Assembly: GCF_000710035.2 (NCBI RefSeq)
Contig: NZ_JMJJ01000005.1
Span: forward strand, 372,001-436,000
From: Pantoea ananatis LMG 2665
Lineage (GTDB): Bacteria; Pseudomonadota; Gammaproteobacteria; Enterobacterales; Enterobacteriaceae
Length of the DNA: 64,000 nt
Direction: 5' to 3'
Position numbers and translations under genes: made by a program. The notes beneath the pieces were generated by a model that saw only the letters and a program-made list of their open reading frames with translations, searched no databases and was not told the DNA's origin. Shown here piece by piece: positions 1 through 64,000 of this stretch (the stretch's first letter is position 1; the number at the start of each line of letters is the position of its first letter).

Positions 1-1623
1 GTGCCGAATTCCGTCAATCTGACGCGTTAGCGGCGTTTCGGCCAGGCTGGCATACAGGCTCAGCATCTGGCGCAGTGCCGCAGCCCCTTCGCCATCGCTG
101 CTGTCCATCAGGCTCAGATAGTTCATCTGAAGATGACTGATGAGTCGCCATGCTGAAAGCCCTTCAGCCAGCGCCGGACGCGGTGGCGTCGGGCCTTTGC
201 ACAATTTAAGTTGCCCGACAGGAATGGAATCCGGCATTACAAAGTTGGCCTGCTCTTGCTGTAGCAGCATTAAAGGCAGGTCACGGCTGGTGCACATCAC
301 TTCCGCAGACAAGTAGCGGATATCGCTGTTCCACGGCGTATGATTTTGATCCACCAGGGAGAGAAACACTTCAGAACCGATATAGCCTGTTCGGGTGCCA
401 TAGCGCAACGCGTGCTCAGAGAGCGTGCGCTGTTCACGACGCAGGGAGAAATACGCGCCATAATCCCCGCCGTCATGGCTGAAGGTGCTCCAGAACGGCC
501 GGAAGATCTGCTCTTCGCGCTGTCCTTCGACAGAGGCAAACAAGCGCTTCACCGAATGGATCTCATAGTCCAGCGGACGAATATTATCGACCACCAGGTG
601 ATACTCGTGCTGACTGTCGCTGACCTTAAGCCGCTCGGCGGTTTTCGGGAACAGGTTAATGACCGGCGTGCAGTGCAGGGCCAGATGGGCGATGTCGACA
701 ACGCTTTCCAGCGCCGCATCGGCCTTATCCAGCAAGATGACGATGTCAAACGACAGGGCGTTATCGCAGCGCTGCAGGAAAGGCGACAGCTGACGCAGGC
801 TGATAAACTGGAAGCGTGCCGGGAATGCAAAATACTCCTGCAGCAGGCGGTAGCCGTCAAAATTACGCAGATCGTCGGGCAGCAGGGCCTGCTCAGTCGA
901 AAAGCCTTCCTGCTGAAGCGCGTCATCCGGCAGAATCTGACGTTGCGGTTTTGCTTCCACGGACTGCAGGATGATTCCGACGCGATGCTGCATCAGCAGC
1001 TCCATCAGTTTCAGGGCCTGAATATCGGGTCCGCTCAGGAAAAACATCACGTCATCGAGACTGAGCTGGCTTAACGATGAAATGCCTTCGCAGGTGATGC
1101 GGATACGGAGGGCGCTGGACGCCGCCGTCGAACCGCCCGCTTTCAACTCGCCTAACGGGATATCCGCCGGCACGCCACCTAATGACACATCGCTGATGCG
1201 CAGGGGCTGTAACATCACATCGTGCGCGGTGGTATAGCTGCAGGTGACGCCCGTTTTTTTCAGGTTCTGGCTTTCCATCATTGTGCCGCGCGGCACCAGG
1301 AAACCGTTGCTGATATCGCCTTTGCGGCTGTCTGGCGTGAGCTGGGCGATGGCCATCGACGGCGTAGGTGAAAGGTAGCCCGGTGCCACCATTTCCAGCA
1401 TCCGCTGAGAAAAGCGTGGAAACTCGGCATCCATCTTTAACTGTACGCGTGAGGTCAGAAACGCGAAACCCTCCATAAGTCTTTCGACATAAGGATCGGC
1501 GACGTCAATGCCGCGCATACCAAGCCGCCCGGCGACCTTAGGATACTGGGCAGCAAACTCCGCGCCCATCTCGCGCAGATAGGCCAGTTCACGGTTGTAG
1601 TAATCAAGCAGCTTGCTGTCCAT
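1..1623 (-). CDS. tssF: T6SS baseplate subunit TssF (partial, 3' end beyond left edge)
   Basis: This is a component of the T6SS baseplate wedge, which works in the cytoplasm with TssE, TssG and TssK. The reading frame is open for 541 codons from the ATG at 1623 to the window edge, so the C-terminus is missing (the family is usually about 600 residues). The protein starts MDSKLLDYYNREL and continues with YLREMGAEFA, the typical TssF opening, followed by AGRLGM and DPYVERLMEGFAFL at about residues 30-60. It follows tssE after a 2-bp gap, so it is the last visible gene of the tagH-pppA-unknown-tagJ-tssE-tssF unit. tssG would be expected just outside the window. Confidence 0.93.
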   Translation of the reverse strand, partial: MDSKLLDYYNRELAYLREMGAEFAAQYPKVAGRLGMRGIDVADPYVERLMEGFAFLTSRVQLKMDAEFPRFSQRMLEMVAPGYLSPTPSMAIAQLTPDSRKGDISNGFLVPRGTMMESQNLKKTGVTCSYTTAHDVMLQPLRISDVSLGGVPADIPLGELKAGGSTAASSALRIRITCEGISSLSQLSLDDVMFFLSGPDIQALKLMELLMQHRVGIILQSVEAKPQRQILPDDALQQEGFSTEQALLPDDLRNFDGYRLLQEYFAFPARFQFISLRQLSPFLQRCDNALSFDIVILLDKADAALESVVDIAHLALHCTPVINLFPKTAERLKVSDSQHEYHLVVDNIRPLDYEIHSVKRLFASVEGQREEQIFRPFWSTFSHDGGDYGAYFSLRREQRTLSEHALRYGTRTGYIGSEVFLSLVDQNHTPWNSDIRYLSAEVMCTSRDLPLMLLQQEQANFVMPDSIPVGQLKLCKGPTPPRPALAEGLSAWRLISHLQMNYLSLMDSSDGEGAAALRQMLSLYASLAETPLTRQIDGIRH

Positions 1624-1625
1624 GA

Positions 1626-2201
1626 TTAACCTGCATCCTGTAGTTCAAAATGGCCGCTCTCTAAATCAACCTGAGTGCGGAACAGAAACTCCAGCGGGTA
1701 CGGCACACACCATAACCGGCCTTTAATCTCAATCGATAGTACGTTGTGCAGACTCAGAGAGGTCAGGTCGCTTACGCAGCGAACCTGTAAGCCCTGGGGT
1801 AAAATGCGTGGCTCAAAGTGCAGAATGGCATCGGTCATTTTCCGTTGCATATCCTGCCACTCGATGTCCGAGATATTCTGTCCGGCCAGGGGGGCCACGC
1901 CAAAATTCAGCACGGAACGCTGGACCTCCGTCAGGTCGCTCAGATCGTGCTGCGCCTCGTTATTGATGGTGTTGAATAACCACTGGAGATCGCGCAGAAC
2001 ATTACGTCGCAGCGTACTGTGGGTAATAATCGAACTGTTGCCTGACTCGGTGGTTTTATCTGGCGCGTCGTCTGTCAGCCTGTCCAGCAGGGACGACTGC
2101 AGTTTGTCACGCGCCGTCAGCGTGTCGCGATTTTTGCGCGCACGATAGCCGCCATGCAGCTGCGAATAGCCGTCACCGGACGAATTGTCATTACGACTCA
2201 T
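1626..2201 (-). CDS. tssE: T6SS baseplate protein TssE (gp25-like)
   Basis: TssE is the gp25-like baseplate wedge protein that helps start sheath polymerisation. It has 191 residues with a charged, poorly conserved N-terminus of about 60 residues. A gpW/gp25 domain follows, with LRRNVLRDLQWLFNT near residue 65, SVLNFGVAPLAG near residue 95 and a C-terminal strand pair ending in VPYPLEFLFRTQVDLESG. The arginine-rich RRNVLRDL helix and the FGV..L segment are family hallmarks. The start overlaps the end of tagJ by 11 bp, which suggests translational coupling. tssF begins 2 bp after the stop. Confidence 0.92.
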   Translation of the reverse strand: MSRNDNSSGDGYSQLHGGYRARKNRDTLTARDKLQSSLLDRLTDDAPDKTTESGNSSIITHSTLRRNVLRDLQWLFNTINNEAQHDLSDLTEVQRSVLNFGVAPLAGQNISDIEWQDMQRKMTDAILHFEPRILPQGLQVRCVSDLTSLSLHNVLSIEIKGRLWCVPYPLEFLFRTQVDLESGHFELQDAG

Positions 2202-3018
2202 GAGGTAACTCAGTTTCGTTGAAAATAAGCTGCTGCAGCGTCAGTAAGGGATAATCTGCTTCATCGCTGAGCCACATCTTTTGCCCGTGACCGATAAACT
2301 GACCGTCATCGCTGCCTGATTCCTGCCACTCCGTTACGCTTGCCCGCAGGAAGCGTTCATCAGCCTTGTCCTGAAGCGGGTAGCGCACCGGAATCTGACA
2401 AATTTGCTCACTTCCGTCCACCAGCTGCAGGCGAGTATGGCGCCAGACCAGATCCGTGACGCTTGCCGGAGCCTGAAACTCTATTTCGCTGATGGCAGCA
2501 AACGGGATCCAGTAATAGTGTCCATTGGCGATGGCTTCACAGACCGGTCCGAAGCGGCTGTCACCGTCCATTATCCAGGCGAACGGGCTTTCCCCCTCCT
2601 GGGTTGTGGCCGTACCGGCGCTCGCCTCTGCGCTTTCCAGCGCCTGAGCACGCAGTGCCGCACCGACGGCCTTATCGCCCGCTATGTCCGCTTTCAGCGC
2701 GGCCAGTAAGACCTGGCACCACGGCCAGGCGCTTCCTGGCAGTTGCGGCTCGGCTTCACCGCGCAAAACCGCTGCACGTTTCTGTTCGCCCTCAATAGCC
2801 TGTTGCAGCAAGGTCACGGTGGGCTGCGCCTGAGGCAGCATGGCCAGCCAGGATTTCAGCTGTGTCTGCGCCCTGCTCCAGTTACCGTCAAGGCACAGGA
2901 GTTGCACAAATGCCGCCCGTAAATCCGCATCAGCCGGATTCGCCTGGATTTGTGCAGTGATGCTGGACAGGTTTTCCGCCAGGGTAGCATTGGCCAGTCG
3001 CTGTTGTAATGAGTCCAT
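2191..3018 (-). CDS. tagJ: T6SS accessory protein TagJ (ImpE/SciE family)
   Basis: TagJ is an accessory protein that in other systems binds the N-terminus of the small sheath protein TssB and may modulate sheath recycling. The 275-residue protein starts with a helical, tetratricopeptide-like half (DADLRAAFVQLLCLDGNWSRAQTQL at residues 30-55; written here as two adjoining motifs, DADLRAAF and LCLDGNWSRA). Its C-terminal half has the ImpE features DGDSRFGPVCEAI and YYWIPFAAI near residues 150-175, and TDLVWRHT near 190. It lies 16 bp after the unknown periplasmic gene and overlaps tssE by 11 bp, which is the usual tagJ-tssE pairing. Confidence 0.88.
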   Translation of the reverse strand: MDSLQQRLANATLAENLSSITAQIQANPADADLRAAFVQLLCLDGNWSRAQTQLKSWLAMLPQAQPTVTLLQQAIEGEQKRAAVLRGEAEPQLPGSAWPWCQVLLAALKADIAGDKAVGAALRAQALESAEASAGTATTQEGESPFAWIMDGDSRFGPVCEAIANGHYYWIPFAAISEIEFQAPASVTDLVWRHTRLQLVDGSEQICQIPVRYPLQDKADERFLRASVTEWQESGSDDGQFIGHGQKMWLSDEADYPLLTLQQLIFNETELPHES

Positions 3019-3034
3019 TCAAACTCCTTATGCC

Positions 3035-4048
3035 TTAGTTGATGGTGCGATACACGGCTGCGGCCGGATCTTTGAGTTCCGGATGCAGTTTTTCCACCAA
3101 CTGCACCTTAATGGATGCAGGGCTGCTTAACCAGGGTGACCAGATCTTACGCACTTCCTGCAGGCGCGCACGCAGCGCATTTTCGTCTGCCGCTTCACTG
3201 GCGGGCATCTCAACCACCACCTGGTTTATCGCCTGCCAGCCGTTAAACTGCTGGCTAAATGGCAACACCAGCCAGCTGTCGGGTGACTTTTCATCACTCA
3301 GCACCATGCGTTCGCTGTTAACCGTGGTAATGGTCAGTTCATCAACCTGCTGTTTATCGTTCAGGCCCGCAACCGGGAACCCCTGCAGAAAACTCACGGA
3401 AACGGATTTGGTCGCGTCTTTGCCCGTCTGGGTCAGCGTGCTGTGCCCGCTTAACCAACCATCTTTGCCACAGGTGACGCCCTGTTTAGCCGGCACAAAC
3501 AGGGCGCTGGCCTGCGAGGGCTGATGCCACCAGGTGCGGAAATGACAACCGTCCAGCAAGCTAAACTGAAGCCACGGTGTGGTATCCGCCGCTGGCGAAT
3601 TCAGCACGACAGGCGCGGCGGGCGGGCTGACGGGCGCCTGCTGCACCGGCGCCTGTTGGGCGGGCTGAGCCGGTTGAACGGGCTGTGCAGCGGCAGGCGG
3701 AGTCACCACCGATTTCCACTGCTGCGCTTTCGCGGCCGTACCATTGGCCAGTGCGCCGCCCTCGGTATCGGTTAATTGCCAGCGCAGCTGCTGTAACGGC
3801 TTACATTGTGAGGCCATCAAGCCCGCAACGCGCGGTAGGAAATCACTCAGCACCGACGCATCTTTATCGCCATGCGTCACAATGCGCAGGTTTACGGTGC
3901 TCTTACACCAGCTCGACAGCTGGTTATCTTTTACATCATCAATCCAGACATCCAGTTTCTGAGTTGGCGACTGCACAATGCGATAGTTCTCTGCAAAGGC
4001 ATGTGTACTCAACAGCAATGCAGTCAGGCCCACTAATCCATATTTCAT
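3035..4048 (-). CDS. Unknown periplasmic protein of the T6SS operon
   Basis: I do not recognise a family. The ATG at 4048 is chosen because it gives a clean signal peptide (MKYGLVGLTALLLSTHAFA) with cleavage before ENYRI. A longer frame would begin at 4090 and put 14 charged residues in front of it. The mature 317-residue protein has an N-terminal domain of about 110 residues with two cysteines (SSWCKS, ASQCKPL). A Pro/Ala/Gln-rich linker follows at about residues 115-155. A larger second domain has LLDGCHFRTWWH and GVTCGKDGWLSGHS, so another cysteine pair. It sits between pppA (10 bp) and tagJ (16 bp), so co-expression with the apparatus is very likely. The role may be periplasmic assembly or regulation, which is inference. 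Confidence 0.75.
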   Translation of the reverse strand: MKYGLVGLTALLLSTHAFAENYRIVQSPTQKLDVWIDDVKDNQLSSWCKSTVNLRIVTHGDKDASVLSDFLPRVAGLMASQCKPLQQLRWQLTDTEGGALANGTAAKAQQWKSVVTPPAAAQPVQPAQPAQQAPVQQAPVSPPAAPVVLNSPAADTTPWLQFSLLDGCHFRTWWHQPSQASALFVPAKQGVTCGKDGWLSGHSTLTQTGKDATKSVSVSFLQGFPVAGLNDKQQVDELTITTVNSERMVLSDEKSPDSWLVLPFSQQFNGWQAINQVVVEMPASEAADENALRARLQEVRKIWSPWLSSPASIKVQLVEKLHPELKDPAAAVYRTIN

Positions 4049-4058
4049 GTTGGCGTTC

Positions 4059-4850
4059 TCAATCTCGAAGAGGGAAAAACTGCGCCGCATCAGACAGCGA
4101 GTGCAATAAGGTGGTGTCTTCTGGTGAACCTACCCACACAGCCATGGCGCTGAAGTTGTCCTGTTGACCCCCCTGCGGTTGGCTGTTTTTGATAATTTGT
4201 TGCATCAGGGTCAGCCACTCTTCTGGCGTATTCACCATATGCAATGATTGCTGCATTTGTTCCAGCGTCACGCCATGCCAGAAACCATCCGTACACAGCA
4301 AAAAGGCATCCCCATCCTCAATAGGCACCACATCGCTGTAACTGGCATCCCGCTGTTCATCGCCCATGCCTAATGCAAAATAGAGCAGGTTACTGTTAAT
4401 GCCTTCTGTCTGGTGCCCGGCATCTTTCATTTGCTGAATCAGGCTGTGGTCTGTGGTCACGTGGTAGAGATAGCCCCGACGAAACAGGTAAAGCCGACTG
4501 TCGCCTGCATGCGCCCAGTAGGCCAGTTCATAGTCTCTGTCGATAAACAAACTCACCAGCGTGGTGCCCATCCGGCTGTGCTGACTGTTTGCCTTTTGCT
4601 GTTGCCGAATGGCGCCATTGGCATAATTCACGTAATCGCGAATGGTTTGCGCATCGAGATGCGCATTGCCATCAAAGGCTTCCATCAGGCTACTGCGTGC
4701 AATTTTTGCTGCCACGTCACCGCCGGGAAACCCTGCCACACCATCACACACCACAAAGCAAGCCGAACGCTCGCCGATGCTCTCACCGGTTTGATCCTGA
4801 TTGCTGGCGCGGTCGCCCTGATTCGACGTGGAAGCAGTAGAGATATTCAT
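4059..4850 (-). CDS. pppA: T6SS PP2C-type Ser/Thr phosphatase PppA
   Basis: This cytoplasmic phosphatase reverses threonine phosphorylation of the FHA protein and so restrains T6SS firing, as known for PppA of Pseudomonas aeruginosa. The 263 residues carry all the PP2C metal motifs: GDRASNQD (12-19), VVCDGVAGFPGGD (34-45), AHAGDSRLYLF (about 113), LLCTDGFW (about 195) and GGQQDNFSAMAVW near the C-terminus. The ATG overlaps the tagH stop by 4 bp. The matching kinase PpkA is not in the window, so either it lies further left or control here is incomplete. Confidence 0.93.
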   Translation of the reverse strand: MNISTASTSNQGDRASNQDQTGESIGERSACFVVCDGVAGFPGGDVAAKIARSSLMEAFDGNAHLDAQTIRDYVNYANGAIRQQQKANSQHSRMGTTLVSLFIDRDYELAYWAHAGDSRLYLFRRGYLYHVTTDHSLIQQMKDAGHQTEGINSNLLYFALGMGDEQRDASYSDVVPIEDGDAFLLCTDGFWHGVTLEQMQQSLHMVNTPEEWLTLMQQIIKNSQPQGGQQDNFSAMAVWVGSPEDTTLLHSLSDAAQFFPLRD

Positions 4851-6745
4851 GCGTCATCCGTGTGGGTTTGTGAGTCTTTATACTGATTTACTTCCATGTC
4901 GTACGCGTGCAAGAAGGCTTCGCCAAACAAGGTATGGAAGTCATCTTCAATTTCACCGGCAGTTTCGCCATAGCGCTGGATAAAATGCTCCCACAGCGCG
5001 GCTTTACGGCTGCCGGGTAGTCCAATGCGCGATACGGAACCGTTTTGACGCGCTTCTTCTTCGAGCTGATCGGGGTTAAAGGACTGCAGCATGGAAGCAA
5101 TAATGGCGCGAATACCGGCAATCATCCCTAACTGGTGCGCCTGGAGGTCAATCAGTGCGTCACGCACGGCCTGGCGTGGCGGCATAAAACCTGGCATACG
5201 GCTGCCAAACATCTGCATCAATACGGTTTTACCTGACGGCAGCAGCTTAAAAGGGTTGTTAGCATCATCCAGGATCACGGTCATGTCGGCTTTTACACCG
5301 CGTTTTAAAATCGACCGGGAAGATAGCAGTGCCACCGTTCCCTGCGAGAACATGCTGAGCATCTGGCCGAACTGCCGCATCTGCTCGCGATCGAACTGCG
5401 GTGTCGGTTGCAGATCCTGCAGGCCCATACCTTCCAGCAGTGCATCCAGTAACTCGCCCTTTAAGGCATCACCGCTACTGGCATTGCCACTCTGCTCGGT
5501 CCCACCGCTGTTATTGTGCGAGGCAACCGGATCGATGCGCAGCCGCCCTTTTGGCGTGGGCGAAGGCGTGCGTTGCACCGCCTGCGGTGTTGGCAAGGTA
5601 ATGCCGCCGTAATCAATCGGGCTTTGCGCTCCTTCAGGCTGGGCAGGCTGCGGTTGAGGATCGAAAGCGGGATCGTGAGTGGCCTGTGTTTCAGTGTGAT
5701 CAAACAGCGGTGAACTGCTTAAATCAGCCAACTCAACCGGTGCAGTATCCAGGATATCTGGCATCGGCTGGTGATTTTCTTGCGGCTGTAATGGCGCCGC
5801 TTGATGGAGCTCTTTCTGCTGCAAGGGTGCAGACTGATGGTTTTCTTTCGGCTGCGATGGCGCAGCCATAGGTTGCGAAACCGGCATATCTGGCTGAGCC
5901 AGCGGCACTGCACCGCTCATCATTAACCCCAGCGGATCGTCATGATGACGCGGGTCCGGCGTGGCCTGGCTGCCAAACAGATTTAACGGGTCCACGTCCG
6001 TGGAGGTTTCCTCTATTTTGGGCTGCCCTTGCGCATTTTGTTTTGCCGACAAGGTGCTGGGCGTGCGGTCATCAAAAATGCTTTCCTGAGCAAACAGCGC
6101 ATCCTCTTCATCAAACAGGCTGCTTGTCTTAGGTTGCTGACCGATATCCAGCGGTTTATCGCTCATTAACTGAGCCAGCGGATCTTCGGGATTACGGTTT
6201 GCCGCTGTAGAGGTTAACGGATTTGCCTCCGGCATTTCTGGCGCAGCACTTTTACGTTTCGATAAGTCATCAGAAATTGAAAACTCTTTGGCAAGGCTGT
6301 CCCAGATCTCGCTGGGAATGGCAGCCGTGCTGGCAGCCGGCGCCTGTACAGGGACCGCATTGGGTACGGGCTGCGGCTTAGGTGCGGCTGCAGCGGTCAA
6401 CGGAGGCTGCTGCGATTGCTGCTCGCCATTAAGATCGTTAACCAGCAGGCGATAGTCGTCGATGCCGAGAATATCTCCGTCCTGCAACTCCACCTGACGT
6501 CCACGCTCAAGCGGGATGTCATTCAGCAGCACGCGCGTAACGTTACCGCGGTTGGTCAGGCGACATTCGCCCTCTGCAGTAATATGCACGATAGCCTGCA
6601 GGCGAGAAATAGTGCGATCGTCGTCGGGCAATATCAGATTATTATCCACGCCTCGACCGATAGTGCCGCCTGGAGGAAGAAAATCGAAACTGATTTGCGG
6701 CGGTTCATGGCCGGGTTTAGCGGTTATTATCGTAAAGCGCATCAC
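4847..6745 (-). CDS. tagH: T6SS FHA-domain protein TagH (Fha/ImpI)
   Basis: TagH is a scaffold that binds phosphothreonine and couples PpkA/PppA signalling to T6SS assembly. The 632 residues divide into three parts. An N-terminal FHA domain (about 25-102) has Gly30-Arg31, Ser47-Arg48, His54 and Asn75 in the expected spacing. A long Pro/Gln-rich low-complexity linker (about 105-420) follows, and then the conserved TagH C-terminal domain (about 430-620, with LLDALLEGMGLQDL and LFGEAFLHAYD). The linker holds three imperfect 11-residue repeats near residues 293-327 (QPKENHQ, QQKELHQ, QPQENHQ). It is the first gene of the left T6SS operon; 130 bp separate it from the hcp island. Confidence 0.93.
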   Translation of the reverse strand: MMRFTIITAKPGHEPPQISFDFLPPGGTIGRGVDNNLILPDDDRTISRLQAIVHITAEGECRLTNRGNVTRVLLNDIPLERGRQVELQDGDILGIDDYRLLVNDLNGEQQSQQPPLTAAAAPKPQPVPNAVPVQAPAASTAAIPSEIWDSLAKEFSISDDLSKRKSAAPEMPEANPLTSTAANRNPEDPLAQLMSDKPLDIGQQPKTSSLFDEEDALFAQESIFDDRTPSTLSAKQNAQGQPKIEETSTDVDPLNLFGSQATPDPRHHDDPLGLMMSGAVPLAQPDMPVSQPMAAPSQPKENHQSAPLQQKELHQAAPLQPQENHQPMPDILDTAPVELADLSSSPLFDHTETQATHDPAFDPQPQPAQPEGAQSPIDYGGITLPTPQAVQRTPSPTPKGRLRIDPVASHNNSGGTEQSGNASSGDALKGELLDALLEGMGLQDLQPTPQFDREQMRQFGQMLSMFSQGTVALLSSRSILKRGVKADMTVILDDANNPFKLLPSGKTVLMQMFGSRMPGFMPPRQAVRDALIDLQAHQLGMIAGIRAIIASMLQSFNPDQLEEEARQNGSVSRIGLPGSRKAALWEHFIQRYGETAGEIEDDFHTLFGEAFLHAYDMEVNQYKDSQTHTDDA

Positions 6746-6875
6746 GGATTCCTGCGGTTAGCTGTTCGACATCTATATCGCGCGTCTCTCGGGGAGAAAG
6801 GCGGGATATAGAAGCGTAGTCAATGGTACGGAAGATAAACGCAACCCTAATGTTGCAGATAGCCATCCGTGAAAG

Positions 6876-7277
6876 TTAATCGTAGGGCATTTCTGATAAT
6901 TCTTTCGTGCGTAACTCATCAAGCCTGGCGACGCACTCGTTATTAAATACGGTGTGCGCATTGCTGCCTTTATCTGCGGGATGCGCATATAACTGGCACT
7001 GCTCGTCACGGTAGGCTAACCAGTGACGCTGGGATTGAATAAACAGGTTCTGGTAGTTCTTTTTAGCTTGAGGTTCACTTTGAAAAACATGTTCGATACG
7101 TTTTTTCGTCGCCCCGTAGGCCTGATTTAAATCGTCTTCTGCATGTGCCCGGTTATTCTCGGCACAGCTAAACACATCGGCATCACTGGTCTTTTTAGCG
7201 CAGTCATCAAGGGCGTAAACGGCGGAAGAAAAACCAAACATGATAAAAGTCGCACATCCCAAAAAAGATATCTTCAT
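6876..7277 (-). CDS. Secreted LprI-domain (lysozyme-inhibitor-like) protein, copy A
   Basis: A 133-residue exported protein with a signal peptide (about residues 1-22, ending SAVYA) and an LprI/DUF1311-type domain. The typical pattern is visible: paired cysteines in DDCAKKT and VFSCAENN, NQAYGATKKRI, the signature SQRHWLAYRDEQC, and a final NNECVARLDELR. LprI of Mycobacterium tuberculosis inhibits lysozyme, and the domain is common in periplasmic proteins of gram-negative bacteria. Its place inside a T6SS locus suggests a periplasmic protective or immunity role, which is inference. It lies 94 bp after unknown secreted protein copy 1, the same order as the second pair at 9382-10411. Confidence 0.8.
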   Translation of the reverse strand: MKISFLGCATFIMFGFSSAVYALDDCAKKTSDADVFSCAENNRAHAEDDLNQAYGATKKRIEHVFQSEPQAKKNYQNLFIQSQRHWLAYRDEQCQLYAHPADKGSNAHTVFNNECVARLDELRTKELSEMPYD

Positions 7278-7371
7278 TTTTTATATTGACCTGTTTTACA
7301 GATGTAAAAGCGCATTGTTTAACTGATGTCAGACTACGGTGAGGAACTCGCCTATCAGGGCAAGGCGCAAC

Positions 7372-7923
7372 TCAGGGCATTGTCCTGTAAAGGGTTCGCA
7401 GTTCCTTGATCGATTTTGCTCCTGAAGCTCCAATTTTCCTCGTCAGCGGCTCATTGATAGTGATCGAGTGATTGGTCAGGTCGACAGAAACGATGATGGC
7501 TTCCTGTGCTGTCGTATTGGGAGACGCAACGTCATATATCACCGCGATGATGACTTTATTATCTTTTTCATCGAGCATGCCGACAGAGCGAGTCGCATGA
7601 CATGTTTCCGCTTCCCAGTCACCGAATCCAATTGTTGGTAAAACACGCTCTGCCTGATGAGCGTTGTTTGACCAGGCGACAAAACACACGTCCTTATCTT
7701 GTGAGTCGAAACCCTGCCCGGCAATAAAACTGCCCAGAACTTTGCCTTCATTAACCAGATGAAAACTTTGGTGTGGAACTGGAGAACCGCCCTGAATGCC
7801 TTTATCAGACGATAATTTATAAATACTTTTCTGATAGGGCGCATCCGCTATAGGAGCAAGGGAAAGCGCAGCCAATACGTGAAAAGGGGTTAACAGCGAT
7901 AAAAACATTAGTACATAGCGCAT
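7372..7923 (-). CDS. Unknown secreted protein, paralogue 1 of the hcp island
   Basis: A 183-residue protein of no family I recognise, with a clear signal peptide (MRYVLMFLSLLTPFHVLA). It is a diverged paralogue of the protein at 9839-10411. Both have an HQSFHL/HSQTFHL strand, VCFVAWS versus VCFIAWS, GFGDWEAETCH versus GHGDWETVGCH, and a C-terminal GAKSIKELR versus GIKSIAEMR. Two cysteines are conserved (in CFxAWS and in the xxCH after GDWE) and could form a disulfide in the periplasm. As in the other copy, an LprI gene comes next, here after 94 bp. Immunity or stress-protein function is possible but not shown. Confidence 0.7.
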   Translation of the reverse strand: MRYVLMFLSLLTPFHVLAALSLAPIADAPYQKSIYKLSSDKGIQGGSPVPHQSFHLVNEGKVLGSFIAGQGFDSQDKDVCFVAWSNNAHQAERVLPTIGFGDWEAETCHATRSVGMLDEKDNKVIIAVIYDVASPNTTAQEAIIVSVDLTNHSITINEPLTRKIGASGAKSIKELRTLYRTMP

Positions 7924-8012
7924 AATATTTTATGTATCCATTGACGTAATGACCACTTGAATGGTGAAAATATCATTGCACCACTATAACGTCATATCAG
8001 CCTGTTAAAAAA

Positions 8013-8407
8013 TCAGTATGGCAGCAGTTTAAGTACGGCCGTACGCTCAGTATCCATTCGATAAATGCAGAGATTCGTTGTGACAGCATATGGATTACTG
8101 CCTTCTTCTGCAGCAAAAGCTTCAAGATGACATTGACCATCCCTGAATTTAAGCCAATTACGCTGCGTATCAACCACAATCCCGGCATACTGCTCACCCA
8201 GTTTTTTTGAGAGCCGTACATTTTTACAATGCGCTCTCTTGCAAGACCCTATTCGTGATTTAACTCTTTTTCAGCCTGGCTTTTGTATTTAACAGAACAT
8301 TGATATAGCTCGACATCATTACTTGTTTTAGAACACGGTGTTTCTGCGAAGCAGGAAGCTGAAAAAACAGCGATTGAAGCCACGAAAAACGCTGCGTAAA
8401 TTTTCAT
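8013..8407 (-). pseudogene. LprI-family gene broken by a nonsense codon and a frameshift
   Basis: From the ATG at 8407 the frame encodes a signal peptide (MKIYAAFFVASIAVFSAS) and the start of an LprI domain (ETPCSKTSNDVELYQCS), then meets an in-frame TAG at 8251-8249, after NHE. Translation past it continues as LprI sequence (GLARERIVKMYGSQ) up to a run of seven A (T7 on the plus strand, 8202-8208). There a one-base shift is needed to recover RNWLKFRDGQCHLEAFAA and a terminal LCIYRMDTERT, stopping at 8013. Both halves align with the intact neighbours (NQAYG..KKRI and SQRHWLAYRDEQC), so this is a decayed paralogue with two separate lesions. Confidence 0.85.
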
Positions 8408-8518
8408 TACTCACTCGACTCCGAAAGTTACAGATCTCATCTCATCAACAAGCGTATTAAGGTAAAGAAAGCGCGCTCGCTTATCTTAAAAGACTCACTT
8501 AAACAGGCACTGATCATT

Positions 8519-9328
8519 TCATTGCTTTGCCAACTCAACGAGTTCATCAACACGATCTTGCATTTTTTTCTTAAGACATGCTGGATTAACAGAACACGCA
8601 TTTCTTTCGTCAAGCCAGCGTTTCTGTGTTTGACGGAGCTCGACTGAACGTGATTTGACATCAACCCCTGTATTCACAATTTGCTTTAACGCCACATTGT
8701 ATGCCTCGGCCACGCTTACATCCCAGGAGGACAGATCCGAATCATGACAGATGGATTTTTCACTGTCGTTTGTAGCTCTTGCGCAGGCGAACGAAGGTTG
8801 CAATTTGGCATTGTTAGCGAGTTTTTTTAGTAAAAGATAAGACTGGTTATCCCAGTTCAGGAATATTGACTCTTCATCAAGTTTTACAAGCCAGTGTTCG
8901 CTATTTTCACCCGACAGGGTGATTTTTCCATTCTGACAATGAATGCGATAAGGACGAATTTCTAACGTTCCTTTGATGGGAAGAGCATAGCTTTTAGCCG
9001 GATCGGAGAGCTGCCCTTCTGTCGTCCTGCTCATCAAAGAGTTTATTGATGTCACGTCCATGGAATCATAATCTGGCAAGTCACAGTGACTAGCTGTTGG
9101 TATTGACGTTTTTATTATATCCGGAGTGAATTCAAAAATACGTTCTCTCAGCGTCGGGTCATCAGAAATTAGCGCCATCAGGTTTGTAGAAGTGGAATCT
9201 TCGTTAACATAAACATGTTCAACTTTCCAATTACCATCAAGTTTTAAAACACGTCCCTGTTCAGCAGAACACAGTAACGGCATAACCAGCGAAGCGATAA
9301 AAACGAATAAAAAACTGATTCTCAGCAT
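8519..9328 (-). CDS. Secreted protein with C-terminal LprI-like domain
   Basis: A 269-residue exported protein (signal peptide about residues 1-22, ending LLCSA). The N-terminal 160 residues match nothing I can name; they include a WKVEHVYV strand and the cysteines SHCDLP and RIHCQNG. The last 95 residues are LprI/DUF1311-like: SFACARATNDSEKSICHD, VAEAYNVALKQ, LRQTQKRWLDERNAC and a closing RVDELVELAKQ. So it is a longer architecture carrying the same domain as the smaller neighbours. It lies between two LprI genes (one intact, one broken), and only about 50 bp separate it from the upstream gene at 9382-9780. Confidence 0.75.
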   Translation of the reverse strand: MLRISFLFVFIASLVMPLLCSAEQGRVLKLDGNWKVEHVYVNEDSTSTNLMALISDDPTLRERIFEFTPDIIKTSIPTASHCDLPDYDSMDVTSINSLMSRTTEGQLSDPAKSYALPIKGTLEIRPYRIHCQNGKITLSGENSEHWLVKLDEESIFLNWDNQSYLLLKKLANNAKLQPSFACARATNDSEKSICHDSDLSSWDVSVAEAYNVALKQIVNTGVDVKSRSVELRQTQKRWLDERNACSVNPACLKKKMQDRVDELVELAKQ

Positions 9329-9381
9329 AATGCTCGCCTGGAAGTGAAATAACGCAATGAAGCTTACTTTTAATTCAATAA

Positions 9382-9780
9382 TTAGCCGTAAGGGACTTTT
9401 TTAATTTTAGTGATTCTTTCTCTATCCAGATCTGCTACACAGATTCTTCTGTATGCCATACTTGCGTCCGAATTTTTTTCCGCTGCCATTGAAGCTAACT
9501 CACAATCGCCATCACGGTATTTAAGCCAAGAGCGCTGTGATTCAGTAAAAACTCGCAAATACTCATCTCTGTCTTTAACGGAACCACTGTAAACATCATT
9601 AATTCTTTTTTTTGCCGCCTGATATTCTTTATTTAAAGACAACTCAACGACGTTCACTTCATTATTAATACATTCGTAGGTTTCTTGTACAACATTATTA
9701 TCAATACAGGCAACTTTTTCTGAAGCTGATGCATTGGTATAAAAAAATAAAGTTATGACACTCAAAAATAATGTTTTCAT
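9382..9780 (-). CDS. Secreted LprI-domain protein, copy B
   Basis: A 132-residue exported LprI-family protein. The ATG at 9780 is preferred over an upstream one at 9822, because it gives a compact signal peptide (MKTLFLSVITLFFYTNASA) directly. The domain shows VACIDNN, ETYECINNEV, NKEYQAAKKRINDVY, the signature SQRSWLKYRDGDC and RRICVADLDRERI. It is closest in layout to copy A at 6876-7277, and it follows unknown secreted paralogue 2 after 58 bp, so the secreted-protein/LprI pair is present twice. The DNA here is clearly richer in AT than the core T6SS genes. Confidence 0.8.
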   Translation of the reverse strand: MKTLFLSVITLFFYTNASASEKVACIDNNVVQETYECINNEVNVVELSLNKEYQAAKKRINDVYSGSVKDRDEYLRVFTESQRSWLKYRDGDCELASMAAEKNSDASMAYRRICVADLDRERITKIKKVPYG

Positions 9781-9838
9781 TTTTATACCTGTCTGTTTGC
9801 TCTGTTCAAAATCAAAAAACAAAGCCTGGAGAAATATT

Positions 9839-10411
9839 TTATTTTTTCAGCATCACTCTCATTTCAGCGATTGACTTTATTCCAGAGTTTTGAAATTTCT
9901 CGGTTAAACCTTTGTCGAAAATGATCTTTCCTGTTGAGAGATTAAAATCGAGCACATAATAATCAATACCATAACCGTCGTTGTGATTAGCAGGCAATTC
10001 GATTTGGTAAATAGTTGCAATTTTAACATGATCTTCATTCTGCTGAGAAATGACACCTACCGCATAAATCTCATGGCAGCCTACTGTCTCCCAATCCCCA
10101 TGACCTATCGTTTCAATAAACTGGTCTATAACTTTGCCATTTCTAGACCAGGCGATGAAACAAACAGGTTGCGTCGTATTAATCCACGCTCTTCCCTGAA
10201 TCAAGGCTCCCACTTCTTTATTGCCATTATAAAGATGGAATGTTTGACTATGGTTAATTTCAGCACGTTTCAGGTCAGGAGTTTCAATTTGCTCAATGAG
10301 AAGACTCTCATCCGGAAGTGACCTAAAGGGTGAAATTGTTAAGCCAGCAAAACTTAAAAAACTAGAGAGCATAATTGCCAGCCCAAAAGTTATTATTTTC
10401 ATTTTATTCAT
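9839..10411 (-). CDS. Unknown secreted protein, paralogue 2 of the hcp island
   Basis: A 190-residue protein with a signal peptide (about residues 1-22, ending LSFA). The start may be the ATG at 10411 or the one three codons later; neither has a strong ribosome site. It shares with the protein at 7372-7923 the blocks HSQTFHLYN, VCFIAWSRNG, GHGDWETVGCH and GIKSIAEMR. It begins 8 bp after the candidate immunity gene (10420-10833), so it may be read through from hcp and the effector. Low GC content fits recent acquisition. The function is unknown. Confidence 0.7.
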   Translation of the reverse strand: MNKMKIITFGLAIMLSSFLSFAGLTISPFRSLPDESLLIEQIETPDLKRAEINHSQTFHLYNGNKEVGALIQGRAWINTTQPVCFIAWSRNGKVIDQFIETIGHGDWETVGCHEIYAVGVISQQNEDHVKIATIYQIELPANHNDGYGIDYYVLDFNLSTGKIIFDKGLTEKFQNSGIKSIAEMRVMLKK

Positions 10412-10419
10412 TGACCATA

Positions 10420-10833
10420 CTAATTAAGTGCATAAACAAAGGAAAACAAAAGAAAACCAAAAACCGCAGTGAGTATAAATATAACTCTATAAAGAAAAAC
10501 CAAAGAAGCTATCCATCTTGTCAATTCCTCTGGTTGCGACTGGATAAAAACATAAGCGTTTTCTCTTACATCTTCATTTTGTCTGAATTTCATTTTCACA
10601 CCTTTTTGAAGGCGATGTAAATATGAGAGCTTTTGATAATTTGCATAAAAACCCAAGTTGCTCGCAAATTTGGTACTAGTATCGAGCTGAAGACCTGCGC
10701 TATTAAATTCACGGATTATTTTTGTGTATTTAGCACTATTTTTTTTAAAAAAAAGAGATGCGAAAACATGTAAAAAACCAATAAGGAAGAATAAAAAAAC
10801 AATCGTATACATGGTGATGTCATATAATGTCAT
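10420..10833 (-). CDS. Two-transmembrane protein, candidate immunity to the adjacent effector
   Basis: A 137-residue protein of no recognised family. It has a hydrophobic N-terminal segment (about 6-28), a soluble and rather basic middle (about 29-105) and a second hydrophobic segment (about 108-134), so probably an inner-membrane hairpin with a central soluble loop. Its ATG overlaps the stop of the upstream 330-residue gene by 4 bp, the arrangement expected of an effector-immunity couple. Pore-forming T6SS effectors are usually neutralised by small inner-membrane proteins, which fits here but is inference. The DNA is very AT-rich. Confidence 0.6.
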   Translation of the reverse strand: MTLYDITMYTIVFLFFLIGFLHVFASLFFKKNSAKYTKIIREFNSAGLQLDTSTKFASNLGFYANYQKLSYLHRLQKGVKMKFRQNEDVRENAYVFIQSQPEELTRWIASLVFLYRVIFILTAVFGFLLFSFVYALN

Positions 10834-11822
10834 AAAATCTTATCCATGATTAAGTCTACAGCTTTTCCACCGGCCTCACCAAAACCATATCCACCTGCGG
10901 CACCACCAACTATGCCACAAGCCAAGGCTCCAACTCCACCGGTTGCGACTCCCAGCGCAACGCATGCGCCTGTAGCAAGTGAAGCTGACAAAGCCCCACC
11001 ATAAAAACCAGCCAGTGTACTTCCTGCAAACTTCGAATATTCTTTTACAGCAACTTTAGTACACTCATTCTCGCGGTCAATTGTGCATCCTTTATATACA
11101 TCATTAGTTGTGTTCAATGCACTAAAACCGATAGCAACCCAGCCTCCATACTTCATGAATTTTGCGGCCTTAGCAGCTGCATCAACGTAGGTTGAGTATC
11201 CTCGAATAGCACCTACACCTGCCGTTTGCCAGTCATGCACTATTGATGAACTTGAAAGATTTAATGCATGTTTTAATTGTTCATAAGGCTGTAATCGCAA
11301 TGCTAATCGAGAAAAGCGATTAAGTAGAACTTCTAATTCATTGAAAAGGCGACGTCGTTCGATGAAAAATTGCTCGCCAATAAGTGTCCCTGCTGTTAGG
11401 TACTGATTCCGATAGGCATTTTCAATAGCTTTCAACTTATTACCTATCTCTGAAAAATATTTTTCACCGGCATCACCGATTAATCCTACGCCCTTATCCA
11501 TAAAATTCGTTATTGCAGCAATTGAATCATAATGGCGGTGAAAAAAATTTGCATCCTCTACAGACATGGTAGCCAGGCTATTATTAGTATGCTTTTTTGC
11601 AGCATTGAGAGAATTAATTACTGCTGGATTATTTTTCCCGTTGGGATCTGCAACTATAAGCATCTGGCCAGGCTTTGCCCACACGATGTCTGCGTTCAAT
11701 TGCAAAAAATAATTTTTTGCTGAAAGATTACGATTACCAAATAAGAACATTGCTTGCTCAGTCAAGCTACCGGGACGTTGAACTACGCAAAAGCCAGGCT
11801 CGACATTGCTTTTTCCTGCCAT
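10830..11822 (-). CDS. Candidate Hcp-associated T6SS effector with glycine-rich membrane-active C-terminus
   Basis: A 330-residue protein without a signal peptide, encoded directly after hcp. The N-terminal 230 residues are mostly soluble and helical (for example SVEDANFFHRHYD, ERRRLFNELEVLLNRF). The C-terminal 100 residues hold several small-residue hydrophobic segments (WVAIGFSALN, TLAGFYGGALSASLATG, VGALACGIVGGAAGGYG), a glycine-zipper pattern seen in membrane-inserting toxins. There is no VgrG, PAAR or Rhs domain and no enzyme motif I recognise. The position after hcp, lack of a signal peptide and overlap with a small membrane-protein gene support a T6SS cargo. Toxicity and target are inferred. 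Confidence 0.6.
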   Translation of the reverse strand: MAGKSNVEPGFCVVQRPGSLTEQAMFLFGNRNLSAKNYFLQLNADIVWAKPGQMLIVADPNGKNNPAVINSLNAAKKHTNNSLATMSVEDANFFHRHYDSIAAITNFMDKGVGLIGDAGEKYFSEIGNKLKAIENAYRNQYLTAGTLIGEQFFIERRRLFNELEVLLNRFSRLALRLQPYEQLKHALNLSSSSIVHDWQTAGVGAIRGYSTYVDAAAKAAKFMKYGGWVAIGFSALNTTNDVYKGCTIDRENECTKVAVKEYSKFAGSTLAGFYGGALSASLATGACVALGVATGGVGALACGIVGGAAGGYGFGEAGGKAVDLIMDKIL

Positions 11823-11906
11823 ATAAACCCCACGAACGCGTTAGCTTTGATATAGGTTGATATCAATGATAATAGTTGAATCGGCTTATTAGAAATCTAT
11901 TGAATG

Positions 11907-11926
11907 AAGCGGCCCTAAGGCCGCTT
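11907..11926 (-). terminator. Hairpin between hcp and the effector gene
   Basis: A perfect 8-bp inverted repeat (AAGCGGCC at 11907-11914 and GGCCGCTT at 11919-11926) with a 4-nt loop lies just after the hcp stop. Read on the minus strand it is followed by CATTCAATAG, without a good T-run. It may be a partial terminator or an mRNA-stabilising hairpin, which would keep hcp transcripts more abundant than those of the effector. Confidence 0.55.
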
Positions 11927-11935
11927 TGAAATATA

Positions 11936-12418
11936 TTACGCTTCTTTGTTCTCTTTGATATTCCAGCCAGCGCTGCTTTCTGCGCCTTTGCCACCGGAAG
12001 AACTCTGCTCCCAGTACTGCTGTTTCACTTTCGCAGCCTGGAATGCATAGGTCACGCCCAGGGTATCGTCGTGCTCAGAGCCCACGAACTGTACGTTGGT
12101 AACCAGCACATCTTCCAGGGTGATGCGGGTGTACTCGATTTGCGTACCGCCAGCCTTGCAAACTGAAACTTCAACCTTAGTGACGTGCTTACCACTGGCA
12201 CAGTTTTTCAACAGCGCAGTGACAGCCTTGTCGATTTTGGCATTAATATGCAGGTCGTTGAAGTTTACTTTACCAGCACCGCCGCCGCCGCCCACGCTCA
12301 TATTACCCGGCTGATTAGCTCCCCAGGAGAAAGAGGTAATATCAATCCAGCCGGTATGGTTTGAATCTTTAGATTCACCAGTAATACCGTCTACCTTCAA
12401 ATACATATCAATAGCCAT
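11936..12418 (-). CDS. hcp: T6SS tube protein Hcp (TssD)
   Basis: Hcp hexamers form the expelled T6SS tube and can carry small effectors in their lumen. The 160-residue protein starts MAIDMYLKVDGITGES and shows the family blocks WIDITSFSWGANQ, the loop GGGGGAGKVNFNDL and DKAVTALLKNCASGKH. VGSEHDDTLGVTYAFQAAKV follows in shorter matching pieces, as does the Ser/Gly-rich tail. A hairpin follows the gene and 579 bp precede it, so hcp appears to be its own transcription unit between tssC and the variable island. That layout suits its high expression in other bacteria. Confidence 0.96.
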   Translation of the reverse strand: MAIDMYLKVDGITGESKDSNHTGWIDITSFSWGANQPGNMSVGGGGGAGKVNFNDLHINAKIDKAVTALLKNCASGKHVTKVEVSVCKAGGTQIEYTRITLEDVLVTNVQFVGSEHDDTLGVTYAFQAAKVKQQYWEQSSSGGKGAESSAGWNIKENKEA

Positions 12419-12997
12419 AATATTTACTCTTCGTTATGGAAAAAGTTGTCGCTTTCGAAAAAGCATCTATATGGCAAAGAGAAAAGCATGGGGCTGAATA
12501 AAACAGTCCATATTTTACTTTTGCCTCGACTCGGGAGGTTGCTACAGGCTCTCCGAAGTATCCCACCACAATTAACCGCTATAGCAGGAGATTTTTTTGC
12601 TGTATTCGTATTTCAAATTAATGTCATTGTGCAAAAAGCCATGACAATTATGGGGCAACCCGATTATGTTGCGCACTTTGTTTCAAGAAAATTACTCTGC
12701 TGGAACAAAGTCAAAAAAAACGATTAAAGAAGCCCAAATAATTTTCAGCTCGCCAAAGCCGACATTTTTATATTTTAAACACAGGTCGATCATTATACTG
12801 ATAAATGTATGATGAAAGCTTCCAGCCATTCGCCAAAGGCATCACTTTAGGAAAAGGTTTATTCCGCTTCATCAGCATAATCAAAGTATGAGGGACGACA
12901 TACATCAGCCATTTTTTTACATACGGCATGTTTTCATGCTTTAGTGCAGTTGCTCGCAAGAAGCACGCTCCGAAGAGCGTGCTTAGCGTTTCAACGA
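12419..12997. other. hcp upstream region, no confident gene
   Basis: This 579-bp stretch between the hcp start and the tssC stop is AT-rich. It should hold the hcp promoter and a possibly long leader. It contains the tssC terminator hairpin at 12961-12984. Frames at 12446-12727 (plus) and 12768-12959 (minus) look like chance; a short acidic stretch readable on the minus strand around 12820-12915 is interrupted by stops and could be a gene remnant. I found no convincing sigma-54 element. Confidence 0.6.
12961..12984 (-). terminator. Hairpin with UUCG-type loop after tssC
   Basis: A perfect 10-bp stem (AAGCACGCTC at 12961-12970 and GAGCGTGCTT at 12975-12984) encloses four bases that read TTCG on the minus strand, the very stable UUCG tetraloop. 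It lies 13 bp after the tssC stop and probably ends the core operon before hcp. The T-run after the stem is poor (CTTGCG), so termination may be incomplete. Confidence 0.7.
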
Positions 12998-14497
12998 TTA
13001 GTTTTCGTTCGACTTCAGCGAAGGCAGTTTCGATACCAGACGCAGCGAAACGGTTAACCCTTCCAGCTGGTAATGCGGACGCAGGAAGAATTTCGCGGCG
13101 TAATAACCTGGGTTGTCTTCCTGCTCTTCCACATTCACCTCAGCCGCAGCCAGTGGCTTGCGTGATTTGGTTTCCTGAGAAGAGTTAGCCGGGTCACCAT
13201 CAACATAGTTCATGACCCAGTCATTCAGCCAGCGTTCCATTTCGTCGCGCTCGCGGAACGAACCGATCTTGTCGCGCACAATACACTTCAGGTAGTGAGC
13301 GAAACGGCAGCAGGCGAACAGATAAGGCAGTCGCGCTGCCAGACGCGCATTGGCGGTGGCGTCAGCATCGTGGTACTCCGCAGGTTTTTGCAGCGACTGG
13401 GCGCCGATAAAGGCGGCAAAGTCAGAGTTTTTGCGGTGAACTAACGGCATAAAGCCATTCTTCGCGAGCTCGGCTTCGCGGCGATCGCTGATGGCGATTT
13501 CCGTTGGGCATTTCATGTCTACGCCGCCGTCATCGCTTGGGAACGTGTGGCAAGGCAGATCTTCAACCGCCCCACCCGACTCCACGCCGCGAATGGATGT
13601 ACACCAGCCGTATTCTTTGAACGAACGGTTGATGTTGGCCGCCATGGCATAAGCCGCGTTGGTCCAGCTGTAGTTGCTGTGGTCGGAACCGTCGGTCTGC
13701 TCTTCAAAATCAAAGCTGTCCACGGGGTTGGTGCGAATACCGTAAGGCAGACGAGAAAGGAAGCGCGGCATCACCAGGCCCAGATAGCGGGCGTCCTCAG
13801 ACTCGCGCAGGCTGCGCCAGGCAGCATATTCGGTATTCTGGAAGATTTTGGTCAGATCGCGTGGATTCGCCAGTTCCTGCCAGGATTCCATCTGCATTAC
13901 GCTTGGGGCTGTCCCGGTGATAAACGGACAGTGTGCTGCAGCACCGATACGCGCCATTTCGCCCAGCAGCTCGACGTCCTGCGGGCTGTGATCGAAATAG
14001 TAGTCGCCCACCAGGCAGCCAAAAGGTTCACCACCAAACTGGCCATATTCCTGCTCGTAGATTTTCTTGAACAGCGGGCTCTGATCCCAGCCCACACCTT
14101 TATAGCGTTTCAGGATGCGGCTCAGCTCCTGCTTGGAGATGCTCATAAAGCGAATCTTGAGCATCTCATCAGTTTCGGTGTTATTCACCAGATAGCTCAG
14201 ACCACGCCAGGCGCTTTCCAGCTTCTGAAACTCTTCGTGATGAATAATCTGGTTAACCTGCTGAGACAGCTTTTCGTCAATCTCAGCGATCAGCGCCTGA
14301 ATGGTGCGGTAGGCATCGCTGGACATGGTCACGGTGTTTTCCAGCGCCTGCTGCGCCAGGGTTTTTACCGCGCTTTCTACAGCTTCGCGTGCCTGGTCGC
14401 TTTTAGGACGAAATTCTTTGTTCAGTAACGCGCTGAATTCATCCTGACTAAAGCTGGCACCGCCCTGCGATTGTGGTTGTTGAGAAGTCTGGTTCAT
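12998..14497 (-). CDS. tssC: T6SS sheath large subunit TssC (VipB)
   Basis: TssC forms the contractile sheath around the Hcp tube together with TssB. The 499-residue protein has the usual size and blocks: SDAYRTIQALIAEID near 80, LESAWRGLSYLV near 110, FGCLVGDYYFDHSP near 175, RFLSRLPYG near 262 and the C-terminal NPGYYAAKFFLRPHYQLEG. The low-similarity first 20 residues are Gln-rich. It starts on the last base of the tssB stop codon (1-bp overlap), so the two sheath proteins are translationally coupled. Confidence 0.96.
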   Translation of the reverse strand: MNQTSQQPQSQGGASFSQDEFSALLNKEFRPKSDQAREAVESAVKTLAQQALENTVTMSSDAYRTIQALIAEIDEKLSQQVNQIIHHEEFQKLESAWRGLSYLVNNTETDEMLKIRFMSISKQELSRILKRYKGVGWDQSPLFKKIYEQEYGQFGGEPFGCLVGDYYFDHSPQDVELLGEMARIGAAAHCPFITGTAPSVMQMESWQELANPRDLTKIFQNTEYAAWRSLRESEDARYLGLVMPRFLSRLPYGIRTNPVDSFDFEEQTDGSDHSNYSWTNAAYAMAANINRSFKEYGWCTSIRGVESGGAVEDLPCHTFPSDDGGVDMKCPTEIAISDRREAELAKNGFMPLVHRKNSDFAAFIGAQSLQKPAEYHDADATANARLAARLPYLFACCRFAHYLKCIVRDKIGSFRERDEMERWLNDWVMNYVDGDPANSSQETKSRKPLAAAEVNVEEQEDNPGYYAAKFFLRPHYQLEGLTVSLRLVSKLPSLKSNEN

Positions 14498-15027
14498 TAC
14501 TGCTCCTCCTTACCTTCAGGGGTATCCGTTTGCTTAGGCACGTGTGACAGTGCCTGCAGCAGTGTCGGATCCTGTAAAATCTTGCCGATCAGCTCTTCGG
14601 CGCCGTTTTTGCCGTCCATATAGGTCAGCAGGTTGGAGAGCTGGGTACGTGCTTCAAGCAGGCTGTTTAGTGGATCGACTTTGCGGGCAATGGCATCAGG
14701 AGAAAAATCGTCCATGCTTTCGAAGGTCAGATCGATGTTCAGTTTGCCGTCACCGTTCAACGTATTGTCTACCTGGAATGCCGCACGTGGCTTCATGGCT
14801 TTCATACGCTCATCGAAATTGTCGATGTCGATTTCCATGAATTTACGGTCGTCAACGCTGGCCTGCGGCTCCAGCGGTTTACCGGCTAAATCGGCCAAAA
14901 CACCCATGATGAATGGCAGCTGAATTTTACGTTCTGCGCCATAGACTTCCACGTCATATTCAATCTGAACGCGTGGCGCGCGATTGCGGGCGATAAATTT
15001 CTGCCCACTGGACTTCATTGTTGGCAT
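14497..15027 (-). CDS. tssB: T6SS sheath small subunit TssB (VipA)
   Basis: TssB pairs with TssC in the contractile sheath and contacts ClpV and TagJ. The start at 15027 (MPTMKSSGQKF) is chosen because GGAGAG lies 5 bases ahead; another ATG at 15039 is inside that ribosome site region. The 176 residues contain SGQKFIARNRAPRVQIEYDV, split here as SGQKFIARNR and PRVQIEYDVE, the conserved LPFIMGVLADLAG, DIDNFDERMKAMKPR and MDDFSPDAIARKV. It follows tssA after 80 bp and overlaps tssC by 1 bp. Confidence 0.96.
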   Translation of the reverse strand: MPTMKSSGQKFIARNRAPRVQIEYDVEVYGAERKIQLPFIMGVLADLAGKPLEPQASVDDRKFMEIDIDNFDERMKAMKPRAAFQVDNTLNGDGKLNIDLTFESMDDFSPDAIARKVDPLNSLLEARTQLSNLLTYMDGKNGAEELIGKILQDPTLLQALSHVPKQTDTPEGKEEQ

Positions 15028-15107
15028 GGTTCTCTCCATAAATAATGCGCGGGTATAGGCTCGCAGGAGGCGCGCAGGTCTCGCTGCGTAAAGGCTTGAC
15101 TGTTAGC

Positions 15108-16130
15108 TTAGTCGCGGCGTCCAAAAATGTTTTCTAACTGATGCACACCATCGGGCGCGAGATCGCGAATGATGTCCATAAAATCGAGTTCGATAAGGCG
15201 CTGTACCCGGTCAATCATCAGCGGTGCCGGGTGGCTCGGCTCATGCTGACTAAAGTACTGTTTGACTTTTTCCAGCATAAGTTGGGCTTCTGCCCGCGAA
15301 TTCAGTTGGGCACTGCGCCAGTCGGTAGCCGCACGTGGTGCAGCGACGCTGGGCTGCTGCTCAGTTGCGGGTGCGGATTGCATCGCCGCCGCCAGGGAGT
15401 GTAACGATTCCATATCCGTGGCCTGACAGCGCTCATTCAGCATTGCCATGCTGCGTTGCAGCTGGCTCATATCCGGCAAGGCCGTTTCATCCAGCTTTTC
15501 AATCACGATGCGGCGAATATTTTGCAAACGCTCGGCAATGTTTTGAATCGCTGCGATGCCCAGTTGTTCCCCTCGTGCCAGTTCGTCATTCAGACGCGGC
15601 AGTCCACCCGGATAATCTGGCACCTCTGTTTTACTGCCGTCACACAGCGCCGAAGCATCACGCAGCGTAATACCGTCGGACGCATAGCGCATGAGCCATG
15701 ACTGACGAACGGCGGCCGTGAGTGCCGACTGGTCGCCCAGCACAGCCAGCGCGTTGATGCGGTAAAACGGATCGTGCTCGCCGTCTTCTTCAAGGCGAGG
15801 CCAGAGCGGTTCCCAGAACTGCAACATCGCCTGTTCAATCAGTTGCAGGCCCTGTGCATAGCCCGGTAACCCTTTCAGGCGCGTCCAGGCATGTGTCAGG
15901 GTCAGCATGACACGCAGGTCTTTGCTGCGGCTCATCAGTTCCAGTGCAAGCTTTTCAACTTTGTTCCAGTCCGCTGGCTCAGCCGGAATAATGGTGTTAC
16001 CGAACTGCTGTTCGGCTTTTCCCACGCTGGCCTGCTCCATCGCCTGAAAGTCCGCGTCGTACTCCAGGTTTTCACCGCACGGATTATCATGGCTTACCGG
16101 TATCAGCAACGTGTCAATATCAATACTCAT
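15108..16130 (-). CDS. tssA: T6SS cap/assembly protein TssA
   Basis: TssA primes tube-sheath assembly and stays at the baseplate or the distal end, depending on class. The start at 16130 (MSIDIDTLLIPVS) is chosen over an upstream frame start because it matches the family and is 10 bp after tagF. The 340 residues have the ImpA N-terminal domain (NPCGENLEYDADF at about 16-28, LALELMSRSKDLRVMLTL, GLQLIEQAMLQFWEPLWPR) and a short C-terminal region ending in DIIRDLAPDGVHQLENIFG. That ending and length point to a short class of TssA. Confidence 0.92.
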   Translation of the reverse strand: MSIDIDTLLIPVSHDNPCGENLEYDADFQAMEQASVGKAEQQFGNTIIPAEPADWNKVEKLALELMSRSKDLRVMLTLTHAWTRLKGLPGYAQGLQLIEQAMLQFWEPLWPRLEEDGEHDPFYRINALAVLGDQSALTAAVRQSWLMRYASDGITLRDASALCDGSKTEVPDYPGGLPRLNDELARGEQLGIAAIQNIAERLQNIRRIVIEKLDETALPDMSQLQRSMAMLNERCQATDMESLHSLAAAMQSAPATEQQPSVAAPRAATDWRSAQLNSRAEAQLMLEKVKQYFSQHEPSHPAPLMIDRVQRLIELDFMDIIRDLAPDGVHQLENIFGRRD

Positions 16131-16140
16131 CCGCTTCGCC

Positions 16141-16854
16141 TCAGGATTCAAACATCGGGGGATAAAGTCCGTTTCGTCCCGGCTTTGCACCGCCTGCCGG
16201 ATCAAACAACAGGGAAAATAACTGCGCGGTTAAGTTTCCACTGTGGACATGGGTATAAAGCGGAAAACCGTCGCTCTGATTCGTCCACCAGAAACTGGTC
16301 TGGAACTGCGGATCAAAGCTTTGAGACGGCAGATGCCAGCTCAGTGTTGAATCCTGTTCACCGTTGCCGATCACCGCCAGAATATCTGATGACGCCTCAT
16401 CCTGCTGAGGCTGCGGCAGTGGAATGCTCAACAACGCCTGATCAAACTGTTCGGGCGTACCGCCATCCTGAACCGCCCGCAATAAGGTATTTCCCATCTG
16501 GTGATACCAGTCGCCTGAACGCGTCAGCAACAAAGGCATCCACTCCGCTGGGGTAAAATAGCGGAGGGCACAGAGGGGATAATGGCGACCCACGCTATCG
16601 CGTGCGGCCGTCAGACAGCCCATTTGAATCAGCTGCGTACCCAACATCGGTGGTACCACAAAATTCCACACCGGGGCTTTAAGAAAAGCCCGAGAAGGCG
16701 CATTTTCGCCTTCAGCACTGGTCTTCCAGTGGTGCAATCCCACCTGAAACCAGTTAGACCACTGGCGCTGCAAGGTATCGGGAAAGCGTCGTTTAACAAA
16801 ATCACCCGAACTAGGCAGTTTGCCGTACCAGCCAGGTGCTGCGTAATGGGTCAT
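16141..16854 (-). CDS. tagF: T6SS accessory protein TagF (ImpM/SciT)
   Basis: TagF is a cytoplasmic repressor of T6SS assembly that acts on Fha in other bacteria, in parallel with PppA. The 237-residue protein has the DUF2094-type features: PGWYGKLPSSGDFVKRRFP near residues 8-26 (shown in parts GWYGKLPS and GDFVKRRFP), FLKAPVWNFVVPP near 58, DSVGRHYPL near 86 and FWWTNQ near 188. It lies between tssM (14 bp) and tssA (10 bp) as a single domain, not fused to PppA as in some species. Confidence 0.9.
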   Translation of the reverse strand: MTHYAAPGWYGKLPSSGDFVKRRFPDTLQRQWSNWFQVGLHHWKTSAEGENAPSRAFLKAPVWNFVVPPMLGTQLIQMGCLTAARDSVGRHYPLCALRYFTPAEWMPLLLTRSGDWYHQMGNTLLRAVQDGGTPEQFDQALLSIPLPQPQQDEASSDILAVIGNGEQDSTLSWHLPSQSFDPQFQTSFWWTNQSDGFPLYTHVHSGNLTAQLFSLLFDPAGGAKPGRNGLYPPMFES

Positions 16855-16868
16855 AGTCAGGTCCTGTT

Positions 16869-19800
16869 TCAGGGACAGCTAAATGCGGGTAGCTGGAAAG
16901 GATTACGAATGCTGCCTGGCGTGAATGACAGCGTCACATTATGGCCGTCCACACTAAAGCTGGCTTCGCGAGTCAGTCCACCTACCGACGTCACCCGTGC
17001 GCGATCAAAGAAGCGATTAAGCGCCCATGGGCCGCTGGTGGTCAGGGTTGAGGTCGTGCCGTTCGTTAGCCCCAGTTGCATGCGCACCTGACTGGTTCCA
17101 CCTGGTCCGGGCCAACTCACTAACTGCACTGCCTGTGGTCCATGACTGTAGCGCAAAATCTGTCCATCGACATCCAGCGTCATATTCAGGATATCGTTAT
17201 CCATCTTCACCGTCCGTAACGTGACGCGGAAGGATGGCGTAGTGGCCCCATTGGCAAAGAAGGCGTCGCGAATCGACTGCGCCTGCTGGAAAGGACGCAG
17301 CAAGGCTTCGCCACCTGGCAAGGTTTTGCCATCAATGCCGGGCGTGAAGCGCCATGCCGCGCGCGTGGTATCCACTTTGCTGGCCAGATTATCGCGGAAG
17401 AAGCTGTCCATCAGTCCGGTTCCCGGCGCAAACATGCGCGCCAGGTCATCAGGCGTGACTTCGCTGCGTGCATTCCGGACCAGCGGGTAACGGCCTGCTA
17501 TCGCCTGACGGCAGAAGCTGCCGACTTCCATGGTGATGCGCTTGCGAACGTTATCCATGTCGCGACGCTGTGCATCGCTGCTGGCGCCCACTGCCATGCC
17601 TGACACCATATTTTGCAGTGAACCGGGCAAACGTCCGGCGCTGGCCTGCAAACGGCTAATGGCATCACTCGCCGGCGGTGGCATACCGCTATTCGCGGCA
17701 TCCTGCACGGCAGTGAGATAGCGATAGAGATCGTCGATCTGCTTAAGAAAATCATCAACGGCCAGGACCTTACTGCCCTGCTGTAACGGCTGTGCCAGCT
17801 CGATGACAGGTGCAAAGTGCGCGGTCACCGCCTGCTCGGGCGTTTGCTGCACCACCGCCTGCTCGCCGTTTGCGCGCGGCGAGGTAAACAGTGCCTGCAG
17901 CGTTCGTGTGGCGCTGTTATCCGATGACGCGGCCGTATCTTTGGCATTCTTGTCTTCAGGCTGCGCCCGGGTGAGCGTGAGCTGTTTGCTCAGGTTAATC
18001 ACTAACTGCCGCAGCGGCGAATGATTCCCTGACAGCAGGCGCGCCGTATTAATACGTTGGGTCAAATCGGCGCTGCTGTTGAGTTGAATATCGCTGAGAA
18101 ACTGCTCCCACTGGCGGATGTAATCCTGAATATAGAGCTGGCGCACCGCAAGGTCGGTTTGTTTGCCGTCTTCATGGGCCGTCTCTGCACCCAGCACCCA
18201 GATATCGTCTTTGTAGAGCGCATCCGTGACCGGCGCGATCTGTTTATCCACATGGTTCCAGTAGCCGTCTGGCGTAAAGAGCCCGGAAACACCTTCATTG
18301 ACAGACTTACCGCTTTTACGGGAAAACACCAGTTCACTTTGCGGTCCACCCAGCGCGGACAAGGTAACCGGTGACATTGAGCCATCGCGTTCCAGCAGGC
18401 GTTTCAGGCGTCCGTAAACGCGCTGTGACAGCGGCATCTGACTAATCAGCGCCTGCTCGCGCTTTACCAGCGCATCATCCTTCGCATAGGGCGAGGACTG
18501 AATCTGCGTTTCCAGTAGCTGTTGCAGGTGCCACGCCAGCTGTTTCACCTCAGCCTGAGTCACGTCCTGCGGCAATTCACGTGAGATGTTTAACATCATC
18601 CACGCCTGAAGAAACTTACCGTCATAGTGTTTTGGCTGGTACAGCATCTGATAAGCCTTAAGCGCCTCATAGCTGTAGTCAGCGTCACTTCCCGTATCAT
18701 TGCGTAACCAGCGGGTGATATTCTGCGCAACCTGCGGCATCAGCAGCTGTTTCAGCGCCCTTTCGTACAAGGCCTGGGTCGCATCACTGACTTCCGTTCC
18801 GCGATACAGCCCCATCCGGCGCGTGAGCGGCGGATGCTCCAGAGAAAAGGAGGCGCTTTCAGGCAGGTGCAGCAGCGTATTGAGGTAAGGCACCAGTGCA
18901 AAGAGGTTGCCGTTCACCTCTTTTTGTAACTTGTCACCGAGCTGCTCGACCTGGGGGCTTTTCGCCGCCATCTCCTGCAGGTAGGTTTTGTTTTTGTTAT
19001 AGCTCACCAGCCACAGTGCACCGGCAATGAGTACGATAACCAGTAACGCCAGATAACCCGACCACAGGCCCACGCGGTTACGTAGCTCCCACCAGCGGTT
19101 ACTGCCGGCCAGACCGGACTCCTGGAAGATGACATTTTCCAGCACGCCCTTAAGGAAAAAGCTCTGCCCTTTGTTTTGAGGGATCGGCGCGTCTTTATCC
19201 ACTTTGTCCCAACTGCCCGACTCACTCTGCTGCTGGCCTGGCAGATGCAGGGCGCGCGTGAGTTCACCCATTACGCGGTCAAAGGGTAAGCCTTCCTGCG
19301 TACCGCTGGCAAAGTAGATGCCGCGCGGGGCGAACTGCGTTTCGAAATCGGAACGCGCAAACAGAATATCCAGCGCCTCAGCCAACTGAGGGCGCAATGC
19401 CGCAAACTCCTGTGGAAACAGGTAGCTTTCGGCACGTGCCTGGGCATCACTTTCCGCCAGCAGTACATCGGCCAGTCCGGCATCCAGGCGCTGCTGCAGC
19501 AGCGAATATTCCTGCTGAAACTGGCTGCTGAGTTCAAATTCAGCCGTTGATGCTTTGGCCCACGGAAAGGTAAAACCCCAAATCTGCTCGCGCTGTGCCT
19601 TATCCAGGCTGGCAAAATAGCTGCGGAACCCCTTTAACAGGTCGGTTTTGGTGACCAGGACATACACCGGAAAGCGAATACCGAGCCGATCGTGTAACTC
19701 CATCAGACGCTGGCGCAGCGCCACGGCCTGATTGCGCATGGCCTCGGGCGACTGTGATAACAGGTCTGCCACGCTCAAGGTGACGATGACGCCGTTAACC

Positions 19801-20495
19801 GGCTGACGGCCACGGTATTTACGCAGGAGTTCGAGAAACTGATGCCATTCGCCGGCATCGCGCTCCTGCTGGCTCTCCTGCGTGGTATAGCGCCCCGCCG
19901 TATCCAGCAGCACGGCTTCGTTAGTAAACCACCAGTCACAGTTACGCGTCCCGCCGATCCCACGTAGCGCAGCCTTACCGAACTTGTCCGCCAGTGGGAA
20001 CTGCAAGCCAGAATTCACCAGAGCGGTGGTTTTACCGGCACCTGGCGCGCCGATGATCATGTACCAAGGCAGTTGATAGAGATATTGATGACTGAAGCGC
20101 TGCGCCCAGAAAGGCGCACCTTTGCTGCTCTGCCGCTGGAAGTGTGCTTTTTTCAGCATCTCAGTCGCTTCAGAGAAGCGGCTGGCCAGCACCTGATCTT
20201 CACTGGTCAGTCGCTTGCGGTCTTCTTCCGGCGTATCCGATTTGCTGGTTTCCAGGCTGGACATCAGCTTACGGTTGAGCCAGTAGTTATAGACACGCGG
20301 AATCGCCTGGCTCAGGCCCCAGACAACATAGAGCAGCGCAATACTGATTACGCGGTTCTGTTCTGACTCCAACGGACGGGAGTCCACAATCGAGAACACC
20401 GGGCCAATGACCCAGATAATAAACGAAAGTGCGGTGATACCGACAAAGCCCCAGGCCAGACGGCTGGTCAGTACCGCAAATAGTACATTCAGCAT
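16869..20495 (-). CDS. tssM: T6SS membrane complex protein TssM (IcmF)
   Basis: TssM is the large inner-membrane protein that spans the periplasm to TssJ, forming the trans-envelope channel with TssL. It has 1208 residues. Two hydrophobic segments lie near the start (about 10-35 and 48-70). A cytoplasmic nucleotide-binding domain follows, with Walker A GAPGAGKTT near 150, LLDTAGRY near 198 and VLVTKTDLLKG near 285. A third membrane segment (LALLVIVLIAGALWLV, about 478-494) precedes a large periplasmic IcmF region ending in SVDGHNVTLSFTPGSI. The Walker A motif is intact, which is not the case in every TssM. It begins 3 bp after tssL. Confidence 0.96.
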   Translation of the reverse strand: MLNVLFAVLTSRLAWGFVGITALSFIIWVIGPVFSIVDSRPLESEQNRVISIALLYVVWGLSQAIPRVYNYWLNRKLMSSLETSKSDTPEEDRKRLTSEDQVLASRFSEATEMLKKAHFQRQSSKGAPFWAQRFSHQYLYQLPWYMIIGAPGAGKTTALVNSGLQFPLADKFGKAALRGIGGTRNCDWWFTNEAVLLDTAGRYTTQESQQERDAGEWHQFLELLRKYRGRQPVNGVIVTLSVADLLSQSPEAMRNQAVALRQRLMELHDRLGIRFPVYVLVTKTDLLKGFRSYFASLDKAQREQIWGFTFPWAKASTAEFELSSQFQQEYSLLQQRLDAGLADVLLAESDAQARAESYLFPQEFAALRPQLAEALDILFARSDFETQFAPRGIYFASGTQEGLPFDRVMGELTRALHLPGQQQSESGSWDKVDKDAPIPQNKGQSFFLKGVLENVIFQESGLAGSNRWWELRNRVGLWSGYLALLVIVLIAGALWLVSYNKNKTYLQEMAAKSPQVEQLGDKLQKEVNGNLFALVPYLNTLLHLPESASFSLEHPPLTRRMGLYRGTEVSDATQALYERALKQLLMPQVAQNITRWLRNDTGSDADYSYEALKAYQMLYQPKHYDGKFLQAWMMLNISRELPQDVTQAEVKQLAWHLQQLLETQIQSSPYAKDDALVKREQALISQMPLSQRVYGRLKRLLERDGSMSPVTLSALGGPQSELVFSRKSGKSVNEGVSGLFTPDGYWNHVDKQIAPVTDALYKDDIWVLGAETAHEDGKQTDLAVRQLYIQDYIRQWEQFLSDIQLNSSADLTQRINTARLLSGNHSPLRQLVINLSKQLTLTRAQPEDKNAKDTAASSDNSATRTLQALFTSPRANGEQAVVQQTPEQAVTAHFAPVIELAQPLQQGSKVLAVDDFLKQIDDLYRYLTAVQDAANSGMPPPASDAISRLQASAGRLPGSLQNMVSGMAVGASSDAQRRDMDNVRKRITMEVGSFCRQAIAGRYPLVRNARSEVTPDDLARMFAPGTGLMDSFFRDNLASKVDTTRAAWRFTPGIDGKTLPGGEALLRPFQQAQSIRDAFFANGATTPSFRVTLRTVKMDNDILNMTLDVDGQILRYSHGPQAVQLVSWPGPGGTSQVRMQLGLTNGTTSTLTTSGPWALNRFFDRARVTSVGGLTREASFSVDGHNVTLSFTPGSIRNPFQLPAFSCP

Positions 20496-20498
20496 GGA

Positions 20499-21740
20499 TT
20501 AGTTCCCTCTCGCCAGGCCGTTAACTTCAGCTTGCGTCGTATCAGGTGCAACCTGCAGCGTAATTTCAACACGACGATTACGCGCGCGATTTTCTGCACT
20601 GGTATTCGGCACCAACGGATGCGTTTCACCCCGCCCTTCCGCTTTAACGCGTGATGGTTTTGCCAGCTGTTTTTGTAACAGCGTCTGAACAGACTGGGCA
20701 CGGGCCAGAGACAGCTCATAGTTGGAGGCAAATCGGGCACTGCGAATCGGTACGTTATCGCTGTAGCCCACCACCAGGATTTTCCCGCTGACGTTATTCA
20801 TGGCTTCAGCTACACGCTGGATAACGGCATCATAACGTCCGCGAACCTCTGTCGAACCGGATGCGAACAAGCCATCGCCTTTCAGCGTCACCACACTTTG
20901 ATCTGCCTCATCGCGCACGGCCACCAGGCCTTCGTCGATTTCAGGTTTCAGGAATGACTTCAGGTTCAGTGACGGCGGCGGCGGCGGTGCCGGATTACGA
21001 ATCTGCACTTCTGGCAGCGTCGTTTGGTAGATTTTGGCCAGCACGGGCGAGGTGTAATCCCCCAGACGCCAGTTCAGCACGATATAGAACAGGCAGGCAG
21101 CCAGGCCCGCCAGAGCCGCACAGGCCCACAGCGGAATCATGGGGCGCCAGAGTTTACGCAGAACCGGCTGATCGGTCGGATGCGGCGACAAGGCGGCGGC
21201 AAAGCTGCCCCTGACGCTCCTGATCATCTGCAACAGACGCTGTTTAATCGTATCCAGTTGCGAGCGTCCATTATCCAGAACCCGATAGCGCCCTTCAAAA
21301 CCAAGCAGTAAGCAGAAATAGATCAGCTCCAGTAACAGGATGTGCTGACGCGGGTTTTGCGACAGTTTCGCCAGCAGTTGGAAGAATTTCTCCCCGCCCC
21401 AGGTTTCGTTGTGGAAGGTTACCAGTAAGCCATTACTGGTCCACACGCCACGGCTTCCCCAGGGCGTCAGTGCTGCGGCTTCATCAAGCGCCGTACACAG
21501 ACAATAGCGCGCGCCAACGATCACCTCATAGCTCAGTCCGGACTGCTGGCAGGCCAGCTCGAAACGGCGGATCTGGTCAATCAGCTGTTGACGTAAACGT
21601 GCGGGATCGTCATGGGAGACGGAGTGACGAATCTGTGGAATCGCGTTAATCAGCGGATTCGCTGCAGCCACCAAACTATTCTGGTGGCTAAGATCCTGCT
21701 GAAAAGCATCACTGTTCGGTTTATTTTGTTCCTGCATCAT
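20499..21740 (-). CDS. tssL: T6SS membrane protein TssL with OmpA-type domain
   Basis: TssL (DotU/IcmH) is the inner-membrane partner of TssM. This is the long form of 413 residues. A cytoplasmic DotU domain (about 30-195, with RYCLCTALDEAA and NETWGGEKFFQLL) precedes one membrane segment (ALAGLAACLFYIVL, about 208-222). A periplasmic C-terminal OmpA/peptidoglycan-binding domain (about 290-405) shows GYSDNVPIRSARFASNYELS, given here as GYSDNVPIR and NYELSLARAQ, and NRARNRRVEI. The OmpA part can anchor the complex to peptidoglycan without a separate TagL-type protein. Confidence 0.95.
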   Translation of the reverse strand: MMQEQNKPNSDAFQQDLSHQNSLVAAANPLINAIPQIRHSVSHDDPARLRQQLIDQIRRFELACQQSGLSYEVIVGARYCLCTALDEAAALTPWGSRGVWTSNGLLVTFHNETWGGEKFFQLLAKLSQNPRQHILLLELIYFCLLLGFEGRYRVLDNGRSQLDTIKQRLLQMIRSVRGSFAAALSPHPTDQPVLRKLWRPMIPLWACAALAGLAACLFYIVLNWRLGDYTSPVLAKIYQTTLPEVQIRNPAPPPPPSLNLKSFLKPEIDEGLVAVRDEADQSVVTLKGDGLFASGSTEVRGRYDAVIQRVAEAMNNVSGKILVVGYSDNVPIRSARFASNYELSLARAQSVQTLLQKQLAKPSRVKAEGRGETHPLVPNTSAENRARNRRVEITLQVAPDTTQAEVNGLARGN

Positions 21741-21756
21741 GCCTGCTCAGTTTGAA

Positions 21757-23097
21757 TTATTCTGACTGACTGCGAATGGCCCAGAACTCCATGTTCAGGC
21801 CCGGAAACTCACCGGCAAGGTGCAGCGCGAAGGCACCCGATCGCTCCATCTCCTGCCATAGCTCGCTGTTCTTATCCAGCTCAAAATAGCTGTATCCTGC
21901 GTGCCATGGGATCTGCGGTGGCGCCCCCGGCATGGCTTTCAGGGCAAGGCCTGGTAGCTGCAGTTGGACGAGATCGCGAATTTTGGTGACGGGGGCGACT
22001 TTCATCTGCGCCGGGAAATGCGTTTTCAGCGCGTCGGCCGGGACGTTTGCTTTTACGGCCAGCACAAAACCGAATTCACGCACCATGCTGTTATCCGGCA
22101 CGGTCGCCACATTCAGGCCGTGTGAGCGTTGCGTCAGCGGCAACTGAATGGCGCTCTCTTCCATCACCTGCGACAGGCCCTGACGAAGCAATAGCGTCAG
22201 GCGCGAGAAGCAGCCCTGCAGGTCGTCGTGGTCATAGAGAGGGAAAGCATCCGGCGTACGCGCCTCTGTCCACGTTGCCAGCTCAGCAGCCAGCTGCAGC
22301 CAGTGGCTGTAGAGGGTTTCGGGATGTAATAACGGCAGATGCTGCAGATGCGCATGAAGGCCCAACTGGCGGTTAAGCAACGCCAGCAGCATAAAATCAA
22401 CCATATCCGCGCTGTTAAAGCGGCCCGTTCCGGGTGCGCGCTGGCTCAGCTGCTGGCTACGTTGTTGAATCATGCCGTGCAGGTCGGTCATCATGCTCTG
22501 AAGCGGACGACTGCCAGCAAGGGTTAACGTGGGAGGGATATAATCATTGTCTAAACGGATATGGTTGTCGCTGCGCTTTTCAACGATCTGAGCAACGCCC
22601 ATCGCCGTCCATTCCGCCGTGAGATCCTGCTCCAGCATCAAGCGGAGGCGTAGCTTGCCAAACTGAACGGTGGCCGTTCCGACAGCCTGCGCATTGTCAT
22701 CTTCAACTTCCGCTTCCCAGGCCAGATAGCGAGCCAGCGAATCAGGCGCGTCCTGAAACGTCACCGCCTCGCGACCATTGCGGCGAGCGGGAATGGCCAA
22801 AACCACTTTGGCGCGGTCGGTATTGCTGGGAACGTCCAGCGGCGCAGGGCCGTGTTGTGGCTGACTGAAGGCAAAAAACGTTCCATCCGGCAGGCATCCA
22901 CTGGCGGCGCTCAGTGCCAGTTTACCCTGCCGCAACAGCGCTTCATCAAATTCGAGATCGAAAAATCCCCAAACATAAGGGCGTTGCGACTGGCCCCATT
23001 CACGCAGCGAGCTTTGCAGAAAGTTTTCTGCCTGCTGGAAATGGTGAGGACGTAAAAACATCCCTTCCGCCCAAACAACCTTTTCGGCTCTGTTCAT
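21757..23097 (-). CDS. tssK: T6SS baseplate-membrane linker TssK
   Basis: TssK trimers connect the baseplate wedges to the TssJLM complex. The start at 23097 (MNRAEKVVWAEGMFL) is preferred to an ATG two codons upstream because AAGGA is spaced 5 bases ahead. The 446 residues have the family opening GMFLRPHHFQQ, with YVWGFFDLEFD near 45, GMIQQRSQQLSQ near 210 and a C-terminal head ending in FALHLAGEFPGLNMEFWAI (parts GEFPGLNMEF and WAIR). It is 21 bp after tssJ and 16 bp before tssL. Confidence 0.96.
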   Translation of the reverse strand: MNRAEKVVWAEGMFLRPHHFQQAENFLQSSLREWGQSQRPYVWGFFDLEFDEALLRQGKLALSAASGCLPDGTFFAFSQPQHGPAPLDVPSNTDRAKVVLAIPARRNGREAVTFQDAPDSLARYLAWEAEVEDDNAQAVGTATVQFGKLRLRLMLEQDLTAEWTAMGVAQIVEKRSDNHIRLDNDYIPPTLTLAGSRPLQSMMTDLHGMIQQRSQQLSQRAPGTGRFNSADMVDFMLLALLNRQLGLHAHLQHLPLLHPETLYSHWLQLAAELATWTEARTPDAFPLYDHDDLQGCFSRLTLLLRQGLSQVMEESAIQLPLTQRSHGLNVATVPDNSMVREFGFVLAVKANVPADALKTHFPAQMKVAPVTKIRDLVQLQLPGLALKAMPGAPPQIPWHAGYSYFELDKNSELWQEMERSGAFALHLAGEFPGLNMEFWAIRSQSE

Positions 23098-23118
23098 AAT
23101 CATCCTTTGAAGACGGTT

Positions 23119-23622
23119 TTATTGCTTAACGGGACGCATGCCGGCATCGTCAACGATAATGTTGGCGTTTAACTCACCATCATTGCTTTTCCAGAACTGC
23201 CAGAACGAGCTGCTGTCACTGTCTGGGAAAGGCAGCGCAAGTCGCCACACCTTGCCATCCAGCTTTTGATATTCCGCCATGATGCCGATAAAGCGCGCGT
23301 CGGGGAGGCTTTTGGCACTCAGCGTTTTACTGAGCTGACCTGACATCAGGAAAAACTGCTGATTGTTGAGCAGCGTATTTCCCAGTGCGGTAGCGGGTTG
23401 ATTCTGCAGAGTGAAGAAGTCGGCGGACATAAATTCTGCATCAGACGTCAGCAACATCACCCGGACTTTGAGAGGTGCGCCCGAATTGATGGAAGGATGT
23501 GCCTGGAAGTGCAGGTTGTATCGCGCAATATCAGGCTTACTGCTACTGCATGCCGTTAGCAGAAGCAGCAGGAAGGGCCAGATCCATTTTGCCAGGCCAA
23601 CGCGAAAGTAAGTTTGTGCCAT
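23119..23622 (-). CDS. tssJ: T6SS outer-membrane lipoprotein TssJ
   Basis: TssJ anchors the TssM periplasmic domain to the outer membrane. The 167-residue precursor has a lipoprotein signal with lipobox LLTAC (Cys25), preceded by FLLLLLT. The mature part carries the transthyretin-like pattern of TssJ: NLHFQAHPSIN, PLKVRVMLLTSDAEF and LPDARFIGIMAEYQ. GGAGG lies 8 bases before the ATG. The gene sits between the SH3-like lipoprotein gene and tssK at the head of the core operon. Confidence 0.93.
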   Translation of the reverse strand: MAQTYFRVGLAKWIWPFLLLLLTACSSSKPDIARYNLHFQAHPSINSGAPLKVRVMLLTSDAEFMSADFFTLQNQPATALGNTLLNNQQFFLMSGQLSKTLSAKSLPDARFIGIMAEYQKLDGKVWRLALPFPDSDSSSFWQFWKSNDGELNANIIVDDAGMRPVKQ

Positions 23623-23645
23623 TTCTGTCCCTCCCTGCCCCTGAC

Positions 23646-24233
23646 TTAGTTAATGATCCAGGTACCGTTATTCTTGTTCTGGCACGCCTGGCTGTTTCCA
23701 TCTACAGAAACACAGGTTTTTTTCTTGGCGGCGGCACGCGCACGACGTTTCGGCTGATCGGCTTTAACGGTCTGATCGTACAAATCGCTTTTCACCACGG
23801 CGCGGAAAGGCACATAACCAACAACTTTTATCGCGCTGGTTGTGGCCTGAGCCGGTGCCGCTTTGCTGTCAGTGGCTTTGGCATCGCTGGCTGCTGGTGG
23901 CGCTTCAGCCTGCGCTTCTTCACCTAATGCCAGCCAGTTATTTTCAACCTGACCCACAACGGTGTAGGTTTCACCTGTTTTCAGGGTTTCGACGACTTTG
24001 CCGCCGAAGTCCGGACGCGTCATCACCGATGCAGGATATAAGGCGCGATAGGATTCATTTAATGCGGAGAACTGCGCCGGCGCAGCAACGGCATGACGAT
24101 GGATCAGGGTTGTGCCATCAACGGTGCTGCTCACCATTGTGTCATCAGTCATTTTTGGCGGTGTTTTACAGCCTGCAACAGCAAAGACAAACATCAGGCT
24201 TAATGCAATTCGAAAGTTCACCATTTTCTTCAT
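23646..24233 (-). CDS. SH3-like lipoprotein at the head of the T6SS core operon
   Basis: A 195-residue lipoprotein precursor. The ATG at 24233 (MKKMVNFRIALSLMF) gives a normal signal with lipobox FAVAGC; a longer frame from 24284 would put 17 extra residues ahead of it. The mature protein has a stretch like a bacterial SH3 domain (GETYTVVGQVENNWLALG, parts ETYTVVGQV and NNWLALG). An Ala/Glu-rich spacer and a basic C-terminal segment (KRRARAAAKKKTC) follow, with cysteines in TCVSVDGNSQACQN. It is first in the operon, 23 bp ahead of tssJ. Proteins of this kind are found at this place in Pantoea/Erwinia-type T6SS loci; peptidoglycan contact is a plausible but inferred role. Confidence 0.75.
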   Translation of the reverse strand: MKKMVNFRIALSLMFVFAVAGCKTPPKMTDDTMVSSTVDGTTLIHRHAVAAPAQFSALNESYRALYPASVMTRPDFGGKVVETLKTGETYTVVGQVENNWLALGEEAQAEAPPAASDAKATDSKAAPAQATTSAIKVVGYVPFRAVVKSDLYDQTVKADQPKRRARAAAKKKTCVSVDGNSQACQNKNNGTWIIN

Positions 24234-25354
24234 ATTTAGTTCCATTAATACCCAAACAAGTGGCCATTGGCCGGTGTTAAGCAAACCCTGTTGCAGAACG
24301 AGCGATGCTGGCTGCCATCTGGAGCCAATACACTGATTAACAACACAATTTGCCTGAATGAGATGAGGTAGTGAGTTTAAAATTTTCTATTCGATGAGAG
24401 TGAGCAGGTGTGAAACTGCCCATGAAACCTGATGACCGGAACAAGACGGCTGAATTCGCGGTTAAACATTCAGCAAACTGACAAATTCCTAAACGCAAAC
24501 GTCATTAAGGCAGCCTGGTTAAGCGTTGCGCAAAAACGATTCATAAAGCTGAATCGTTAAGTTTAATAAGGCTGATTAATCGTTATAAGTGTGGGGAGAA
24601 TGGCAACATCCTGCTTAAATTCCAGTCGATCTCACACAAATAGCAATAAATCAATGGCTTACAAATTAAACTGCAACACCATAGCTACCGCACGAGCCTC
24701 AACATCCTGCTCGCCTGTGTAAAGTTCTTTTCCATTTCTTAACATCTTACACAGCTTTACATAATGCCTTAAAAAATTCAACACAGCCCCGAGCGAGCTT
24801 AAATAGTAAAAATATTAATGTATAGTATTATCTCAAACTTCAGGCACTTGTTAACCAAATGCTATCGAGGCGATAAAAAACCGCGATTTAGCCCTGTCAG
24901 CCGCTTCGTTTAGATAATTAAACATTAGTAGTATGAATATTTAATCATGGTAAAAAGGGATAAAACGGCCAGCGAAGCGCCCTGAAGCTGATTTTCTTAA
25001 GTCTGAGATCGTAATTAAGTCAAATTTTTAGAAAACACGAAGCGTGTCATTTATTAAAAAACCAATAAATACAAAAAGTTAAATATTTTAAGTATTGCTA
25101 AATTAAGAATTATCTTAAGTAATATATCGGGGAGCAGTGTTGGTTTTAGCCGCAAGCTGGATCAATAAAAGGCAATGTGAGTGATTTTAATACAGCCAGA
25201 GACTAAGCCGCGGTGGATTGCACAAGCGCAGGACGTGCCAATGGCCCGATGTGAACAGCGGTATGGGCTGAAATCACTCAGGCATTGAATGGCAGTATTT
25301 ATCGTCGCCACCCGGGTTAAAGCGGCGACAGAGATAACAAATCAGGAAAAGGAA
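24234..25354. other. 1.1-kb AT-rich intergenic region upstream of the T6SS core operon
   Basis: No gene could be supported here. The middle part (about 24700-25150) is strongly AT-rich, with repeated CTTAAG/TTAAGT words. The region should contain the core-operon promoter near its left end and the end of the yeeO transcript at its right end. A 9-bp inverted repeat at 24535-24543/24550-24558 (AACGATTCA and TGAATCGTT) is followed on the minus strand by TTTTTG-like sequence. A 5-bp stem is at 25035-25047. I saw no tRNA and no clear sigma-54 element. Confidence 0.6.
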
Positions 25355-26794
25355 TTAGGATGGCCCGGCTTTCGCGATCATTTTACGGTAATTATTCAGC
25401 CATTTACCGCTGGTGAACCTTCCCCAGAAAAACAGCCCTCTCACTGTCCAGTCGAGGAACATGCCAAGCCAGACGCCGATGACGCCCATTCCCAGTTCAA
25501 TGCCCAGCAAATAGCCAGCCACGACCCTTGCACACCACATACTAAACATAGAGACGTACATCGTGTAACGTGCGTCACGCGCGCCTTTCAGCCCAGCCGG
25601 TAAAACCCACGACGCTGCCCAAATCGGCATAAACAAGGCATTGAGCCAGATGAGGTGTTTCGTGACATTTATCACTTCAGGATCGCTGGTATAGAAACGT
25701 GCCAACAAGCCCGCCAGCGGAACGGTCAGGGCCGCAACGCACGACAGGCAAATGGTTGCCAGCCAAAAAACATGCTTCGCCTGTCGTTCAGCCTGAAATA
25801 CCTGGTATTTACCCAGCCGCTTTCCGGTGATGATGGTTGAAGCCGATCCAAGCGCGTTACCCGGCAGGTTAATCAGCGAGGCAACAGAAAACGCAATAAA
25901 GTTACCCGCGATCTCATTGGTGCCCATGCCAGCCACAAATACCTGGGTCAGCAATTTACCGCCGTTAAACAGCACAGATTCGATACTGGCAGGCACGCCA
26001 ATGCTCAGTACCTCATAAAGTATGCTGCTGTTCCAGCGACGAAAATAGCTGGACAGCGTGATTTTAAGCGAGGCGTTAAATCCAATCATTAACACATAAA
26101 TAATGGCGAAAGCGCCGATATAACGGGTAATGGTTAACCCCAGGCCAGCCCCGACAAACCCTAATCCATCCCATGAAAAGCAGCCGTAAATAAGTACGCT
26201 GCTGATCATGATATTGAGGATGTTCATCCCGCCATTAATCAGCATCGGGATCTTGGTATTCCCTGCCCCACGCAGCGCGCCACTGCCGATTAGCGTGATG
26301 GCCGCTGCCGGATAGCTCCATGCCGAAACCTGGAGATAGCTCAGCGCCAGCGCTTTTACTTTCGGTTCGGCAGCGCCGGCAATGGCGTCAATAATCAGAT
26401 GGCCCCAGAACTCAATCGCAATGACCAGAATTAGCGCCAAAATGGTCATCATCGCCAGCGACTGCCGCGTAGCGGCACGCGCCCGTTTACCATTACGCCT
26501 TGCCAGACTGAAAGCGACCACCACCGTGGTGCCCAGATCGATGGCGGCAAAAAAGGAGATGATGACCATATTAAAACTGTCAGCCAGGCCAACGCCTGCC
26601 ATCGCCTCTTTACCCAGCCAGCTGACCAGGAAGGTACTGAGCACGCCCATTAACAGCACGCAGGCATTTTCAAAAAAGATCGGGACTGCAAGAGGCGAAA
26701 TTTCACGCCAGTACAGCGTGCGGTAAGAACGACGTTTGGGATACCACGCCGTGCGCTTAATCGCCTGCACCACTGCTACGCCGGGATTTTGCAA
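25355..26794 (-). CDS. yeeO: MATE-family efflux protein, YeeO-like
   Basis: A 12-helix inner-membrane multidrug/flavin exporter of the MATE family. Its sequence follows E. coli YeeO closely: YWREISPLAVPIF, ENACVLLMGVLSTFLVSWLG (parts ENACVLLMGV and STFLVSWLG), GVGLADSFNMV, ALRGAGNTKIP, NLPGNALGSASTIITG and LPAGLKGARDARY. E. coli YeeO exports FMN/FAD and peptides. At 479 residues it lacks the long N-terminal extension of the E. coli protein. The start is uncertain: the first codon used here is TTG without a clear ribosome site, and GTG codons 7 and 8 codons later are alternatives. The gene is divergent from amn, near which it also lies in E. coli. Confidence 0.88.
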   Translation of the reverse strand: MQNPGVAVVQAIKRTAWYPKRRSYRTLYWREISPLAVPIFFENACVLLMGVLSTFLVSWLGKEAMAGVGLADSFNMVIISFFAAIDLGTTVVVAFSLARRNGKRARAATRQSLAMMTILALILVIAIEFWGHLIIDAIAGAAEPKVKALALSYLQVSAWSYPAAAITLIGSGALRGAGNTKIPMLINGGMNILNIMISSVLIYGCFSWDGLGFVGAGLGLTITRYIGAFAIIYVLMIGFNASLKITLSSYFRRWNSSILYEVLSIGVPASIESVLFNGGKLLTQVFVAGMGTNEIAGNFIAFSVASLINLPGNALGSASTIITGKRLGKYQVFQAERQAKHVFWLATICLSCVAALTVPLAGLLARFYTSDPEVINVTKHLIWLNALFMPIWAASWVLPAGLKGARDARYTMYVSMFSMWCARVVAGYLLGIELGMGVIGVWLGMFLDWTVRGLFFWGRFTSGKWLNNYRKMIAKAGPS

Positions 26795-27164
26795 AGGAGT
26801 ACCAAATATGAAGAAGTCGGGGAAAGAACTCTAATGATGGTAGCCTGCGGGCAAATATGCAAAACGTTTTGCATTCCTGTTAAATCATCGTTACACACTT
26901 TTTTTACCTTTTTCCTCACCTCGTTGAATCATCGCGTTGCCGATGTCATCGCACGATCATGCCCGGAAACGGCCCTCTTCTTTACCAAAAAGCGGAGGCA
27001 GGCGTCAGGTTTATCTGCATTTTGATGCAAACCCACGCACCAGCGCTAAGCCTCGCCCATAACTGGCGGCAGCAAAATGCGCTTGATCATAGATTCTTCA
27101 CCAAATCCTGCGTTAAACCCGCTAAGCTTGGGGAAATTGTCGTAAGAACGTTAAAGGAGAGGTT
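26795..27164. other. Divergent yeeO-amn promoter region
   Basis: These 370 bp separate divergent yeeO and amn. They hold the 18-bp palindrome at 26857-26874 (listed separately) and a good ribosome site (AGGAGAGG) before amn. I found no clear Pho box although E. coli amn belongs to the Pho regulon. Nothing else is evident. Confidence 0.55.
26857..26874. promoter_or_regulatory. 18-bp perfect palindrome, LacI-family-like operator
   Basis: ATGCAAAACGTTTTGCAT is a perfect 18-bp palindrome with a central CG, the usual form of a LacI/GalR-family operator. It lies 63 bp upstream of the proposed yeeO start and 290 bp upstream of amn. It resembles a PurR site but each half-site is one base longer, so the known PurR consensus does not fit. 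Confidence 0.55.
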
Positions 27165-28619
27165 ATGCCAGCCCAACGGAAAAATCTGACACGCCAGCAG
27201 GCTCTTGATACGCTTGAGCAGATGTATGATGAAGCCGTCAACGCTCTGCGCGCATCAATTAAGGCCTATACGGAAGAAGGCTCGCTACCCGATCCCGTTG
27301 CCCGCGCGCAAGGTCTGTTTGTTTATCCTGAACTACGCATTACGTGGCAGGGCGACGGGCCTCAGCAGAATCGCACCCGAGCCTGGGGCCGCTTTACCCA
27401 TACTGGCAGTTACAGCACCACGGTGACGCGCCCTGCTCTGCTGCGCCATTACATCTCTGAACAGCTGGCCATGCTGGAAAAAGAGTATGAGGTGACGATC
27501 GACGTCGGTCCTTCGCGTCAGGAAATTCCCTATCCTTACGTCATAGACGGGTCCGATCTGTCGCTGGATCGCACCATGAGTGCGGGGATTGCGCGTCACT
27601 TTCCAACGACTGAACTGTCGCAGATTGGTGATGAAACGGCAGATGGTTTATTTCATGCCGATGCGACCTTTCCTCTGTCTCACTTTGACGCGTTGCGCAC
27701 AGATTTTTCGCTTGCCCGCCTGCGCCACTATACCGGCACGGCGGTTGAGCATTTTCAACCCTTTGTCCTGTTTACCAACTACACGCGCTACGTAGACGAA
27801 TTCGTACGCTGGGCCATTGAACAGGTTCGCGATCCTTCAACCCCTTTCGACAGCCTTGTGTGTGCGGGCGATGTCGTTCTGACGGCGAGTACAGAAGACA
27901 ATGAAGCCATGCTGTCTGATCTGGCCTGGAAAAAGCATCAGATGCCAGCCTGGCACCTGACCTCACCCAATCGCCGGGGAATTACATTGATCAATATCGG
28001 CGTGGGCCCGTCCAATGCTAAAACAATCTGCGATCATCTGGCGGTCATTCGTCCTCACGCCTGGCTGATGATAGGGCACTGTGGCGGCCTGCGCGAGAGT
28101 CAGCGCATTGGTGACTACGTGCTGGCTCATGCATACCTGCGCGACGACCACGTGCTGGACAGCGTTCTGCCGCCCGACATTCCGATTCCAAGCATTGCCG
28201 AAGTTCAGCGGGCTTTGTATGACGCAACCAAGTCCGTGAGCGGTATGCCAGGCGAGGAGGTAAAAGAACGGCTACGCACCGGAACCGTTGTGACAACAGA
28301 CGATCGTAACTGGGAGCTGCGCTATTCAGCCTCTGCCCTGCGTTTTAATCTGAGCCGGGCCGTGGCTGTCGATATGGAAAGTGCAACGATTGCTGCTCAG
28401 GGATACCGTTTCAGGGTGCCTTATGGCACATTGCTGTGTGTTTCGGACAAGCCGCTGCACGGTGAAATCAAACTGCCGGGCCAGGCAAACCGCTTTTACG
28501 ACGGCGCGATTTCAGAGCATTTACAGATTGGTATTCGCGCGGTTGAATTATTGCGCGCCGAAGGTGATAAGTTGCATTCACGTAAGTTACGTACGTTTAA
28601 CGAACCGCCTTTCCGTTAA
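27165..28619 (+). CDS. amn: AMP nucleosidase
   Basis: This enzyme hydrolyses AMP to adenine and ribose 5-phosphate, salvaging purine and controlling AMP level in the cytoplasm. The 484 residues match the enterobacterial enzyme in length and sequence. An N-terminal regulatory part runs to about residue 170 (RITWQGDGPQQNRTRAWGRF in parts ITWQGDGPQ and TRAWGRF). It is followed by the nucleoside phosphorylase fold with NIGVGPSNAKT, IGHCGGLRESQRIGDYVLAHAY (GHCGGLRE, GDYVLAHAY), AVDMESATIAAQG and LCVSDKPLHGEIKLPG. AGGAGAGG is placed 4 bases before the ATG. The gene is divergent from yeeO and convergent with the coiled-coil gene, separated from it by a terminator. Confidence 0.96.
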   Translation: MPAQRKNLTRQQALDTLEQMYDEAVNALRASIKAYTEEGSLPDPVARAQGLFVYPELRITWQGDGPQQNRTRAWGRFTHTGSYSTTVTRPALLRHYISEQLAMLEKEYEVTIDVGPSRQEIPYPYVIDGSDLSLDRTMSAGIARHFPTTELSQIGDETADGLFHADATFPLSHFDALRTDFSLARLRHYTGTAVEHFQPFVLFTNYTRYVDEFVRWAIEQVRDPSTPFDSLVCAGDVVLTASTEDNEAMLSDLAWKKHQMPAWHLTSPNRRGITLINIGVGPSNAKTICDHLAVIRPHAWLMIGHCGGLRESQRIGDYVLAHAYLRDDHVLDSVLPPDIPIPSIAEVQRALYDATKSVSGMPGEEVKERLRTGTVVTTDDRNWELRYSASALRFNLSRAVAVDMESATIAAQGYRFRVPYGTLLCVSDKPLHGEIKLPGQANRFYDGAISEHLQIGIRAVELLRAEGDKLHSRKLRTFNEPPFR

Positions 28620-28637
28620 ACAATAATGAATGAAAAA

Positions 28638-28676
28638 GACGGTATTAATGCGAAAATCCTTCCCGTTAATACCGTC
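28638..28676. terminator. Terminator between amn and the coiled-coil gene
   Basis: An 11-bp perfect inverted repeat (GACGGTATTAA at 28638-28648 and TTAATACCGTC at 28666-28676) with a 17-nt loop lies between two convergent genes. On the minus strand the stem is followed by TTTTTCATT, a good T-run, so it ends the 28702-29409 gene. On the plus strand TCGTTAATT follows, so it may also stop amn transcripts. Confidence 0.75.
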
Positions 28677-28701
28677 TCGTTAATTAAGACGATATTCCGA
28701 A

Positions 28702-29409
28702 TCAGGCCGCGTTCAGAACGGCGGTATTGATGAACCAGGCAAACACCGCAAGAATAGCCGGTACCATGAGCGTCCAGATAAGGCGGTTATTAAGGCTTTC
28801 AAAGCGTAAATCCAGTTTATCGAATCGTTCATCAATCCTGTCGAATCGCTGGTCCATGGCATCCATTCTCCGGTCCATCGCATCCAGTCGCCGATCGATA
28901 CCATCAAGCCTGATATCAATACCATTCAGTCTCATATCAATGCCGTCCAGTCTCTTGTCGATGCCGTCGAGTCTCTTATCGATGCCATCAAACCGTATAT
29001 CCATTGCGTCGAGCCGAGCGTCAATGCCGTTAAATCTCACCTCATTAGCAGCGAATTCTTTGTAAACATCATCAAACTTCGCATTGATAATGTTAAAACT
29101 TACCTCGATAGCATTAAATTTATTAGCAAAATTGAATAAGATGCCATCGATTGCTGAAAGTTTGCCTTCGATGCTGACCAGCCTGCCATCAACATCGTCA
29201 AACCGGATGCTAAACTGTTGGACTTTCTCTTCAAGCAGCGTAAATCGCTGAACCCTTTCAACATGAAACACCGCCTGTTCCGCACGCAGAAGCTCAAGAT
29301 CGGCTTTGGTCGCAAACGCCATAGCCTGCCCGCTAAAAAGCGCCAGGTCGATTTTTATTTGATGGTTGTCTTCTTCAAGCCGCTCAAAGCGCATCTCAAA
29401 ATTTTCCAT
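28702..29409 (-). CDS. Heptad-repeat coiled-coil protein with C-terminal membrane anchor
   Basis: A 235-residue protein of no recognised enzyme family. The ATG at 29409 is chosen because GGAGG lies 7 bases ahead; a longer frame begins at 29487. After a 100-residue helical N-terminal region it consists of near-perfect seven-residue repeats of the form RLDGIDK/RLDAMDR, over about residues 125-200. One hydrophobic segment follows (WTLMVPAILAVFAWFI, about 212-227) and a short tail. This predicts a long parallel coiled coil anchored in the inner membrane by its C-terminus. The DNA carries a matching 21-bp tandem repeat (about 28820-29040), which invites copy-number change. The function is unknown. 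Confidence 0.7.
   Translation of the reverse strand: MENFEMRFERLEEDNHQIKIDLALFSGQAMAFATKADLELLRAEQAVFHVERVQRFTLLEEKVQQFSIRFDDVDGRLVSIEGKLSAIDGILFNFANKFNAIEVSFNIINAKFDDVYKEFAANEVRFNGIDARLDAMDIRFDGIDKRLDGIDKRLDGIDMRLNGIDIRLDGIDRRLDAMDRRMDAMDQRFDRIDERFDKLDLRFESLNNRLIWTLMVPAILAVFAWFINTAVLNAA
28820..29040 (-). repeat. Tandem 21-bp repeats inside the coiled-coil gene
   Basis: About ten imperfect copies of a 21-bp unit encode RLDGIDK-like heptads. Neighbouring units at 28940-28995 are almost identical in DNA (GTCTCTTATCGATGCC against GTCTCTTGTCGATGCC on the plus strand), which suggests recent expansion by slippage. Outer units are more diverged. Confidence 0.75.
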
Positions 29410-29811
29410 TTTTTTGCCTCCTGTCCAGCGATGACTGAGGGTCAAATGCGGATTACCGCGATTCCGTTTTCCATACAGATTGCCCATGAGCTTTTCCTGA
29501 CAGGCGGATTAACTTAATCCATTAACGTAAGTCGCAACCTGCTTCAGCATTATTGAAGCAAAGTCTTGCGCAATAAACATTACCTGATTGAATAAAAAGG
29601 AAAAATAAAATGGGAATTGTTCTTTTCCTTTATTCACAATGTTGAGTCAAAGAATAAAAGCACGGCCGCGCGAAGAAAAGGGCGTAGATCGATATTCTGG
29701 AAGGATGCGCACAATGATGGAAAATAACAGAGAAAACAACCGCAAACGCTTTTTGAGTTCTAATGTTAAAACCGTTACAGCATATTCAATATGCTGTAAC
29801 GGTTGGATTAA
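29410..29811. other. Intergenic region between permease and coiled-coil gene
   Basis: These 402 bp hold the promoter region of the coiled-coil gene on the right side of its start and the permease terminator at 29770-29804. An imperfect A/T-rich inverted repeat lies at about 29590-29635. Two very short plus-strand frames with ribosome-like sites (ATG near 29611 and near 29714) are probably chance; the second runs through the terminator. Confidence 0.5.
29770..29804 (-). terminator. Terminator after the NCS2 permease
   Basis: A perfect 16-bp inverted repeat (29770-29785 and 29789-29804; arms begin AACCGTTACAG and end CTGTAACGGTT) with a 3-nt loop begins 8 bp after the permease stop. On the minus strand it runs into TTTTAACATT. 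Its length and position make it a strong intrinsic terminator. Confidence 0.8.
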
Positions 29812-31110
29812 TCAGGCGCTCAGCCAGCCGAGTTTAATCACAAATAATACAGACAGAACAATCAGTGCCGCATTAATCTCTTTGGTGCGTCCGCTGAGCA
29901 ACTTCACCACGGTCCAGGTAATAAAGCCAAAGGCAATACCGTTAGCAATGGAGTAGGTCAGCGGCATCGTCAGCGCGGTCACGGTTACCGGGGCAGCAGT
30001 GGTGATGTCTTTCCAGTCAATTTCGGCCAGCCCGGACGTCATCAAAACCGCAACAAACAGCAATGCTGGCGCGGTGGCATAAACCGGCACGCTTGACGCC
30101 AGAGGAGAAAAGAACAGCGCAAGCAGGAAAAGCACCGCAACCACAATCGCCGTCAGGCCGGTACGGCCGCCTGCGCTCACTCCGGCGGCAGACTCGACAT
30201 AACTGGTGGTCGTAGAGGTGCCCAGCAGCGAACCAAACAGCGCAGCCGCACTGTCCGCAACCAGCGCGCGTCCCATTTTGGGCACATTGCCCTGCTCGTC
30301 AGCCAGCCCGGCGCGTTTGGTTACACCCAATAGCGTGCCGGTGTTATCAAACACATCCACGAACAAGAACGCGAAAATCACGCTAATTAAGCCGACGTTA
30401 AATGCACCCGCAATATCCAACTGCATGAACGTTGGTGCGATTGAAGGCGGTGCAGAAAATACACCGCCAAATTTCGTCAGACCAATTCCCATCGAGATAA
30501 AGGTGATGATCAGAATGCCTATTAAGACCGCGCCCGTGACGCGACGCGCTTCCAGTACCACGATGATGATAAACCCTAACATCGCCAGTAAGGGGCCCGG
30601 CTTCGTCAGATCGCCAATCCCCACCAGGGTAGCCGGATTATCCACAACGATACCCGCGCCTTCCAACGCGATAATCGCCAGGAAGAGACCGATCCCTGCG
30701 GCAATACCGGCGCGCAGCGGCAGCGGAATGCTCTTGATAATCCACTCGCGAATCTTAAATATCGATAAGGCGAAAAAAATCACTGCGGACAGGAATACCG
30801 CGCCCAGCGCAATCTGCCAGCTGTAGCCCATGTGCAAGACAACGGTATAGGTGAAAAAAGCATTCAGCCCCATGCCCGGTGCCAGCGCAATCGGGTAGTT
30901 GGCAATCAGTCCCATTAACACCGAACCAATTGCGGCTGCCAGACAGGTCGCGACAAAAACAGCCCCTTTATCCATGCCGGTTGCACCCAAAATACTGGGG
31001 TTAACAAACAGAATGTAGGCCATCGCCAGGAAGGTGGTGATACCGGCGATGACTTCAGTGCGTACAGTTGTGTTGTGCGCTTTTAATTTAAATAGTTTTT
31101 CTAACATCAT
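29812..31110 (-). CDS. NCS2-family purine permease (AzgA/AdeP-type)
   Basis: A 432-residue inner-membrane proton symporter of the adenine/guanine/hypoxanthine branch of NCS2. It begins MLEKLFKLKAHNTTVRTEV and has the family blocks GITTFLAMAYILFVNPSIL (GITTFLAMAY), ALAPGMGLNAFF, LRAGIAAGIGLF, VFAFLFVDVFDNTGTL-like IFAFLFVDVFDNTG, GTSTTTSYVESAAGVSAGGRTGLTA (GTSTTTSYVES, GVSAGGRTGL) and a C-terminal SIANGIAFGFI. It resembles but does not equal E. coli AdeP, AdeQ or GhxP as I remember them, so the exact base transported is open. Upstream lie a candidate PurR site and a pair of palindromes. Confidence 0.88.
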   Translation of the reverse strand: MMLEKLFKLKAHNTTVRTEVIAGITTFLAMAYILFVNPSILGATGMDKGAVFVATCLAAAIGSVLMGLIANYPIALAPGMGLNAFFTYTVVLHMGYSWQIALGAVFLSAVIFFALSIFKIREWIIKSIPLPLRAGIAAGIGLFLAIIALEGAGIVVDNPATLVGIGDLTKPGPLLAMLGFIIIVVLEARRVTGAVLIGILIITFISMGIGLTKFGGVFSAPPSIAPTFMQLDIAGAFNVGLISVIFAFLFVDVFDNTGTLLGVTKRAGLADEQGNVPKMGRALVADSAAALFGSLLGTSTTTSYVESAAGVSAGGRTGLTAIVVAVLFLLALFFSPLASSVPVYATAPALLFVAVLMTSGLAEIDWKDITTAAPVTVTALTMPLTYSIANGIAFGFITWTVVKLLSGRTKEINAALIVLSVLFVIKLGWLSA

Positions 31111-31260
31111 TATCTCTCGATGATAGAGACGTCACTCAGGTGCGCGTTCTCTTGCCAAGGTTATGGTCATGCTGTTTGTTGTGATACTGAGGGGCCGCCA
31201 GTGCTGTCGCATGCCAGCCCGACCACCCGAAATACGGTTTTCGCTTTCCTTTGTCACATG

Positions 31261-31288
31261 AGCAATTGCAAAGGCTAAAGCAATTGCT
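31261..31288. promoter_or_regulatory. Twin GCAATTGC palindromes
   Basis: AGCAATTGC (31261-31269) and GCAATTGCT (31280-31288) form a perfect inverted repeat around a 10-nt spacer. Each half also contains the 8-bp palindrome GCAATTGC, so two identical sites lie 18 bp apart. This is a good candidate for a dimer-of-dimers operator or a hairpin. It lies about 150 bp ahead of the permease start. Confidence 0.5.
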
Positions 31289-31301
31289 GTGCCAGCCCGA
31301 T

Positions 31302-31317
31302 ACGCAATCGATTACCT
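31302..31317. promoter_or_regulatory. Candidate PurR operator
   Basis: ACGCAATCGATTACCT matches the enterobacterial PurR consensus (ACGCAAACGTTTGCGT) at 12 of 16 positions, including the central CG and the CGCAA half-site. It lies about 190 bp upstream of the purine permease, a normal PurR target type. The distance from the start codon is large, so the promoter must lie far upstream. Confidence 0.45.
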
Positions 31318-31557
31318 GGATACGCGTCAGCGAGCCTTAAGATAATTCTGAACCAGATCAGGGCGCGATTATGGTGCATTGCCCCCTAAATGCGCAATCG
31401 TTTTCCTTTTACCTCCCTGCCCGGCAAAATTATGCGTTTCCGCACGCTTCAGCAATTTGTCAGGCGACGCTGGTCACGTTTCAGCTGCATCAATCAGCAG
31501 GCCATGCTGGAATGTGTAAACTCGCATTTAACCCTTCAGTAACATTGAGGTCACACG

Positions 31558-32301
31558 ATGAAGCCAGCAATTTTGGTGGTGGATGACGACCATGCCGTCT
31601 GCGATTTGTTGCAGGACGCACTCAGTGAACATGCGTTGTTGGTTTATCGCTGCCATCAAGGGAAAGATGCCCTGACGATGGTGTGCGAACATCCGGATAT
31701 TTCCCTGGTTATGCTCGATATGATGTTGCCCGACACCAACGGTTTACTGGTTTTGCAGCAGCTGCAGCGACTGCGGCCTGATATTCTCGTGATTATGTTG
31801 ACCGGTATGGGTTCGGAAGCGGAAATGGTGGTAGGCCTGGAGATGGGGGCGGATGATTATATCGCCAAGCCCTTTAATCCACGCGTTGTGGTTGCGCGGG
31901 CGCGGGCGGCTCTCCGGCGCAGCGGGCGCGTGGTGTTGCCGGAAACTGACCATGAGGGATGGCGCTTTAATGGCTGGCTGCTTGATGAAACGCGCTGCCA
32001 GTTGCTTAATCCGCAGCGAGAAACCGTGCCGTTAACGCAGGGTGAATATACCTTGCTGCGCGCGATGGTGCGGCACGCGCGTAAGGTCCTGACGCGTGAC
32101 CAGTTGCTGGAACTCACCCACAGCGAAACGATGGACGTGTTTGACCGCACCATCGATGTGCTGATTATGCGGTTGCGGCGCAAAATCGAAGCAAACCCCC
32201 ATCAGCCCGGCCTGATCCGCACGATTCGTGGGCTGGGTTATGTTTTCTCGGCGGACGTGGTCAAACCTGAAGGTTTGCGGCTCTCGACGCAAACGGCCTG
32301 A
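31558..32301 (+). CDS. OmpR-family response regulator of the sugar locus
   Basis: A 247-residue transcription factor. The receiver domain (1-120) has the acidic pair Asp10-Asp11, phospho-acceptor Asp54 in VMLDMMLPD, Thr82 in LTGMG and Lys104 in AKPF. The C-terminal winged helix (about 135-232) has LTQGEYTLLRAMVRH, LTRDQLLELTH and RTIRGLGYVF. No sensor gene is adjacent; the nearest is the hybrid kinase at 38552, on the other side of the sugar operon, which suggests that the two-component pair brackets its target genes. GAGG precedes the ATG. Its 3' end overlaps the convergent kinase gene by 64 bp. Confidence 0.9.
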   Translation: MKPAILVVDDDHAVCDLLQDALSEHALLVYRCHQGKDALTMVCEHPDISLVMLDMMLPDTNGLLVLQQLQRLRPDILVIMLTGMGSEAEMVVGLEMGADDYIAKPFNPRVVVARARAALRRSGRVVLPETDHEGWRFNGWLLDETRCQLLNPQRETVPLTQGEYTLLRAMVRHARKVLTRDQLLELTHSETMDVFDRTIDVLIMRLRRKIEANPHQPGLIRTIRGLGYVFSADVVKPEGLRLSTQTA

Positions 32302-33290
32302 GCCATCCACTGCCGCATGTCGGTCAACGGGCGAATACCGTCGATTGCATTGGCCGCGCGCAAATTAAACCGGGCGCAGGTGTGCGCAAGTTGCAGCGTT
32401 GACAGCATGTCATCCCCTTCATGGCTGGCATAGAGTACACCCGCACAAAATGCATCACCTGCGCCAACGCTGCCCACAATCTCGTTGGGTGCCAGCTGCC
32501 ACGCAGGCTGCCAGATGCCCTCGCCGCCGACTTCCTGCCCCCATGCGCCTTCGGGCGCGTGTATCACCACGCGCTGACGCACCCCCTGCCCGGCCAGCCA
32601 CTGCGCAGCCAGGGAAAAGGCTGCGGGTGGCTGAATACCGTTATCATCCCGCAAAACGACGCCAGACAACGCCTGGGCTTCCAGTTCGTTAATAACCAGG
32701 TAATCTAACCAGCGCAACGCAGGCAATACCTGTGGTCGGTAATCCCCGGCCCGGGACGCCAGGTCGAGCGAGGTAAAATAGCCACGCTGCTGCATCTGGG
32801 CCAGCAAACGGGCGCTGCGCGTGCCGAATTCGCTGTCCGCGCCGTCCAGCGTTTCAAGCAACAGTAAATAGCCCAGATGAAAGATGCGCTGCGCATCGTC
32901 TACAGCGGCGAAATGCGTTCTGTCCAGCAGGGCATTTGCGCCAGGGGAAAAGAAAAACGTTCGTTGCCCGTCCGGTGCGGTCATCACCTGCGTCATCGCT
33001 GTGGGTTTATCGCAGGTACGTTGAACCCAGCGATGATCGATCTGCGACGCCTGCATGATAGCCAGCAGGTAATCACCGTCGGCGTCATTGCCTAGCAGGC
33101 CAATCGCCACCAGCGGAAGCTGACACTGCATGCGCGAAAGAGTAAGTAAAACATTCAGCGGTGCGCCGCCTGCCGCCTTTTCGCTATGCTGAACCTCTGC
33201 CAGCCAGCCCTGTTCCGGCCAGTGGCTAATACGATGAACGTAATCCACCAGCATCACGCCAGCGGCCAGAATGCCGCGCCGCGCCTCCAT
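32238..33290 (-). CDS. PfkB-family sugar kinase
   Basis: A 350-residue ribokinase-fold enzyme that phosphorylates a sugar or keto-sugar with ATP in the cytoplasm. It shows the first PfkB signature region (AAGGAPLNVLLTLSRM in parts AAGGAPLNV and LTLSRM, near 33) and the second signature GSVGAGDAFCAGVLYA near 274-289, whose Asp in GAGD is the catalytic base. It follows the aldolase directly: TAA of the aldolase abuts its ATG. The last 21 codons overlap the response regulator on the opposite strand, so its C-terminal tail (ending SGLTTSAEKT) is likely an extension. The sugar is unknown; a ketose such as xylulose or fructose would fit the neighbours. Confidence 0.85.
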   Translation of the reverse strand: MEARRGILAAGVMLVDYVHRISHWPEQGWLAEVQHSEKAAGGAPLNVLLTLSRMQCQLPLVAIGLLGNDADGDYLLAIMQASQIDHRWVQRTCDKPTAMTQVMTAPDGQRTFFFSPGANALLDRTHFAAVDDAQRIFHLGYLLLLETLDGADSEFGTRSARLLAQMQQRGYFTSLDLASRAGDYRPQVLPALRWLDYLVINELEAQALSGVVLRDDNGIQPPAAFSLAAQWLAGQGVRQRVVIHAPEGAWGQEVGGEGIWQPAWQLAPNEIVGSVGAGDAFCAGVLYASHEGDDMLSTLQLAHTCARFNLRAANAIDGIRPLTDMRQWMAQAVCVESRKPSGLTTSAEKT

Positions 33291-34151
33291 TTACGCCTGC
33301 CCTACGCTGCCGAAAATCTTCATCTGCTGCATCACGGTTTCACAAATTGCGTTCTCCACCGCCATCAGCAGTTCGGCAAACTCGTCATAGCGGGTGTTGC
33401 GTGAGGCCAGACTGCGTTCCACCGCGTCGAGTGCCGCCTGCGACATGCCGGTATAGAAGTTGATTTTATGGATGCCGAGTGAGATCGCCCGCCGGAAATC
33501 CGCGTCGCTGATGCCTGAGCCACCGTGCAGCACCAGTGGTACGCCGGTTTGCTCGCGAATAGCCGCCAGCCGGTCAAAGTCGAGTTTAGGCTCCCCTTTG
33601 TATTTCCCGTGGGCGTTACCGATAGCCACCGCCAGCGTATCAATGCCGGTTTCACGCACAAACTCAGCAGCCAGCCGTGGATCGGTAAATTTTTCGCTGT
33701 CGGCTTCGCCAAATAACGCGCCCCCTTCGTCTCCGCCCACCGCGCCCAGTTCTGCCTCAACCGACACGCCGACGGCATGTGCCGCTTTGACCACTTCACG
33801 CGTCTGGCGAATATTCTCTTCATAACTCAGCGTTGAGCCATCGAACATTACCGAGGTGAATCCCAGACGAATCGCCTGCATCACCGCCTCAAAGTGCAAA
33901 CCGTGATCCAGGTTGAGCACCACCGGAATCGCGTGCTTCACCGCTTCAAACTTTATCGCCTCAACCAGCTGGTCGAGCGTGACGTATTTAAAATGCACTT
34001 CCGCAATATTGATGATAAAAGGCGAGCGTTGCTGCTCTGCGGCCGCAAACAGCGCGCGCAGAAAATGCGTGTCCAGAACGTTAAAGGCGCCCAGCGCGTA
34101 CCCCTGCTTCTGCGCATGGGCCAGCCCCTGTGCCAGAGAGATCAAAGCCAT
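33291..34151 (-). CDS. Class II fructose/tagatose-bisphosphate-type aldolase
   Basis: A 286-residue zinc aldolase that would cleave a ketose phosphate into dihydroxyacetone phosphate and an aldehyde. The KbaY/GatY/FbaA family motifs are visible: YALGAFNVLD near 18, VVLNLDHGLHF near 77 (catalytic Asp, zinc His), EAELGAVGGDE near 132, IGNAHGKYKG near 177 (zinc His) and LVLHGGSGI near 207 (zinc His). It starts on the last base of the isomerase stop (1-bp overlap) and is followed without gap by the kinase. The substrate cannot be told from the sequence; a ketose 1-phosphate is possible. Confidence 0.88.
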   Translation of the reverse strand: MALISLAQGLAHAQKQGYALGAFNVLDTHFLRALFAAAEQQRSPFIINIAEVHFKYVTLDQLVEAIKFEAVKHAIPVVLNLDHGLHFEAVMQAIRLGFTSVMFDGSTLSYEENIRQTREVVKAAHAVGVSVEAELGAVGGDEGGALFGEADSEKFTDPRLAAEFVRETGIDTLAVAIGNAHGKYKGEPKLDFDRLAAIREQTGVPLVLHGGSGISDADFRRAISLGIHKINFYTGMSQAALDAVERSLASRNTRYDEFAELLMAVENAICETVMQQMKIFGSVGQA

Positions 34152-34843
34152 TATTCACTCCTCAGATTGAGCCAGTGGGAATAGTCGTTACAGAGCAGCC
34201 GGTGCGGTTCCTGATCCTCATCAAGGGCGTTAAAGCGCGCCAGCGGCGTCAAAAATACGTTATCGTTGTCATCATCGTTAGGCATCGAGACTTCGCCAAC
34301 CAGCACATCGCCAAAGCCGTTTTCGCCCCAGAAGCTGTGCCAGACGCCGGCGATTAACGTCACGCTTTCGCCCGGAGACAGCCTGAGTTGCGAACCGGCC
34401 GCATGGGTTTGTGTGATGCCATCCAGCGATACCGTCACCGGCGAGTTCGCCTTCTCGTTGCCTTCACGGTTATACAGTTCGACGATCAGATTGCCGCCCC
34501 CGCGGTTGATGATGTCTTCCATTTTGCGGGGATGATAATGCATCGGCGTGACCTGCCCTTCACGCACGTGCATGACTTTTTCAGCATAAGGTTTGTGCCA
34601 GGGCTTGCCGCCCGGCGAGCCGTTGCGCAGCGTAAAGAGCGTCAGGCCGGTTTGCAGAAAATCATCGGCGCCAAAGCTGGTGAGGTCCCAGCCCAGCCGT
34701 AACGCGATAATTTCCTCAATGTCGCCCTGCTGCTGACGCCACTGACTGAGGTCGTAATCAGCCCAGGGCGGCAGATGGATATCCTGGCGTGTAAAAAAGT
34801 CCCGCGTGTTTTGCAAAAACACATTCACTTCGGAGCGTTGCAT
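34151..34843 (-). CDS. D-lyxose ketol-isomerase
   Basis: A 230-residue cupin-fold isomerase of the D-lyxose isomerase family, which interconverts D-lyxose and D-xylulose and often D-mannose and D-fructose, using a divalent metal. Visible family features are PYAEKVMHVREGQVTPMHYH (parts AEKVMHVREGQ and PMHYHPRKMEDIINRGGG) with metal-binding histidines and Glu, and GVWHSFWGENGFGDVLVGEVS (parts WHSFWGE and VLVGEVS). GGGAG precedes the ATG. It is the first enzyme gene after the ABC importer genes, 48 bp downstream of the binding-protein gene, and the best clue to the sugar used by the operon. Confidence 0.88.
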   Translation of the reverse strand: MQRSEVNVFLQNTRDFFTRQDIHLPPWADYDLSQWRQQQGDIEEIIALRLGWDLTSFGADDFLQTGLTLFTLRNGSPGGKPWHKPYAEKVMHVREGQVTPMHYHPRKMEDIINRGGGNLIVELYNREGNEKANSPVTVSLDGITQTHAAGSQLRLSPGESVTLIAGVWHSFWGENGFGDVLVGEVSMPNDDDNDNVFLTPLARFNALDEDQEPHRLLCNDYSHWLNLRSE

Positions 34844-34862
34844 CGTCAGCTCTCCCGTTAAA

Positions 34863-34882
34863 GCGGCACCCGACGATGCCGC
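34863..34882 (-). other. Small hairpin between binding-protein and isomerase genes
   Basis: GCGGCA (34863-34868) and TGCCGC (34877-34882) form a 6-bp stem with an 8-nt loop in the short gap after the binding-protein gene. Such hairpins often protect the 3' end of abundant binding-protein mRNA. Confidence 0.4.
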
Positions 34883-34891
34883 GCGCCGGTT

Positions 34892-35830
34892 TTATTTCAC
34901 TGTCCAGCCCTTGTAGCTGCTGACGTTATTGCGATCGATTAATTTAACCGGGATCAGCACGGGTTTATCCGGTGCCGGTTTGCCCTGAAGGATGTCGTAA
35001 CCAATCTCGACGGCTTTGGCTGCCATCACCTGCGGATCCTGGGCTGGCGTAGCGGCGAACAGCGAGTTCTTACGTTTCAGCGCTTCCTCACCATCCGGCG
35101 AACCATCCACGCCGACGATAAAGAACTCGTTACGCTGGGCCTGTTTTGCCGCCAAATCGGCACCGATCGCGGTCGGATCGTTAATCGCAAAAACCGCGTC
35201 GATTTTTGGATTGGCTGACAGCAGGCCGGTCATCACTTCCAGCCCGCCTTCACGGCTGCCTTTGGCGTTCTGATTAGAGGAAAGCAGCTTAATATCCGGA
35301 TGGCGTTTCAGTTCGGTCATGCAGCCTTCCACGCGGTTTTGTACGGCAGAGACCGGCGGGCCGTTAATAATCACCACATTGCCTTTGTCTTTCAGGCGAT
35401 CGGCGATGTATTTACAGGCCATTTCACCCGCCTGGGTGTTATCAGAGGTGATGGTGGCGTTAGCGCCATCTGCGGCGACGTCGACCGCAACCACAACGAT
35501 ACCCGCATCACGCGCGCGCTTGACCGCAGGGGCAATCCCTTTTGAGTCGGCGGCATTCAGGATAATCATGTCCACTTTTGCCGCAATGAAGTTATCAATC
35601 TGTCCCACCTGCTGCCCGAGATCGTAGCCACTCGACACCAGCGTGACTTTTACGTTATCCCCGGCCAGCTGACGCGCCTTCATCTCTGCACCTTTGGTGA
35701 TCTGCACAAAGAATGGGTTAGCGAGGTCGCCTACCGTTACGCCAATCGATTTCAGTTCTTTTGCCTGAGCCACACCGGCACTGAGCAGCGTTGCCGCCAG
35801 CAGCCCGGTTACAATCGGATTAAAACGCAT
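34892..35830 (-). CDS. Sugar ABC transporter periplasmic binding protein (RbsB-like)
   Basis: A 312-residue periplasmic sugar-binding protein. The ATG at 35830 has AGGAGAAG ahead and gives a signal peptide ending AGVAQA before KELKS; an upstream frame start at 35893 lacks support. The mature protein has the RbsB fold marks IGVTVGDLANPFF, DMIILNAADSKGIAPAVKRA (parts IILNAADSKG and VKRARDAG), AINDPTAIGADLAA and VGVDGSPDGEEALK. Its ligand is inferred from the isomerase, kinase and aldolase to be a pentose or hexose. It could also be the ligand-bearing partner of the hybrid kinase, as ChvE is for VirA. Confidence 0.88.
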   Translation of the reverse strand: MRFNPIVTGLLAATLLSAGVAQAKELKSIGVTVGDLANPFFVQITKGAEMKARQLAGDNVKVTLVSSGYDLGQQVGQIDNFIAAKVDMIILNAADSKGIAPAVKRARDAGIVVVAVDVAADGANATITSDNTQAGEMACKYIADRLKDKGNVVIINGPPVSAVQNRVEGCMTELKRHPDIKLLSSNQNAKGSREGGLEVMTGLLSANPKIDAVFAINDPTAIGADLAAKQAQRNEFFIVGVDGSPDGEEALKRKNSLFAATPAQDPQVMAAKAVEIGYDILQGKPAPDKPVLIPVKLIDRNNVSSYKGWTVK

Positions 35831-35901
35831 AGATCTTCTCCTGCTGTGATTTATCTGCCAACTGCTGAATGGCGCTTTGTTTGCTCTGCGCATGGGGGCT
35901 G

Positions 35902-36882
35902 TCAGCCCACATGATGACGAGTACGATATTTATCGATCAGGACGGCGATGATGATGACCGCACCTTTAATAACCAACTGCCAGAAGTAGGAGACGCCCAT
36001 TAATGTCATGCCGTTATTCAGCGTGGCGATAATCAACGCCCCAATCAGCGTGCCGGTGATGGTGCCGATGCCGCCGACGAAACTGGTGCCGCCCAGAATC
36101 ACCGCGGCAATGGCATCCAGCTCATAACCCACGCCCAGATTGCCGTTGGCGCTGTAGAGGCGTGAAGCACTCATCAGCCCGCCCAACCCCGACAGCAATC
36201 CGCTCATGCCGTACACAAATATCAGCACCAGGCCCACTTTGATGCCGGTCAGTCGCGCGGCCTGAATATTGCCGCCCACCGCATAGATATGAACGCCCAG
36301 CGTGGTGCGACGCAGAATGAACCAGCAAATCGCGATGACGGCGAACGCGATGACGATCAGCCAGGGCACCGGCCCCAGGTAGCCATTGCCTATCCACTCA
36401 AAGTTAATATCGGAATTGATCACCGTGGTGCCGTTGGCCAGCAGATAGGCCGCCCCGCGCAGTGCGGTATAGGTGCCGAGCGTGACGATAAACGGAGGCA
36501 GTCCGGCCCAGGCCACGAGAATGCCGTTAAACAATCCCATCACCAGCCCGGCGCCCAGCGCCATCGGAATAGTAAGCGACGCCAGCATCGGGTCCAGCGA
36601 CGTCAGCAGCGCCACCACCGCCGTGGTGCCCAGCATCGAGCCCACGGACAAATCGATACCGCCCGTCAGGATGACAAAGGTCATGCCTGCGGCCAGCACG
36701 ATATTGATGGAGGCCTGACGCGTAATGTTGAGCAAATTGGCTTCGGTAAAGAAGTTAGGCGTGACAAAACCAAAGACCGCCACGATTAAAATCAAAATCG
36801 GTAAAATGCCCACGGTCTGCATGATGTCGCCCATCAGAGCGCGTTTGGCCGTCGGTGGATTAACACGTGCCGTTTGTGTCAT
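35902..36882 (-). CDS. Sugar ABC transporter permease (RbsC-like)
   Basis: A 326-residue inner-membrane permease of the ribose/xylose (CUT2) class. The ATG at 36882 (MTQTARV) has GAGGAT ahead and lies 10 bp after the ATPase gene; a longer frame would overlap that gene. About eight hydrophobic segments are visible, with the CUT2 blocks VILTGGIDLSVGSMLG near 70-85, LPPFIVTLGTYTALRG near 130 and YELDAIAAVILGGTSFVGGIGTI (parts ELDAIAAVILGG and GGIGTI) near 240. One permease gene is present, so it presumably acts as a homodimer. Confidence 0.92.
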   Translation of the reverse strand: MTQTARVNPPTAKRALMGDIMQTVGILPILILIVAVFGFVTPNFFTEANLLNITRQASINIVLAAGMTFVILTGGIDLSVGSMLGTTAVVALLTSLDPMLASLTIPMALGAGLVMGLFNGILVAWAGLPPFIVTLGTYTALRGAAYLLANGTTVINSDINFEWIGNGYLGPVPWLIVIAFAVIAICWFILRRTTLGVHIYAVGGNIQAARLTGIKVGLVLIFVYGMSGLLSGLGGLMSASRLYSANGNLGVGYELDAIAAVILGGTSFVGGIGTITGTLIGALIIATLNNGMTLMGVSYFWQLVIKGAVIIIAVLIDKYRTRHHVG

Positions 36883-36892
36883 TGTTTTATCC

Positions 36893-38407
36893 TCATACTT
36901 CAAGCGGTGATGCGCTGTGCGCACCGGTTGCCAGCGTCATGATGTTTTCCTGAGTGATCGTATCGCCCGCCAGCTCTCCGGCGATGGCCCCCTCATGCAT
37001 CACATAAACCCGATCGCTCATGCCAACAACCTCCGGTAATTCGCTGGAGATCATGAGAATGGCTACGCCCTGACGCGCCATTTCCTGCATCATGCGATAA
37101 ATTTCGCTTTTCGCGCCGACGTCAACGCCGCGCGTTGGCTCATCCAGAATCAAAATACGGGGGCCGATGGCGATCCAGCGGGAAATCAGCAGCTTTTGCT
37201 GGTTGCCGCCCGACAGGCCCCCCGCACGCACCAGCGCGTGGGGCACGCGAATATTGAGCGAGGAGATCGCTTCGCTGGCAATTTTCCGCGATTTACCGCG
37301 ATTAAGCATGCCGTAGCGGGCATCACGCTCCAGCGTGGCCATGACGATGTTTTCCTGCGCGGCCATCTCCAGAAACAGCCCCTGCTCTTTACGGTTCTCG
37401 GTAAGAAAACCAATGCCGTGCGCAATCGCCTCACGTGGCGAGTGAATATCCACCTTCTGACCATCGATCCAGACGTCGCCCTGTTGAAGCCGGTGCACGC
37501 CAAAAATCAGCTGCGCCAGCTCGCTCCGTCCCGCGCCCACCAGGCCGGCCAGGCCGACGATTTCGCCCGCCCGAACCTCAAGGCTGCTGGGATGCACTTT
37601 GTCGCCGTCGGACAGATGATTGACAGCCAGCCGGACGGCCCCGCGCGCTATCGTGCGATCTTTATTGAACAAGTCGCTGAGCGGCCGCCCCACCATCATG
37701 CGCACCAGCTCGCTGGCATTCAGATTGTCGCGCGTCAGGCTGCCGACATACTGCCCGTCACGCAGCACGCTGACGCGATCTGACAGCTCATACACTTCCG
37801 CCATACGATGACTGATGTAAATAATGGCCATGCCTTCGCTACGCAGGCGCTTGATCAGGGCAAACAGTTGTTCGGTTTCACGGTTCGAGAGTGCGGCAGT
37901 CGGCTCATCCATCACCAGAATCCGGCTGTTACGGTGTAAGGCGCGCGCAATTTCCACCTGCTGCTGCTCAGCAATACTCAGCCTGCTGACTTTGTCGGTG
38001 GCGCTAAACTGCGCGCCCAACCGGTTGATCACCTGCTGCGCCTCATCCGCCATCTGATGACGTTTCACCATGCCTGCACGGGTAATTTCACTGCCCAGAA
38101 AGATGTTTTCCGCCACGGTAAGATTGGGCGCCAGATTGATTTCCTGATAGATCAGCGTGATTCCGGCGGCTAACGCCTCTTTAGGGCCTTTCAGCTGCCA
38201 GGGTTTGCCATCAATTAGCACCTCGCCGCTGCTGGCCGCATAGGCCCCCGCCAGGATCTTCATCAGGGTGCTTTTACCCGCGCCATTTTCGCCCATCAGG
38301 GCATGGACCTCACCGGGATACACCGTGAGATCCACCCCTTTCAAGGCGTAAAAATTACCAAAGCGTCGGGTGATCTCGCGCATTTCGAGTATCGGCTTTG
38401 CTGTCAT
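36893..38407 (-). CDS. Sugar ABC transporter ATPase (RbsA-like, two ABC domains)
   Basis: A 504-residue fusion of two ABC domains, as in RbsA/XylG/AraG. The N-terminal half has Walker [13 protein letters not shown] near 40, [15 protein letters not shown] and Walker [12 protein letters not shown] near 160. The C-terminal half has the degenerate Walker A region VGAGRSELA near 290, [14 protein letters not shown] near 398 and [16 protein letters not shown] near 418. It is the first gene of the sugar operon, 144 bp from the divergent hybrid kinase gene. Confidence 0.93.
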
Positions 38408-38449
38408 CTACCCGCTCCTGCTGGTTATGGATAGCAGCGAGTTAAGCAG

Positions 38450-38494
38450 TGTCAGATAAATGGAAAATGTCAGAGGCCATTCATATTTGTCATA
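38450..38494. promoter_or_regulatory. TGTCAGA direct repeats in the divergent sugar-operon promoter
   Basis: TGTCAGA occurs at 38450-38456 and 38468-38474, and the variant TGTCATA at 38488-38494, so spacings are 18 and 20 bp. They lie in the 144-bp gap between the divergent importer operon and the hybrid kinase. Direct repeats are the usual site type for OmpR-family regulators, so this is a candidate target of the regulator at 31558. Confidence 0.4.
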
Positions 38495-38551
38495 TTTCGC
38501 CTCGCCCTCACTCCTATACTCGGCTCATCGTCGCACGAGCGGAGAGTCTTT

Positions 38552-41152
38552 ATGCAACGCAGTTCACCGTGGCAGGTCGGGGCGCGCGGTCGCCTGTTGC
38601 TGTCTCATTTATTGGTGGTGTGCGTCACCTTAATGGTGAGCGTGGTGGCGGTGACCAGTTTTCGCCATGCGGGCACCATTCAGGCCCAGGCCCAGGCGCA
38701 AACGCTGGCTGATATGAACGGCAGCCTTGCCCTGGCGCGCGATACCTCCAATGTGGCCATCACGGCAGTGCGGTTGTCCCAGGTGGTCGGTGCGCTTGAG
38801 TATCAGAGCGAATCACGACGTTTACAGCAGAACCAACAGGCCCTACAGCACTCACTCTCTATACTGGCGAGCACGCCACTTGCCGCGCGTGAGCCTGAAC
38901 GCGTGGCGCGCCTGCGTGCGCGTAGCCTGATGCTTGAGCAGTCGGTGAGTATGCTGTTGCGTCAAGGCCATGAACGCCATTTACAGCGCAACAGGGTGCT
39001 AAGCGGCTTGTGGCAGTCACAACTGCTGCTTGAACGCATTAATGATCTGACACAGCGCGACGGCATCAACGCACCCGATTTAACGCTGCGCCAGCAAACC
39101 GGCAGGCTACTGGATATCGCGATTCGCACGCCGTCATCGACGGCGGTCATCGAGCACCTGCAACAGGTGATGATGCAATGGCGCAGCGTGGTCGCGCCAG
39201 GTGCACTGGGCGACAATGTACAGCAGTTGCTGGAAACACAGCGCGGCCTGGTCCCGTTGGCCGCAGAGCTGGAGGAGAGTGACCTGGCGATTGCCTATGC
39301 GACTTACCGTATCAAGGCGCTGGTGGCGGCGCTGAATGATGACATTACCGCTTACGTCCAGCAGGTCGCGCAGCAAACGGAAAGGCGTAACATCACCACC
39401 CATCATCAACTCGACTCGGTTAGCAGCTTTATCATGCTGTCTGCCCTGCTGGCGCTGGCCATAACCCTCTATACCGGGTACTACATTTACCGCAATCTGG
39501 GCTCCAGTCTTACCGCCATTGCCGGTGCGATGACCCGGCTGGCACAGGGAGAGCAGAACGTCAGCGTGCCGGGATTACAGCGTCGGGACGAACTGGGTGA
39601 ACTGGCGCGCGCGTTTAACGTTTTTGCGCGAAATACCGCCTCTTTGGCCCAGACTTCTCGCCTGCTAAAAGAAAAAAGCACCCAACTGGAGTCAACCTTC
39701 CTGGCCATGCGTGACGGTTTTGCCCTGTTTGATAACAGCGGAGAACTCGTGGTATGGAATGCGCAGTATCCGGCGCTGCTGGGCATCGCTCCCCGCGATC
39801 TGCATCGCGGTTTGCACTATCAGCACTTGCTGGCGCCGCTTAATGTGCAGTTGCACGATTTAGCGGAACCCCAGGAAGTGAGGCTGGCAGACGGCCGCAC
39901 GCTGGAACTGCGTTTCAGCCCGGTACCACGGCGCGGAATGGTCAATACGGTGCTGGAGCGCACTTCGCGTAAGGTGCTGGAAGAGGCGCTGGTGCACAGT
40001 CAGAAAATGAAAGCGGTGGGCCAGTTGACCGGCGGCATCGCCCATGATTTTAATAACCTGCTGGCCGTTATCATCGGCAGCCTGGCGTTGACCGAGGGGC
40101 AACTGGCACCCGGCCCCGTCGCCAGCCGGATTGAACGAGCCCGCCAGGCGGCGGACAGAGCGGCGCTTCTGACCCAACGGCTGCTGGCCTTTTCACGCAA
40201 ACAAACCCTGAATCCCCACGCGGTTTCCGTGGTGACATTGATCGAGAATCTACAGGGGCTGCTTCAGCATTCGCTGCTGCCCGGTCAGCATCTGATCATC
40301 GATGCCCAGCGCCCCGGCTGGCCGGCCTGGATAGATGCCAGCCAGCTGGAGAATGCGGTGATGAATCTGGTGGTCAATGCCAGGGATGCGATGGGTGGCC
40401 AAAGCGGCGAAATCCGCCTGCGCATCTGGAATCAGCGGCGAAGCGAGCAAGGGGAAAAACGTGACCGGGTGACCATCGAAGTGATCGATCACGGCTGCGG
40501 CATGTCCGACGAGGTGCGTGCTCAGGTGTTCGAACCCTTCTTCACCACTAAGACCACCGGAACCGGGAGCGGGCTGGGACTGTCGATGGTGTACGGCTTT
40601 GTCCGCCAGTCGGGTGGACAGGTGGAGCTGGAAACGGCCCCCGGTCAGGGCACAACGGTGCGGCTGTTGCTGCCGCGCGCGCCCGATGCCGCAGCCGCCC
40701 GGCCCCCCGTCCCTGCCCCGTCTCACCCCGCGGCTGCAGACGATCGTCTGATTCTGGTACTGGATGATGAACCGGCGGTGCGGCAAACCCTGTGCGAGCA
40801 CCTGCATCAACTCGGCTATCTGACGCTGGAGTGCGCGACCGGCGAAGAGGCGCTGGCGCTGTTGCACCAGACACCCGATATCGATCTGTTAATCAGCGAT
40901 TTGATGTTGCCCGGTGAGATAAACGGCGCAGAGGTCATTCGTCAGGCGCAGCAAAAGTGGCCACAGCTGGCAACCTTGCTGATCAGCGGCCAGGACCTGC
41001 GCCACCAGCCCGTTACGCTGCCGCTGTGTGAGCGGCTGGCGAAACCCTGGCAGGCGGCACAGTTGGTGGAGGCGCTGCAGCGCGCCTGGCAGCGGAGTGC
41101 AAGGCTTAATCGTGCCCGCCAGGCTGCCACAACGGCACCGGTTTCCCAATGA
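38552..41152 (+). CDS. Hybrid sensor histidine kinase of the sugar locus
   Basis: An 866-residue membrane sensor. Order of parts: TM1 (about 15-37), periplasmic sensor (about 38-290, mostly helical), TM2 (about 291-313), HAMP (about 314-366), PAS (about 380-460, with FLAMRDGFALFDNSGEL in parts AMRDGFALF and DNSGELVVWN), HisKA with His498 in GGIAHDFNNLL, HATPase (VVNARDAMGG, DHGCGM, TTKTTGTGSGLGLSMVYGF as TGTGSGLGLS) and a C-terminal receiver with Asp783 in LISDLMLPGE. No HPt domain is present, so phosphotransfer to the regulator at 31558 may go directly from His498. It is divergent from the importer operon. Its 3' end overlaps phnE2 by 47 bp. Confidence 0.9.
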   Translation: MQRSSPWQVGARGRLLLSHLLVVCVTLMVSVVAVTSFRHAGTIQAQAQAQTLADMNGSLALARDTSNVAITAVRLSQVVGALEYQSESRRLQQNQQALQHSLSILASTPLAAREPERVARLRARSLMLEQSVSMLLRQGHERHLQRNRVLSGLWQSQLLLERINDLTQRDGINAPDLTLRQQTGRLLDIAIRTPSSTAVIEHLQQVMMQWRSVVAPGALGDNVQQLLETQRGLVPLAAELEESDLAIAYATYRIKALVAALNDDITAYVQQVAQQTERRNITTHHQLDSVSSFIMLSALLALAITLYTGYYIYRNLGSSLTAIAGAMTRLAQGEQNVSVPGLQRRDELGELARAFNVFARNTASLAQTSRLLKEKSTQLESTFLAMRDGFALFDNSGELVVWNAQYPALLGIAPRDLHRGLHYQHLLAPLNVQLHDLAEPQEVRLADGRTLELRFSPVPRRGMVNTVLERTSRKVLEEALVHSQKMKAVGQLTGGIAHDFNNLLAVIIGSLALTEGQLAPGPVASRIERARQAADRAALLTQRLLAFSRKQTLNPHAVSVVTLIENLQGLLQHSLLPGQHLIIDAQRPGWPAWIDASQLENAVMNLVVNARDAMGGQSGEIRLRIWNQRRSEQGEKRDRVTIEVIDHGCGMSDEVRAQVFEPFFTTKTTGTGSGLGLSMVYGFVRQSGGQVELETAPGQGTTVRLLLPRAPDAAAARPPVPAPSHPAAADDRLILVLDDEPAVRQTLCEHLHQLGYLTLECATGEEALALLHQTPDIDLLISDLMLPGEINGAEVIRQAQQKWPQLATLLISGQDLRHQPVTLPLCERLAKPWQAAQLVEALQRAWQRSARLNRARQAATTAPVSQ

Positions 41153-41990
41153 TATAACGCTTACGCAGGCGGCTTGAGATGGCATCCATGATCATCACCA
41201 CGACCACCAGAATCAACGTCAGGAACATCACCACATCCCAGTTCCACAGACGCATATTCTCAGCATAAACCAGGCCGACACCGCCTGCGCCAACAAAGCC
41301 GAGCACCGCTGCTGAGCGAGTATTCGACTCGATTTGGTAAAGGCTGAGCGCCAGAAACTGCGGAAACGACTGGGTGAAGATGCCGAAACGGTGTTTCTGC
41401 AGGCTGTTCGCCCCCAGTGCACCCAGCCCACGACTCGGGGAACGCTCCACCGCTTCATGTCCTTCCGAATAGAGCTTACCTAACAGGCCAACGTCCTGCA
41501 GGATAATCGCCAGCACCCCGGCTAACGGCCCCATGCCGACGGCACGCACAAAGATCAGGCCCCAGATCGCCATATCAATGCCGCGCAGCATGTCGAACAG
41601 GCGGCGCATCAGGAAAGCAATCGGTCTGGCAACTTTATCGTGCATCACATTACGCGCCGCCAGAAAGGACAGCGGCAGCGCCAGCAGCGTGGCGGTTATC
41701 GTGCCGGCAAACACGATCGCCAGCGTAATCCCGACCTGAGAGAAATAGTAGCCAAAGGGCCAGTTGGCAAAGTCTTGCCAGACAAACATACGCAAAAAAT
41801 AGCGTCCCAGCTGCTGGCAGCCAACCAGCAGGCGGCCCCACTCGATACCGTAGACCATAAAGAAAAAGACGTAATAAAGCACCAGCGCCAGCGCCAGCAT
41901 GGCCAGACGGCGCAGATAGCGGTGCTGCGCAGCGAAGAGTTCATGATGCTGCTGCTTCATCGCCGTGATATCCGGCGCGAGAGTAACCAT
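41106..41990 (-). CDS. phnE: Phosphonate ABC transporter permease PhnE, second copy
   Basis: A 294-residue inner-membrane permease for phosphonate uptake, with about six hydrophobic segments. The permease loop motif is seen as EGHEAVERSPSRGLGALGAN (parts EAVERSPSRGL and ALGAN), and the C-terminal AVLGFVGAGGVGLVY is typical for PhnE. It starts 2 bp after the first phnE gene; the two probably form a heterodimer under PhnC. Its last 15 codons overlap the hybrid kinase on the other strand. Confidence 0.9.
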   Translation of the reverse strand: MVTLAPDITAMKQQHHELFAAQHRYLRRLAMLALALVLYYVFFFMVYGIEWGRLLVGCQQLGRYFLRMFVWQDFANWPFGYYFSQVGITLAIVFAGTITATLLALPLSFLAARNVMHDKVARPIAFLMRRLFDMLRGIDMAIWGLIFVRAVGMGPLAGVLAIILQDVGLLGKLYSEGHEAVERSPSRGLGALGANSLQKHRFGIFTQSFPQFLALSLYQIESNTRSAAVLGFVGAGGVGLVYAENMRLWNWDVVMFLTLILVVVVMIMDAISSRLRKRYIIGKPVPLWQPGGHD

Positions 41991-41992
41991 AT

Positions 41993-42847
41993 TTATTCCT
42001 CCACGACACGGCGGCGCAGGCGGCCAGAAACCGTATCCAGTAACGACACCACAATCAGAATCAACAGCAGCGTCATGCTGACCTGATCGAAGCGATCCAG
42101 CTTAATGTTGGTCATTAACTCCTGGCCGATCCCGCCTGCCCCGACCAGCCCCAGAATGGTCGATGAGCGGAAGTTAACCTCCAGGCGCATAAAGCTGTAA
42201 GACAAAAAGGTGGGTTTGACCTGGGGCCAGAACGCAAAGCGCATCCGTTGCAGCTTGCTGGCTCCGCAGGCCGCCAGCCCGCGTACCGGCTTATCCGACG
42301 CCGATTCGATGGCTTCATAAAACAGTTTGGTCAGGCTACCGATAGTATGCAGGGCCAGCGCCAGAAAGCCGGGAATCGCCCCGATGCCAAACGCCATCAC
42401 AAACATTACCGCCCAGGCCAGTTCAGGCATGGTGCGTAAAAATGCGACAAAGGCGCGAATGCCCATGCGCAGGCTGGCGGGCGTTTGCGTATTATCGGCC
42501 GCAAAAAACGCCAGGATACCGGCAATCACCACGGCAACCAGCGTGGAGGCCAGCGCCAGCTGCAGGGTTTCCCAGATCAGCGGTAGCTGAATATTCAGAC
42601 GATAGCCCCAGTAGGCCAGCGACCCTTCCGTTTTGCCATCGGCAAACAGGAGCGGCAGATGCAAAACGGGCATGATTTCACGGATATAATCAAAAAAGTG
42701 CGGCAACGACTGCCAGATGGTCACCAGATTGAACTCTGCCATATTGGCCGCCGCCAGATAAATCACGACCAGCACCAAAGACCAGATAAGCGAGTCACGC
42801 TTCTGTTGGCGGCGGATACGTTGATAATAGCGTTCGAAGTCGGTCAC
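41993..42847 (-). CDS. phnE: Phosphonate ABC transporter permease PhnE, first copy
   Basis: A 284-residue membrane permease of the phosphonate importer, paralogous to the next gene. It shows EAIESASDKPVRGLAACGAS (parts AIESASDKPVRGL and ACGAS) and STILGLVGAGGIGQEL at the same relative positions. The gene follows phnD after 130 bp that contain a strong hairpin. Two phnE genes in tandem occur in several enterobacteria and rhizobia; many E. coli strains have one. Confidence 0.9.
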   Translation of the reverse strand: MTDFERYYQRIRRQQKRDSLIWSLVLVVIYLAAANMAEFNLVTIWQSLPHFFDYIREIMPVLHLPLLFADGKTEGSLAYWGYRLNIQLPLIWETLQLALASTLVAVVIAGILAFFAADNTQTPASLRMGIRAFVAFLRTMPELAWAVMFVMAFGIGAIPGFLALALHTIGSLTKLFYEAIESASDKPVRGLAACGASKLQRMRFAFWPQVKPTFLSYSFMRLEVNFRSSTILGLVGAGGIGQELMTNIKLDRFDQVSMTLLLILIVVSLLDTVSGRLRRRVVEE

Positions 42848-42921
42848 GTGAGGTGTCTCAGATTGATGTGTTACAAAGCCATCCAGGCAAGGTTGACGCG
42901 CAGACTAGCCCGCCGGTGAGG

Positions 42922-42952
42922 TCGTGCCGCCCCCTTATTCAGGGCGGCACGA
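42922..42952 (-). other. Strong hairpin between phnD and phnE
   Basis: TCGTGCCGCCC (42922-42932) and GGGCGGCACGA (42942-42952) form a perfect, GC-rich 11-bp stem with a 9-nt loop. No T-run follows. Such hairpins after binding-protein genes commonly reduce downstream expression and stabilise upstream mRNA, which would give more PhnD than PhnE. Confidence 0.65.
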
Positions 42953-42977
42953 TGGCTGCAAGCAAACTGCCCTGCCG

Positions 42978-43907
42978 TTAGCCGCGCGCGCCTTTCATCA
43001 GCTCGCGTTTCATATCGATGATGTTCTGGAAGTCCGCTACCGAGGTCTTGCCAATGTGCTGCTGGCCCCCTACGGCTTTGGTGAAACAGGCGTGATCGTC
43101 TTTATCCAGTTTTTTGATCGCGGCGATGACTTTCGCTTTGAAATCCGCTGGCAGTTTATTGCTCACCAGGATAGGACCGTTAGGAATTAACGGCGACTGC
43201 CAGATAATCCGAATCTGTTTCATCAGGTCCGGATGGTCCATGCGGATCAGGCGGCCAAAGGCACCCGAGGTGTAGCCCGTGTTGTAATCACCGACCATAG
43301 AGGTCCAGGTCACCGCGCCGTCGAACTGATTATTCAGCACGCCCAGGATGTCCTGCTCATGACCACCTGAAAAGGTCACGCTTGAAAAGAAGTTGTTGTA
43401 TTTATTGTCGATGTTGCCGCCAAACATTTTCTTAAACGCCTGGTTTGGCACGAGGAAACCGGATGTGGAATCGGGATCCGCCATACCAAAAGATTTGCCT
43501 TTCAGATCTTCCAGCTTCTTATAAGGGCTGTCGGCTTTCACAATCACCACGGAGTGATAACCGCGAGACTGATCTTTGTCATCCACCACAATGCCCACTA
43601 AATCGACGGCCTTGGGATCCTGAATATACACGGACGCATACGAGGAGGGAGACATACTCAATACCAGATCCACTTTACCGCCCAGCAGCCCCTGAATCAC
43701 GCCGGAATAGTCTGAAGAGTTGCGGATTTTGGTATCCACGTTCAGTTCTTTATCAAAGAACGTTTTCACACACTGGTTATCACCAATCTGCTGAGTCGCG
43801 TTCTGACCGCCTAAAATACCCAGATTCAGCTCTTTTGGTGCGTCCGCTGCGTTAACGCCAAAGGTAAGCAATGCTGTAGTCAATAACGCGAAAGCTTTCA
43901 TTTTCAT
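42978..43907 (-). CDS. phnD: Phosphonate-binding periplasmic protein PhnD
   Basis: The periplasmic receptor of the phosphonate importer, 309 residues. The ATG at 43907 starts a signal peptide (MKMKAFALLTTALLTFGVNA) cleaved before ADAPKELNLG. Family marks include LNLGILGGQNATQQ, FSGGHEQDILGVLNNQFDGAVTW (parts SGGHEQDILGVL and FDGAVTW), VTWTSMVGDYNTG and SPLIPNGPILV. It follows phnC after 25 bp. Confidence 0.94.
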   Translation of the reverse strand: MKMKAFALLTTALLTFGVNAADAPKELNLGILGGQNATQQIGDNQCVKTFFDKELNVDTKIRNSSDYSGVIQGLLGGKVDLVLSMSPSSYASVYIQDPKAVDLVGIVVDDKDQSRGYHSVVIVKADSPYKKLEDLKGKSFGMADPDSTSGFLVPNQAFKKMFGGNIDNKYNNFFSSVTFSGGHEQDILGVLNNQFDGAVTWTSMVGDYNTGYTSGAFGRLIRMDHPDLMKQIRIIWQSPLIPNGPILVSNKLPADFKAKVIAAIKKLDKDDHACFTKAVGGQQHIGKTSVADFQNIIDMKRELMKGARG

Positions 43908-43932
43908 TAGCCTTGTTCTCTTGCTGTGATAG

Positions 43933-44763
43933 TTAGTGGATCTGGTTAAATTCGTCGCCGTACAGCTGATGCAGCAAGCCGTCGGTAAGTGCGGAAGGAT
44001 GACCGTCGAACAGCACCACACCGCGCTGAATACCTATCACGCGCGTGCAGTAACTTTTTACTAATTCAATCGAGTGCAGATTCACCATCACGCTGATGCC
44101 CTGATCGCTGACCTGACGCAATACATCCATAATACGGGTGGTATTTTTAGGATCGAGCGAGGCAACGGGTTCATCCGCTAACAGAATTTTGGGGTTCTGC
44201 ATCAGCGCCCGACAAATCGCCACGCGCTGCATCTGACCGCCGGAGAGGTTTTCGGCGCGCTGTAACGCCTGCGGTAGCATGTTCATCCACTCAAGCAGTT
44301 GAATGGCGCGGGCGCGATCGGTGTCAGAGAACACTTTGAAAAACGATTTCAGCGTAGAGGTCTGGCTGAGACGCCCCAACAGCACGTTGGTCAGCACATC
44401 AAGGCGAGGCACCAGGCAGAAATCCTGAAAGATCATGCCGCACTGGGTGCGCCATTCACGCATCTGGCGGCTGCTGAGATTCACCACATCGCGATCGGCT
44501 TCGCCGTGGTGCAGGCTGACGATGGCGCCCTGTGAGGCGGAGATTGTGCCATTCAGCATGTGCAGCAGCGTCGATTTGCCTGCGCCAGAGCGGCCGATTA
44601 CCGCCACCAGTTCACCCGCATGCAAATCGAAACTGACATTATCGAGGACTTTGTTGTTACCGTAAGCTTTGCTCAGTCCCTGAACAGATAACACTTTTTG
44701 CCCGCCTGACTGGGTCAATGACGAGACGTTATCGACCACCGTTTTAAGCAGTGCCTGTGCCAT
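43933..44763 (-). CDS. phnC: Phosphonate ABC transporter ATPase PhnC
   Basis: The ATPase of the phosphonate importer, 276 residues. Walker A is [16 protein letters not shown] near 58, the Q-loop region is [20 protein letters not shown] (part [13 protein letters not shown]), the signature is [16 protein letters not shown] near 168 and Walker [14 protein letters not shown] near 190. An N-terminal extension of about 25 residues precedes the first strand. It is first in the phnC-D-E1-E2 unit and lies 174 bp after phnP. Confidence 0.94.
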
Positions 44764-44832
44764 GATGTTCTCCGTTATTGCAGTTTACGTTCTGTACCCG
44801 CGCCCCATTAACCCATCTGGTCGGTACTGTCT

Positions 44833-44868
44833 GGCGTGAGTCATTATCTTGCGTTTGTGGCTCACGCC
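44833..44868 (-). other. Inverted repeat in the phnP-phnC gap
   Basis: GGCGTGAG (44833-44840) and CTCACGCC (44861-44868) form an 8-bp inverted repeat with a 20-nt loop between phnP and phnC. It has no T-run. It could end or punctuate the phnF-P transcript or be an operator for phnC; I saw only a weak Pho-box-like sequence here. Confidence 0.4.
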
Positions 44869-44936
44869 GCCGGAACCTGACGAGAGACCGCTATATTAAG
44901 AACACGGGGGATGAAGGCTGTATTACGGTTAGATGA

Positions 44937-45707
44937 TTAAACTGTGACAGGCAAATCGGCACCCAGAGACAGCGACAAGCCGTCACAGGCTGCCCGAACC
45001 CCATCGGGTAAGGCGTGCTCTGCCAGCCAGTTATCCATGTGATGGCTCAGATGAATCAGCCAGGCCTGGTGCGGTTTCAGTTCATCAATGATGTTTAGCG
45101 CGGCGGTCAAATCGTTATGATTGCGTCCGCCCTGCCCGGGGGGATCGTTACAGTCTACCAGCAGGTGATCCAGCCGTTGTCCACGCAGGAAATCGGCGGT
45201 GTCCGGCGGCAGACCGCAGGTATCGCACAGCCAGGCCAGACGCGATCCATGCCAGTCAAACAGATAGCCGTGAGTCAGTCGTGAATGTTGAAGCGGCAGT
45301 GGTGTCACCTGTAATTCACCGAACTGATGTGCCACGTAAGGCGTTAAAGCGGGGCGGAAATCCAGCAGTCCGGGATGCTTAAACAGGTCATCGCAGCCCT
45401 TGTCGTCCGGCGGTCCCCACACAGGAATAGATTCGCCCTCACCCCAGCGCAGAGTGAACAGCCCCTGCACATGGTCCATATGATAATGAGTCAGCAAAAT
45501 TCGGTTAATTTCGCCAGGCTGAAAGCGCTCGGCCAGCAATGGCAAACCGGCATCCAGTAAAATACGTTCGCGTCCGGCCTCAATTAACGCGCTGGTAGGC
45601 GCGCGGCGATAGCGGGAAGCGTCGCGGGCGCGCAAACAGGCATGACAGTCACAACCGAACACCGGCGCGCCTGTCACACCGCCGGTACCAAGCAAGGTCA
45701 GTTTCAT
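44937..45707 (-). CDS. phnP: Phosphoribosyl cyclic phosphodiesterase PhnP
   Basis: This metallo-beta-lactamase-fold enzyme opens 5-phosphoribosyl 1,2-cyclic phosphate, the product of C-P lyase, to ribose 1,5-bisphosphate. The 256 residues begin MKLTLLGTGGVTGAPVFGC and carry the metal motif LTHYHMDHVQG near 72-82. A structural zinc region CDCHACLRARDASRYRR is also seen (parts CDCHACLRA and RYRR), as are VDCNDPPGQGGRNHNDL and HLSHHMDN at the end. It overlaps phnN by 4 bp and is last in the phnF-P operon. Confidence 0.93.
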   Translation of the reverse strand: MKLTLLGTGGVTGAPVFGCDCHACLRARDASRYRRAPTSALIEAGRERILLDAGLPLLAERFQPGEINRILLTHYHMDHVQGLFTLRWGEGESIPVWGPPDDKGCDDLFKHPGLLDFRPALTPYVAHQFGELQVTPLPLQHSRLTHGYLFDWHGSRLAWLCDTCGLPPDTADFLRGQRLDHLLVDCNDPPGQGGRNHNDLTAALNIIDELKPHQAWLIHLSHHMDNWLAEHALPDGVRAACDGLSLSLGADLPVTV

Positions 45708-46240
45708 GGGAATTCCGCTAGCAACTGTCGTAACTGTTGTACCGTATCCACCAGCGCACCATCATTGTTCAGCCGCAGGCAGCCCTCTGGCTGATGTTGC
45801 GCCGCGCGCGCCAGTCGTTGAACGATCTCCTCTTCACTCTCACGTCCCCGCTGTCGTAAACGCGCGGCCAGCACCAATGGCGAAACCTCAATGCACAGCG
45901 GCAACAGCCGTGCGCCGTAACGCGCACGAACCTGTTCCAGATGCTGACGGGAGCCGTTTACCAGCACGTTCTGCCCGCACGCCAGCCAGCCATCGATTTC
46001 ACTCCCGATACCGTAATGAAAACCGTGGGCCTGCCAGCTGACCGCAAATAACCCCAGCGCCTTGCGCCGGATAAACTCCGCTTCCGTCAGGGCCACGTGG
46101 TTTTCGCCCCCCACATCGTGAGGGCGGGTGATATAGCGGTGCGCAATCAGCAGGCCGTCAGGCGGCGCCTCGCGCAGCAGGTCCAGCAGGCTGTCCTTTC
46201 CTGAGCCGGACGGGCCGATGAGCCAGATAAGCCGGGCCAT
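45704..46240 (-). CDS. phnN: Ribose 1,5-bisphosphokinase PhnN
   Basis: PhnN phosphorylates ribose 1,5-bisphosphate to PRPP, closing the phosphonate pathway. The 178-residue guanylate-kinase-like protein has the P-loop GPSGSGKDSLL at residues 9-19, HRYITRPHDVGGENHVAL near 36 (parts RYITRPHD and GGENHVAL) and VLVNGSRQHLEQ near 92. It overlaps phnM by 1 bp and phnP by 4 bp. phnO, found between phnN and phnP in E. coli, is absent. Confidence 0.93.
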   Translation of the reverse strand: MARLIWLIGPSGSGKDSLLDLLREAPPDGLLIAHRYITRPHDVGGENHVALTEAEFIRRKALGLFAVSWQAHGFHYGIGSEIDGWLACGQNVLVNGSRQHLEQVRARYGARLLPLCIEVSPLVLAARLRQRGRESEEEIVQRLARAAQHQPEGCLRLNNDGALVDTVQQLRQLLAEFP

Positions 46241-47376
46241 CAGTACACCTGCCGGCCTTTGCTCCAGACATGGCGGATGTGGGGATGACCATGTTGGGTA
46301 TGCGCCAGTACCAGGTCGGCACGGCAGCCTTCCGTAATCACGCCACGATCCTCCAGCCCCAACGCGCGCGCCGGATTACAGGTGACCAGCGCAACAGACT
46401 GGGACAGTGACAGCGTGTTTCGCTCATCCGCCGCTAAGCGGAAGGCCGCATCCAACAGGCTGCCGGGATAATAGTCCGATGACAGAATATCCAGCATTCC
46501 GTGTGATGCCAGCTCCCAGGCGGCTACGTTACCGGAGTGCGAGCCACCGCGAACAATATTCGGTGCGCCCATTAACACCTGCATATTGCAATAACGTGAC
46601 GCCTTCGCCGCCTCCAGCGTGGTGGGGAATTCAGCTATCGCGCTGCCCACGCCGTGCGACTCTTCCACGTGCGCTTCGGTCGCATCATCGTGGCTGGCAA
46701 TCGCAATACCATGATCCCGGCACAGCGCGGCAATCGCCAGGCGGTTGGGCTGTGACCACTCTCTGGCCAGCGCCAGCTGATCGCGCTCAAACTCGTCCAT
46801 CTGCTCGTCATTGAGCTGATATTTTCCCTGATAGTACTCGCGATACTTTTCCAGCGATGCGTACTGGCGCTGCCCGGGTGAATGGTCCATCAGCGAGACC
46901 AGCGACAGCTCTGGTGAGGAGATGAGCGCCTCAAACAGCGGCAGCGTGGTGTGATGCGGCAGTTCGCAGCGCAGATGTAATAAATGCTCGGCGCGGTTGA
47001 GCCCCTTGCGGTTACTGTCACGAATCGCGCCAATCATTTTGCTGAGATTTTCCAGCCGGTGCCCCCCATCGCGTACATCACCTACACCGATGGCATCCAG
47101 CACGGTGGTGATGCCGCTGGCCACCATCAGCGCATCGTGGCTGCTCATGGCGGAATGGGCCGGCCAGTCAACCTTAGGCCGCGGGGTGAAGAACTTATCC
47201 AGGTTGTCCGTGTGCAGCTCGACCAGGCCGGGCAACAGAAACGCGCCCTCTCCGTCCAGCGCGCCGGCGAGCTGGCTGGCGGTTTCGCTAAAGTTCGTAA
47301 TGCGGTCTTCACGAAACTCCAGCGATCCCTCTACCACTTCGTTTTCCAGCACCAGCTTTACATTATTGATGATCAT
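46240..47376 (-). CDS. phnM: Phosphonate metabolism hydrolase PhnM
   Basis: PhnM removes pyrophosphate from the 5-triphosphoribosyl alkylphosphonate made by the PhnIGHL step. The 378-residue amidohydrolase has [21 protein letters not shown] (parts [12 protein letters not shown] and FTPRP) near 50, [22 protein letters not shown] (parts [10 protein letters not shown] and GVGD), [17 protein letters not shown] near 225 and [13 protein letters not shown] near 297. It overlaps phnL by 4 bp and phnN by 1 bp. Confidence 0.94.
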
Positions 47377-48092
47377 GCTTCTGCCCCTGTTTTGAAGGGC
47401 TGCATCACGTGCAGGCGATCGGCCACACGCTCCCGCACCGCTTCATCATGAAAAATACCGACAATGGCCGCGCCACGCGCGCGCGCCTGTTCAATCAAAC
47501 TCACGACTGCGGCGCTGTTAACGCTGTCGAGCGATGCCGTAGGCTCATCCAGCAGCAGCACGGGATAATCGGCAATAAAGCCACGGGCGATGTTGACGCG
47601 CTGCTGCTCTCCACCGGAGAACGTCGAGGGTGCCAGGGACCAGAGGCGTTGCGGGACATTGAGCCGGGTCAGCAGATCTTTGGCGCGCGCTTCGCAGAAG
47701 CTGCGCTCAACGCCGCGTTCCAGTAACGGCTGCATGACGATCTCCAGGGTCGGCACGCGCGGGATGACCCGCAGAAACTGACTGACCCAGCCGATGGTAT
47801 CCCGGCGAATGGCAATAATCTGGCGGGCGGGTGCCTGTGCCATATCGACCCATTCGCCCAGATGCTGCACCCAGATACTGCCGCTGTTGGCCTGATAGTT
47901 GCCATACAGGGCACGGAGCAGAGTCGATTTTCCGCTGCCCGAATGCCCGTGCAGCACCACGCATTCGCCCTCACTGACTTCCAGGCTGGCATCCTGCAGC
48001 ACCGGCAGAGCCGCCCCGTTCTGATTGTGCAGCACAAAGGTTTTGCACAAATTTTCCACGCGCAGTTGCGTCTTCATAGTCGCTGTCGCCAT
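47373..48092 (-). CDS. phnL: C-P lyase core accessory ATPase-like protein PhnL
   Basis: PhnL is an ABC-type protein required with PhnI, PhnG and PhnH to attach the phosphonate to ribose triphosphate; it also binds the core complex. The 239 residues have Walker [17 protein letters not shown] near 48, [15 protein letters not shown] (Q-loop), signature [16 protein letters not shown] near 158 and Walker [13 protein letters not shown]. The start overlaps the phnK stop by 1 bp. Confidence 0.94.
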
Positions 48093-48853
48093 TAGTTAAG
48101 CACCGATGAAACCAGCAGTTGCGTATAAGGATGATGCGGATCATCCAGCACGCGGTCCGTTAAACCACTTTCCACGACCCGGCCCTGCTTCATGACCAGC
48201 AGCCGATGCGCCAGCAGGCGCGCCACGTCCAGATCGTGGGTCACAATGATCACCGCCAGATTCAGTTCGCGCACCAGCGTACGCAGCAGGTCCAGCAGTC
48301 GCGCCTGCACCGAGACGTCCAGCCCGCCTGTGGGTTCATCCATAAACACCAGTTTCGGCTGGGTCACTAAATTGCGGGCGATTTGCAGACGCTGCTGCAT
48401 GCCGCCGGAAAACGTCGTCGGCAGGTCATCGATACGGTTCGCTGCGATTTCCACCGCCTGCAGCCAGTGACTCGCCTCGGCGCGGATCTCGCCATAGTGA
48501 CGATGGCCGACGGCCATTAAACGTTCACCGATATTGCCGCCCGCCGTGACCTGAGGACGCAGTCCTTCCAGCGGATGCTGGTGTACCACGCCCCACTCCG
48601 TGCGCAGTAAGCGGCGACGGTCGCTTTCGCTCATCTGGTAAAGATCGCGCTGCAGGTAATGAATTGCGCCTGCCTGCGGGGCCAGCCGGGCAGACAGGCT
48701 CCGCAGCAACGTGGTTTTACCCGAACCGGACTCTCCCACAATCCCCAGCACCTCGCCCGGGTAGAGATCAAAGCTGACCTCTTCGAAACCTTTGCCCGGT
48801 GCGTAAAGGTGCGTGAGGTTATTGACCGCGAGTAGCGGTTGTTCACTGTGCAT
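48092..48853 (-). CDS. phnK: C-P lyase accessory ABC protein PhnK
   Basis: PhnK is an ABC-type protein that docks on PhnJ in the C-P lyase core complex. The ATG at 48853 ([17 protein letters not shown]) is the family start; the frame also runs 16 codons further upstream inside phnJ. The 253 residues have [17 protein letters not shown] near 40, [29 protein letters not shown] near 150 and [16 protein letters not shown]. It overlaps the phnJ end by 11 bp. Confidence 0.94.
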
Positions 48854-49691
48854 GTTGTTGTTCCTGCTGCTGGTGGCAAAAATCGGTATCTGAGCACACA
48901 AACATGCGCGTTCCCTGATCGTCCATCACTACCTCGTCCAGATAGCTGTGACGCGATCCGCACAGCGCACAGGGTTCGTCCCACTGCTGCACGGTGAAGG
49001 GATGATCGTCGAAGTCGAGGCTTTCAACTTTGGTGTAAGGCGGCAAGGCATAGATGCGCTTCTCGCGTCCGGCACCAAACAGCTGCAGGGCGGGCATCAT
49101 GTGCATCTTCGGGTTATCGAATTTGGGAATCGGCGACGGATCCATCACATAGCGATCGTTGACCTTCACCGGATAGGCATAGGTGGTGGCGATGTGGCCG
49201 AAACGGGCGATATCTTCGTACAGTTTGACCTGCATGATGCCGTACTCTTCCAGCGCATGCATGGTGCGGGTTTCCGTCTCGCGCGGCTCAATAAAGCGCA
49301 GCGGCTCGGGAATCGGCACCTGAAAAATCAGGATCTGATCTTCTTCCAGCGGGGTTTCCGGAATACGGTGACGCGTCTGAATCAGCGTGGCATCCACCGT
49401 GCGTTCCGTGGTGGCCGCGCCGCTCACTCGCTGGAAGAAACGACGGATGGAGACGGCGTTGGTCGTATCGTCCGCGCCCTGGTCGATGACTTTCAGAACG
49501 TCTTTGTCGCCAATGACGCTGGCGGTGATTTGAATCCCGCCGGTGCCCCAGCCGTAAGGCATCGGCATTTCGCGTCCGGCAAAGGGCACCTGATAGCCGG
49601 GAATCGCCACCGCTTTTAAGATGGCGCGCCGGATCGTGCGTTTGGTTTGCTCGTCAAGGTAGCCGTTGTTATAGCCGCTGAGTTCAGCCAT
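48843..49691 (-). CDS. phnJ: Carbon-phosphorus lyase PhnJ
   Basis: PhnJ is the radical-SAM-type enzyme that cleaves the carbon-phosphorus bond of the ribosyl phosphonate. The 282 residues keep the cluster and catalytic cysteines in the C-terminal part: CALCGSRHSYLDE, then FVCSDTDFC. The N-terminal part has GYNNGYLDEQTKR and PYGWGTGGIQITASVIG (parts MPYGWGTGGIQ and TASVIG). All four expected cysteines are present, so the enzyme should be functional. It overlaps phnI by 8 bp. Confidence 0.96.
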   Translation of the reverse strand: MAELSGYNNGYLDEQTKRTIRRAILKAVAIPGYQVPFAGREMPMPYGWGTGGIQITASVIGDKDVLKVIDQGADDTTNAVSIRRFFQRVSGAATTERTVDATLIQTRHRIPETPLEEDQILIFQVPIPEPLRFIEPRETETRTMHALEEYGIMQVKLYEDIARFGHIATTYAYPVKVNDRYVMDPSPIPKFDNPKMHMMPALQLFGAGREKRIYALPPYTKVESLDFDDHPFTVQQWDEPCALCGSRHSYLDEVVMDDQGTRMFVCSDTDFCHQQQEQQHAQ

Positions 49692-50760
49692 TTTGCTGCT
49701 CCTGATAGTCCTGACGCAGACGTTTCAGCAGTTCCAGTTCCGCCTGGAAATCGACGTAGTGCGGCAGTTTTAAGTGGGAAACAAAGCCTGCGGCTTCAAC
49801 GTTATCCGCATGCGACAGAACAAATTCCTCATCCTGCGCCGGGCTGGTGATACGTTCATTGTGCTCGCGCGTCTGTAAGGCGCGATCCACCAGCGCCATT
49901 GACATGGCTTTACGCTCTGCCCGACCAAAGACCAGTCCATAGCCGCGCGTGAAGTGCGGTGCGCTTTCCCCATCGTGGGTAAAGCCGTTGACCATTTCAC
50001 ACTCGGTCAGCAGCATTTCCCCAATTTCCAGCTCAAATCCCAGTTCTTCCGGGCAAACGCTGACGCTGACATAACCGGTCCGGATTTCTCCGGCAAACGG
50101 ATGGGTGCGGCCATAGCCGCGCTGGGTGGAATAGCCCAGCGACAGCAGAAAACCTTCATCGCCGCGTACCAGCTGTTGCAGTCGTGCGGCACGTGAGGCG
50201 GGAAAGCCCATCGGCTCTCGGGTGATGTCGGTGGGTTCGCTGCCGTCGTCGCTTTCACGCTCTGCTAAGCCTTCGTCGCTCATCATGCTGAACATGTGCG
50301 GGCAGTGTTCGGGCAGCGCCTGCTCGCTGCGCGGCGGCAGAGGCGTTTCCCCGTTAGCCATCAGGGTAAAGTCCAGCAGCCGGTGGCTGTAGTCATAGGT
50401 TGGGCCTAAAACCTGACCGCCAGGCAAATCCTTATAAACCGCGGAGATACGCCGCTCGATCCGCATGTTGCCGGTGTCCAGCGGCGTGCTTTGCGCCAGG
50501 CGAGGCAAGGTTGTGCGATAGGCGCGCAGTAAAAAAATGGCCTCAACCAGATCGCCGCTGGCCTGTTTAATGGCTAACGCCGCCAGCGCGGGATCGTAAA
50601 TGCCGCCTTCGGTCATCACACGATCTACCGCCAGGCCAAGCTGCTGCGCGATCTGATCGCAGGATAACTCCGCGACCGCACGGTCGCCCCGACGCAGATC
50701 GGCCTGAAGATGATGGGCATTGGCAATGGCTTTTTCGCCCCCTTTAACCGCTACGTACAT
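49684..50760 (-). CDS. phnI: C-P lyase core protein PhnI
   Basis: PhnI is the nucleosidase-like core subunit that exchanges adenine of ATP for the phosphonate, with PhnG, PhnH and PhnL. The ATG at 50760 gives the family start MYVAVKGGEKAIANAH. The 358 residues include RGDRAVAELSCDQIAQQLGLAVDRVM (parts DRAVAELSCDQIAQQL and AVDRVM), EGGIYDPALAALAIKQA, FTRGYGLVFGRAERKA-type GYGLVFGRAERKAMSMA and the C-terminal HADNVEAAGFVSHLKLPHYVDF (parts NVEAAGFVSHLKLPHY). It overlaps phnH by 10 bp. Confidence 0.94.
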   Translation of the reverse strand: MYVAVKGGEKAIANAHHLQADLRRGDRAVAELSCDQIAQQLGLAVDRVMTEGGIYDPALAALAIKQASGDLVEAIFLLRAYRTTLPRLAQSTPLDTGNMRIERRISAVYKDLPGGQVLGPTYDYSHRLLDFTLMANGETPLPPRSEQALPEHCPHMFSMMSDEGLAERESDDGSEPTDITREPMGFPASRAARLQQLVRGDEGFLLSLGYSTQRGYGRTHPFAGEIRTGYVSVSVCPEELGFELEIGEMLLTECEMVNGFTHDGESAPHFTRGYGLVFGRAERKAMSMALVDRALQTREHNERITSPAQDEEFVLSHADNVEAAGFVSHLKLPHYVDFQAELELLKRLRQDYQEQQNG

Positions 50761-51335
50761 GAGCACACCTCAACATGAGTTGTCCGTGGCACCGCCATCA
50801 TCGCTTCGCCACAGGTAAAGATGAGATCCACGCCCTGAGGGAACGGATGCGGTCGGGCACGCAGGTATTCGAGCACGCTTTCCGGCAACTGGGGCGCAAT
50901 GGCGCGCGCTTCACGCAGGCCCGGGCCAGACAACCGTAGCGCCAGCCCACCGTTCAGTGCGGGCACCTCAATAATCAACGTGGTGCTTTTTTCCGGTGCC
51001 AGATTGTCGCCTGCGGCGAAGTCGGCAGGATTGGGCTGAGCGGTCGCGTGGCTGAGCGCAAAGGCTGCGTCATTGCTGTCGGTAAGGGGCGCACCAGTAT
51101 GGAAACGCAGGTTATCGCGCAGTTCCTGATTATCGACCTGGGGATCCAGCCACAGCGGGCTCTCCTGATCCACCAGCGTCAGCAGCACGGCGGTGGCGGC
51201 AGGGGAAAGTGCGCCCCAGCCCTGTTCCAGCGGCAGGGAAACCATCACGCCAGGCTCGCTCATGGCTTTCAGGATGCGGCGGAAGGCGTGCTGCGCATCC
51301 GCAACCGGGTGATTAAAACTTGCCAGTAAAGTCAT
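50751..51335 (-). CDS. phnH: C-P lyase core protein PhnH
   Basis: PhnH is a small core subunit needed for transfer of the phosphonate to ribose. The 194 residues begin MTLLASFNHPVADAQHAFR and have FRRILKAMSEPGVMVSLP, ESPLWLDPQVDNQELRDNLRFHTGAP (parts TPLWLD-like SPLWLDPQVDN and LRFHTGAP) and PFPQGVDLIFTCGEAMMAVPRTT (parts FPQGVDLIF and VPRTTHVEV) near the end. It overlaps phnG by 4 bp. Confidence 0.93.
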   Translation of the reverse strand: MTLLASFNHPVADAQHAFRRILKAMSEPGVMVSLPLEQGWGALSPAATAVLLTLVDQESPLWLDPQVDNQELRDNLRFHTGAPLTDSNDAAFALSHATAQPNPADFAAGDNLAPEKSTTLIIEVPALNGGLALRLSGPGLREARAIAPQLPESVLEYLRARPHPFPQGVDLIFTCGEAMMAVPRTTHVEVCSCT

Positions 51336-51781
51336 TCATTGTCTCCGCGTACCAGCGTAAAGAAGTCCACTTTGCTGCTGGCGATTTCACGTGCGCGCAG
51401 CTGACGCTGCTCTTCACGTGAGGCCGCCAGCGGGATAATCATTTTTTCCTGCAGCAGTTCAGCGGTGTCGGCCTGTTGCAACAGGGCATCCATCAGGGCG
51501 CAGCGTTCGGCATGGGCTTTATCCCGGCCGAGCAGATAGCTGTAACCCAGGGTGCCGTCGTTCAGCCGCACCACCGCACGCGTCACGGTGGCATCGCCCA
51601 CCACAAAGCGTTTGCCGGTGGCGCCCATGCGGGCCTGCAGACGCGTCAGGCCAATCTCGGCCGGGCGAATCAGGGTAAATTCGGGCTTGAGGTTGAGCGG
51701 CTGCCAGTACGCGTCAAGCTCGGCTGCGCTGCTGTGTGCCAACACCGAAAGCCAGTGCTGGCGGGCCGTTTGCTGTTTCAT
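51332..51781 (-). CDS. phnG: C-P lyase core protein PhnG
   Basis: PhnG is a core subunit of the C-P lyase complex. The 149 residues begin with a helical region (ARQHWLSVLAHSSAAEL), then have VRPAEIGLTRLQARMGATGKRFV-type IRPAEIGLTRLQARMG, FVVGDATVTRAVVRL, GTLGYSYLLGRDKAHAE and DALLQ, all family marks. It starts on the last base of the phnF stop codon and overlaps phnH by 4 bp. Confidence 0.93.
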   Translation of the reverse strand: MKQQTARQHWLSVLAHSSAAELDAYWQPLNLKPEFTLIRPAEIGLTRLQARMGATGKRFVVGDATVTRAVVRLNDGTLGYSYLLGRDKAHAERCALMDALLQQADTAELLQEKMIIPLAASREEQRQLRAREIASSKVDFFTLVRGDNE

Positions 51782-52497
51782 TAATGCTCCAGAGTGAGTT
51801 CGATCATGTCGCCACGCGTGAGGCTGACGGAGTATTCCGCCATCGCGCCATCGGTGGTTTTATTCAGCGTCCGCACGCACAACAGTGGAGAGTGCAGCGC
51901 GATTTCCAGTTGCTTACACTCTTTGGCCTGGGCCCGGCGGGTGCTGATGCGCGTCTGGCTGCGTACCAGCTGCTTACCGGTGTGCAGCTGCAGATAGTCA
52001 TGAAGTGAGCCGCTGTTAAAGCGCTGCAGCTGTGGCCACCAGCTGAGATCGGCAAGGAAGTGGTTGATCAGGCAGACCGGCAGGCCATTTACACGGCGCA
52101 GGGTTCGCAGGTGAATAACGTTATCGCCTTCACTGACGCCAAGCGCGGCGGCCACGTCGGCACTGGCCGGGCGCAGCACCGCCAGCAGACGTTCACTGGT
52201 GGGATCGCTGCCCTGCTCCATCAGGTTCTGGCTGAAGCGAGCCTGAGCGTGTAACGGATAGTCGTAGGGGCGCATCAGCACTAAAATGCCGACGCCATGG
52301 CGACGCTGCAGCAGGCCCTTGTTCACCAGTTCGTCTACCGCCCGACGCAGCGTGTGGCGGTTCACCGCATAGTGATCGGCCAGCTGCTGCTCAGAGGGTA
52401 AATAGTCACCGCTGCGGTAACGTTCCTGAACAGCCTGCTCCAGTTGCGCGGCAACAGCCTGATAGACAGTGGTCGGATGTCTGGATAACTCCATCAC
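51781..52497 (-). CDS. phnF: GntR-family regulator PhnF
   Basis: PhnF is a GntR/HutC-type repressor expected to control the phn operon it heads. The 238 residues have an N-terminal winged helix (YRSGDYLPSEQQLADHYAVNRHTLRRAVDELVNKGLLQRRHGVG in parts YLPSEQQLADHY, VNRHTLRRAVDEL and GLLQRRHGVG) and a C-terminal UTRA ligand domain (VIHLRTLRRVNGLPV near 130). As first gene of phnFGHIJKLMNP it is coupled to phnG by a TAATG junction. A candidate Pho box lies 75 bp upstream. Confidence 0.92.
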   Translation of the reverse strand: MMELSRHPTTVYQAVAAQLEQAVQERYRSGDYLPSEQQLADHYAVNRHTLRRAVDELVNKGLLQRRHGVGILVLMRPYDYPLHAQARFSQNLMEQGSDPTSERLLAVLRPASADVAAALGVSEGDNVIHLRTLRRVNGLPVCLINHFLADLSWWPQLQRFNSGSLHDYLQLHTGKQLVRSQTRISTRRAQAKECKQLEIALHSPLLCVRTLNKTTDGAMAEYSVSLTRGDMIELTLEH

Positions 52498-52571
52498 AAT
52501 TAAATCCTCACATCAGTAGAGGGATTTCACAGCGAAGATGCTGCGGGATGGAAACAGAGTGACGGGATCAG

Positions 52572-52600
52572 ATGACAGCGAGGTGACGAGACGGTGACGT
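52572..52600 (-). promoter_or_regulatory. Candidate Pho box upstream of phnF
   Basis: Read on the minus strand, three 7-bp units (ACGTCAC, TCGTCAC, CTGTCAT) repeat at exactly 11-bp intervals (52594-52600, 52583-52589, 52572-52578), the PhoB half-site spacing. The unit nearest phnF matches CTGTCAT fully and all keep GTCA. This fits phosphate-starvation control known for phn operons. The start codon is 75 bp downstream. Confidence 0.65.
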
Positions 52601-52658
52601 AAAAATGAATTTGCGCCAGCCTGTCCCGCTCAGGGCGACAGGCTGGCAGAACAGCCCG

Positions 52659-53348
52659 TTAAGGCTGACCGAGCGTGTCCAGCAGCGCGGCAGAGGTGGC
52701 AACGGCACCAAAGATGCCGCCCTGCATGTGGATCATGCTCAGCGCGGCTTCATGATGGCGTTGCTCTGTGGCGGCACAACAGTCGGACAAAACCAGGCAC
52801 TCATATCCGCGATCGTTGGCCTCTCTCAGCGTCGTATGAACACATACATCCGTCGTGATACCGGTAATAATTAAATTCCGAATGCCGCGACTGCGTAAGA
52901 CCAGCTCAAGGTCTGTGGCATAAAAGGATCCTTTACCGGGCTTATCAATGATCACTTCTCCTGCTAAGGGGGCGAGCTCGGGGATAATCTCCCAGCCCGG
53001 CTCACCGCGCACCAGGATACGGCCGCACGGCCCTGCACTGCCGATCTCCGCCTGCATCCTGGCCGAACGCCAGCGCTTGTTTGCCGGTAAGTCACTCAGG
53101 TCCGCGCGATGCCCTTCCCGGGTGTGAATGATGGGAAACTGAAGCGCCCGCATACGTGCCAGTAACACTTTAAGGGGTTCGACAGGCGCACGCGTCAGGC
53201 CAATGTCGTAGCCCATCCTGTCAACGTACCCCCCCGGGCCGCAAAAATCGGTTTGCATATCAATGACGAGGAGAGCCGTGTCGGCCGGACTAAAATGGCC
53301 ATCAAACGGCCAGGCATAAGGGGTGGAATTCACACTGTACTCAGGCAT
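52659..53348 (-). CDS. Isochorismatase-fold amidohydrolase, biuret-hydrolase-like
   Basis: A 229-residue cysteine hydrolase. The catalytic triad is visible: Asp in [10 protein letters not shown] (about residue 31), Lys in IDKPGKGSF (about 139) and Cys in [13 protein letters not shown] (about 172). The stretch [17 protein letters not shown] and [15 protein letters not shown] is, as I recall it, characteristic of biuret hydrolase (BiuH) and close relatives, which cleave biuret or a related ureide to allophanate and ammonia. RutB-type ureidoacrylate hydrolase is a less likely alternative. The gene overlaps the permease gene by 8 bp, so the two likely take up and hydrolyse the same nitrogen compound. 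Confidence 0.8.
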
Positions 53349-54645
53349 TGTTCTTCTCCAGTCGCGGCGTGGGGGAACGTAATTTAATAATCAGGGTGTA
53401 GCTGAGTGCGGCCGTCACCAGACCGATGACCGCTTCGCCAAACTGGGGGAACGCCAGATGCGCGACGACCGCGCACAGGCTTCCCAGCGCCCAGGCCGCG
53501 AAAGCCGCGCCATGGAAGCGTTGCGCCGGGCGCTGTTCACTCAGCTTTGCCATAAAAATCAGATCAACAATCATGACCGCACCAAACGGCGGCACCACCA
53601 CGCCCAGCAGACTCAGCCACTCGAGAAAATATGACCAGACGCCTGCCAGTGCCAGCAGACCGCCGATGGCGCCAAGAATCAGGGTCCAGCGGCGCATCTT
53701 GCTGTTAAAGAGATGGCTAAACCCGACTGCACCGTTATAAAGACAGTGCGTACATACCGAGCCAAGGTTGATAAACACAAACAGGAAAGCCACCAGGGTC
53801 AGGACATCACCATGGCCCATCAGCATGGGCAGAAAGTTGCCGCCGTTGGTCAGCGGATCGACCGCCGCGCCAACCGAGACGATAATCACGCCAAACAGAT
53901 AGGCGATCAAATTCGCGACCGGAAAGGCCGAAAAGGCGGCAATGACCGCAGCACGTCCACTCTTCGACCAGCGGGTGAAATCGGCGGTCATGGTGCCGGA
54001 ATCGGCAAAACCCGCCACCACCATGGTGACCGCCGTGCCCATGCTCATGGCCCCCGCCACCGCCGGGCTGCCTTTCCAGTGAAACATGCTGGAAAATTCA
54101 TGCGTCTGCCCCACGAAGTACAGCGCGACAAACCCCAGAATCACAAACATCGGCGCAGCAATCATGCCCAACACCGACAAGGCGCGCACGCCCAGGAAGG
54201 TCACGGCCGTAAACAGCACCATGGCAAATGCCGTCACCGACAGGGCATTCCAGCCGAAGGTCTCATGAATCACCGTGCCGGTCAGTCCGGTCTGAAAGGC
54301 GTACCAGCCAATCACCACGGTCGAGAGGAAGCCCGACACGAGGATGTAACCTTTGCTGCCAAAGGTTCTTTTCGCCTGCAGGGCAAAGTTCATACCGGTA
54401 TTACCGGCAAACCAGCTCAGCGCACCGACGTAGGCAAACAGCACCAGATTGCCCATCACAATCGCCAGCAGCGCAGGCCAGAAGCCAAGGTGCCAGGTGA
54501 TGATGCCGCCAAACAGCGCATTCGTGAGGATCATAGGAAAACCAAACCAGACGGCCGAAACCGACCGGGTCGGATGGCGATGTGAGAGCGGCACGGGTTC
54601 GTGCTCAAACTCCTGTTCTAACGTTGGGGAAGCCTGTTTTTTCAT
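53341..54645 (-). CDS. NCS1-family (CodB-type) permease
   Basis: A 434-residue, 12-helix inner-membrane transporter of the nucleobase-cation-symport-1 family, like cytosine permease CodB. Marks are [19 protein letters not shown] (parts [11 protein letters not shown]), [20 protein letters not shown] (parts [12 protein letters not shown]), [22 protein letters not shown] (parts [15 protein letters not shown]) and [15 protein letters not shown]. The substrate is probably a pyrimidine or ureide handled by the coupled hydrolase (8-bp overlap). A candidate sigma-54 promoter lies about 205 bp upstream. Confidence 0.85.
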
Positions 54646-54850
54646 TTGTCAGTTCCTGGTCAATGTCAGTCCACGGGTAGCCGCGTTGGGGCACTGTTTT
54701 TCATCCTGTACTCGCCATCGTTATGACGAAAAACGTGCCGTATCGCCGCCGACATGTGTGCATTGCGTGGCGTTGATGTGCCGCCTTGCCGAGGTGTTAA
54801 TCCGTTTTCCACGCCTGTGTTCTACTGGATAGGGCTTACCGGACAGAAAC

Positions 54851-54867
54851 TGCATGAAGCATGCCAG
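54851..54867 (-). promoter_or_regulatory. Candidate sigma-54 promoter of the permease-hydrolase operon
   Basis: On the minus strand CTGGCATGCTTCATGCA has GG and GC separated by exactly 10 bases and matches the -24/-12 consensus (YTGGCACG-N4-TTGCW) at all but two of the fixed positions. A sigma-54/NtrC promoter suits nitrogen-scavenging genes. I could not pick out convincing NtrC sites upstream. Confidence 0.55.
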
Positions 54868-55059
54868 GAATCGCCACCGCGACGTCATGGGGCGTGAATG
54901 CCTGTCGGGATACGGCCTTGGATACAAGATCGAATTCTTATGATAAGACGCGCTGAACCCCCGGCAGCGTCACGGTGGTTCAGGGCACGCTTGTGGGGCA
55001 GACTGCACAACAAATGGGAAACTTTATAACTCCATCTGGAAAGCAATTTTCACGTCAGA

Positions 55060-55077
55060 TCGTCACGGGATTGTCAT
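55060..55077 (+). promoter_or_regulatory. Candidate Pho box upstream of the acid phosphatase
   Basis: TCGTCAC and TTGTCAT (55060-55066 and 55071-55077) are separated by 4 bp, giving the 11-bp PhoB period; the second unit matches the half-site at 6 of 7 positions. Extra GTCA words at 55054 and 55080 flank it out of phase. The phosphatase ATG lies 60 bp downstream. Confidence 0.5.
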
Positions 55078-55137
55078 GTGTCATTAACGCTTTGCGGCCA
55101 CAATACCGGGCCATCATTCGCCCTGAAGGTTTTCATC

Positions 55138-57063
55138 ATGTCTGCTGCTGTTCGTTTTGGCATTTATCTGGCGCTGTTTTCTGGCATGGTTTCGACGCCT
55201 GTTTTGGGTCATGATCGGTCCGCTACCGCACGGCCTGTCCCGCCGAGGGATCCGGGCTTCACCGACAGCGCGCCTGCGGCAGACGTGCCCGCTTTTATCG
55301 ACAATATCGCCACGAACCAACGTGGTGATGCCCGGTTTGCGACGCTCGACACCAATGCCGGCGTGCGCGTGGTATCCGGCTTTCTTGCCCTGTGGCGCCC
55401 ACGCACGCTGAAGGTCGATGCGGGAGTTACCGCGCCGGCCCGTGAGGGTTTTGCAGCCATTACGCCTTCTGACTGTACGGGACTGCCTGACAAAGCCCCC
55501 GTATGCGGCACAATCCTTAATTCTCACGTCCTTGCCGCGAATGTTCAGTATGTGGTGACAACGACACGACGCCGCACGGCAGCCCAGGCTGAGGCGGCCT
55601 ATTACGATGACCGTCGTGGCAAAGGCTACAGCGTCACAGATGGCATGGGGCCACTGACGGGCGCATGGCGCAGTGCGGCCCAGCAGGTCACAACCCTGAC
55701 ACGCATTCCGGCTGATGCCACCACCGTGCTGTACGTGGATAAGGGCAACAATACCGGCGTGGGCAGTCAGGAAGGCAATCGCGACTTCGGTCTGGTGGTG
55801 GATTTTCTCAATGAAATGGGCAACAACGCCTCGACCGAACCGGTGAAGCGCTTCTATAAATATGCGCGTCCGTATCGCTGGCGTTCGGCGGTGGAGGTTG
55901 TTCCTGCCCTTGTGCCTGCGGAGAATCCACAGCCCGCCACCGACGGCGGATTTATCAGCGGCCACACGGCGGAAGCTGTCAGAGATGCCCTTACCATGGC
56001 GTGGCTGGTGCCGGAGCGCTATCAGGAGATGGTCAGCCGCGGTATGGAGCTGGGCGAAAACCGGATCGTGGCCGGAATGCACTCGCCTCTGGACGTCATC
56101 GGCGGGCGCATGCTGGCACTGGCGGTGACCACCGCAAATCTGACGGCTTATCATGAGGATGCCAGGCGTGCCTTCACCCAGGCGCATCAGGCATTATGGC
56201 AACGCACCGCGACGCAACCGGCCACCTTCTTTGCCTATGCCCATGCCGCGCCGCCGATCGCCGATCGCTTCGCCGATCCCACCCTTAACCGCCTTCAGGC
56301 GCTGCGGCGCATGACCTTTGGTTTCGCCCCCATCGGCCCTCGCCACCGTCCCCCCGTGGTGCCCAAAGGGGCCGAGATTTTGCTGGAAACCCGGTTTCCC
56401 TATCTGAGCGCCCTGCAACGGCGCGTGGTATTAAAAACTACCGCATTGGCCTCAGGCTACCCGATCATGGACGATGCTGAGGGCTGGGGACGCCTGAACA
56501 TTGTGGCCGCCGCCGACGGATATGGTCAGTTTACCGGCAACGTTAAAGTAGCAATGGACGCCGCTAAAGGCGGTTTTAATCAGTCCGACAGCTGGCGGAA
56601 TGCGATCGGCGGTCAGGGAAAGCTGACCTTACAGGGTTCAGGCACCCTGAGGCTGACTGGCGCGAACCGCTACAGCGGCGGTACGGAGGTTCAGGGTGGC
56701 GTGCTGGAAGCCGGTTCAGCCCGCGCCTTTGGCGTGGGTGATCTCTATGTGGGCAATCAGGGCCGCGTGCGCATTGCTGCCCTGTCGCCGGTACAGGTGA
56801 AAAGCTACACGGCGCTGCCCGAAGCCAGTCTTGAACTGGATATTGATGGTCAGGGCGGTGGCCGTCTCATCGTGAACGGGCCTTTAGTGGCGGGGGGGAC
56901 GCTGCTGGTGAAGTTTGTCAAAGGCTATCGTCCCGAAGCGGGCGATCTGATCCCGTTGATGCAGGCAGGCTCACTTGCGGCGCACTTTGGTCGCATCGTT
57001 GTCGAAGGCTATCAGGCTCGACCTGTCAGCAGCGCGACACGACTCAGTATTAAGCTGCTCTGA
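55138..57063 (+). CDS. Secreted PAP2 acid phosphatase with autotransporter-type beta-strand region
   Basis: A 641-residue exported phosphatase. The ATG at 55138 gives a signal peptide (MSAAVRFGIYLALFSGMVS); an upstream in-frame ATG at 55078 adds a non-signal stretch. The PAP2 motifs are Lys-x6-Arg-Pro in KRFYKYARP, ISGHT in place of PSGH, and NRIVAGMHSPLD with the catalytic His and Asp. After about residue 440 comes a beta-rich part with an autotransporter-associated strand repeat (GSGTLRLTGANRYSGGTEV in parts GTLRLTGAN and YSGGTEVQGG). No outer-membrane beta-barrel follows; the protein ends in a short Ser/Arg tail. It probably releases phosphate from organic phosphates in the periplasm. Confidence 0.85.
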   Translation: MSAAVRFGIYLALFSGMVSTPVLGHDRSATARPVPPRDPGFTDSAPAADVPAFIDNIATNQRGDARFATLDTNAGVRVVSGFLALWRPRTLKVDAGVTAPAREGFAAITPSDCTGLPDKAPVCGTILNSHVLAANVQYVVTTTRRRTAAQAEAAYYDDRRGKGYSVTDGMGPLTGAWRSAAQQVTTLTRIPADATTVLYVDKGNNTGVGSQEGNRDFGLVVDFLNEMGNNASTEPVKRFYKYARPYRWRSAVEVVPALVPAENPQPATDGGFISGHTAEAVRDALTMAWLVPERYQEMVSRGMELGENRIVAGMHSPLDVIGGRMLALAVTTANLTAYHEDARRAFTQAHQALWQRTATQPATFFAYAHAAPPIADRFADPTLNRLQALRRMTFGFAPIGPRHRPPVVPKGAEILLETRFPYLSALQRRVVLKTTALASGYPIMDDAEGWGRLNIVAAADGYGQFTGNVKVAMDAAKGGFNQSDSWRNAIGGQGKLTLQGSGTLRLTGANRYSGGTEVQGGVLEAGSARAFGVGDLYVGNQGRVRIAALSPVQVKSYTALPEASLELDIDGQGGGRLIVNGPLVAGGTLLVKFVKGYRPEAGDLIPLMQAGSLAAHFGRIVVEGYQARPVSSATRLSIKLL

Positions 57064-57085
57064 ACCTGATAAGCCCTGGCAAGGC

Positions 57086-57121
57086 GCGCGCAGGGAATGA
57101 GGTTGTCAGATTCCTGCGCGC
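57086..57121. terminator. Hairpin between phosphatase and Lrp-type regulator
   Basis: GCGCGCAGG (57086-57094) and CCTGCGCGC (57113-57121) form a perfect 9-bp stem between two convergent genes, with an 18-nt loop. T-runs are weak on both sides, so termination may need other factors. Confidence 0.55.
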
Positions 57122-57132
57122 TTAACCAAAAG

Positions 57133-57645
57133 TCAGACGCCGAACTCCATCGGGTTATGCTTGCTAATCAGTGAGCGCAGCGGCACGCTGCTTTTCATGA
57201 CGGGTGATTTAATCACGATATAGCTGAAGTACTTATCGATACCAATTTGCGCATCCAGCATCTTCTCAATCACATCCTGATAATGCTCAATGCTGCGGGT
57301 AATAAAGCGCAACAGGTAATCGTAGCCGCCGGTAATCAAGTGGCACTCCATCAGTTCATCAACTTCACGCATCGCAGCTTCGAACTTCATAAAGTCTTCG
57401 CGACGATGTCCGTTCAGGGTGACTTCGGTAAACACGGTGACAGAATCGGTAATTTTGGTGAGATTAACGTGCGCTTCGTAGCCGGTAATAAAGCCGGCCT
57501 GCTCCAGCCGTTTTACCCGCTGCAGGCAGGGACTCGGGGACAGCCCCACTGCATCGGCGAGATTGACGTTGCTGATACGGCCATCTTTTTGGAGTTGCAC
57601 CAGAATATTGATATCGATGCGGTCGAGTTTCATTAAGCCGTTCAT
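57133..57645 (-). CDS. Lrp/AsnC-family transcriptional regulator
   Basis: A 170-residue regulator. The ATG at 57645 (MNGLMKLDRIDINIL) is chosen because AGGGG lies 4 bases ahead. An N-terminal helix-turn-helix (RISNVNLADAVGLSPSPCLQRVKRLEQAGFI in parts NLADAVGLSPSPCLQR and LEQAGFI) is followed by the RAM ligand domain (VDELMECHLITGGYDYLLRF in parts ECHLITGGYDYLL). It lies next to the GabT-like aminotransferase and probably controls that cluster in response to an amino acid. Direct repeats upstream (57744-57776) could be its own operator. Confidence 0.9.
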   Translation of the reverse strand: MNGLMKLDRIDINILVQLQKDGRISNVNLADAVGLSPSPCLQRVKRLEQAGFITGYEAHVNLTKITDSVTVFTEVTLNGHRREDFMKFEAAMREVDELMECHLITGGYDYLLRFITRSIEHYQDVIEKMLDAQIGIDKYFSYIVIKSPVMKSSVPLRSLISKHNPMEFGV

Positions 57646-57743
57646 AGCACCCCTCATTGTTTACAGCTGTACTGGATGTTCGCTCCTACCCGGCGATAAT
57701 CTGCGTACACGAGCGTAAAGCGCACTTTTAGCAATACTTAAAA

Positions 57744-57776
57744 TACGCCACTTTAAAATAACAAGTACGCCACTTT
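57744..57776. promoter_or_regulatory. 22-bp-spaced direct repeats upstream of the Lrp-type gene
   Basis: TACGCCACTTT occurs at 57744-57754 and again, identical, at 57766-57776, a 22-bp period equal to two DNA turns. A weaker copy of CACTTT lies at 57723. The stretch is about 100 bp ahead of the regulator start and downstream of gabT. Lrp-family octamers bind such phased sites, so an autoregulatory operator is likely. Confidence 0.5.
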
Positions 57777-57896
57777 TTTGTAACACAAAAAATTCCCGGC
57801 CTGTCACGCTTTGCAAAAAATGCGCCAGCGTTGACCCCGGCTGCGCGCACGCTGGCGGCACTGCCGGGATGATGCCTTTCCAATGAGAGAGAGCGG

Positions 57897-59213
57897 CTAT
57901 CCTAAGCGTCCGGTCGCACGCGCCAGCGCAATATCAAAGATATGCAGCGCTTCTTCGAGTTGCGAATCGGTGGTCACTAACGGTGCAAGGAAGCGGATGG
58001 TGTTGCGATGCAAACCACATTTGATCAGCAGCAGGCCTTCCTGACAGGCGCTGTCGAGGATCTTTTGTGTCAGCGCGCTGTCGGGTTTATGGGTATCCAC
58101 ATCCAGAATTTCTACTGCCTGCATAAAGCCCACGCCGCGTACATCGCCGATGCAGGCATATTTATCCGCAAGCTGGCGCAGACGCTGGTTTAACTGCTCG
58201 CCCAACTGGCAGGAGCGCGCCAGCAGGTTTTCCTGCTCGAAGATATCCAGTACAGCCAGTGCCGCCGCACAGGCCAGCGCATTACCACCATAGGTGCCGC
58301 CCAACCCGCCCGGGGCCGGACTGTCCATGATCTCGGCTTTGCCCACCACGCCGGAAATCGGCAAGCCACCGGCCAGGCTCTTCGCCGTGGTGATCATGTC
58401 GGGTTTGATGCCGAGTTGCTGGAAGGCAAACATGGTACCGGTACGGCCAAAGCCGCTCTGAATTTCATCACAGATCAGCATAATGCCGTGCTGGGTAGTA
58501 ATACGACGCAGCGCCTGCATAAATGCCGGGCCTGCAGGTAAGAAGCCGCCATCGCCCTGAACGGGTTCAATGATAATCGCGGCGACGCGCTCCGGCAAAA
58601 TCTGCACAGAAAACAGCTGATCAAGTGCCTTCAGACAGTCTGCCTCAGTCACACCGTGCAACGGATTCGGGAACGGCAGGCGATAAACATCCCCCGGGAA
58701 CGGACCAAAATTCTGTTTGTATGGCGCAGACATGCCCGTCAGCGTCACGCCAAGCAGGGTACGTCCGTGGAAAGCCCCGTCAAACGCAATGATGCCCGGC
58801 CGTTGCGTATAAGAACGGGCGATTTTCACCGCGTTCTCTACCGCTTCTGCACCGCTGGTGAAAAACACGCTTTTATAGTGCTCGTCACCGCCCACCAGCT
58901 TATTCAGACGCTGGGCCAGCTCAATGTATCCCGGATAGGCCGCCACCTGAAAACAGGCATGGGACACCATGCCCAGTTGGCGGGTGACGGCGTTAACCAC
59001 GGCCGGATGGTTGTGGCCTACGTTAAGGACGCCAATACCGCCCACAAAATCCAGATAGCGGTTGCCTTCCACATCCCATACTTCGCTGCCTTTGGCTCGC
59101 TCAATCACCAGCGGATGAGCGGTAATAATGCCACGCGGCACATTGTGATCTCGGACATCCAGCAACTGGCTGTTGTCCGCATAGGTTTGCTGCTCTGCCA
59201 GGACATTCTGCAT
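57897..59213 (-). CDS. gabT: GabT-like class III aminotransferase
   Basis: A 438-residue PLP enzyme of the 4-aminobutyrate aminotransferase group, which moves the amino group of GABA or a related omega-amine to 2-oxoglutarate. Marks are FVGGIGVLNVGHNHPAVV (parts DFVGGIGVLNVGH), FFTSGAEAVENAVKIAR, GAFHGRTLLGVTLTG, AAIIIEPVQGDGGF, LICDEIQSGFGRTG and the PLP lysine in TTAKSLAGGLPISG. GabT is the best match, but putrescine or other omega-amine specificity cannot be ruled out. It is the last gene of the right-hand catabolic cluster. Confidence 0.85.
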   Translation of the reverse strand: MQNVLAEQQTYADNSQLLDVRDHNVPRGIITAHPLVIERAKGSEVWDVEGNRYLDFVGGIGVLNVGHNHPAVVNAVTRQLGMVSHACFQVAAYPGYIELAQRLNKLVGGDEHYKSVFFTSGAEAVENAVKIARSYTQRPGIIAFDGAFHGRTLLGVTLTGMSAPYKQNFGPFPGDVYRLPFPNPLHGVTEADCLKALDQLFSVQILPERVAAIIIEPVQGDGGFLPAGPAFMQALRRITTQHGIMLICDEIQSGFGRTGTMFAFQQLGIKPDMITTAKSLAGGLPISGVVGKAEIMDSPAPGGLGGTYGGNALACAAALAVLDIFEQENLLARSCQLGEQLNQRLRQLADKYACIGDVRGVGFMQAVEILDVDTHKPDSALTQKILDSACQEGLLLIKCGLHRNTIRFLAPLVTTDSQLEEALHIFDIALARATGRLG

Positions 59214-59326
59214 TTTTATACCTCATCCACGTCGTGTTCGGTTGGCTTAAGTATCGCAATCTGTTGGTCAATGACGCTGCCGTAATTCCGTCAGCCGCGG
59301 CATTTCGTGTCAAAATCCCACGGATT

Positions 59327-60460
59327 TCAGCCGGGAAATGTTGCCCCTGTTGCATAACAGGCCAGCGTGACAAAGGCCTGGATTCCGTAGGGTATGAGCG
59401 CATCGTTAAAATCATAGGCGGCGTGATGGAGCGGCTTGCTGGGTGCCGATCCTATCCACAAATAAGCACCAGGCTTTGCCTGTAACATAAAAGCAAAATC
59501 TTCTGAGGTCAGCGCAGGCTGAGGGGCCAGCCGGGCTGTCATGCCTGCCGCCTGCAAGGCCGCGAGGGCCTGACTTGCCTCAGACTCGCTGTTGATGGTG
59601 GCCGGGTAATAACGCGAATAATTCACCTCGGCGTCCAATCCATGCGCCGCCGCGATGTGCCCGGCCATGTGCCGCAGACGTGATTCGATGATGTCCTGTG
59701 CCGCTGGGTTGAACGTGCGTACCGTGCCGGTGATATTGGCTTCCGCAGGGATCATATTGTGAGAAAATCCGCCCTGCATGCGCGTCACGGTCAGCAACGC
59801 CGGTTCGCAGGGATCAAGCGCCCGGGGCACCAGAGTGTTTAACTGCACCACCAGTTCACTGAGGGCAAGCAGCGTATCGTGCGTGAGATGAGGCTGTGCG
59901 GCATGGCCGCCAGGCCCTTTAAGGGTGATATCAAATCGGTCTGCCGCGGCCATGATGGCACCGGGGCGAGTCTGAATTTCACCCAAGGGTAATTCAGGCC
60001 AGTTATGCAGGGCAAACACCGCATCGCAGGGGAAGCGCTGGAACAGACCGTCGTCAATCATGGCCTTCGCGCCCGCCAGGCCCTCTTCTGCTGGCTGAAA
60101 AATAAAGCAGACCGTGCCGGTAAACTCGACCTCGCGCGTCAGCTTTGCTGCCGCGCCAAGCAGCATAATGGTGTGGCCATCGTGACCGCAGGCGTGGCTG
60201 CAGTTCGGCGTCTGGCTGGTCCAGGGCACCTCGCCGTTGTCCTGCATGGGCAGCGCATCCATATCAGCCCGCAGTCCAATCATGCGTGAACCGCTGCCTT
60301 TTTTCAGTACGCCCACCACGCCCGTTTTACCGATGCCGCGATGCACCTCAATGCCGAAATCCTCTAAAAACCGCGCGACAATATCGCTGGTCCGCGCTTC
60401 ATGAAAGCCCAGCTCCGGATGACGGTGCAGATCACGGCGCAATGCCACTAAAGGGTCCAT
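59327..60460 (-). CDS. M20-family amidohydrolase (hippurate/N-acyl amino acid hydrolase type)
   Basis: A 377-residue zinc hydrolase that would cleave an N-acyl amino acid or similar amide in the cytoplasm. The ATG at 60460 (MDPLVALRRDLHRHPELG) has GAGGAT ahead and follows the dehydrogenase stop by 1 bp; a longer frame begins at 60556. Metal and catalytic motifs are RADMDALPMQD, CSHACGHDGHTIMLLGAA (parts HACGHDGH), FQPAEEGLAGAKAM, ALHNWPELPLG and LTSEDFAFML. It belongs to the HipO/IaaH-like aminoacylase group; the substrate is unknown. Confidence 0.88.
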   Translation of the reverse strand: MDPLVALRRDLHRHPELGFHEARTSDIVARFLEDFGIEVHRGIGKTGVVGVLKKGSGSRMIGLRADMDALPMQDNGEVPWTSQTPNCSHACGHDGHTIMLLGAAAKLTREVEFTGTVCFIFQPAEEGLAGAKAMIDDGLFQRFPCDAVFALHNWPELPLGEIQTRPGAIMAAADRFDITLKGPGGHAAQPHLTHDTLLALSELVVQLNTLVPRALDPCEPALLTVTRMQGGFSHNMIPAEANITGTVRTFNPAAQDIIESRLRHMAGHIAAAHGLDAEVNYSRYYPATINSESEASQALAALQAAGMTARLAPQPALTSEDFAFMLQAKPGAYLWIGSAPSKPLHHAAYDFNDALIPYGIQAFVTLACYATGATFPG

Positions 60461-60461
60461 T

Positions 60462-61388
60462 TCAATATCCTCGTGAACGATCAACGACGCCGACCAGCGG
60501 CTCGCCGCGCTGAAAGCGACGCAGGTTAGCCAGAAGCGCCTTAATCGCGCTGTCATTCTGCGTCTGGCTGGCGATGTGCGGCGTCAACCACACAGCCGGG
60601 TGCGTCCAAAATGCGTGACCGGCAGGCAAAGGTTCGGGATCGGTGACATCGATCACCGCAGCCCGTAACTGGCCGCTGTCGAGCGCATCCAACAGGTCCT
60701 GATGATTTAGCTGAGGGCCGCGTCCCACCTGAACCAGTGCGGCTCCCGCAGGCAACTGGCCGAACAGCCCGGCATTCAGGCGTCCCTGGGTGCTGGACGT
60801 TAGCGGCAGCAGGCACACCAGAATATCGCTGCGCGCCAGAAAGTCGGACAGCTGATCGTCACCATGCCAGCACGGCACGCCCGCAATATGGTGCGGCGTA
60901 CGGCTCCAGCCGCCGCAGTCAAATCCCATCGACTGAAGCTGCGCCAGCGCCGCGCGGCCCAGTTCGCCCAGGCCCATAATGCCGATGCGACGCTGACTGG
61001 CGGGCATCGCCAGATGCGCCTGCCACTGCTGGTGGCGTTGCTGCTGGAAATAGCGTGGCATGTCGCGATGCAGCCCCAGCACCGCAAAGGTGACGTATTC
61101 CACCATGCCCTGCGTCAGGCCAGGTTCAATCGTTCTGACCAGCGGGATGTAGCCAGGCAGCGTGGACAGATCAAACTGCTCAGCCCCTGCGCCCACAGAA
61201 AACAGGACTTTCAGATTGGGAAAACAGGCCATAAGGTCATCCGGCGGCAACCAGGCGACCAGGGCATCAACCTGAGCCGCATCACCGGTTTCCGGCCAGA
61301 GATGTAAGTGGATATCGGGCGCGTGTTCAGCCAGCCAACGCTGCCAGTAGAGGCCGCGCTGGGGTTCAGATTTATAGACAACGTGCAT
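60462..61388 (-). CDS. D-isomer 2-hydroxyacid dehydrogenase, GhrA-like
   Basis: A 308-residue NAD(P)H-dependent oxidoreductase resembling glyoxylate/hydroxypyruvate reductase A. Features are FPNLKVLFSVGAGAEQFDL near 58 (parts NLKVLFSVGAG), the dinucleotide motif GIMGLGELGRAAL near 138, the catalytic Arg in VQVGRGPQLN, Glu in VTDPEPLP and His in LTPHIASQT. It starts on the stop of the GNAT gene (1-bp overlap). In this cluster it may reduce a 2-oxoacid or act on a glyoxylate-type product. Confidence 0.88.
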   Translation of the reverse strand: MHVVYKSEPQRGLYWQRWLAEHAPDIHLHLWPETGDAAQVDALVAWLPPDDLMACFPNLKVLFSVGAGAEQFDLSTLPGYIPLVRTIEPGLTQGMVEYVTFAVLGLHRDMPRYFQQQRHQQWQAHLAMPASQRRIGIMGLGELGRAALAQLQSMGFDCGGWSRTPHHIAGVPCWHGDDQLSDFLARSDILVCLLPLTSSTQGRLNAGLFGQLPAGAALVQVGRGPQLNHQDLLDALDSGQLRAAVIDVTDPEPLPAGHAFWTHPAVWLTPHIASQTQNDSAIKALLANLRRFQRGEPLVGVVDRSRGY

Positions 61389-62230
61389 CAGGCCATGGCC
61401 TGCGTGGTCAGACCAAACGCCTGCATCCCTTGCGCTACCCAGACCTCACCGCGCACCATCGTGACGGGCGCATCAACATTCGTGAGGCCCAGGCTCTCCA
61501 GCCAGGGAGCCAGCGGTAAAGCCGCATCCGTATCCATGCGCAAATACTCGCCCTTCATGCCCTGCATCAGCGCAGCCGTCAGCGCCTGCGCAACCGGAAA
61601 ATCTTCTGCAATAACGGGACCAATGACCCAGCCACGGCCAAAACGGCGCAGGCTGGCAAAGCCCTTAAGGCGTTGCTCATCATCCTGCAATATCACGGTC
61701 TGATTGTCGGTAATCAGATGCGCCACCAGCGCCGGGCGGAAAAGCCCGTGGGCGGCCTGGTCCATGTTTACCAGCGCATCCCGGTCGTCAAGGGTGGCGC
61801 TGCGCAACGTCAACCCAGCCGGGATCGCGACCCTGGGCAGCGTCGTCAGGGATGGCGTCTGGTACTGAAGGATCTTACCGCAGGCAACGAAGCCGAGCTT
61901 TTCATACAGGCCTTTCCCCATCTCGGTGGCGTGCAGACGCACATTGTAGCCGGGAACTTTCTCTAACAAGGCCAGCATCAGCTGCTTGCCCAGCCCGCGC
62001 CCCTGATGTGAGTTTGCGACAATGACCAGACCGATGGTGGCGGCTTTGTCGCCCCAGCGCCAGAGAATCGCGCTGCCAATCACTTCACCCTGATCTTCAA
62101 TCACCACGCCTTCGCCAAGCTCAATGCCGATCGCCCAGTCTTCATGGCGGTGCGGCCAGTTTAGCGCCTGGCTCATCGCATAAACCTGCGGAATGTCTTC
62201 GGTCGTCATGCTACGAATATCAAATGTCAT
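61388..62230 (-). CDS. Double GNAT-domain acetyltransferase
   Basis: A 280-residue protein with two GNAT folds in tandem. The N-terminal one (1-130) keeps the acetyl-CoA motif in VANSHQGRGLGKQLMLAL and a following GYNVRLHATEMGKGLYEKLGF (parts RLHATEMGKGLYEKLGF). The C-terminal one (about 145-280) lacks a good CoA loop and may bind substrate. It is coupled to the dehydrogenase (1-bp overlap) and lies 10 bp after the broken oxidoreductase gene. It may acetylate an amine handled by the cluster; the M20 hydrolase could reverse this. Confidence 0.85.
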   Translation of the reverse strand: MTFDIRSMTTEDIPQVYAMSQALNWPHRHEDWAIGIELGEGVVIEDQGEVIGSAILWRWGDKAATIGLVIVANSHQGRGLGKQLMLALLEKVPGYNVRLHATEMGKGLYEKLGFVACGKILQYQTPSLTTLPRVAIPAGLTLRSATLDDRDALVNMDQAAHGLFRPALVAHLITDNQTVILQDDEQRLKGFASLRRFGRGWVIGPVIAEDFPVAQALTAALMQGMKGEYLRMDTDAALPLAPWLESLGLTNVDAPVTMVRGEVWVAQGMQAFGLTTQAMA

Positions 62231-62240
62231 TTTGCTTTCC

Positions 62241-63571
62241 TTACATCATGCCAGGTGCATCAAGTTCGCTGCCGTCAATAAAACGGCTGTAACGATAAGG
62301 GGTGGGATCCACCACCGGCGTCGCGTCCGTCGCCAGTTCAGCGGCGAGGCGGCCCGCGCCGGGGCCAATACCAAAACCGTGTGCGCTGAACCCCGCCGAC
62401 AGCACCAGGCCAGGCAGTTTTGCCACCGTTGAAATAACCGGAATGGCATCCGGCGTACTGTCAATCATTCCCCCCCAGGCCTGGGCGACTTTGAGATTCG
62501 CCAGGGCAGGAAATTCGCGGCGCATGGCGGCCAGTCCGCTTTCCACGACCCAGGCATCGGCAGCCGGATCCAGAATACGCATCCGCTCGAAAGGCGAAAC
62601 GGCATCCAGATCCCAGCGCCCCATCGCCTCAGGGCCGTGAAAGAACGGCTTCACCCCCAGATTCAGGGTAAGATTTTTACGACGACTTTTGAACGTGGGA
62701 TAAAACTGACGCAGATATCGCAAGCCCTGAGCACCGGGCTCCAGCCGTCCACGGCCCGATACGGAAACGGTATAGCTGCCATCCAGCTGCGGCCGACAGG
62801 CAAAGCTTTCGGTATAAAAAGGAACGGCAATGGCCTGCTCGATGGGCTGAGTCCGAAAGGCGGTGCCAATCACATTCCCCAGCGGCAGATCGATGCCGTG
62901 CCGACGGCAAAACATCGAGGTCCATGCACCCGCGGCGCAGATCACGCGGGGGGCTTTGACGACTCCCCGTTCGGTTATTACGCCGCTGACGCGTCCTGCT
63001 GAAATATCCAGCCCGCGCACCGCACATTGCTGAAACACCAGCGCCCCTTTTTTCTGTGCGCCAATCACTATACCCGGCGCGGCCAGTCTGGGCTCTGCTG
63101 CACCGTCGGTGGGGGCCGAAACGCCGCCAGCCAGTTTGTAGTGCTGCCCGGCGTCAGGGCTTTCGCCTGCTGCGCATTTAATATGTCGCTGCGTACGCCG
63201 TACTGTTTGGCCATCTGGCCCCATATATCCCAGGCGGCGATGTCCGCTTCACTGCGGGTGGCGTAAACCAGTCCGCTGCGGCGAAAACCCAGCTCTTCAC
63301 CGGTTTCCACACTGAGTTCTTCCCAGCCTCGTAAGGCTTCAATCACCAGCGGCAGTTCACGTTCATCGCGATTCTGCTGACGGCACCAGCCCCAGTTGCG
63401 ACTGGATTGTTCAGCCCCGACCAGGCCCTTCTCAATCAGCACCACCTTCAGGCCCTGCTTTGCCAGATACCAGGTGGCAGCGGCACCGGCGATACCAGCA
63501 CCAATCACCACCACATCAGCGGCATCCGGGAAGTCCGGGCTGTCCTGTACATAACGAATCGGTGCAGGCAT
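62241..63571 (-). pseudogene. FAD-dependent amine/amino acid oxidoreductase (DAO family), frameshifted
   Basis: The ATG at 63571 (MPAPIRYVQDS) starts a DAO-family oxidase with dinucleotide motif VVVIGAGIAGAAATWYLA and SSRNWGWCRQQNRDERE, but the frame ends in a TAG near 63068. The rest (GGVSAPTDGAAEPRLAAPG, later ICAAGAWTSMFC, AWGGMIDSTPDAIPVI and GLVLSAGFSAHGFGIGPG in parts) is intact in another frame down to 62241. The change of frame lies near 63121-63135, where NWL should be followed by (A)GGVSAPTDG. One base has been lost or gained in a GC-rich stretch. It is either a pseudogene or a sequence error; otherwise length (about 440 residues) is normal for the family. Confidence 0.8.
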
Positions 63572-63660
63572 GACGTCACAACCTCGTCGTGTATTGGGGC
63601 AGAATGACCCTGGTTCAGCTGCCCCAAAATGAGTTTTGCTTGCCAAAATGGCGGTGCCGG

Positions 63661-64000
63661 TTATTCGGCTTTCAGAATCTCTTCATGCTCGTCCAGCCAG
63701 CCCTGACGTAGCTCAGGAACCGCACGTTTCAGGCGTTCGAAATAGAGCTCACTGGTCGGTTGATCGTAGTTACCGCGTGCCAGCTGGGTCACGATAGCAC
63801 CATTGCGCATCACAACGATCTCGTCACACACGGCACGCACGGCGTGCATATCGTGGCTGATAAACATTACCGACAATCCCAGCTCACGGCGCAGTTCACT
63901 GATCAGATCCAGCACCGCCGAGGCCACTACGGTATCGAGCGCCGAGGTCACCTCATCACAGAGAATGACATCCGGTTCTGCCGCCAGGGCACGTGCCAGA
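63661..64000 (-). CDS. Peptide-type ABC transporter ATPase (partial, 5' end beyond right edge)
   Basis: Only the C-terminal 113 or so residues are in the window. They include LARALAAEPDVILCDEVTSALD (parts ARALAAEPDVILC and DEVTSALD), the Walker B region, VMFISHDMHAVRAVCDEIVVMRNG (part FISHDMHAVRAVCD) with the switch His, and a tail SELYFERLKRAVPEL. These features belong to Dpp/Opp/Gsi-type ATPases. The gene reads into the catabolic cluster, 89 bp ahead of the broken oxidoreductase, so it probably belongs to the importer for its substrate. Confidence 0.85.
   Translation of the reverse strand, partial: LARALAAEPDVILCDEVTSALDTVVASAVLDLISELRRELGLSVMFISHDMHAVRAVCDEIVVMRNGAIVTQLARGNYDQPTSELYFERLKRAVPELRQGWLDEHEEILKAE

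Follow-up and report, generated by a model that had tools for sequence, protein, structure and literature searches.

Judging from gene content and gene order, a 3.5 kb segment of the Pantoea ananatis LMG 2665 genome is very likely a row of orphan T6SS immunity genes. It would be the distal part of a slot, bounded by hcp and fha, in which effector and immunity genes are exchanged and from which effectors would have been displaced while their immunity genes were kept. The cell probably retained these antidote genes to survive attacks by rivals. The segment is located in a window of 64,000 nt, i.e. the whole stretch of DNA analyzed, and encodes two predicted secreted proteins, SecP1 and SecP2, together with LprI-domain proteins, as listed below.

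11936..12418, minus strand: hcp, the upstream edge of the slot, with orthologs in the same position in relatives
10830..11822, minus strand: Eff330, resident candidate T6SS effector of 330 aa with a glycine-rich hydrophobic C-terminus
10420..10833, minus strand: Imm137, membrane protein of 137 aa and candidate immunity partner of Eff330, with which its gene shares 4 bp
9839..10411, minus strand: SecP1, predicted to be secreted, candidate orphan immunity protein against PF11860 muramidase effectors
9382..9780, minus strand: LprI-A, 132 aa from ATG 9780, orphan candidate immunity to lysozyme-like effectors
8519..9328, minus strand: LprI-C, 269 aa, predicted to be secreted, with a C-terminal LprI domain
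8012..8407 (approximate limits), minus strand: broken LprI gene with an early in-frame stop and the rest in another frame
7372..7923, minus strand: SecP2, predicted to be secreted, candidate orphan immunity protein against PF11860 muramidase effectors
6876..7277, minus strand: LprI-D, LprI protein of 133 aa
4847..6745, minus strand: fha/tagH, the downstream edge of the slot

Gene content of the hcp-fha slot

The preliminary description of this DNA had recognized two modules of the same order, a secreted protein followed by an LprI protein (10411-9382 and 7923-6876), and both are present with intact ORFs. SecP1 (10411-9839) and SecP2 (7923-7372) are intact paralogs of 29% identity with common cysteines, W84 and a GDWE motif. 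The three intact LprI genes match PF07007 (LprI/DUF1311) above the Pfam cut-off of 22 bits, with 60.9 bits for 6876-7277, 50.2 bits for 9382-9822 and 25.4 bits for the C-terminus of 8519-9328, the last of which agrees with the longer protein carrying a C-terminal LprI domain in that description. A fourth match at ~8031-8204 (29.9 bits) covers only model positions 48-106 and represents the 3′ half of the broken gene, whose 5′ part runs from ~8407 to an in-frame stop at ~8251-8249 and whose remainder lies in another frame when read by eye; the broken gene was thus correctly described. The packing of two paralogous secreted proteins with three intact and one broken LprI genes, all between hcp and fha/tagH, was likewise found as reported. 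The start of LprI-A in the ORF list, TTG 9822, is probably not the true one, and ATG 9780 would give a signal-peptide-like start. With the ORF-list starts, the gap between Imm137 and SecP1 is 8 bp and that between SecP1 and LprI-A is 16 bp.

Eff330 and Imm137 (11822-10420), which adjoin SecP1, were absent from the preliminary description. In sequence terms, the two genes are the resident effector module of the slot, as candidate effector and candidate immunity gene. Eff330 has no match in Pfam or NCBIfam. Of 24 slots of the genus, 11 hold an Eff330 homolog together with this partner, and in nine of the 11, the window included, it is located immediately 3′ of hcp, where the displacement model would place the newest module, with older ones farther away; in the loci L036 and L038, however, SecP sits between hcp and Eff330. 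Short pieces of Imm137 are present in the slots of some relatives.

The G+C content of the slot is 35-45% (1-kb windows, 7000 to 12500) versus 52-58% in the flanks. A domain search of the slot's seven main ORFs detected no recombinase domain, and the remaining ORFs of at least 80 aa between hcp and fha are no longer than 112 aa. No significant effector remnant was found in the slot (best E value 0.11), the number of sites in a promoter/terminator scan was about the same as in shuffled sequences, and the slot gave no match to E. coli genomes at megablast sensitivity.

SecP and LprI beside effector genes in relatives

The N-termini of SecP1 and SecP2 are hydrophobic by eye (hydropathy peaks of 2.07 and 1.89, respectively), and two cysteines are conserved. 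SecP has no match above the cut-off in Pfam or NCBIfam; sub-threshold hits of SecP1 to DUF7887 and acylphosphatase were taken as chance matches. SecP2 as a single sequence has no match in PDB, and the SecP profile yields only one, which is not credible (E 0.56). SecP is present in nine of 61 genomes of the genus, and 21 of its 23 copies reside in T6SS loci, of which hcp-fha slots account for 18 and positions behind vgrG for three. Among 394 genomes of the order and 369 of the class, SecP was found in its own genome alone, in a search that scored at most 8-9 candidates per genome and could miss weak copies. On plasmids, SecP2 and the SecP of two relatives gave no match, and SecP1 gave one distant match in a T6SS locus of a Sphingomonas megaplasmid.

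In relatives, 10 of 12 genes for PG_binding-like and PF11860 muramidase effectors have SecP immediately behind them, at a gap of -4 to 12 bp; the two exceptions, each a second copy in a Mangrovibacter species, adjoin different small secreted proteins and no SecP. PF11860 occurs in four of the 61 genus genomes, all of which carry SecP beside it, and in none of the 52 SecP-negative genomes (Fisher p=2.4e-4, genomes taken as independent). At the same place, Pantoea allii, with an fha 94% identical to that of the window, shows the order hcp-muramidase-SecP-fha. The rule is broken in the Sphingomonas locus, where the distant SecP comes after a PG_binding gene, a fragment of a lysozyme-like gene and a gene for a 169-aa protein devoid of an LprI match; this locus supports the T6SS association of SecP but not its muramidase specificity. 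As expected for a T6SS immunity gene, SecP adjoins an effector gene in at least some genomes, and it is apparently a new candidate T6SS immunity family against PF11860 muramidase effectors. This would give an uncharacterized secreted protein a candidate role in immunity and a specific class of target enzymes. PF11860 muramidases also occur in phage lysins, and inhibitors of this enzyme family would be useful reagents.

LprI is found in the corresponding position behind intact genes for effectors with PG_binding and pesticin/phage-lysozyme-like domains, directly next at a gap of -4 to 12 bp in nine of the 10 whose neighbors were read (seven in genus slots, one in L016 and one in the stand-alone locus L066). 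Behind the tenth, the PF00959 gene of L039, a 260-aa homolog of LprI-C begins after 8 bp. The lysozyme-effector profile matches 22 of 61 genomes, including G246 only via the N-terminal domain common to its muramidase; of its 30 matches, 11 fall in the loci read (eight lysozyme effectors and three muramidase N-terminal domains) and 19 outside them. This gene order in relatives lends good support to the earlier suggestion of a periplasmic immunity bank against the wall-degrading effectors of rivals.

Neither of the matching effectors was found in the genome of the window, as the displacement model predicts. PF11860 has no match there, while the same search was positive in seven of the 13 genomes of the SecP search, and the lysozyme-effector profile has none at 1e-10, with positives in the same search of 61 genomes; one further search for absent effectors was run without a positive control.

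We propose that each module arrives as an effector gene with its adjoining immunity gene, namely PG_binding-muramidase with SecP, PG_binding-lysozyme with LprI, or Eff330 with Imm137, and that a newcomer would replace the resident effector while the old immunity genes stay. SecP1, LprI-A, LprI-C, SecP2 and LprI-D would then be left-overs of displaced muramidase and lysozyme effectors, the fourth LprI having already decayed. On this reading, the genus clearly illustrates at a single slot how effectors are replaced while immunity genes persist. After Sec export and periplasmic folding with disulfides, SecP would bind and block incoming muramidases from rivals, and LprI would do so for incoming lysozymes of the T4/pesticin type, which may protect the cell. 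Two points speak against the orphan reading: the spacing of SecP1 and LprI-A is close to that of paired genes, and the SecP-LprI order recurs in eight of the 23 copies.

Phylogeny, selection and alternative explanations

In midpoint-rooted trees of SecP and LprI, effector-paired and orphan copies are interleaved; L031 was left out as the same locus as L014, and the LprI genes after the last SecP of L020 and in L039 are outside the tree. LprI-D is the sister of the LprI directly 3′ of a lysozyme-like effector gene in Erwinia typographi (support 99/92). SecP2 (100/99), SecP1 (95/91) and LprI-A (99/98, on a long branch) fall into supported groups with paired copies. Thus, as the displacement model also predicts, the orphans are akin to the paired genes of other strains rather than recent tandem duplicates, SecP1 and SecP2 belonging to separate supported groups. 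The identity to the closest tree relatives is ~50-56% for SecP2 and LprI-D and below 50% for SecP1 and LprI-A, and because these values are low, the specificity of the SecP and LprI proteins of the window may have shifted.

The genes might instead have no function today and persist as neutral relics of modules that were displaced. One LprI gene is already broken, the resident effector is unrelated, and short Imm137 pieces lie in some slots; however, five of the six copies in the window are intact, and orphan copies in relatives are under purifying selection. Of 15 pairs chosen for dN/dS, 11 gave estimates: 0.08 for an orphan SecP pair of relatives, 0.08-0.43 for seven orphan LprI pairs, and 0.08 and 0.10 for two comparisons of paired LprI. 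For the window's own genes, one of four comparisons gave an estimate (SecP2, 0.24 at dS 1.74) and three gave none. Purifying selection thus appears to act on some orphan copies in relatives, although part of the divergence may predate effector loss, and we regard the relic explanation as unlikely.

It is very unlikely that SecP and LprI work together as a two-part system, selected as a pair and acting as a complex or relay, as the preliminary description had suggested. The SecP-then-LprI order occurs twice in the window and in six other loci (L015, L020, L032, L033, L034 and L035), and in L039 SecP is followed by a 434-aa LprI-domain protein. Moreover, the SecP-LprI pairs of L015, L032 and L033 come after a muramidase gene, where LprI could be a second immunity protein to the muramidase. 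However, the two families are not associated in the 24 congeneric hcp-fha slots, seven of which have both, two SecP only, 13 LprI only and two neither (Fisher p=0.61). These counts exclude L054 (G202), owing to an antisense ORF that the script retained over fha; in its slot, hcp is followed by Tae4-like and Tai4-like genes (by eye) and a short piece of Imm137. They also exclude L061-L063, which were mapped and have fha pieces 49-63% identical; hcp is present in L047, L050, L051 and L053. The gene right after the 23 SecP copies is LprI in eight, the longer LprI-domain protein in one and a gene without an LprI domain in 13, and one copy lies at a contig end, indicating that the order is recurrent but not obligatory. 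The LprI copies after SecP (seven of the eight are in the tree) form no single group, and LprI adjoins lysozyme effectors where SecP is absent, each family tracking its own effector type. The two-part system was rejected on co-occurrence and trees. The preliminary description had named homologs mostly lacking LprI neighbors and lying away from secretion loci as evidence against its view; the former was observed, but not the latter, given the T6SS location of nearly all SecP copies.

Still less probable is that LprI and SecP act not on T6SS effectors but on lysozymes in general, from the host or the environment, as in the case of mycobacterial LprI, whose name comes from lysozyme inhibition (reportedly the work of Sethi et al. 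in 2016, cited in PMC8867033): the genes lie in a T6SS effector slot, in relatives they are tightly paired with genes for muramidase or PG_binding-lysozyme effectors, and four of the six LprI matches in the genome are in the slot, with a fifth near a DcrB/Eag-like adaptor gene (L003, by eye).

Beyond the orphan reading itself, it is possible, and we suggest only tentatively, that SecP is an undescribed periplasmic inhibitor family dedicated to PF11860 muramidase effectors and that the Erwiniaceae hcp-fha slot is a selected memory of effector exchanges, whose row of orphan SecP and LprI genes would record, roughly in the order of displacement, the muramidases and lysozymes once carried and still met.

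Comparison with known systems

The variable slot is that of the hcp islands which De Maayer (2011, PMC3235180) and Shyntum (2014, PMC3942780) described together with vgrG islands in Pantoea and Erwinia. A colicin-like protein was reported in these hcp islands, as were PG_binding effectors whose further domains resemble pesticin or phage lytic enzymes; unlike in our reading, the accessible text of those reports assigns no immunity genes to these effectors. Orphan LprI in a Pantoea hcp island is already known: the hcp island of P. agglomerans C1 contains four orphan immunity proteins of the Tai4 and LprI types (PMC12472927, 2025), in the same slot from hcp to tagH and with the same functional reading. 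That account, as far as accessible, names Tai4 and LprI only, with no SecP-like family and no effector partner assigned. Orphan immunity genes were also suggested in the vgrG-2 island in the T6SS paper on Pantoea allii (PMC12873547), whose accessible text does not mention 'muramidase', as that of a Klebsiella survey does not mention 'LprI' (PMC12469244).

In the Serratia Ssp/Rap locus, LprI and Tai4-type genes are drawn between Hcp and Fha (PMC5641365), the interval equivalent to that studied here, but the effector-immunity pairs are of the Ssp/Rap type and the figure legend labels LprI by domain alone. LprI-type candidate immunity proteins adjoin T6SS peptidoglycan hydrolases, as in our relatives, in SPI-19 of Salmonella Dublin, where one with a signal peptide lies beside a LysM/transglycosylase effector (PMC8867033), and beside WHIX effectors (PMC12135965); the effector families differ, and the assignments are predictions there too. 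SAIDI-1, an orphan immunity islet of Salmonella Typhi, is similarly an array mostly against cell-wall-active effectors (PMC7400221) but lies at the yegQ locus instead of a T6SS slot. A recombinase-associated AID cluster would be expected to carry a recombinase gene with its immunity array, unlike the seven main ORFs of the window slot.

The slot fits the model of effector displacement and immunity retention put forward for Vibrio cholerae, whose T6SS immunity arrays arise as effectors are displaced one after another (Kirchberger et al. 2017, PMC5361080). In both cases, one live effector-immunity pair is followed by orphan immunity genes akin to the paired ones of other strains, and the arrays are of mixed origins rather than products of tandem duplication. 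The window differs in that its slot is the hcp-fha interval of Pantoea and Erwinia and in that the displaced effectors would have been peptidoglycan glycosidases.

Content of the hcp-fha slot

In the window (G000:C6:372001-436000 of a 4.94-Mb genome), fha shares 94% identity with its counterpart in G200 (Pantoea allii). The preliminary description had claimed a set of secreted-protein (SecP) and LprI-domain genes inside the hcp island, and the order, the protein with a C-terminal LprI domain and the broken LprI gene were all found. From hcp to fha, the slot reads as follows:

12418-11936, minus: hcp
11822-10830, minus: Eff330, 330-aa candidate T6SS effector
10833-10420, minus: Imm137, 137-aa membrane protein overlapping Eff330 by 4 bp, candidate immunity
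10411-9839, minus: SecP1, predicted secreted protein
9780-9382, minus: LprI-A
9328-8519, minus: LprI-C, 269 aa, LprI domain at the C-terminus
~8407-8012, minus: broken LprI
7923-7372, minus: SecP2, paralogue of SecP1
7277-6876, minus: LprI-D
6745-4847, minus: fha

SecP1 and SecP2 are 29% identical, with both cysteines among the common residues. The slot is G+C poor, with a minimum of 35% around SecP1/LprI-A, and climbs in the direction of fha. A further LprI-domain protein of 267 aa, encoded ~21 kb before the window (L003:1-1959, G000:C6:349105-352383) near a DcrB/Eag-like adaptor gene recognized by eye, probably belongs to this T6SS too, in its vgrG/Rhs part.

Pairing with effector genes in relatives

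SecP matched no Pfam or NCBIfam family above cut-off, and no PDB sequence credibly. Searches with the two window paralogues and afterwards with 16 relatives detected SecP in 5 of the 198 genomes sampled from the family, 9 of the 61 from the genus and seven named loci (Pantoea allii, three Erwinia and three Mangrovibacter); in the samples of the order (394 genomes) and the class (369), with at most 8-9 candidates scored per genome, the window's own genome was the sole match. The gene directly upstream of SecP recurrently encodes a protein of ~280-330 aa whose N-terminal part resembles PG_binding_1, partly under Pfam's cut-off, and whose PF11860 N-acetylmuramidase domain is strong (E 4e-48 to 5e-57). 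SecP is the next gene, at a gap of -4 to 12 bp, after 10 of the 12 such muramidase genes: those of P. allii G200, G246, G232, G235 (split into two ORFs), G097, two of E. psidii, and five in three Mangrovibacter species, that of M. plantisponsor being assigned by a profile built in this analysis rather than its own Pfam run. The two exceptions are second muramidase copies in two Mangrovibacter genomes (L018:9405-10271 and L065:4040-4891). A different small secreted protein, of 158 aa in L065 (both genes within 4040-5378) or 200 aa in L018 (both within 8778-10271), is encoded just upstream of each and perhaps represents a further immunity family. PF11860 occurs in 4 of 61 genus genomes, with SecP beside it in all four, and in 0 of 52 SecP-negative genus genomes (p=2.4e-4, genomes treated as independent).

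LprI directly follows a PG_binding_1 plus pesticin/phage-lysozyme-like effector in all seven genus slots carrying one, and likewise in E. typographi (L016); the Pesticin PF16754 match is barely above cut-off in L053, and those of L037 and L016 fall short of it. A homologue of LprI-C stands 8 bp behind a PF00959 lysozyme effector in L039. A stand-alone lysozyme effector-LprI pair with a 4-bp overlap (G226:C6, L066:4175-5472) lies between a glmS-like and a pstS-like gene, both read by eye, and no T6SS gene was seen in the 8 kb read; the glmS/pstS interval is a typical insertion site. The lysozyme-effector profile search gave 30 matches, and the neighbourhoods read cover 11 of them, 8 lysozyme effectors and 3 N-terminal domains of muramidases. 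A counter-example is an alphaproteobacterial T6SS locus on a Sphingomonas parapaucimobilis plasmid (NZ_CP155750.1, L064:4645-6393), where a distant SecP (28% identity over 138 residues) comes after a gene for a 169-aa protein without LprI match, itself preceded by a lysozyme-like fragment and a PG_binding gene.

The order SecP-LprI, noted earlier as a repeated pairing, does recur: LprI directly follows 8 of 23 SecP copies (the window twice, L015, L020, L032, L033, L034 and L035). The next gene after SecP in L039 encodes a 434-aa LprI-domain protein; 13 copies have neither directly after them, and the remaining copy is at the edge of a contig. The suggested two-part unit found no support, as the presence of the two genes is independent over 24 slots (both 7, SecP only 2, LprI only 13, neither 2; p=0.61). 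The pair is best explained as two modules side by side. It is possible that LprI provides a second, dual immunity to one muramidase in L015, L032 and L033.

Probable origin and retention of the orphan genes

Neither PF11860 nor, at 1e-10, the lysozyme-effector profile matched the window's genome, while the same searches matched other genomes, and no tblastn match of the effectors within 4801-13000 was significant (best E 0.11). In midpoint-rooted trees, LprI-D has as its sister the LprI paired with an effector in E. typographi (99/92), and LprI-A, on a long branch, falls in a group of nine with the two paired copies of L047/L048 (99/98). SecP2 belongs to a group of ten, five of them paired with an effector (100/99), and SecP1 to a group of nine, three paired (95/91). 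Paired and orphan labels are interleaved, with six changes in each tree and clustering no greater than in shuffles, as expected under repeated origin of orphans.

Nei-Gojobori dN/dS, calculated by script, yielded an estimate for 11 of 15 chosen pairs; the comparisons with window genes covered SecP1 (twice) and LprI-D (once), which gave none, and SecP2. The values were 0.08 for orphan SecP (G236 vs G226), 0.08 to 0.43 for seven orphan LprI pairs, 0.08 and 0.10 for two paired LprI comparisons, and 0.24 at dS 1.74 for SecP2 vs the paired SecP of E. psidii. These values argue for retained function of the relatives' orphans; the broken LprI copy indicates that decay happens too.

The slot as a probable exchange site and known orphan immunity

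Orthologous fha was located in 25 genus genomes and 24 slots were tabulated, L054 being uncounted. Eff330-Imm137 is the commonest module (11/24), followed by lysozyme effector-LprI (7) and muramidase-SecP (4). L037 holds two effectors and a second hcp in one slot, a Tae4/Tai4-like pair was recognized by eye in L046 and in the uncounted L054, and none of the Eff330, lysozyme, muramidase or Tae4-like effectors was seen in L035 and L049. On a thinned ORF list, 20 of 27 LprI, 6 of 10 SecP and 12 of 23 Imm137 genes in the 24 slots lack an adjoining cognate effector. L047 and L048 illustrate the proposed effector exchange with an immunity gene left behind: their lysozyme effector and its LprI are followed by a second LprI, which in the tree falls together with the LprI genes paired with a different effector allele in L050, L051 and L053 (support 91/91, slightly under the starred level). 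Eff330 itself is likely membrane-acting, because its C-terminus is glycine-rich and hydrophobic and it is partnered by a membrane protein. Extra Imm137 copies, up to three (L059), stand behind the Eff330-Imm137 module.

The effector pairing in relatives supports the earlier reading of the SecP/LprI row as an immunity bank, in the form of a putative orphan immunity array that is real, well explained and of a kind already known. The displacement model of orphan immunity is that of Kirchberger et al. 2017 (PMC5361080). In the portions of the literature searched, muramidase-SecP pairing was not noticed, though it may have been described under another name or elsewhere; the predicted assignment of SecP to muramidase effectors is the new part. 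Excerpts of published accounts describe Pantoea/Erwinia hcp islands with PG_binding, pesticin-like and colicin-like proteins (PMC3235180, PMC3942780), two types of orphan protein, Tai4 and LprI, from the P. agglomerans C1 hcp island (PMC12472927), an LprI gene drawn in the Hcp-Fha interval of Serratia (PMC5641365), and LprI among candidate immunity proteins of T6SS (PMC8867033; PMC12135965, citing Carobbi et al. 2022).
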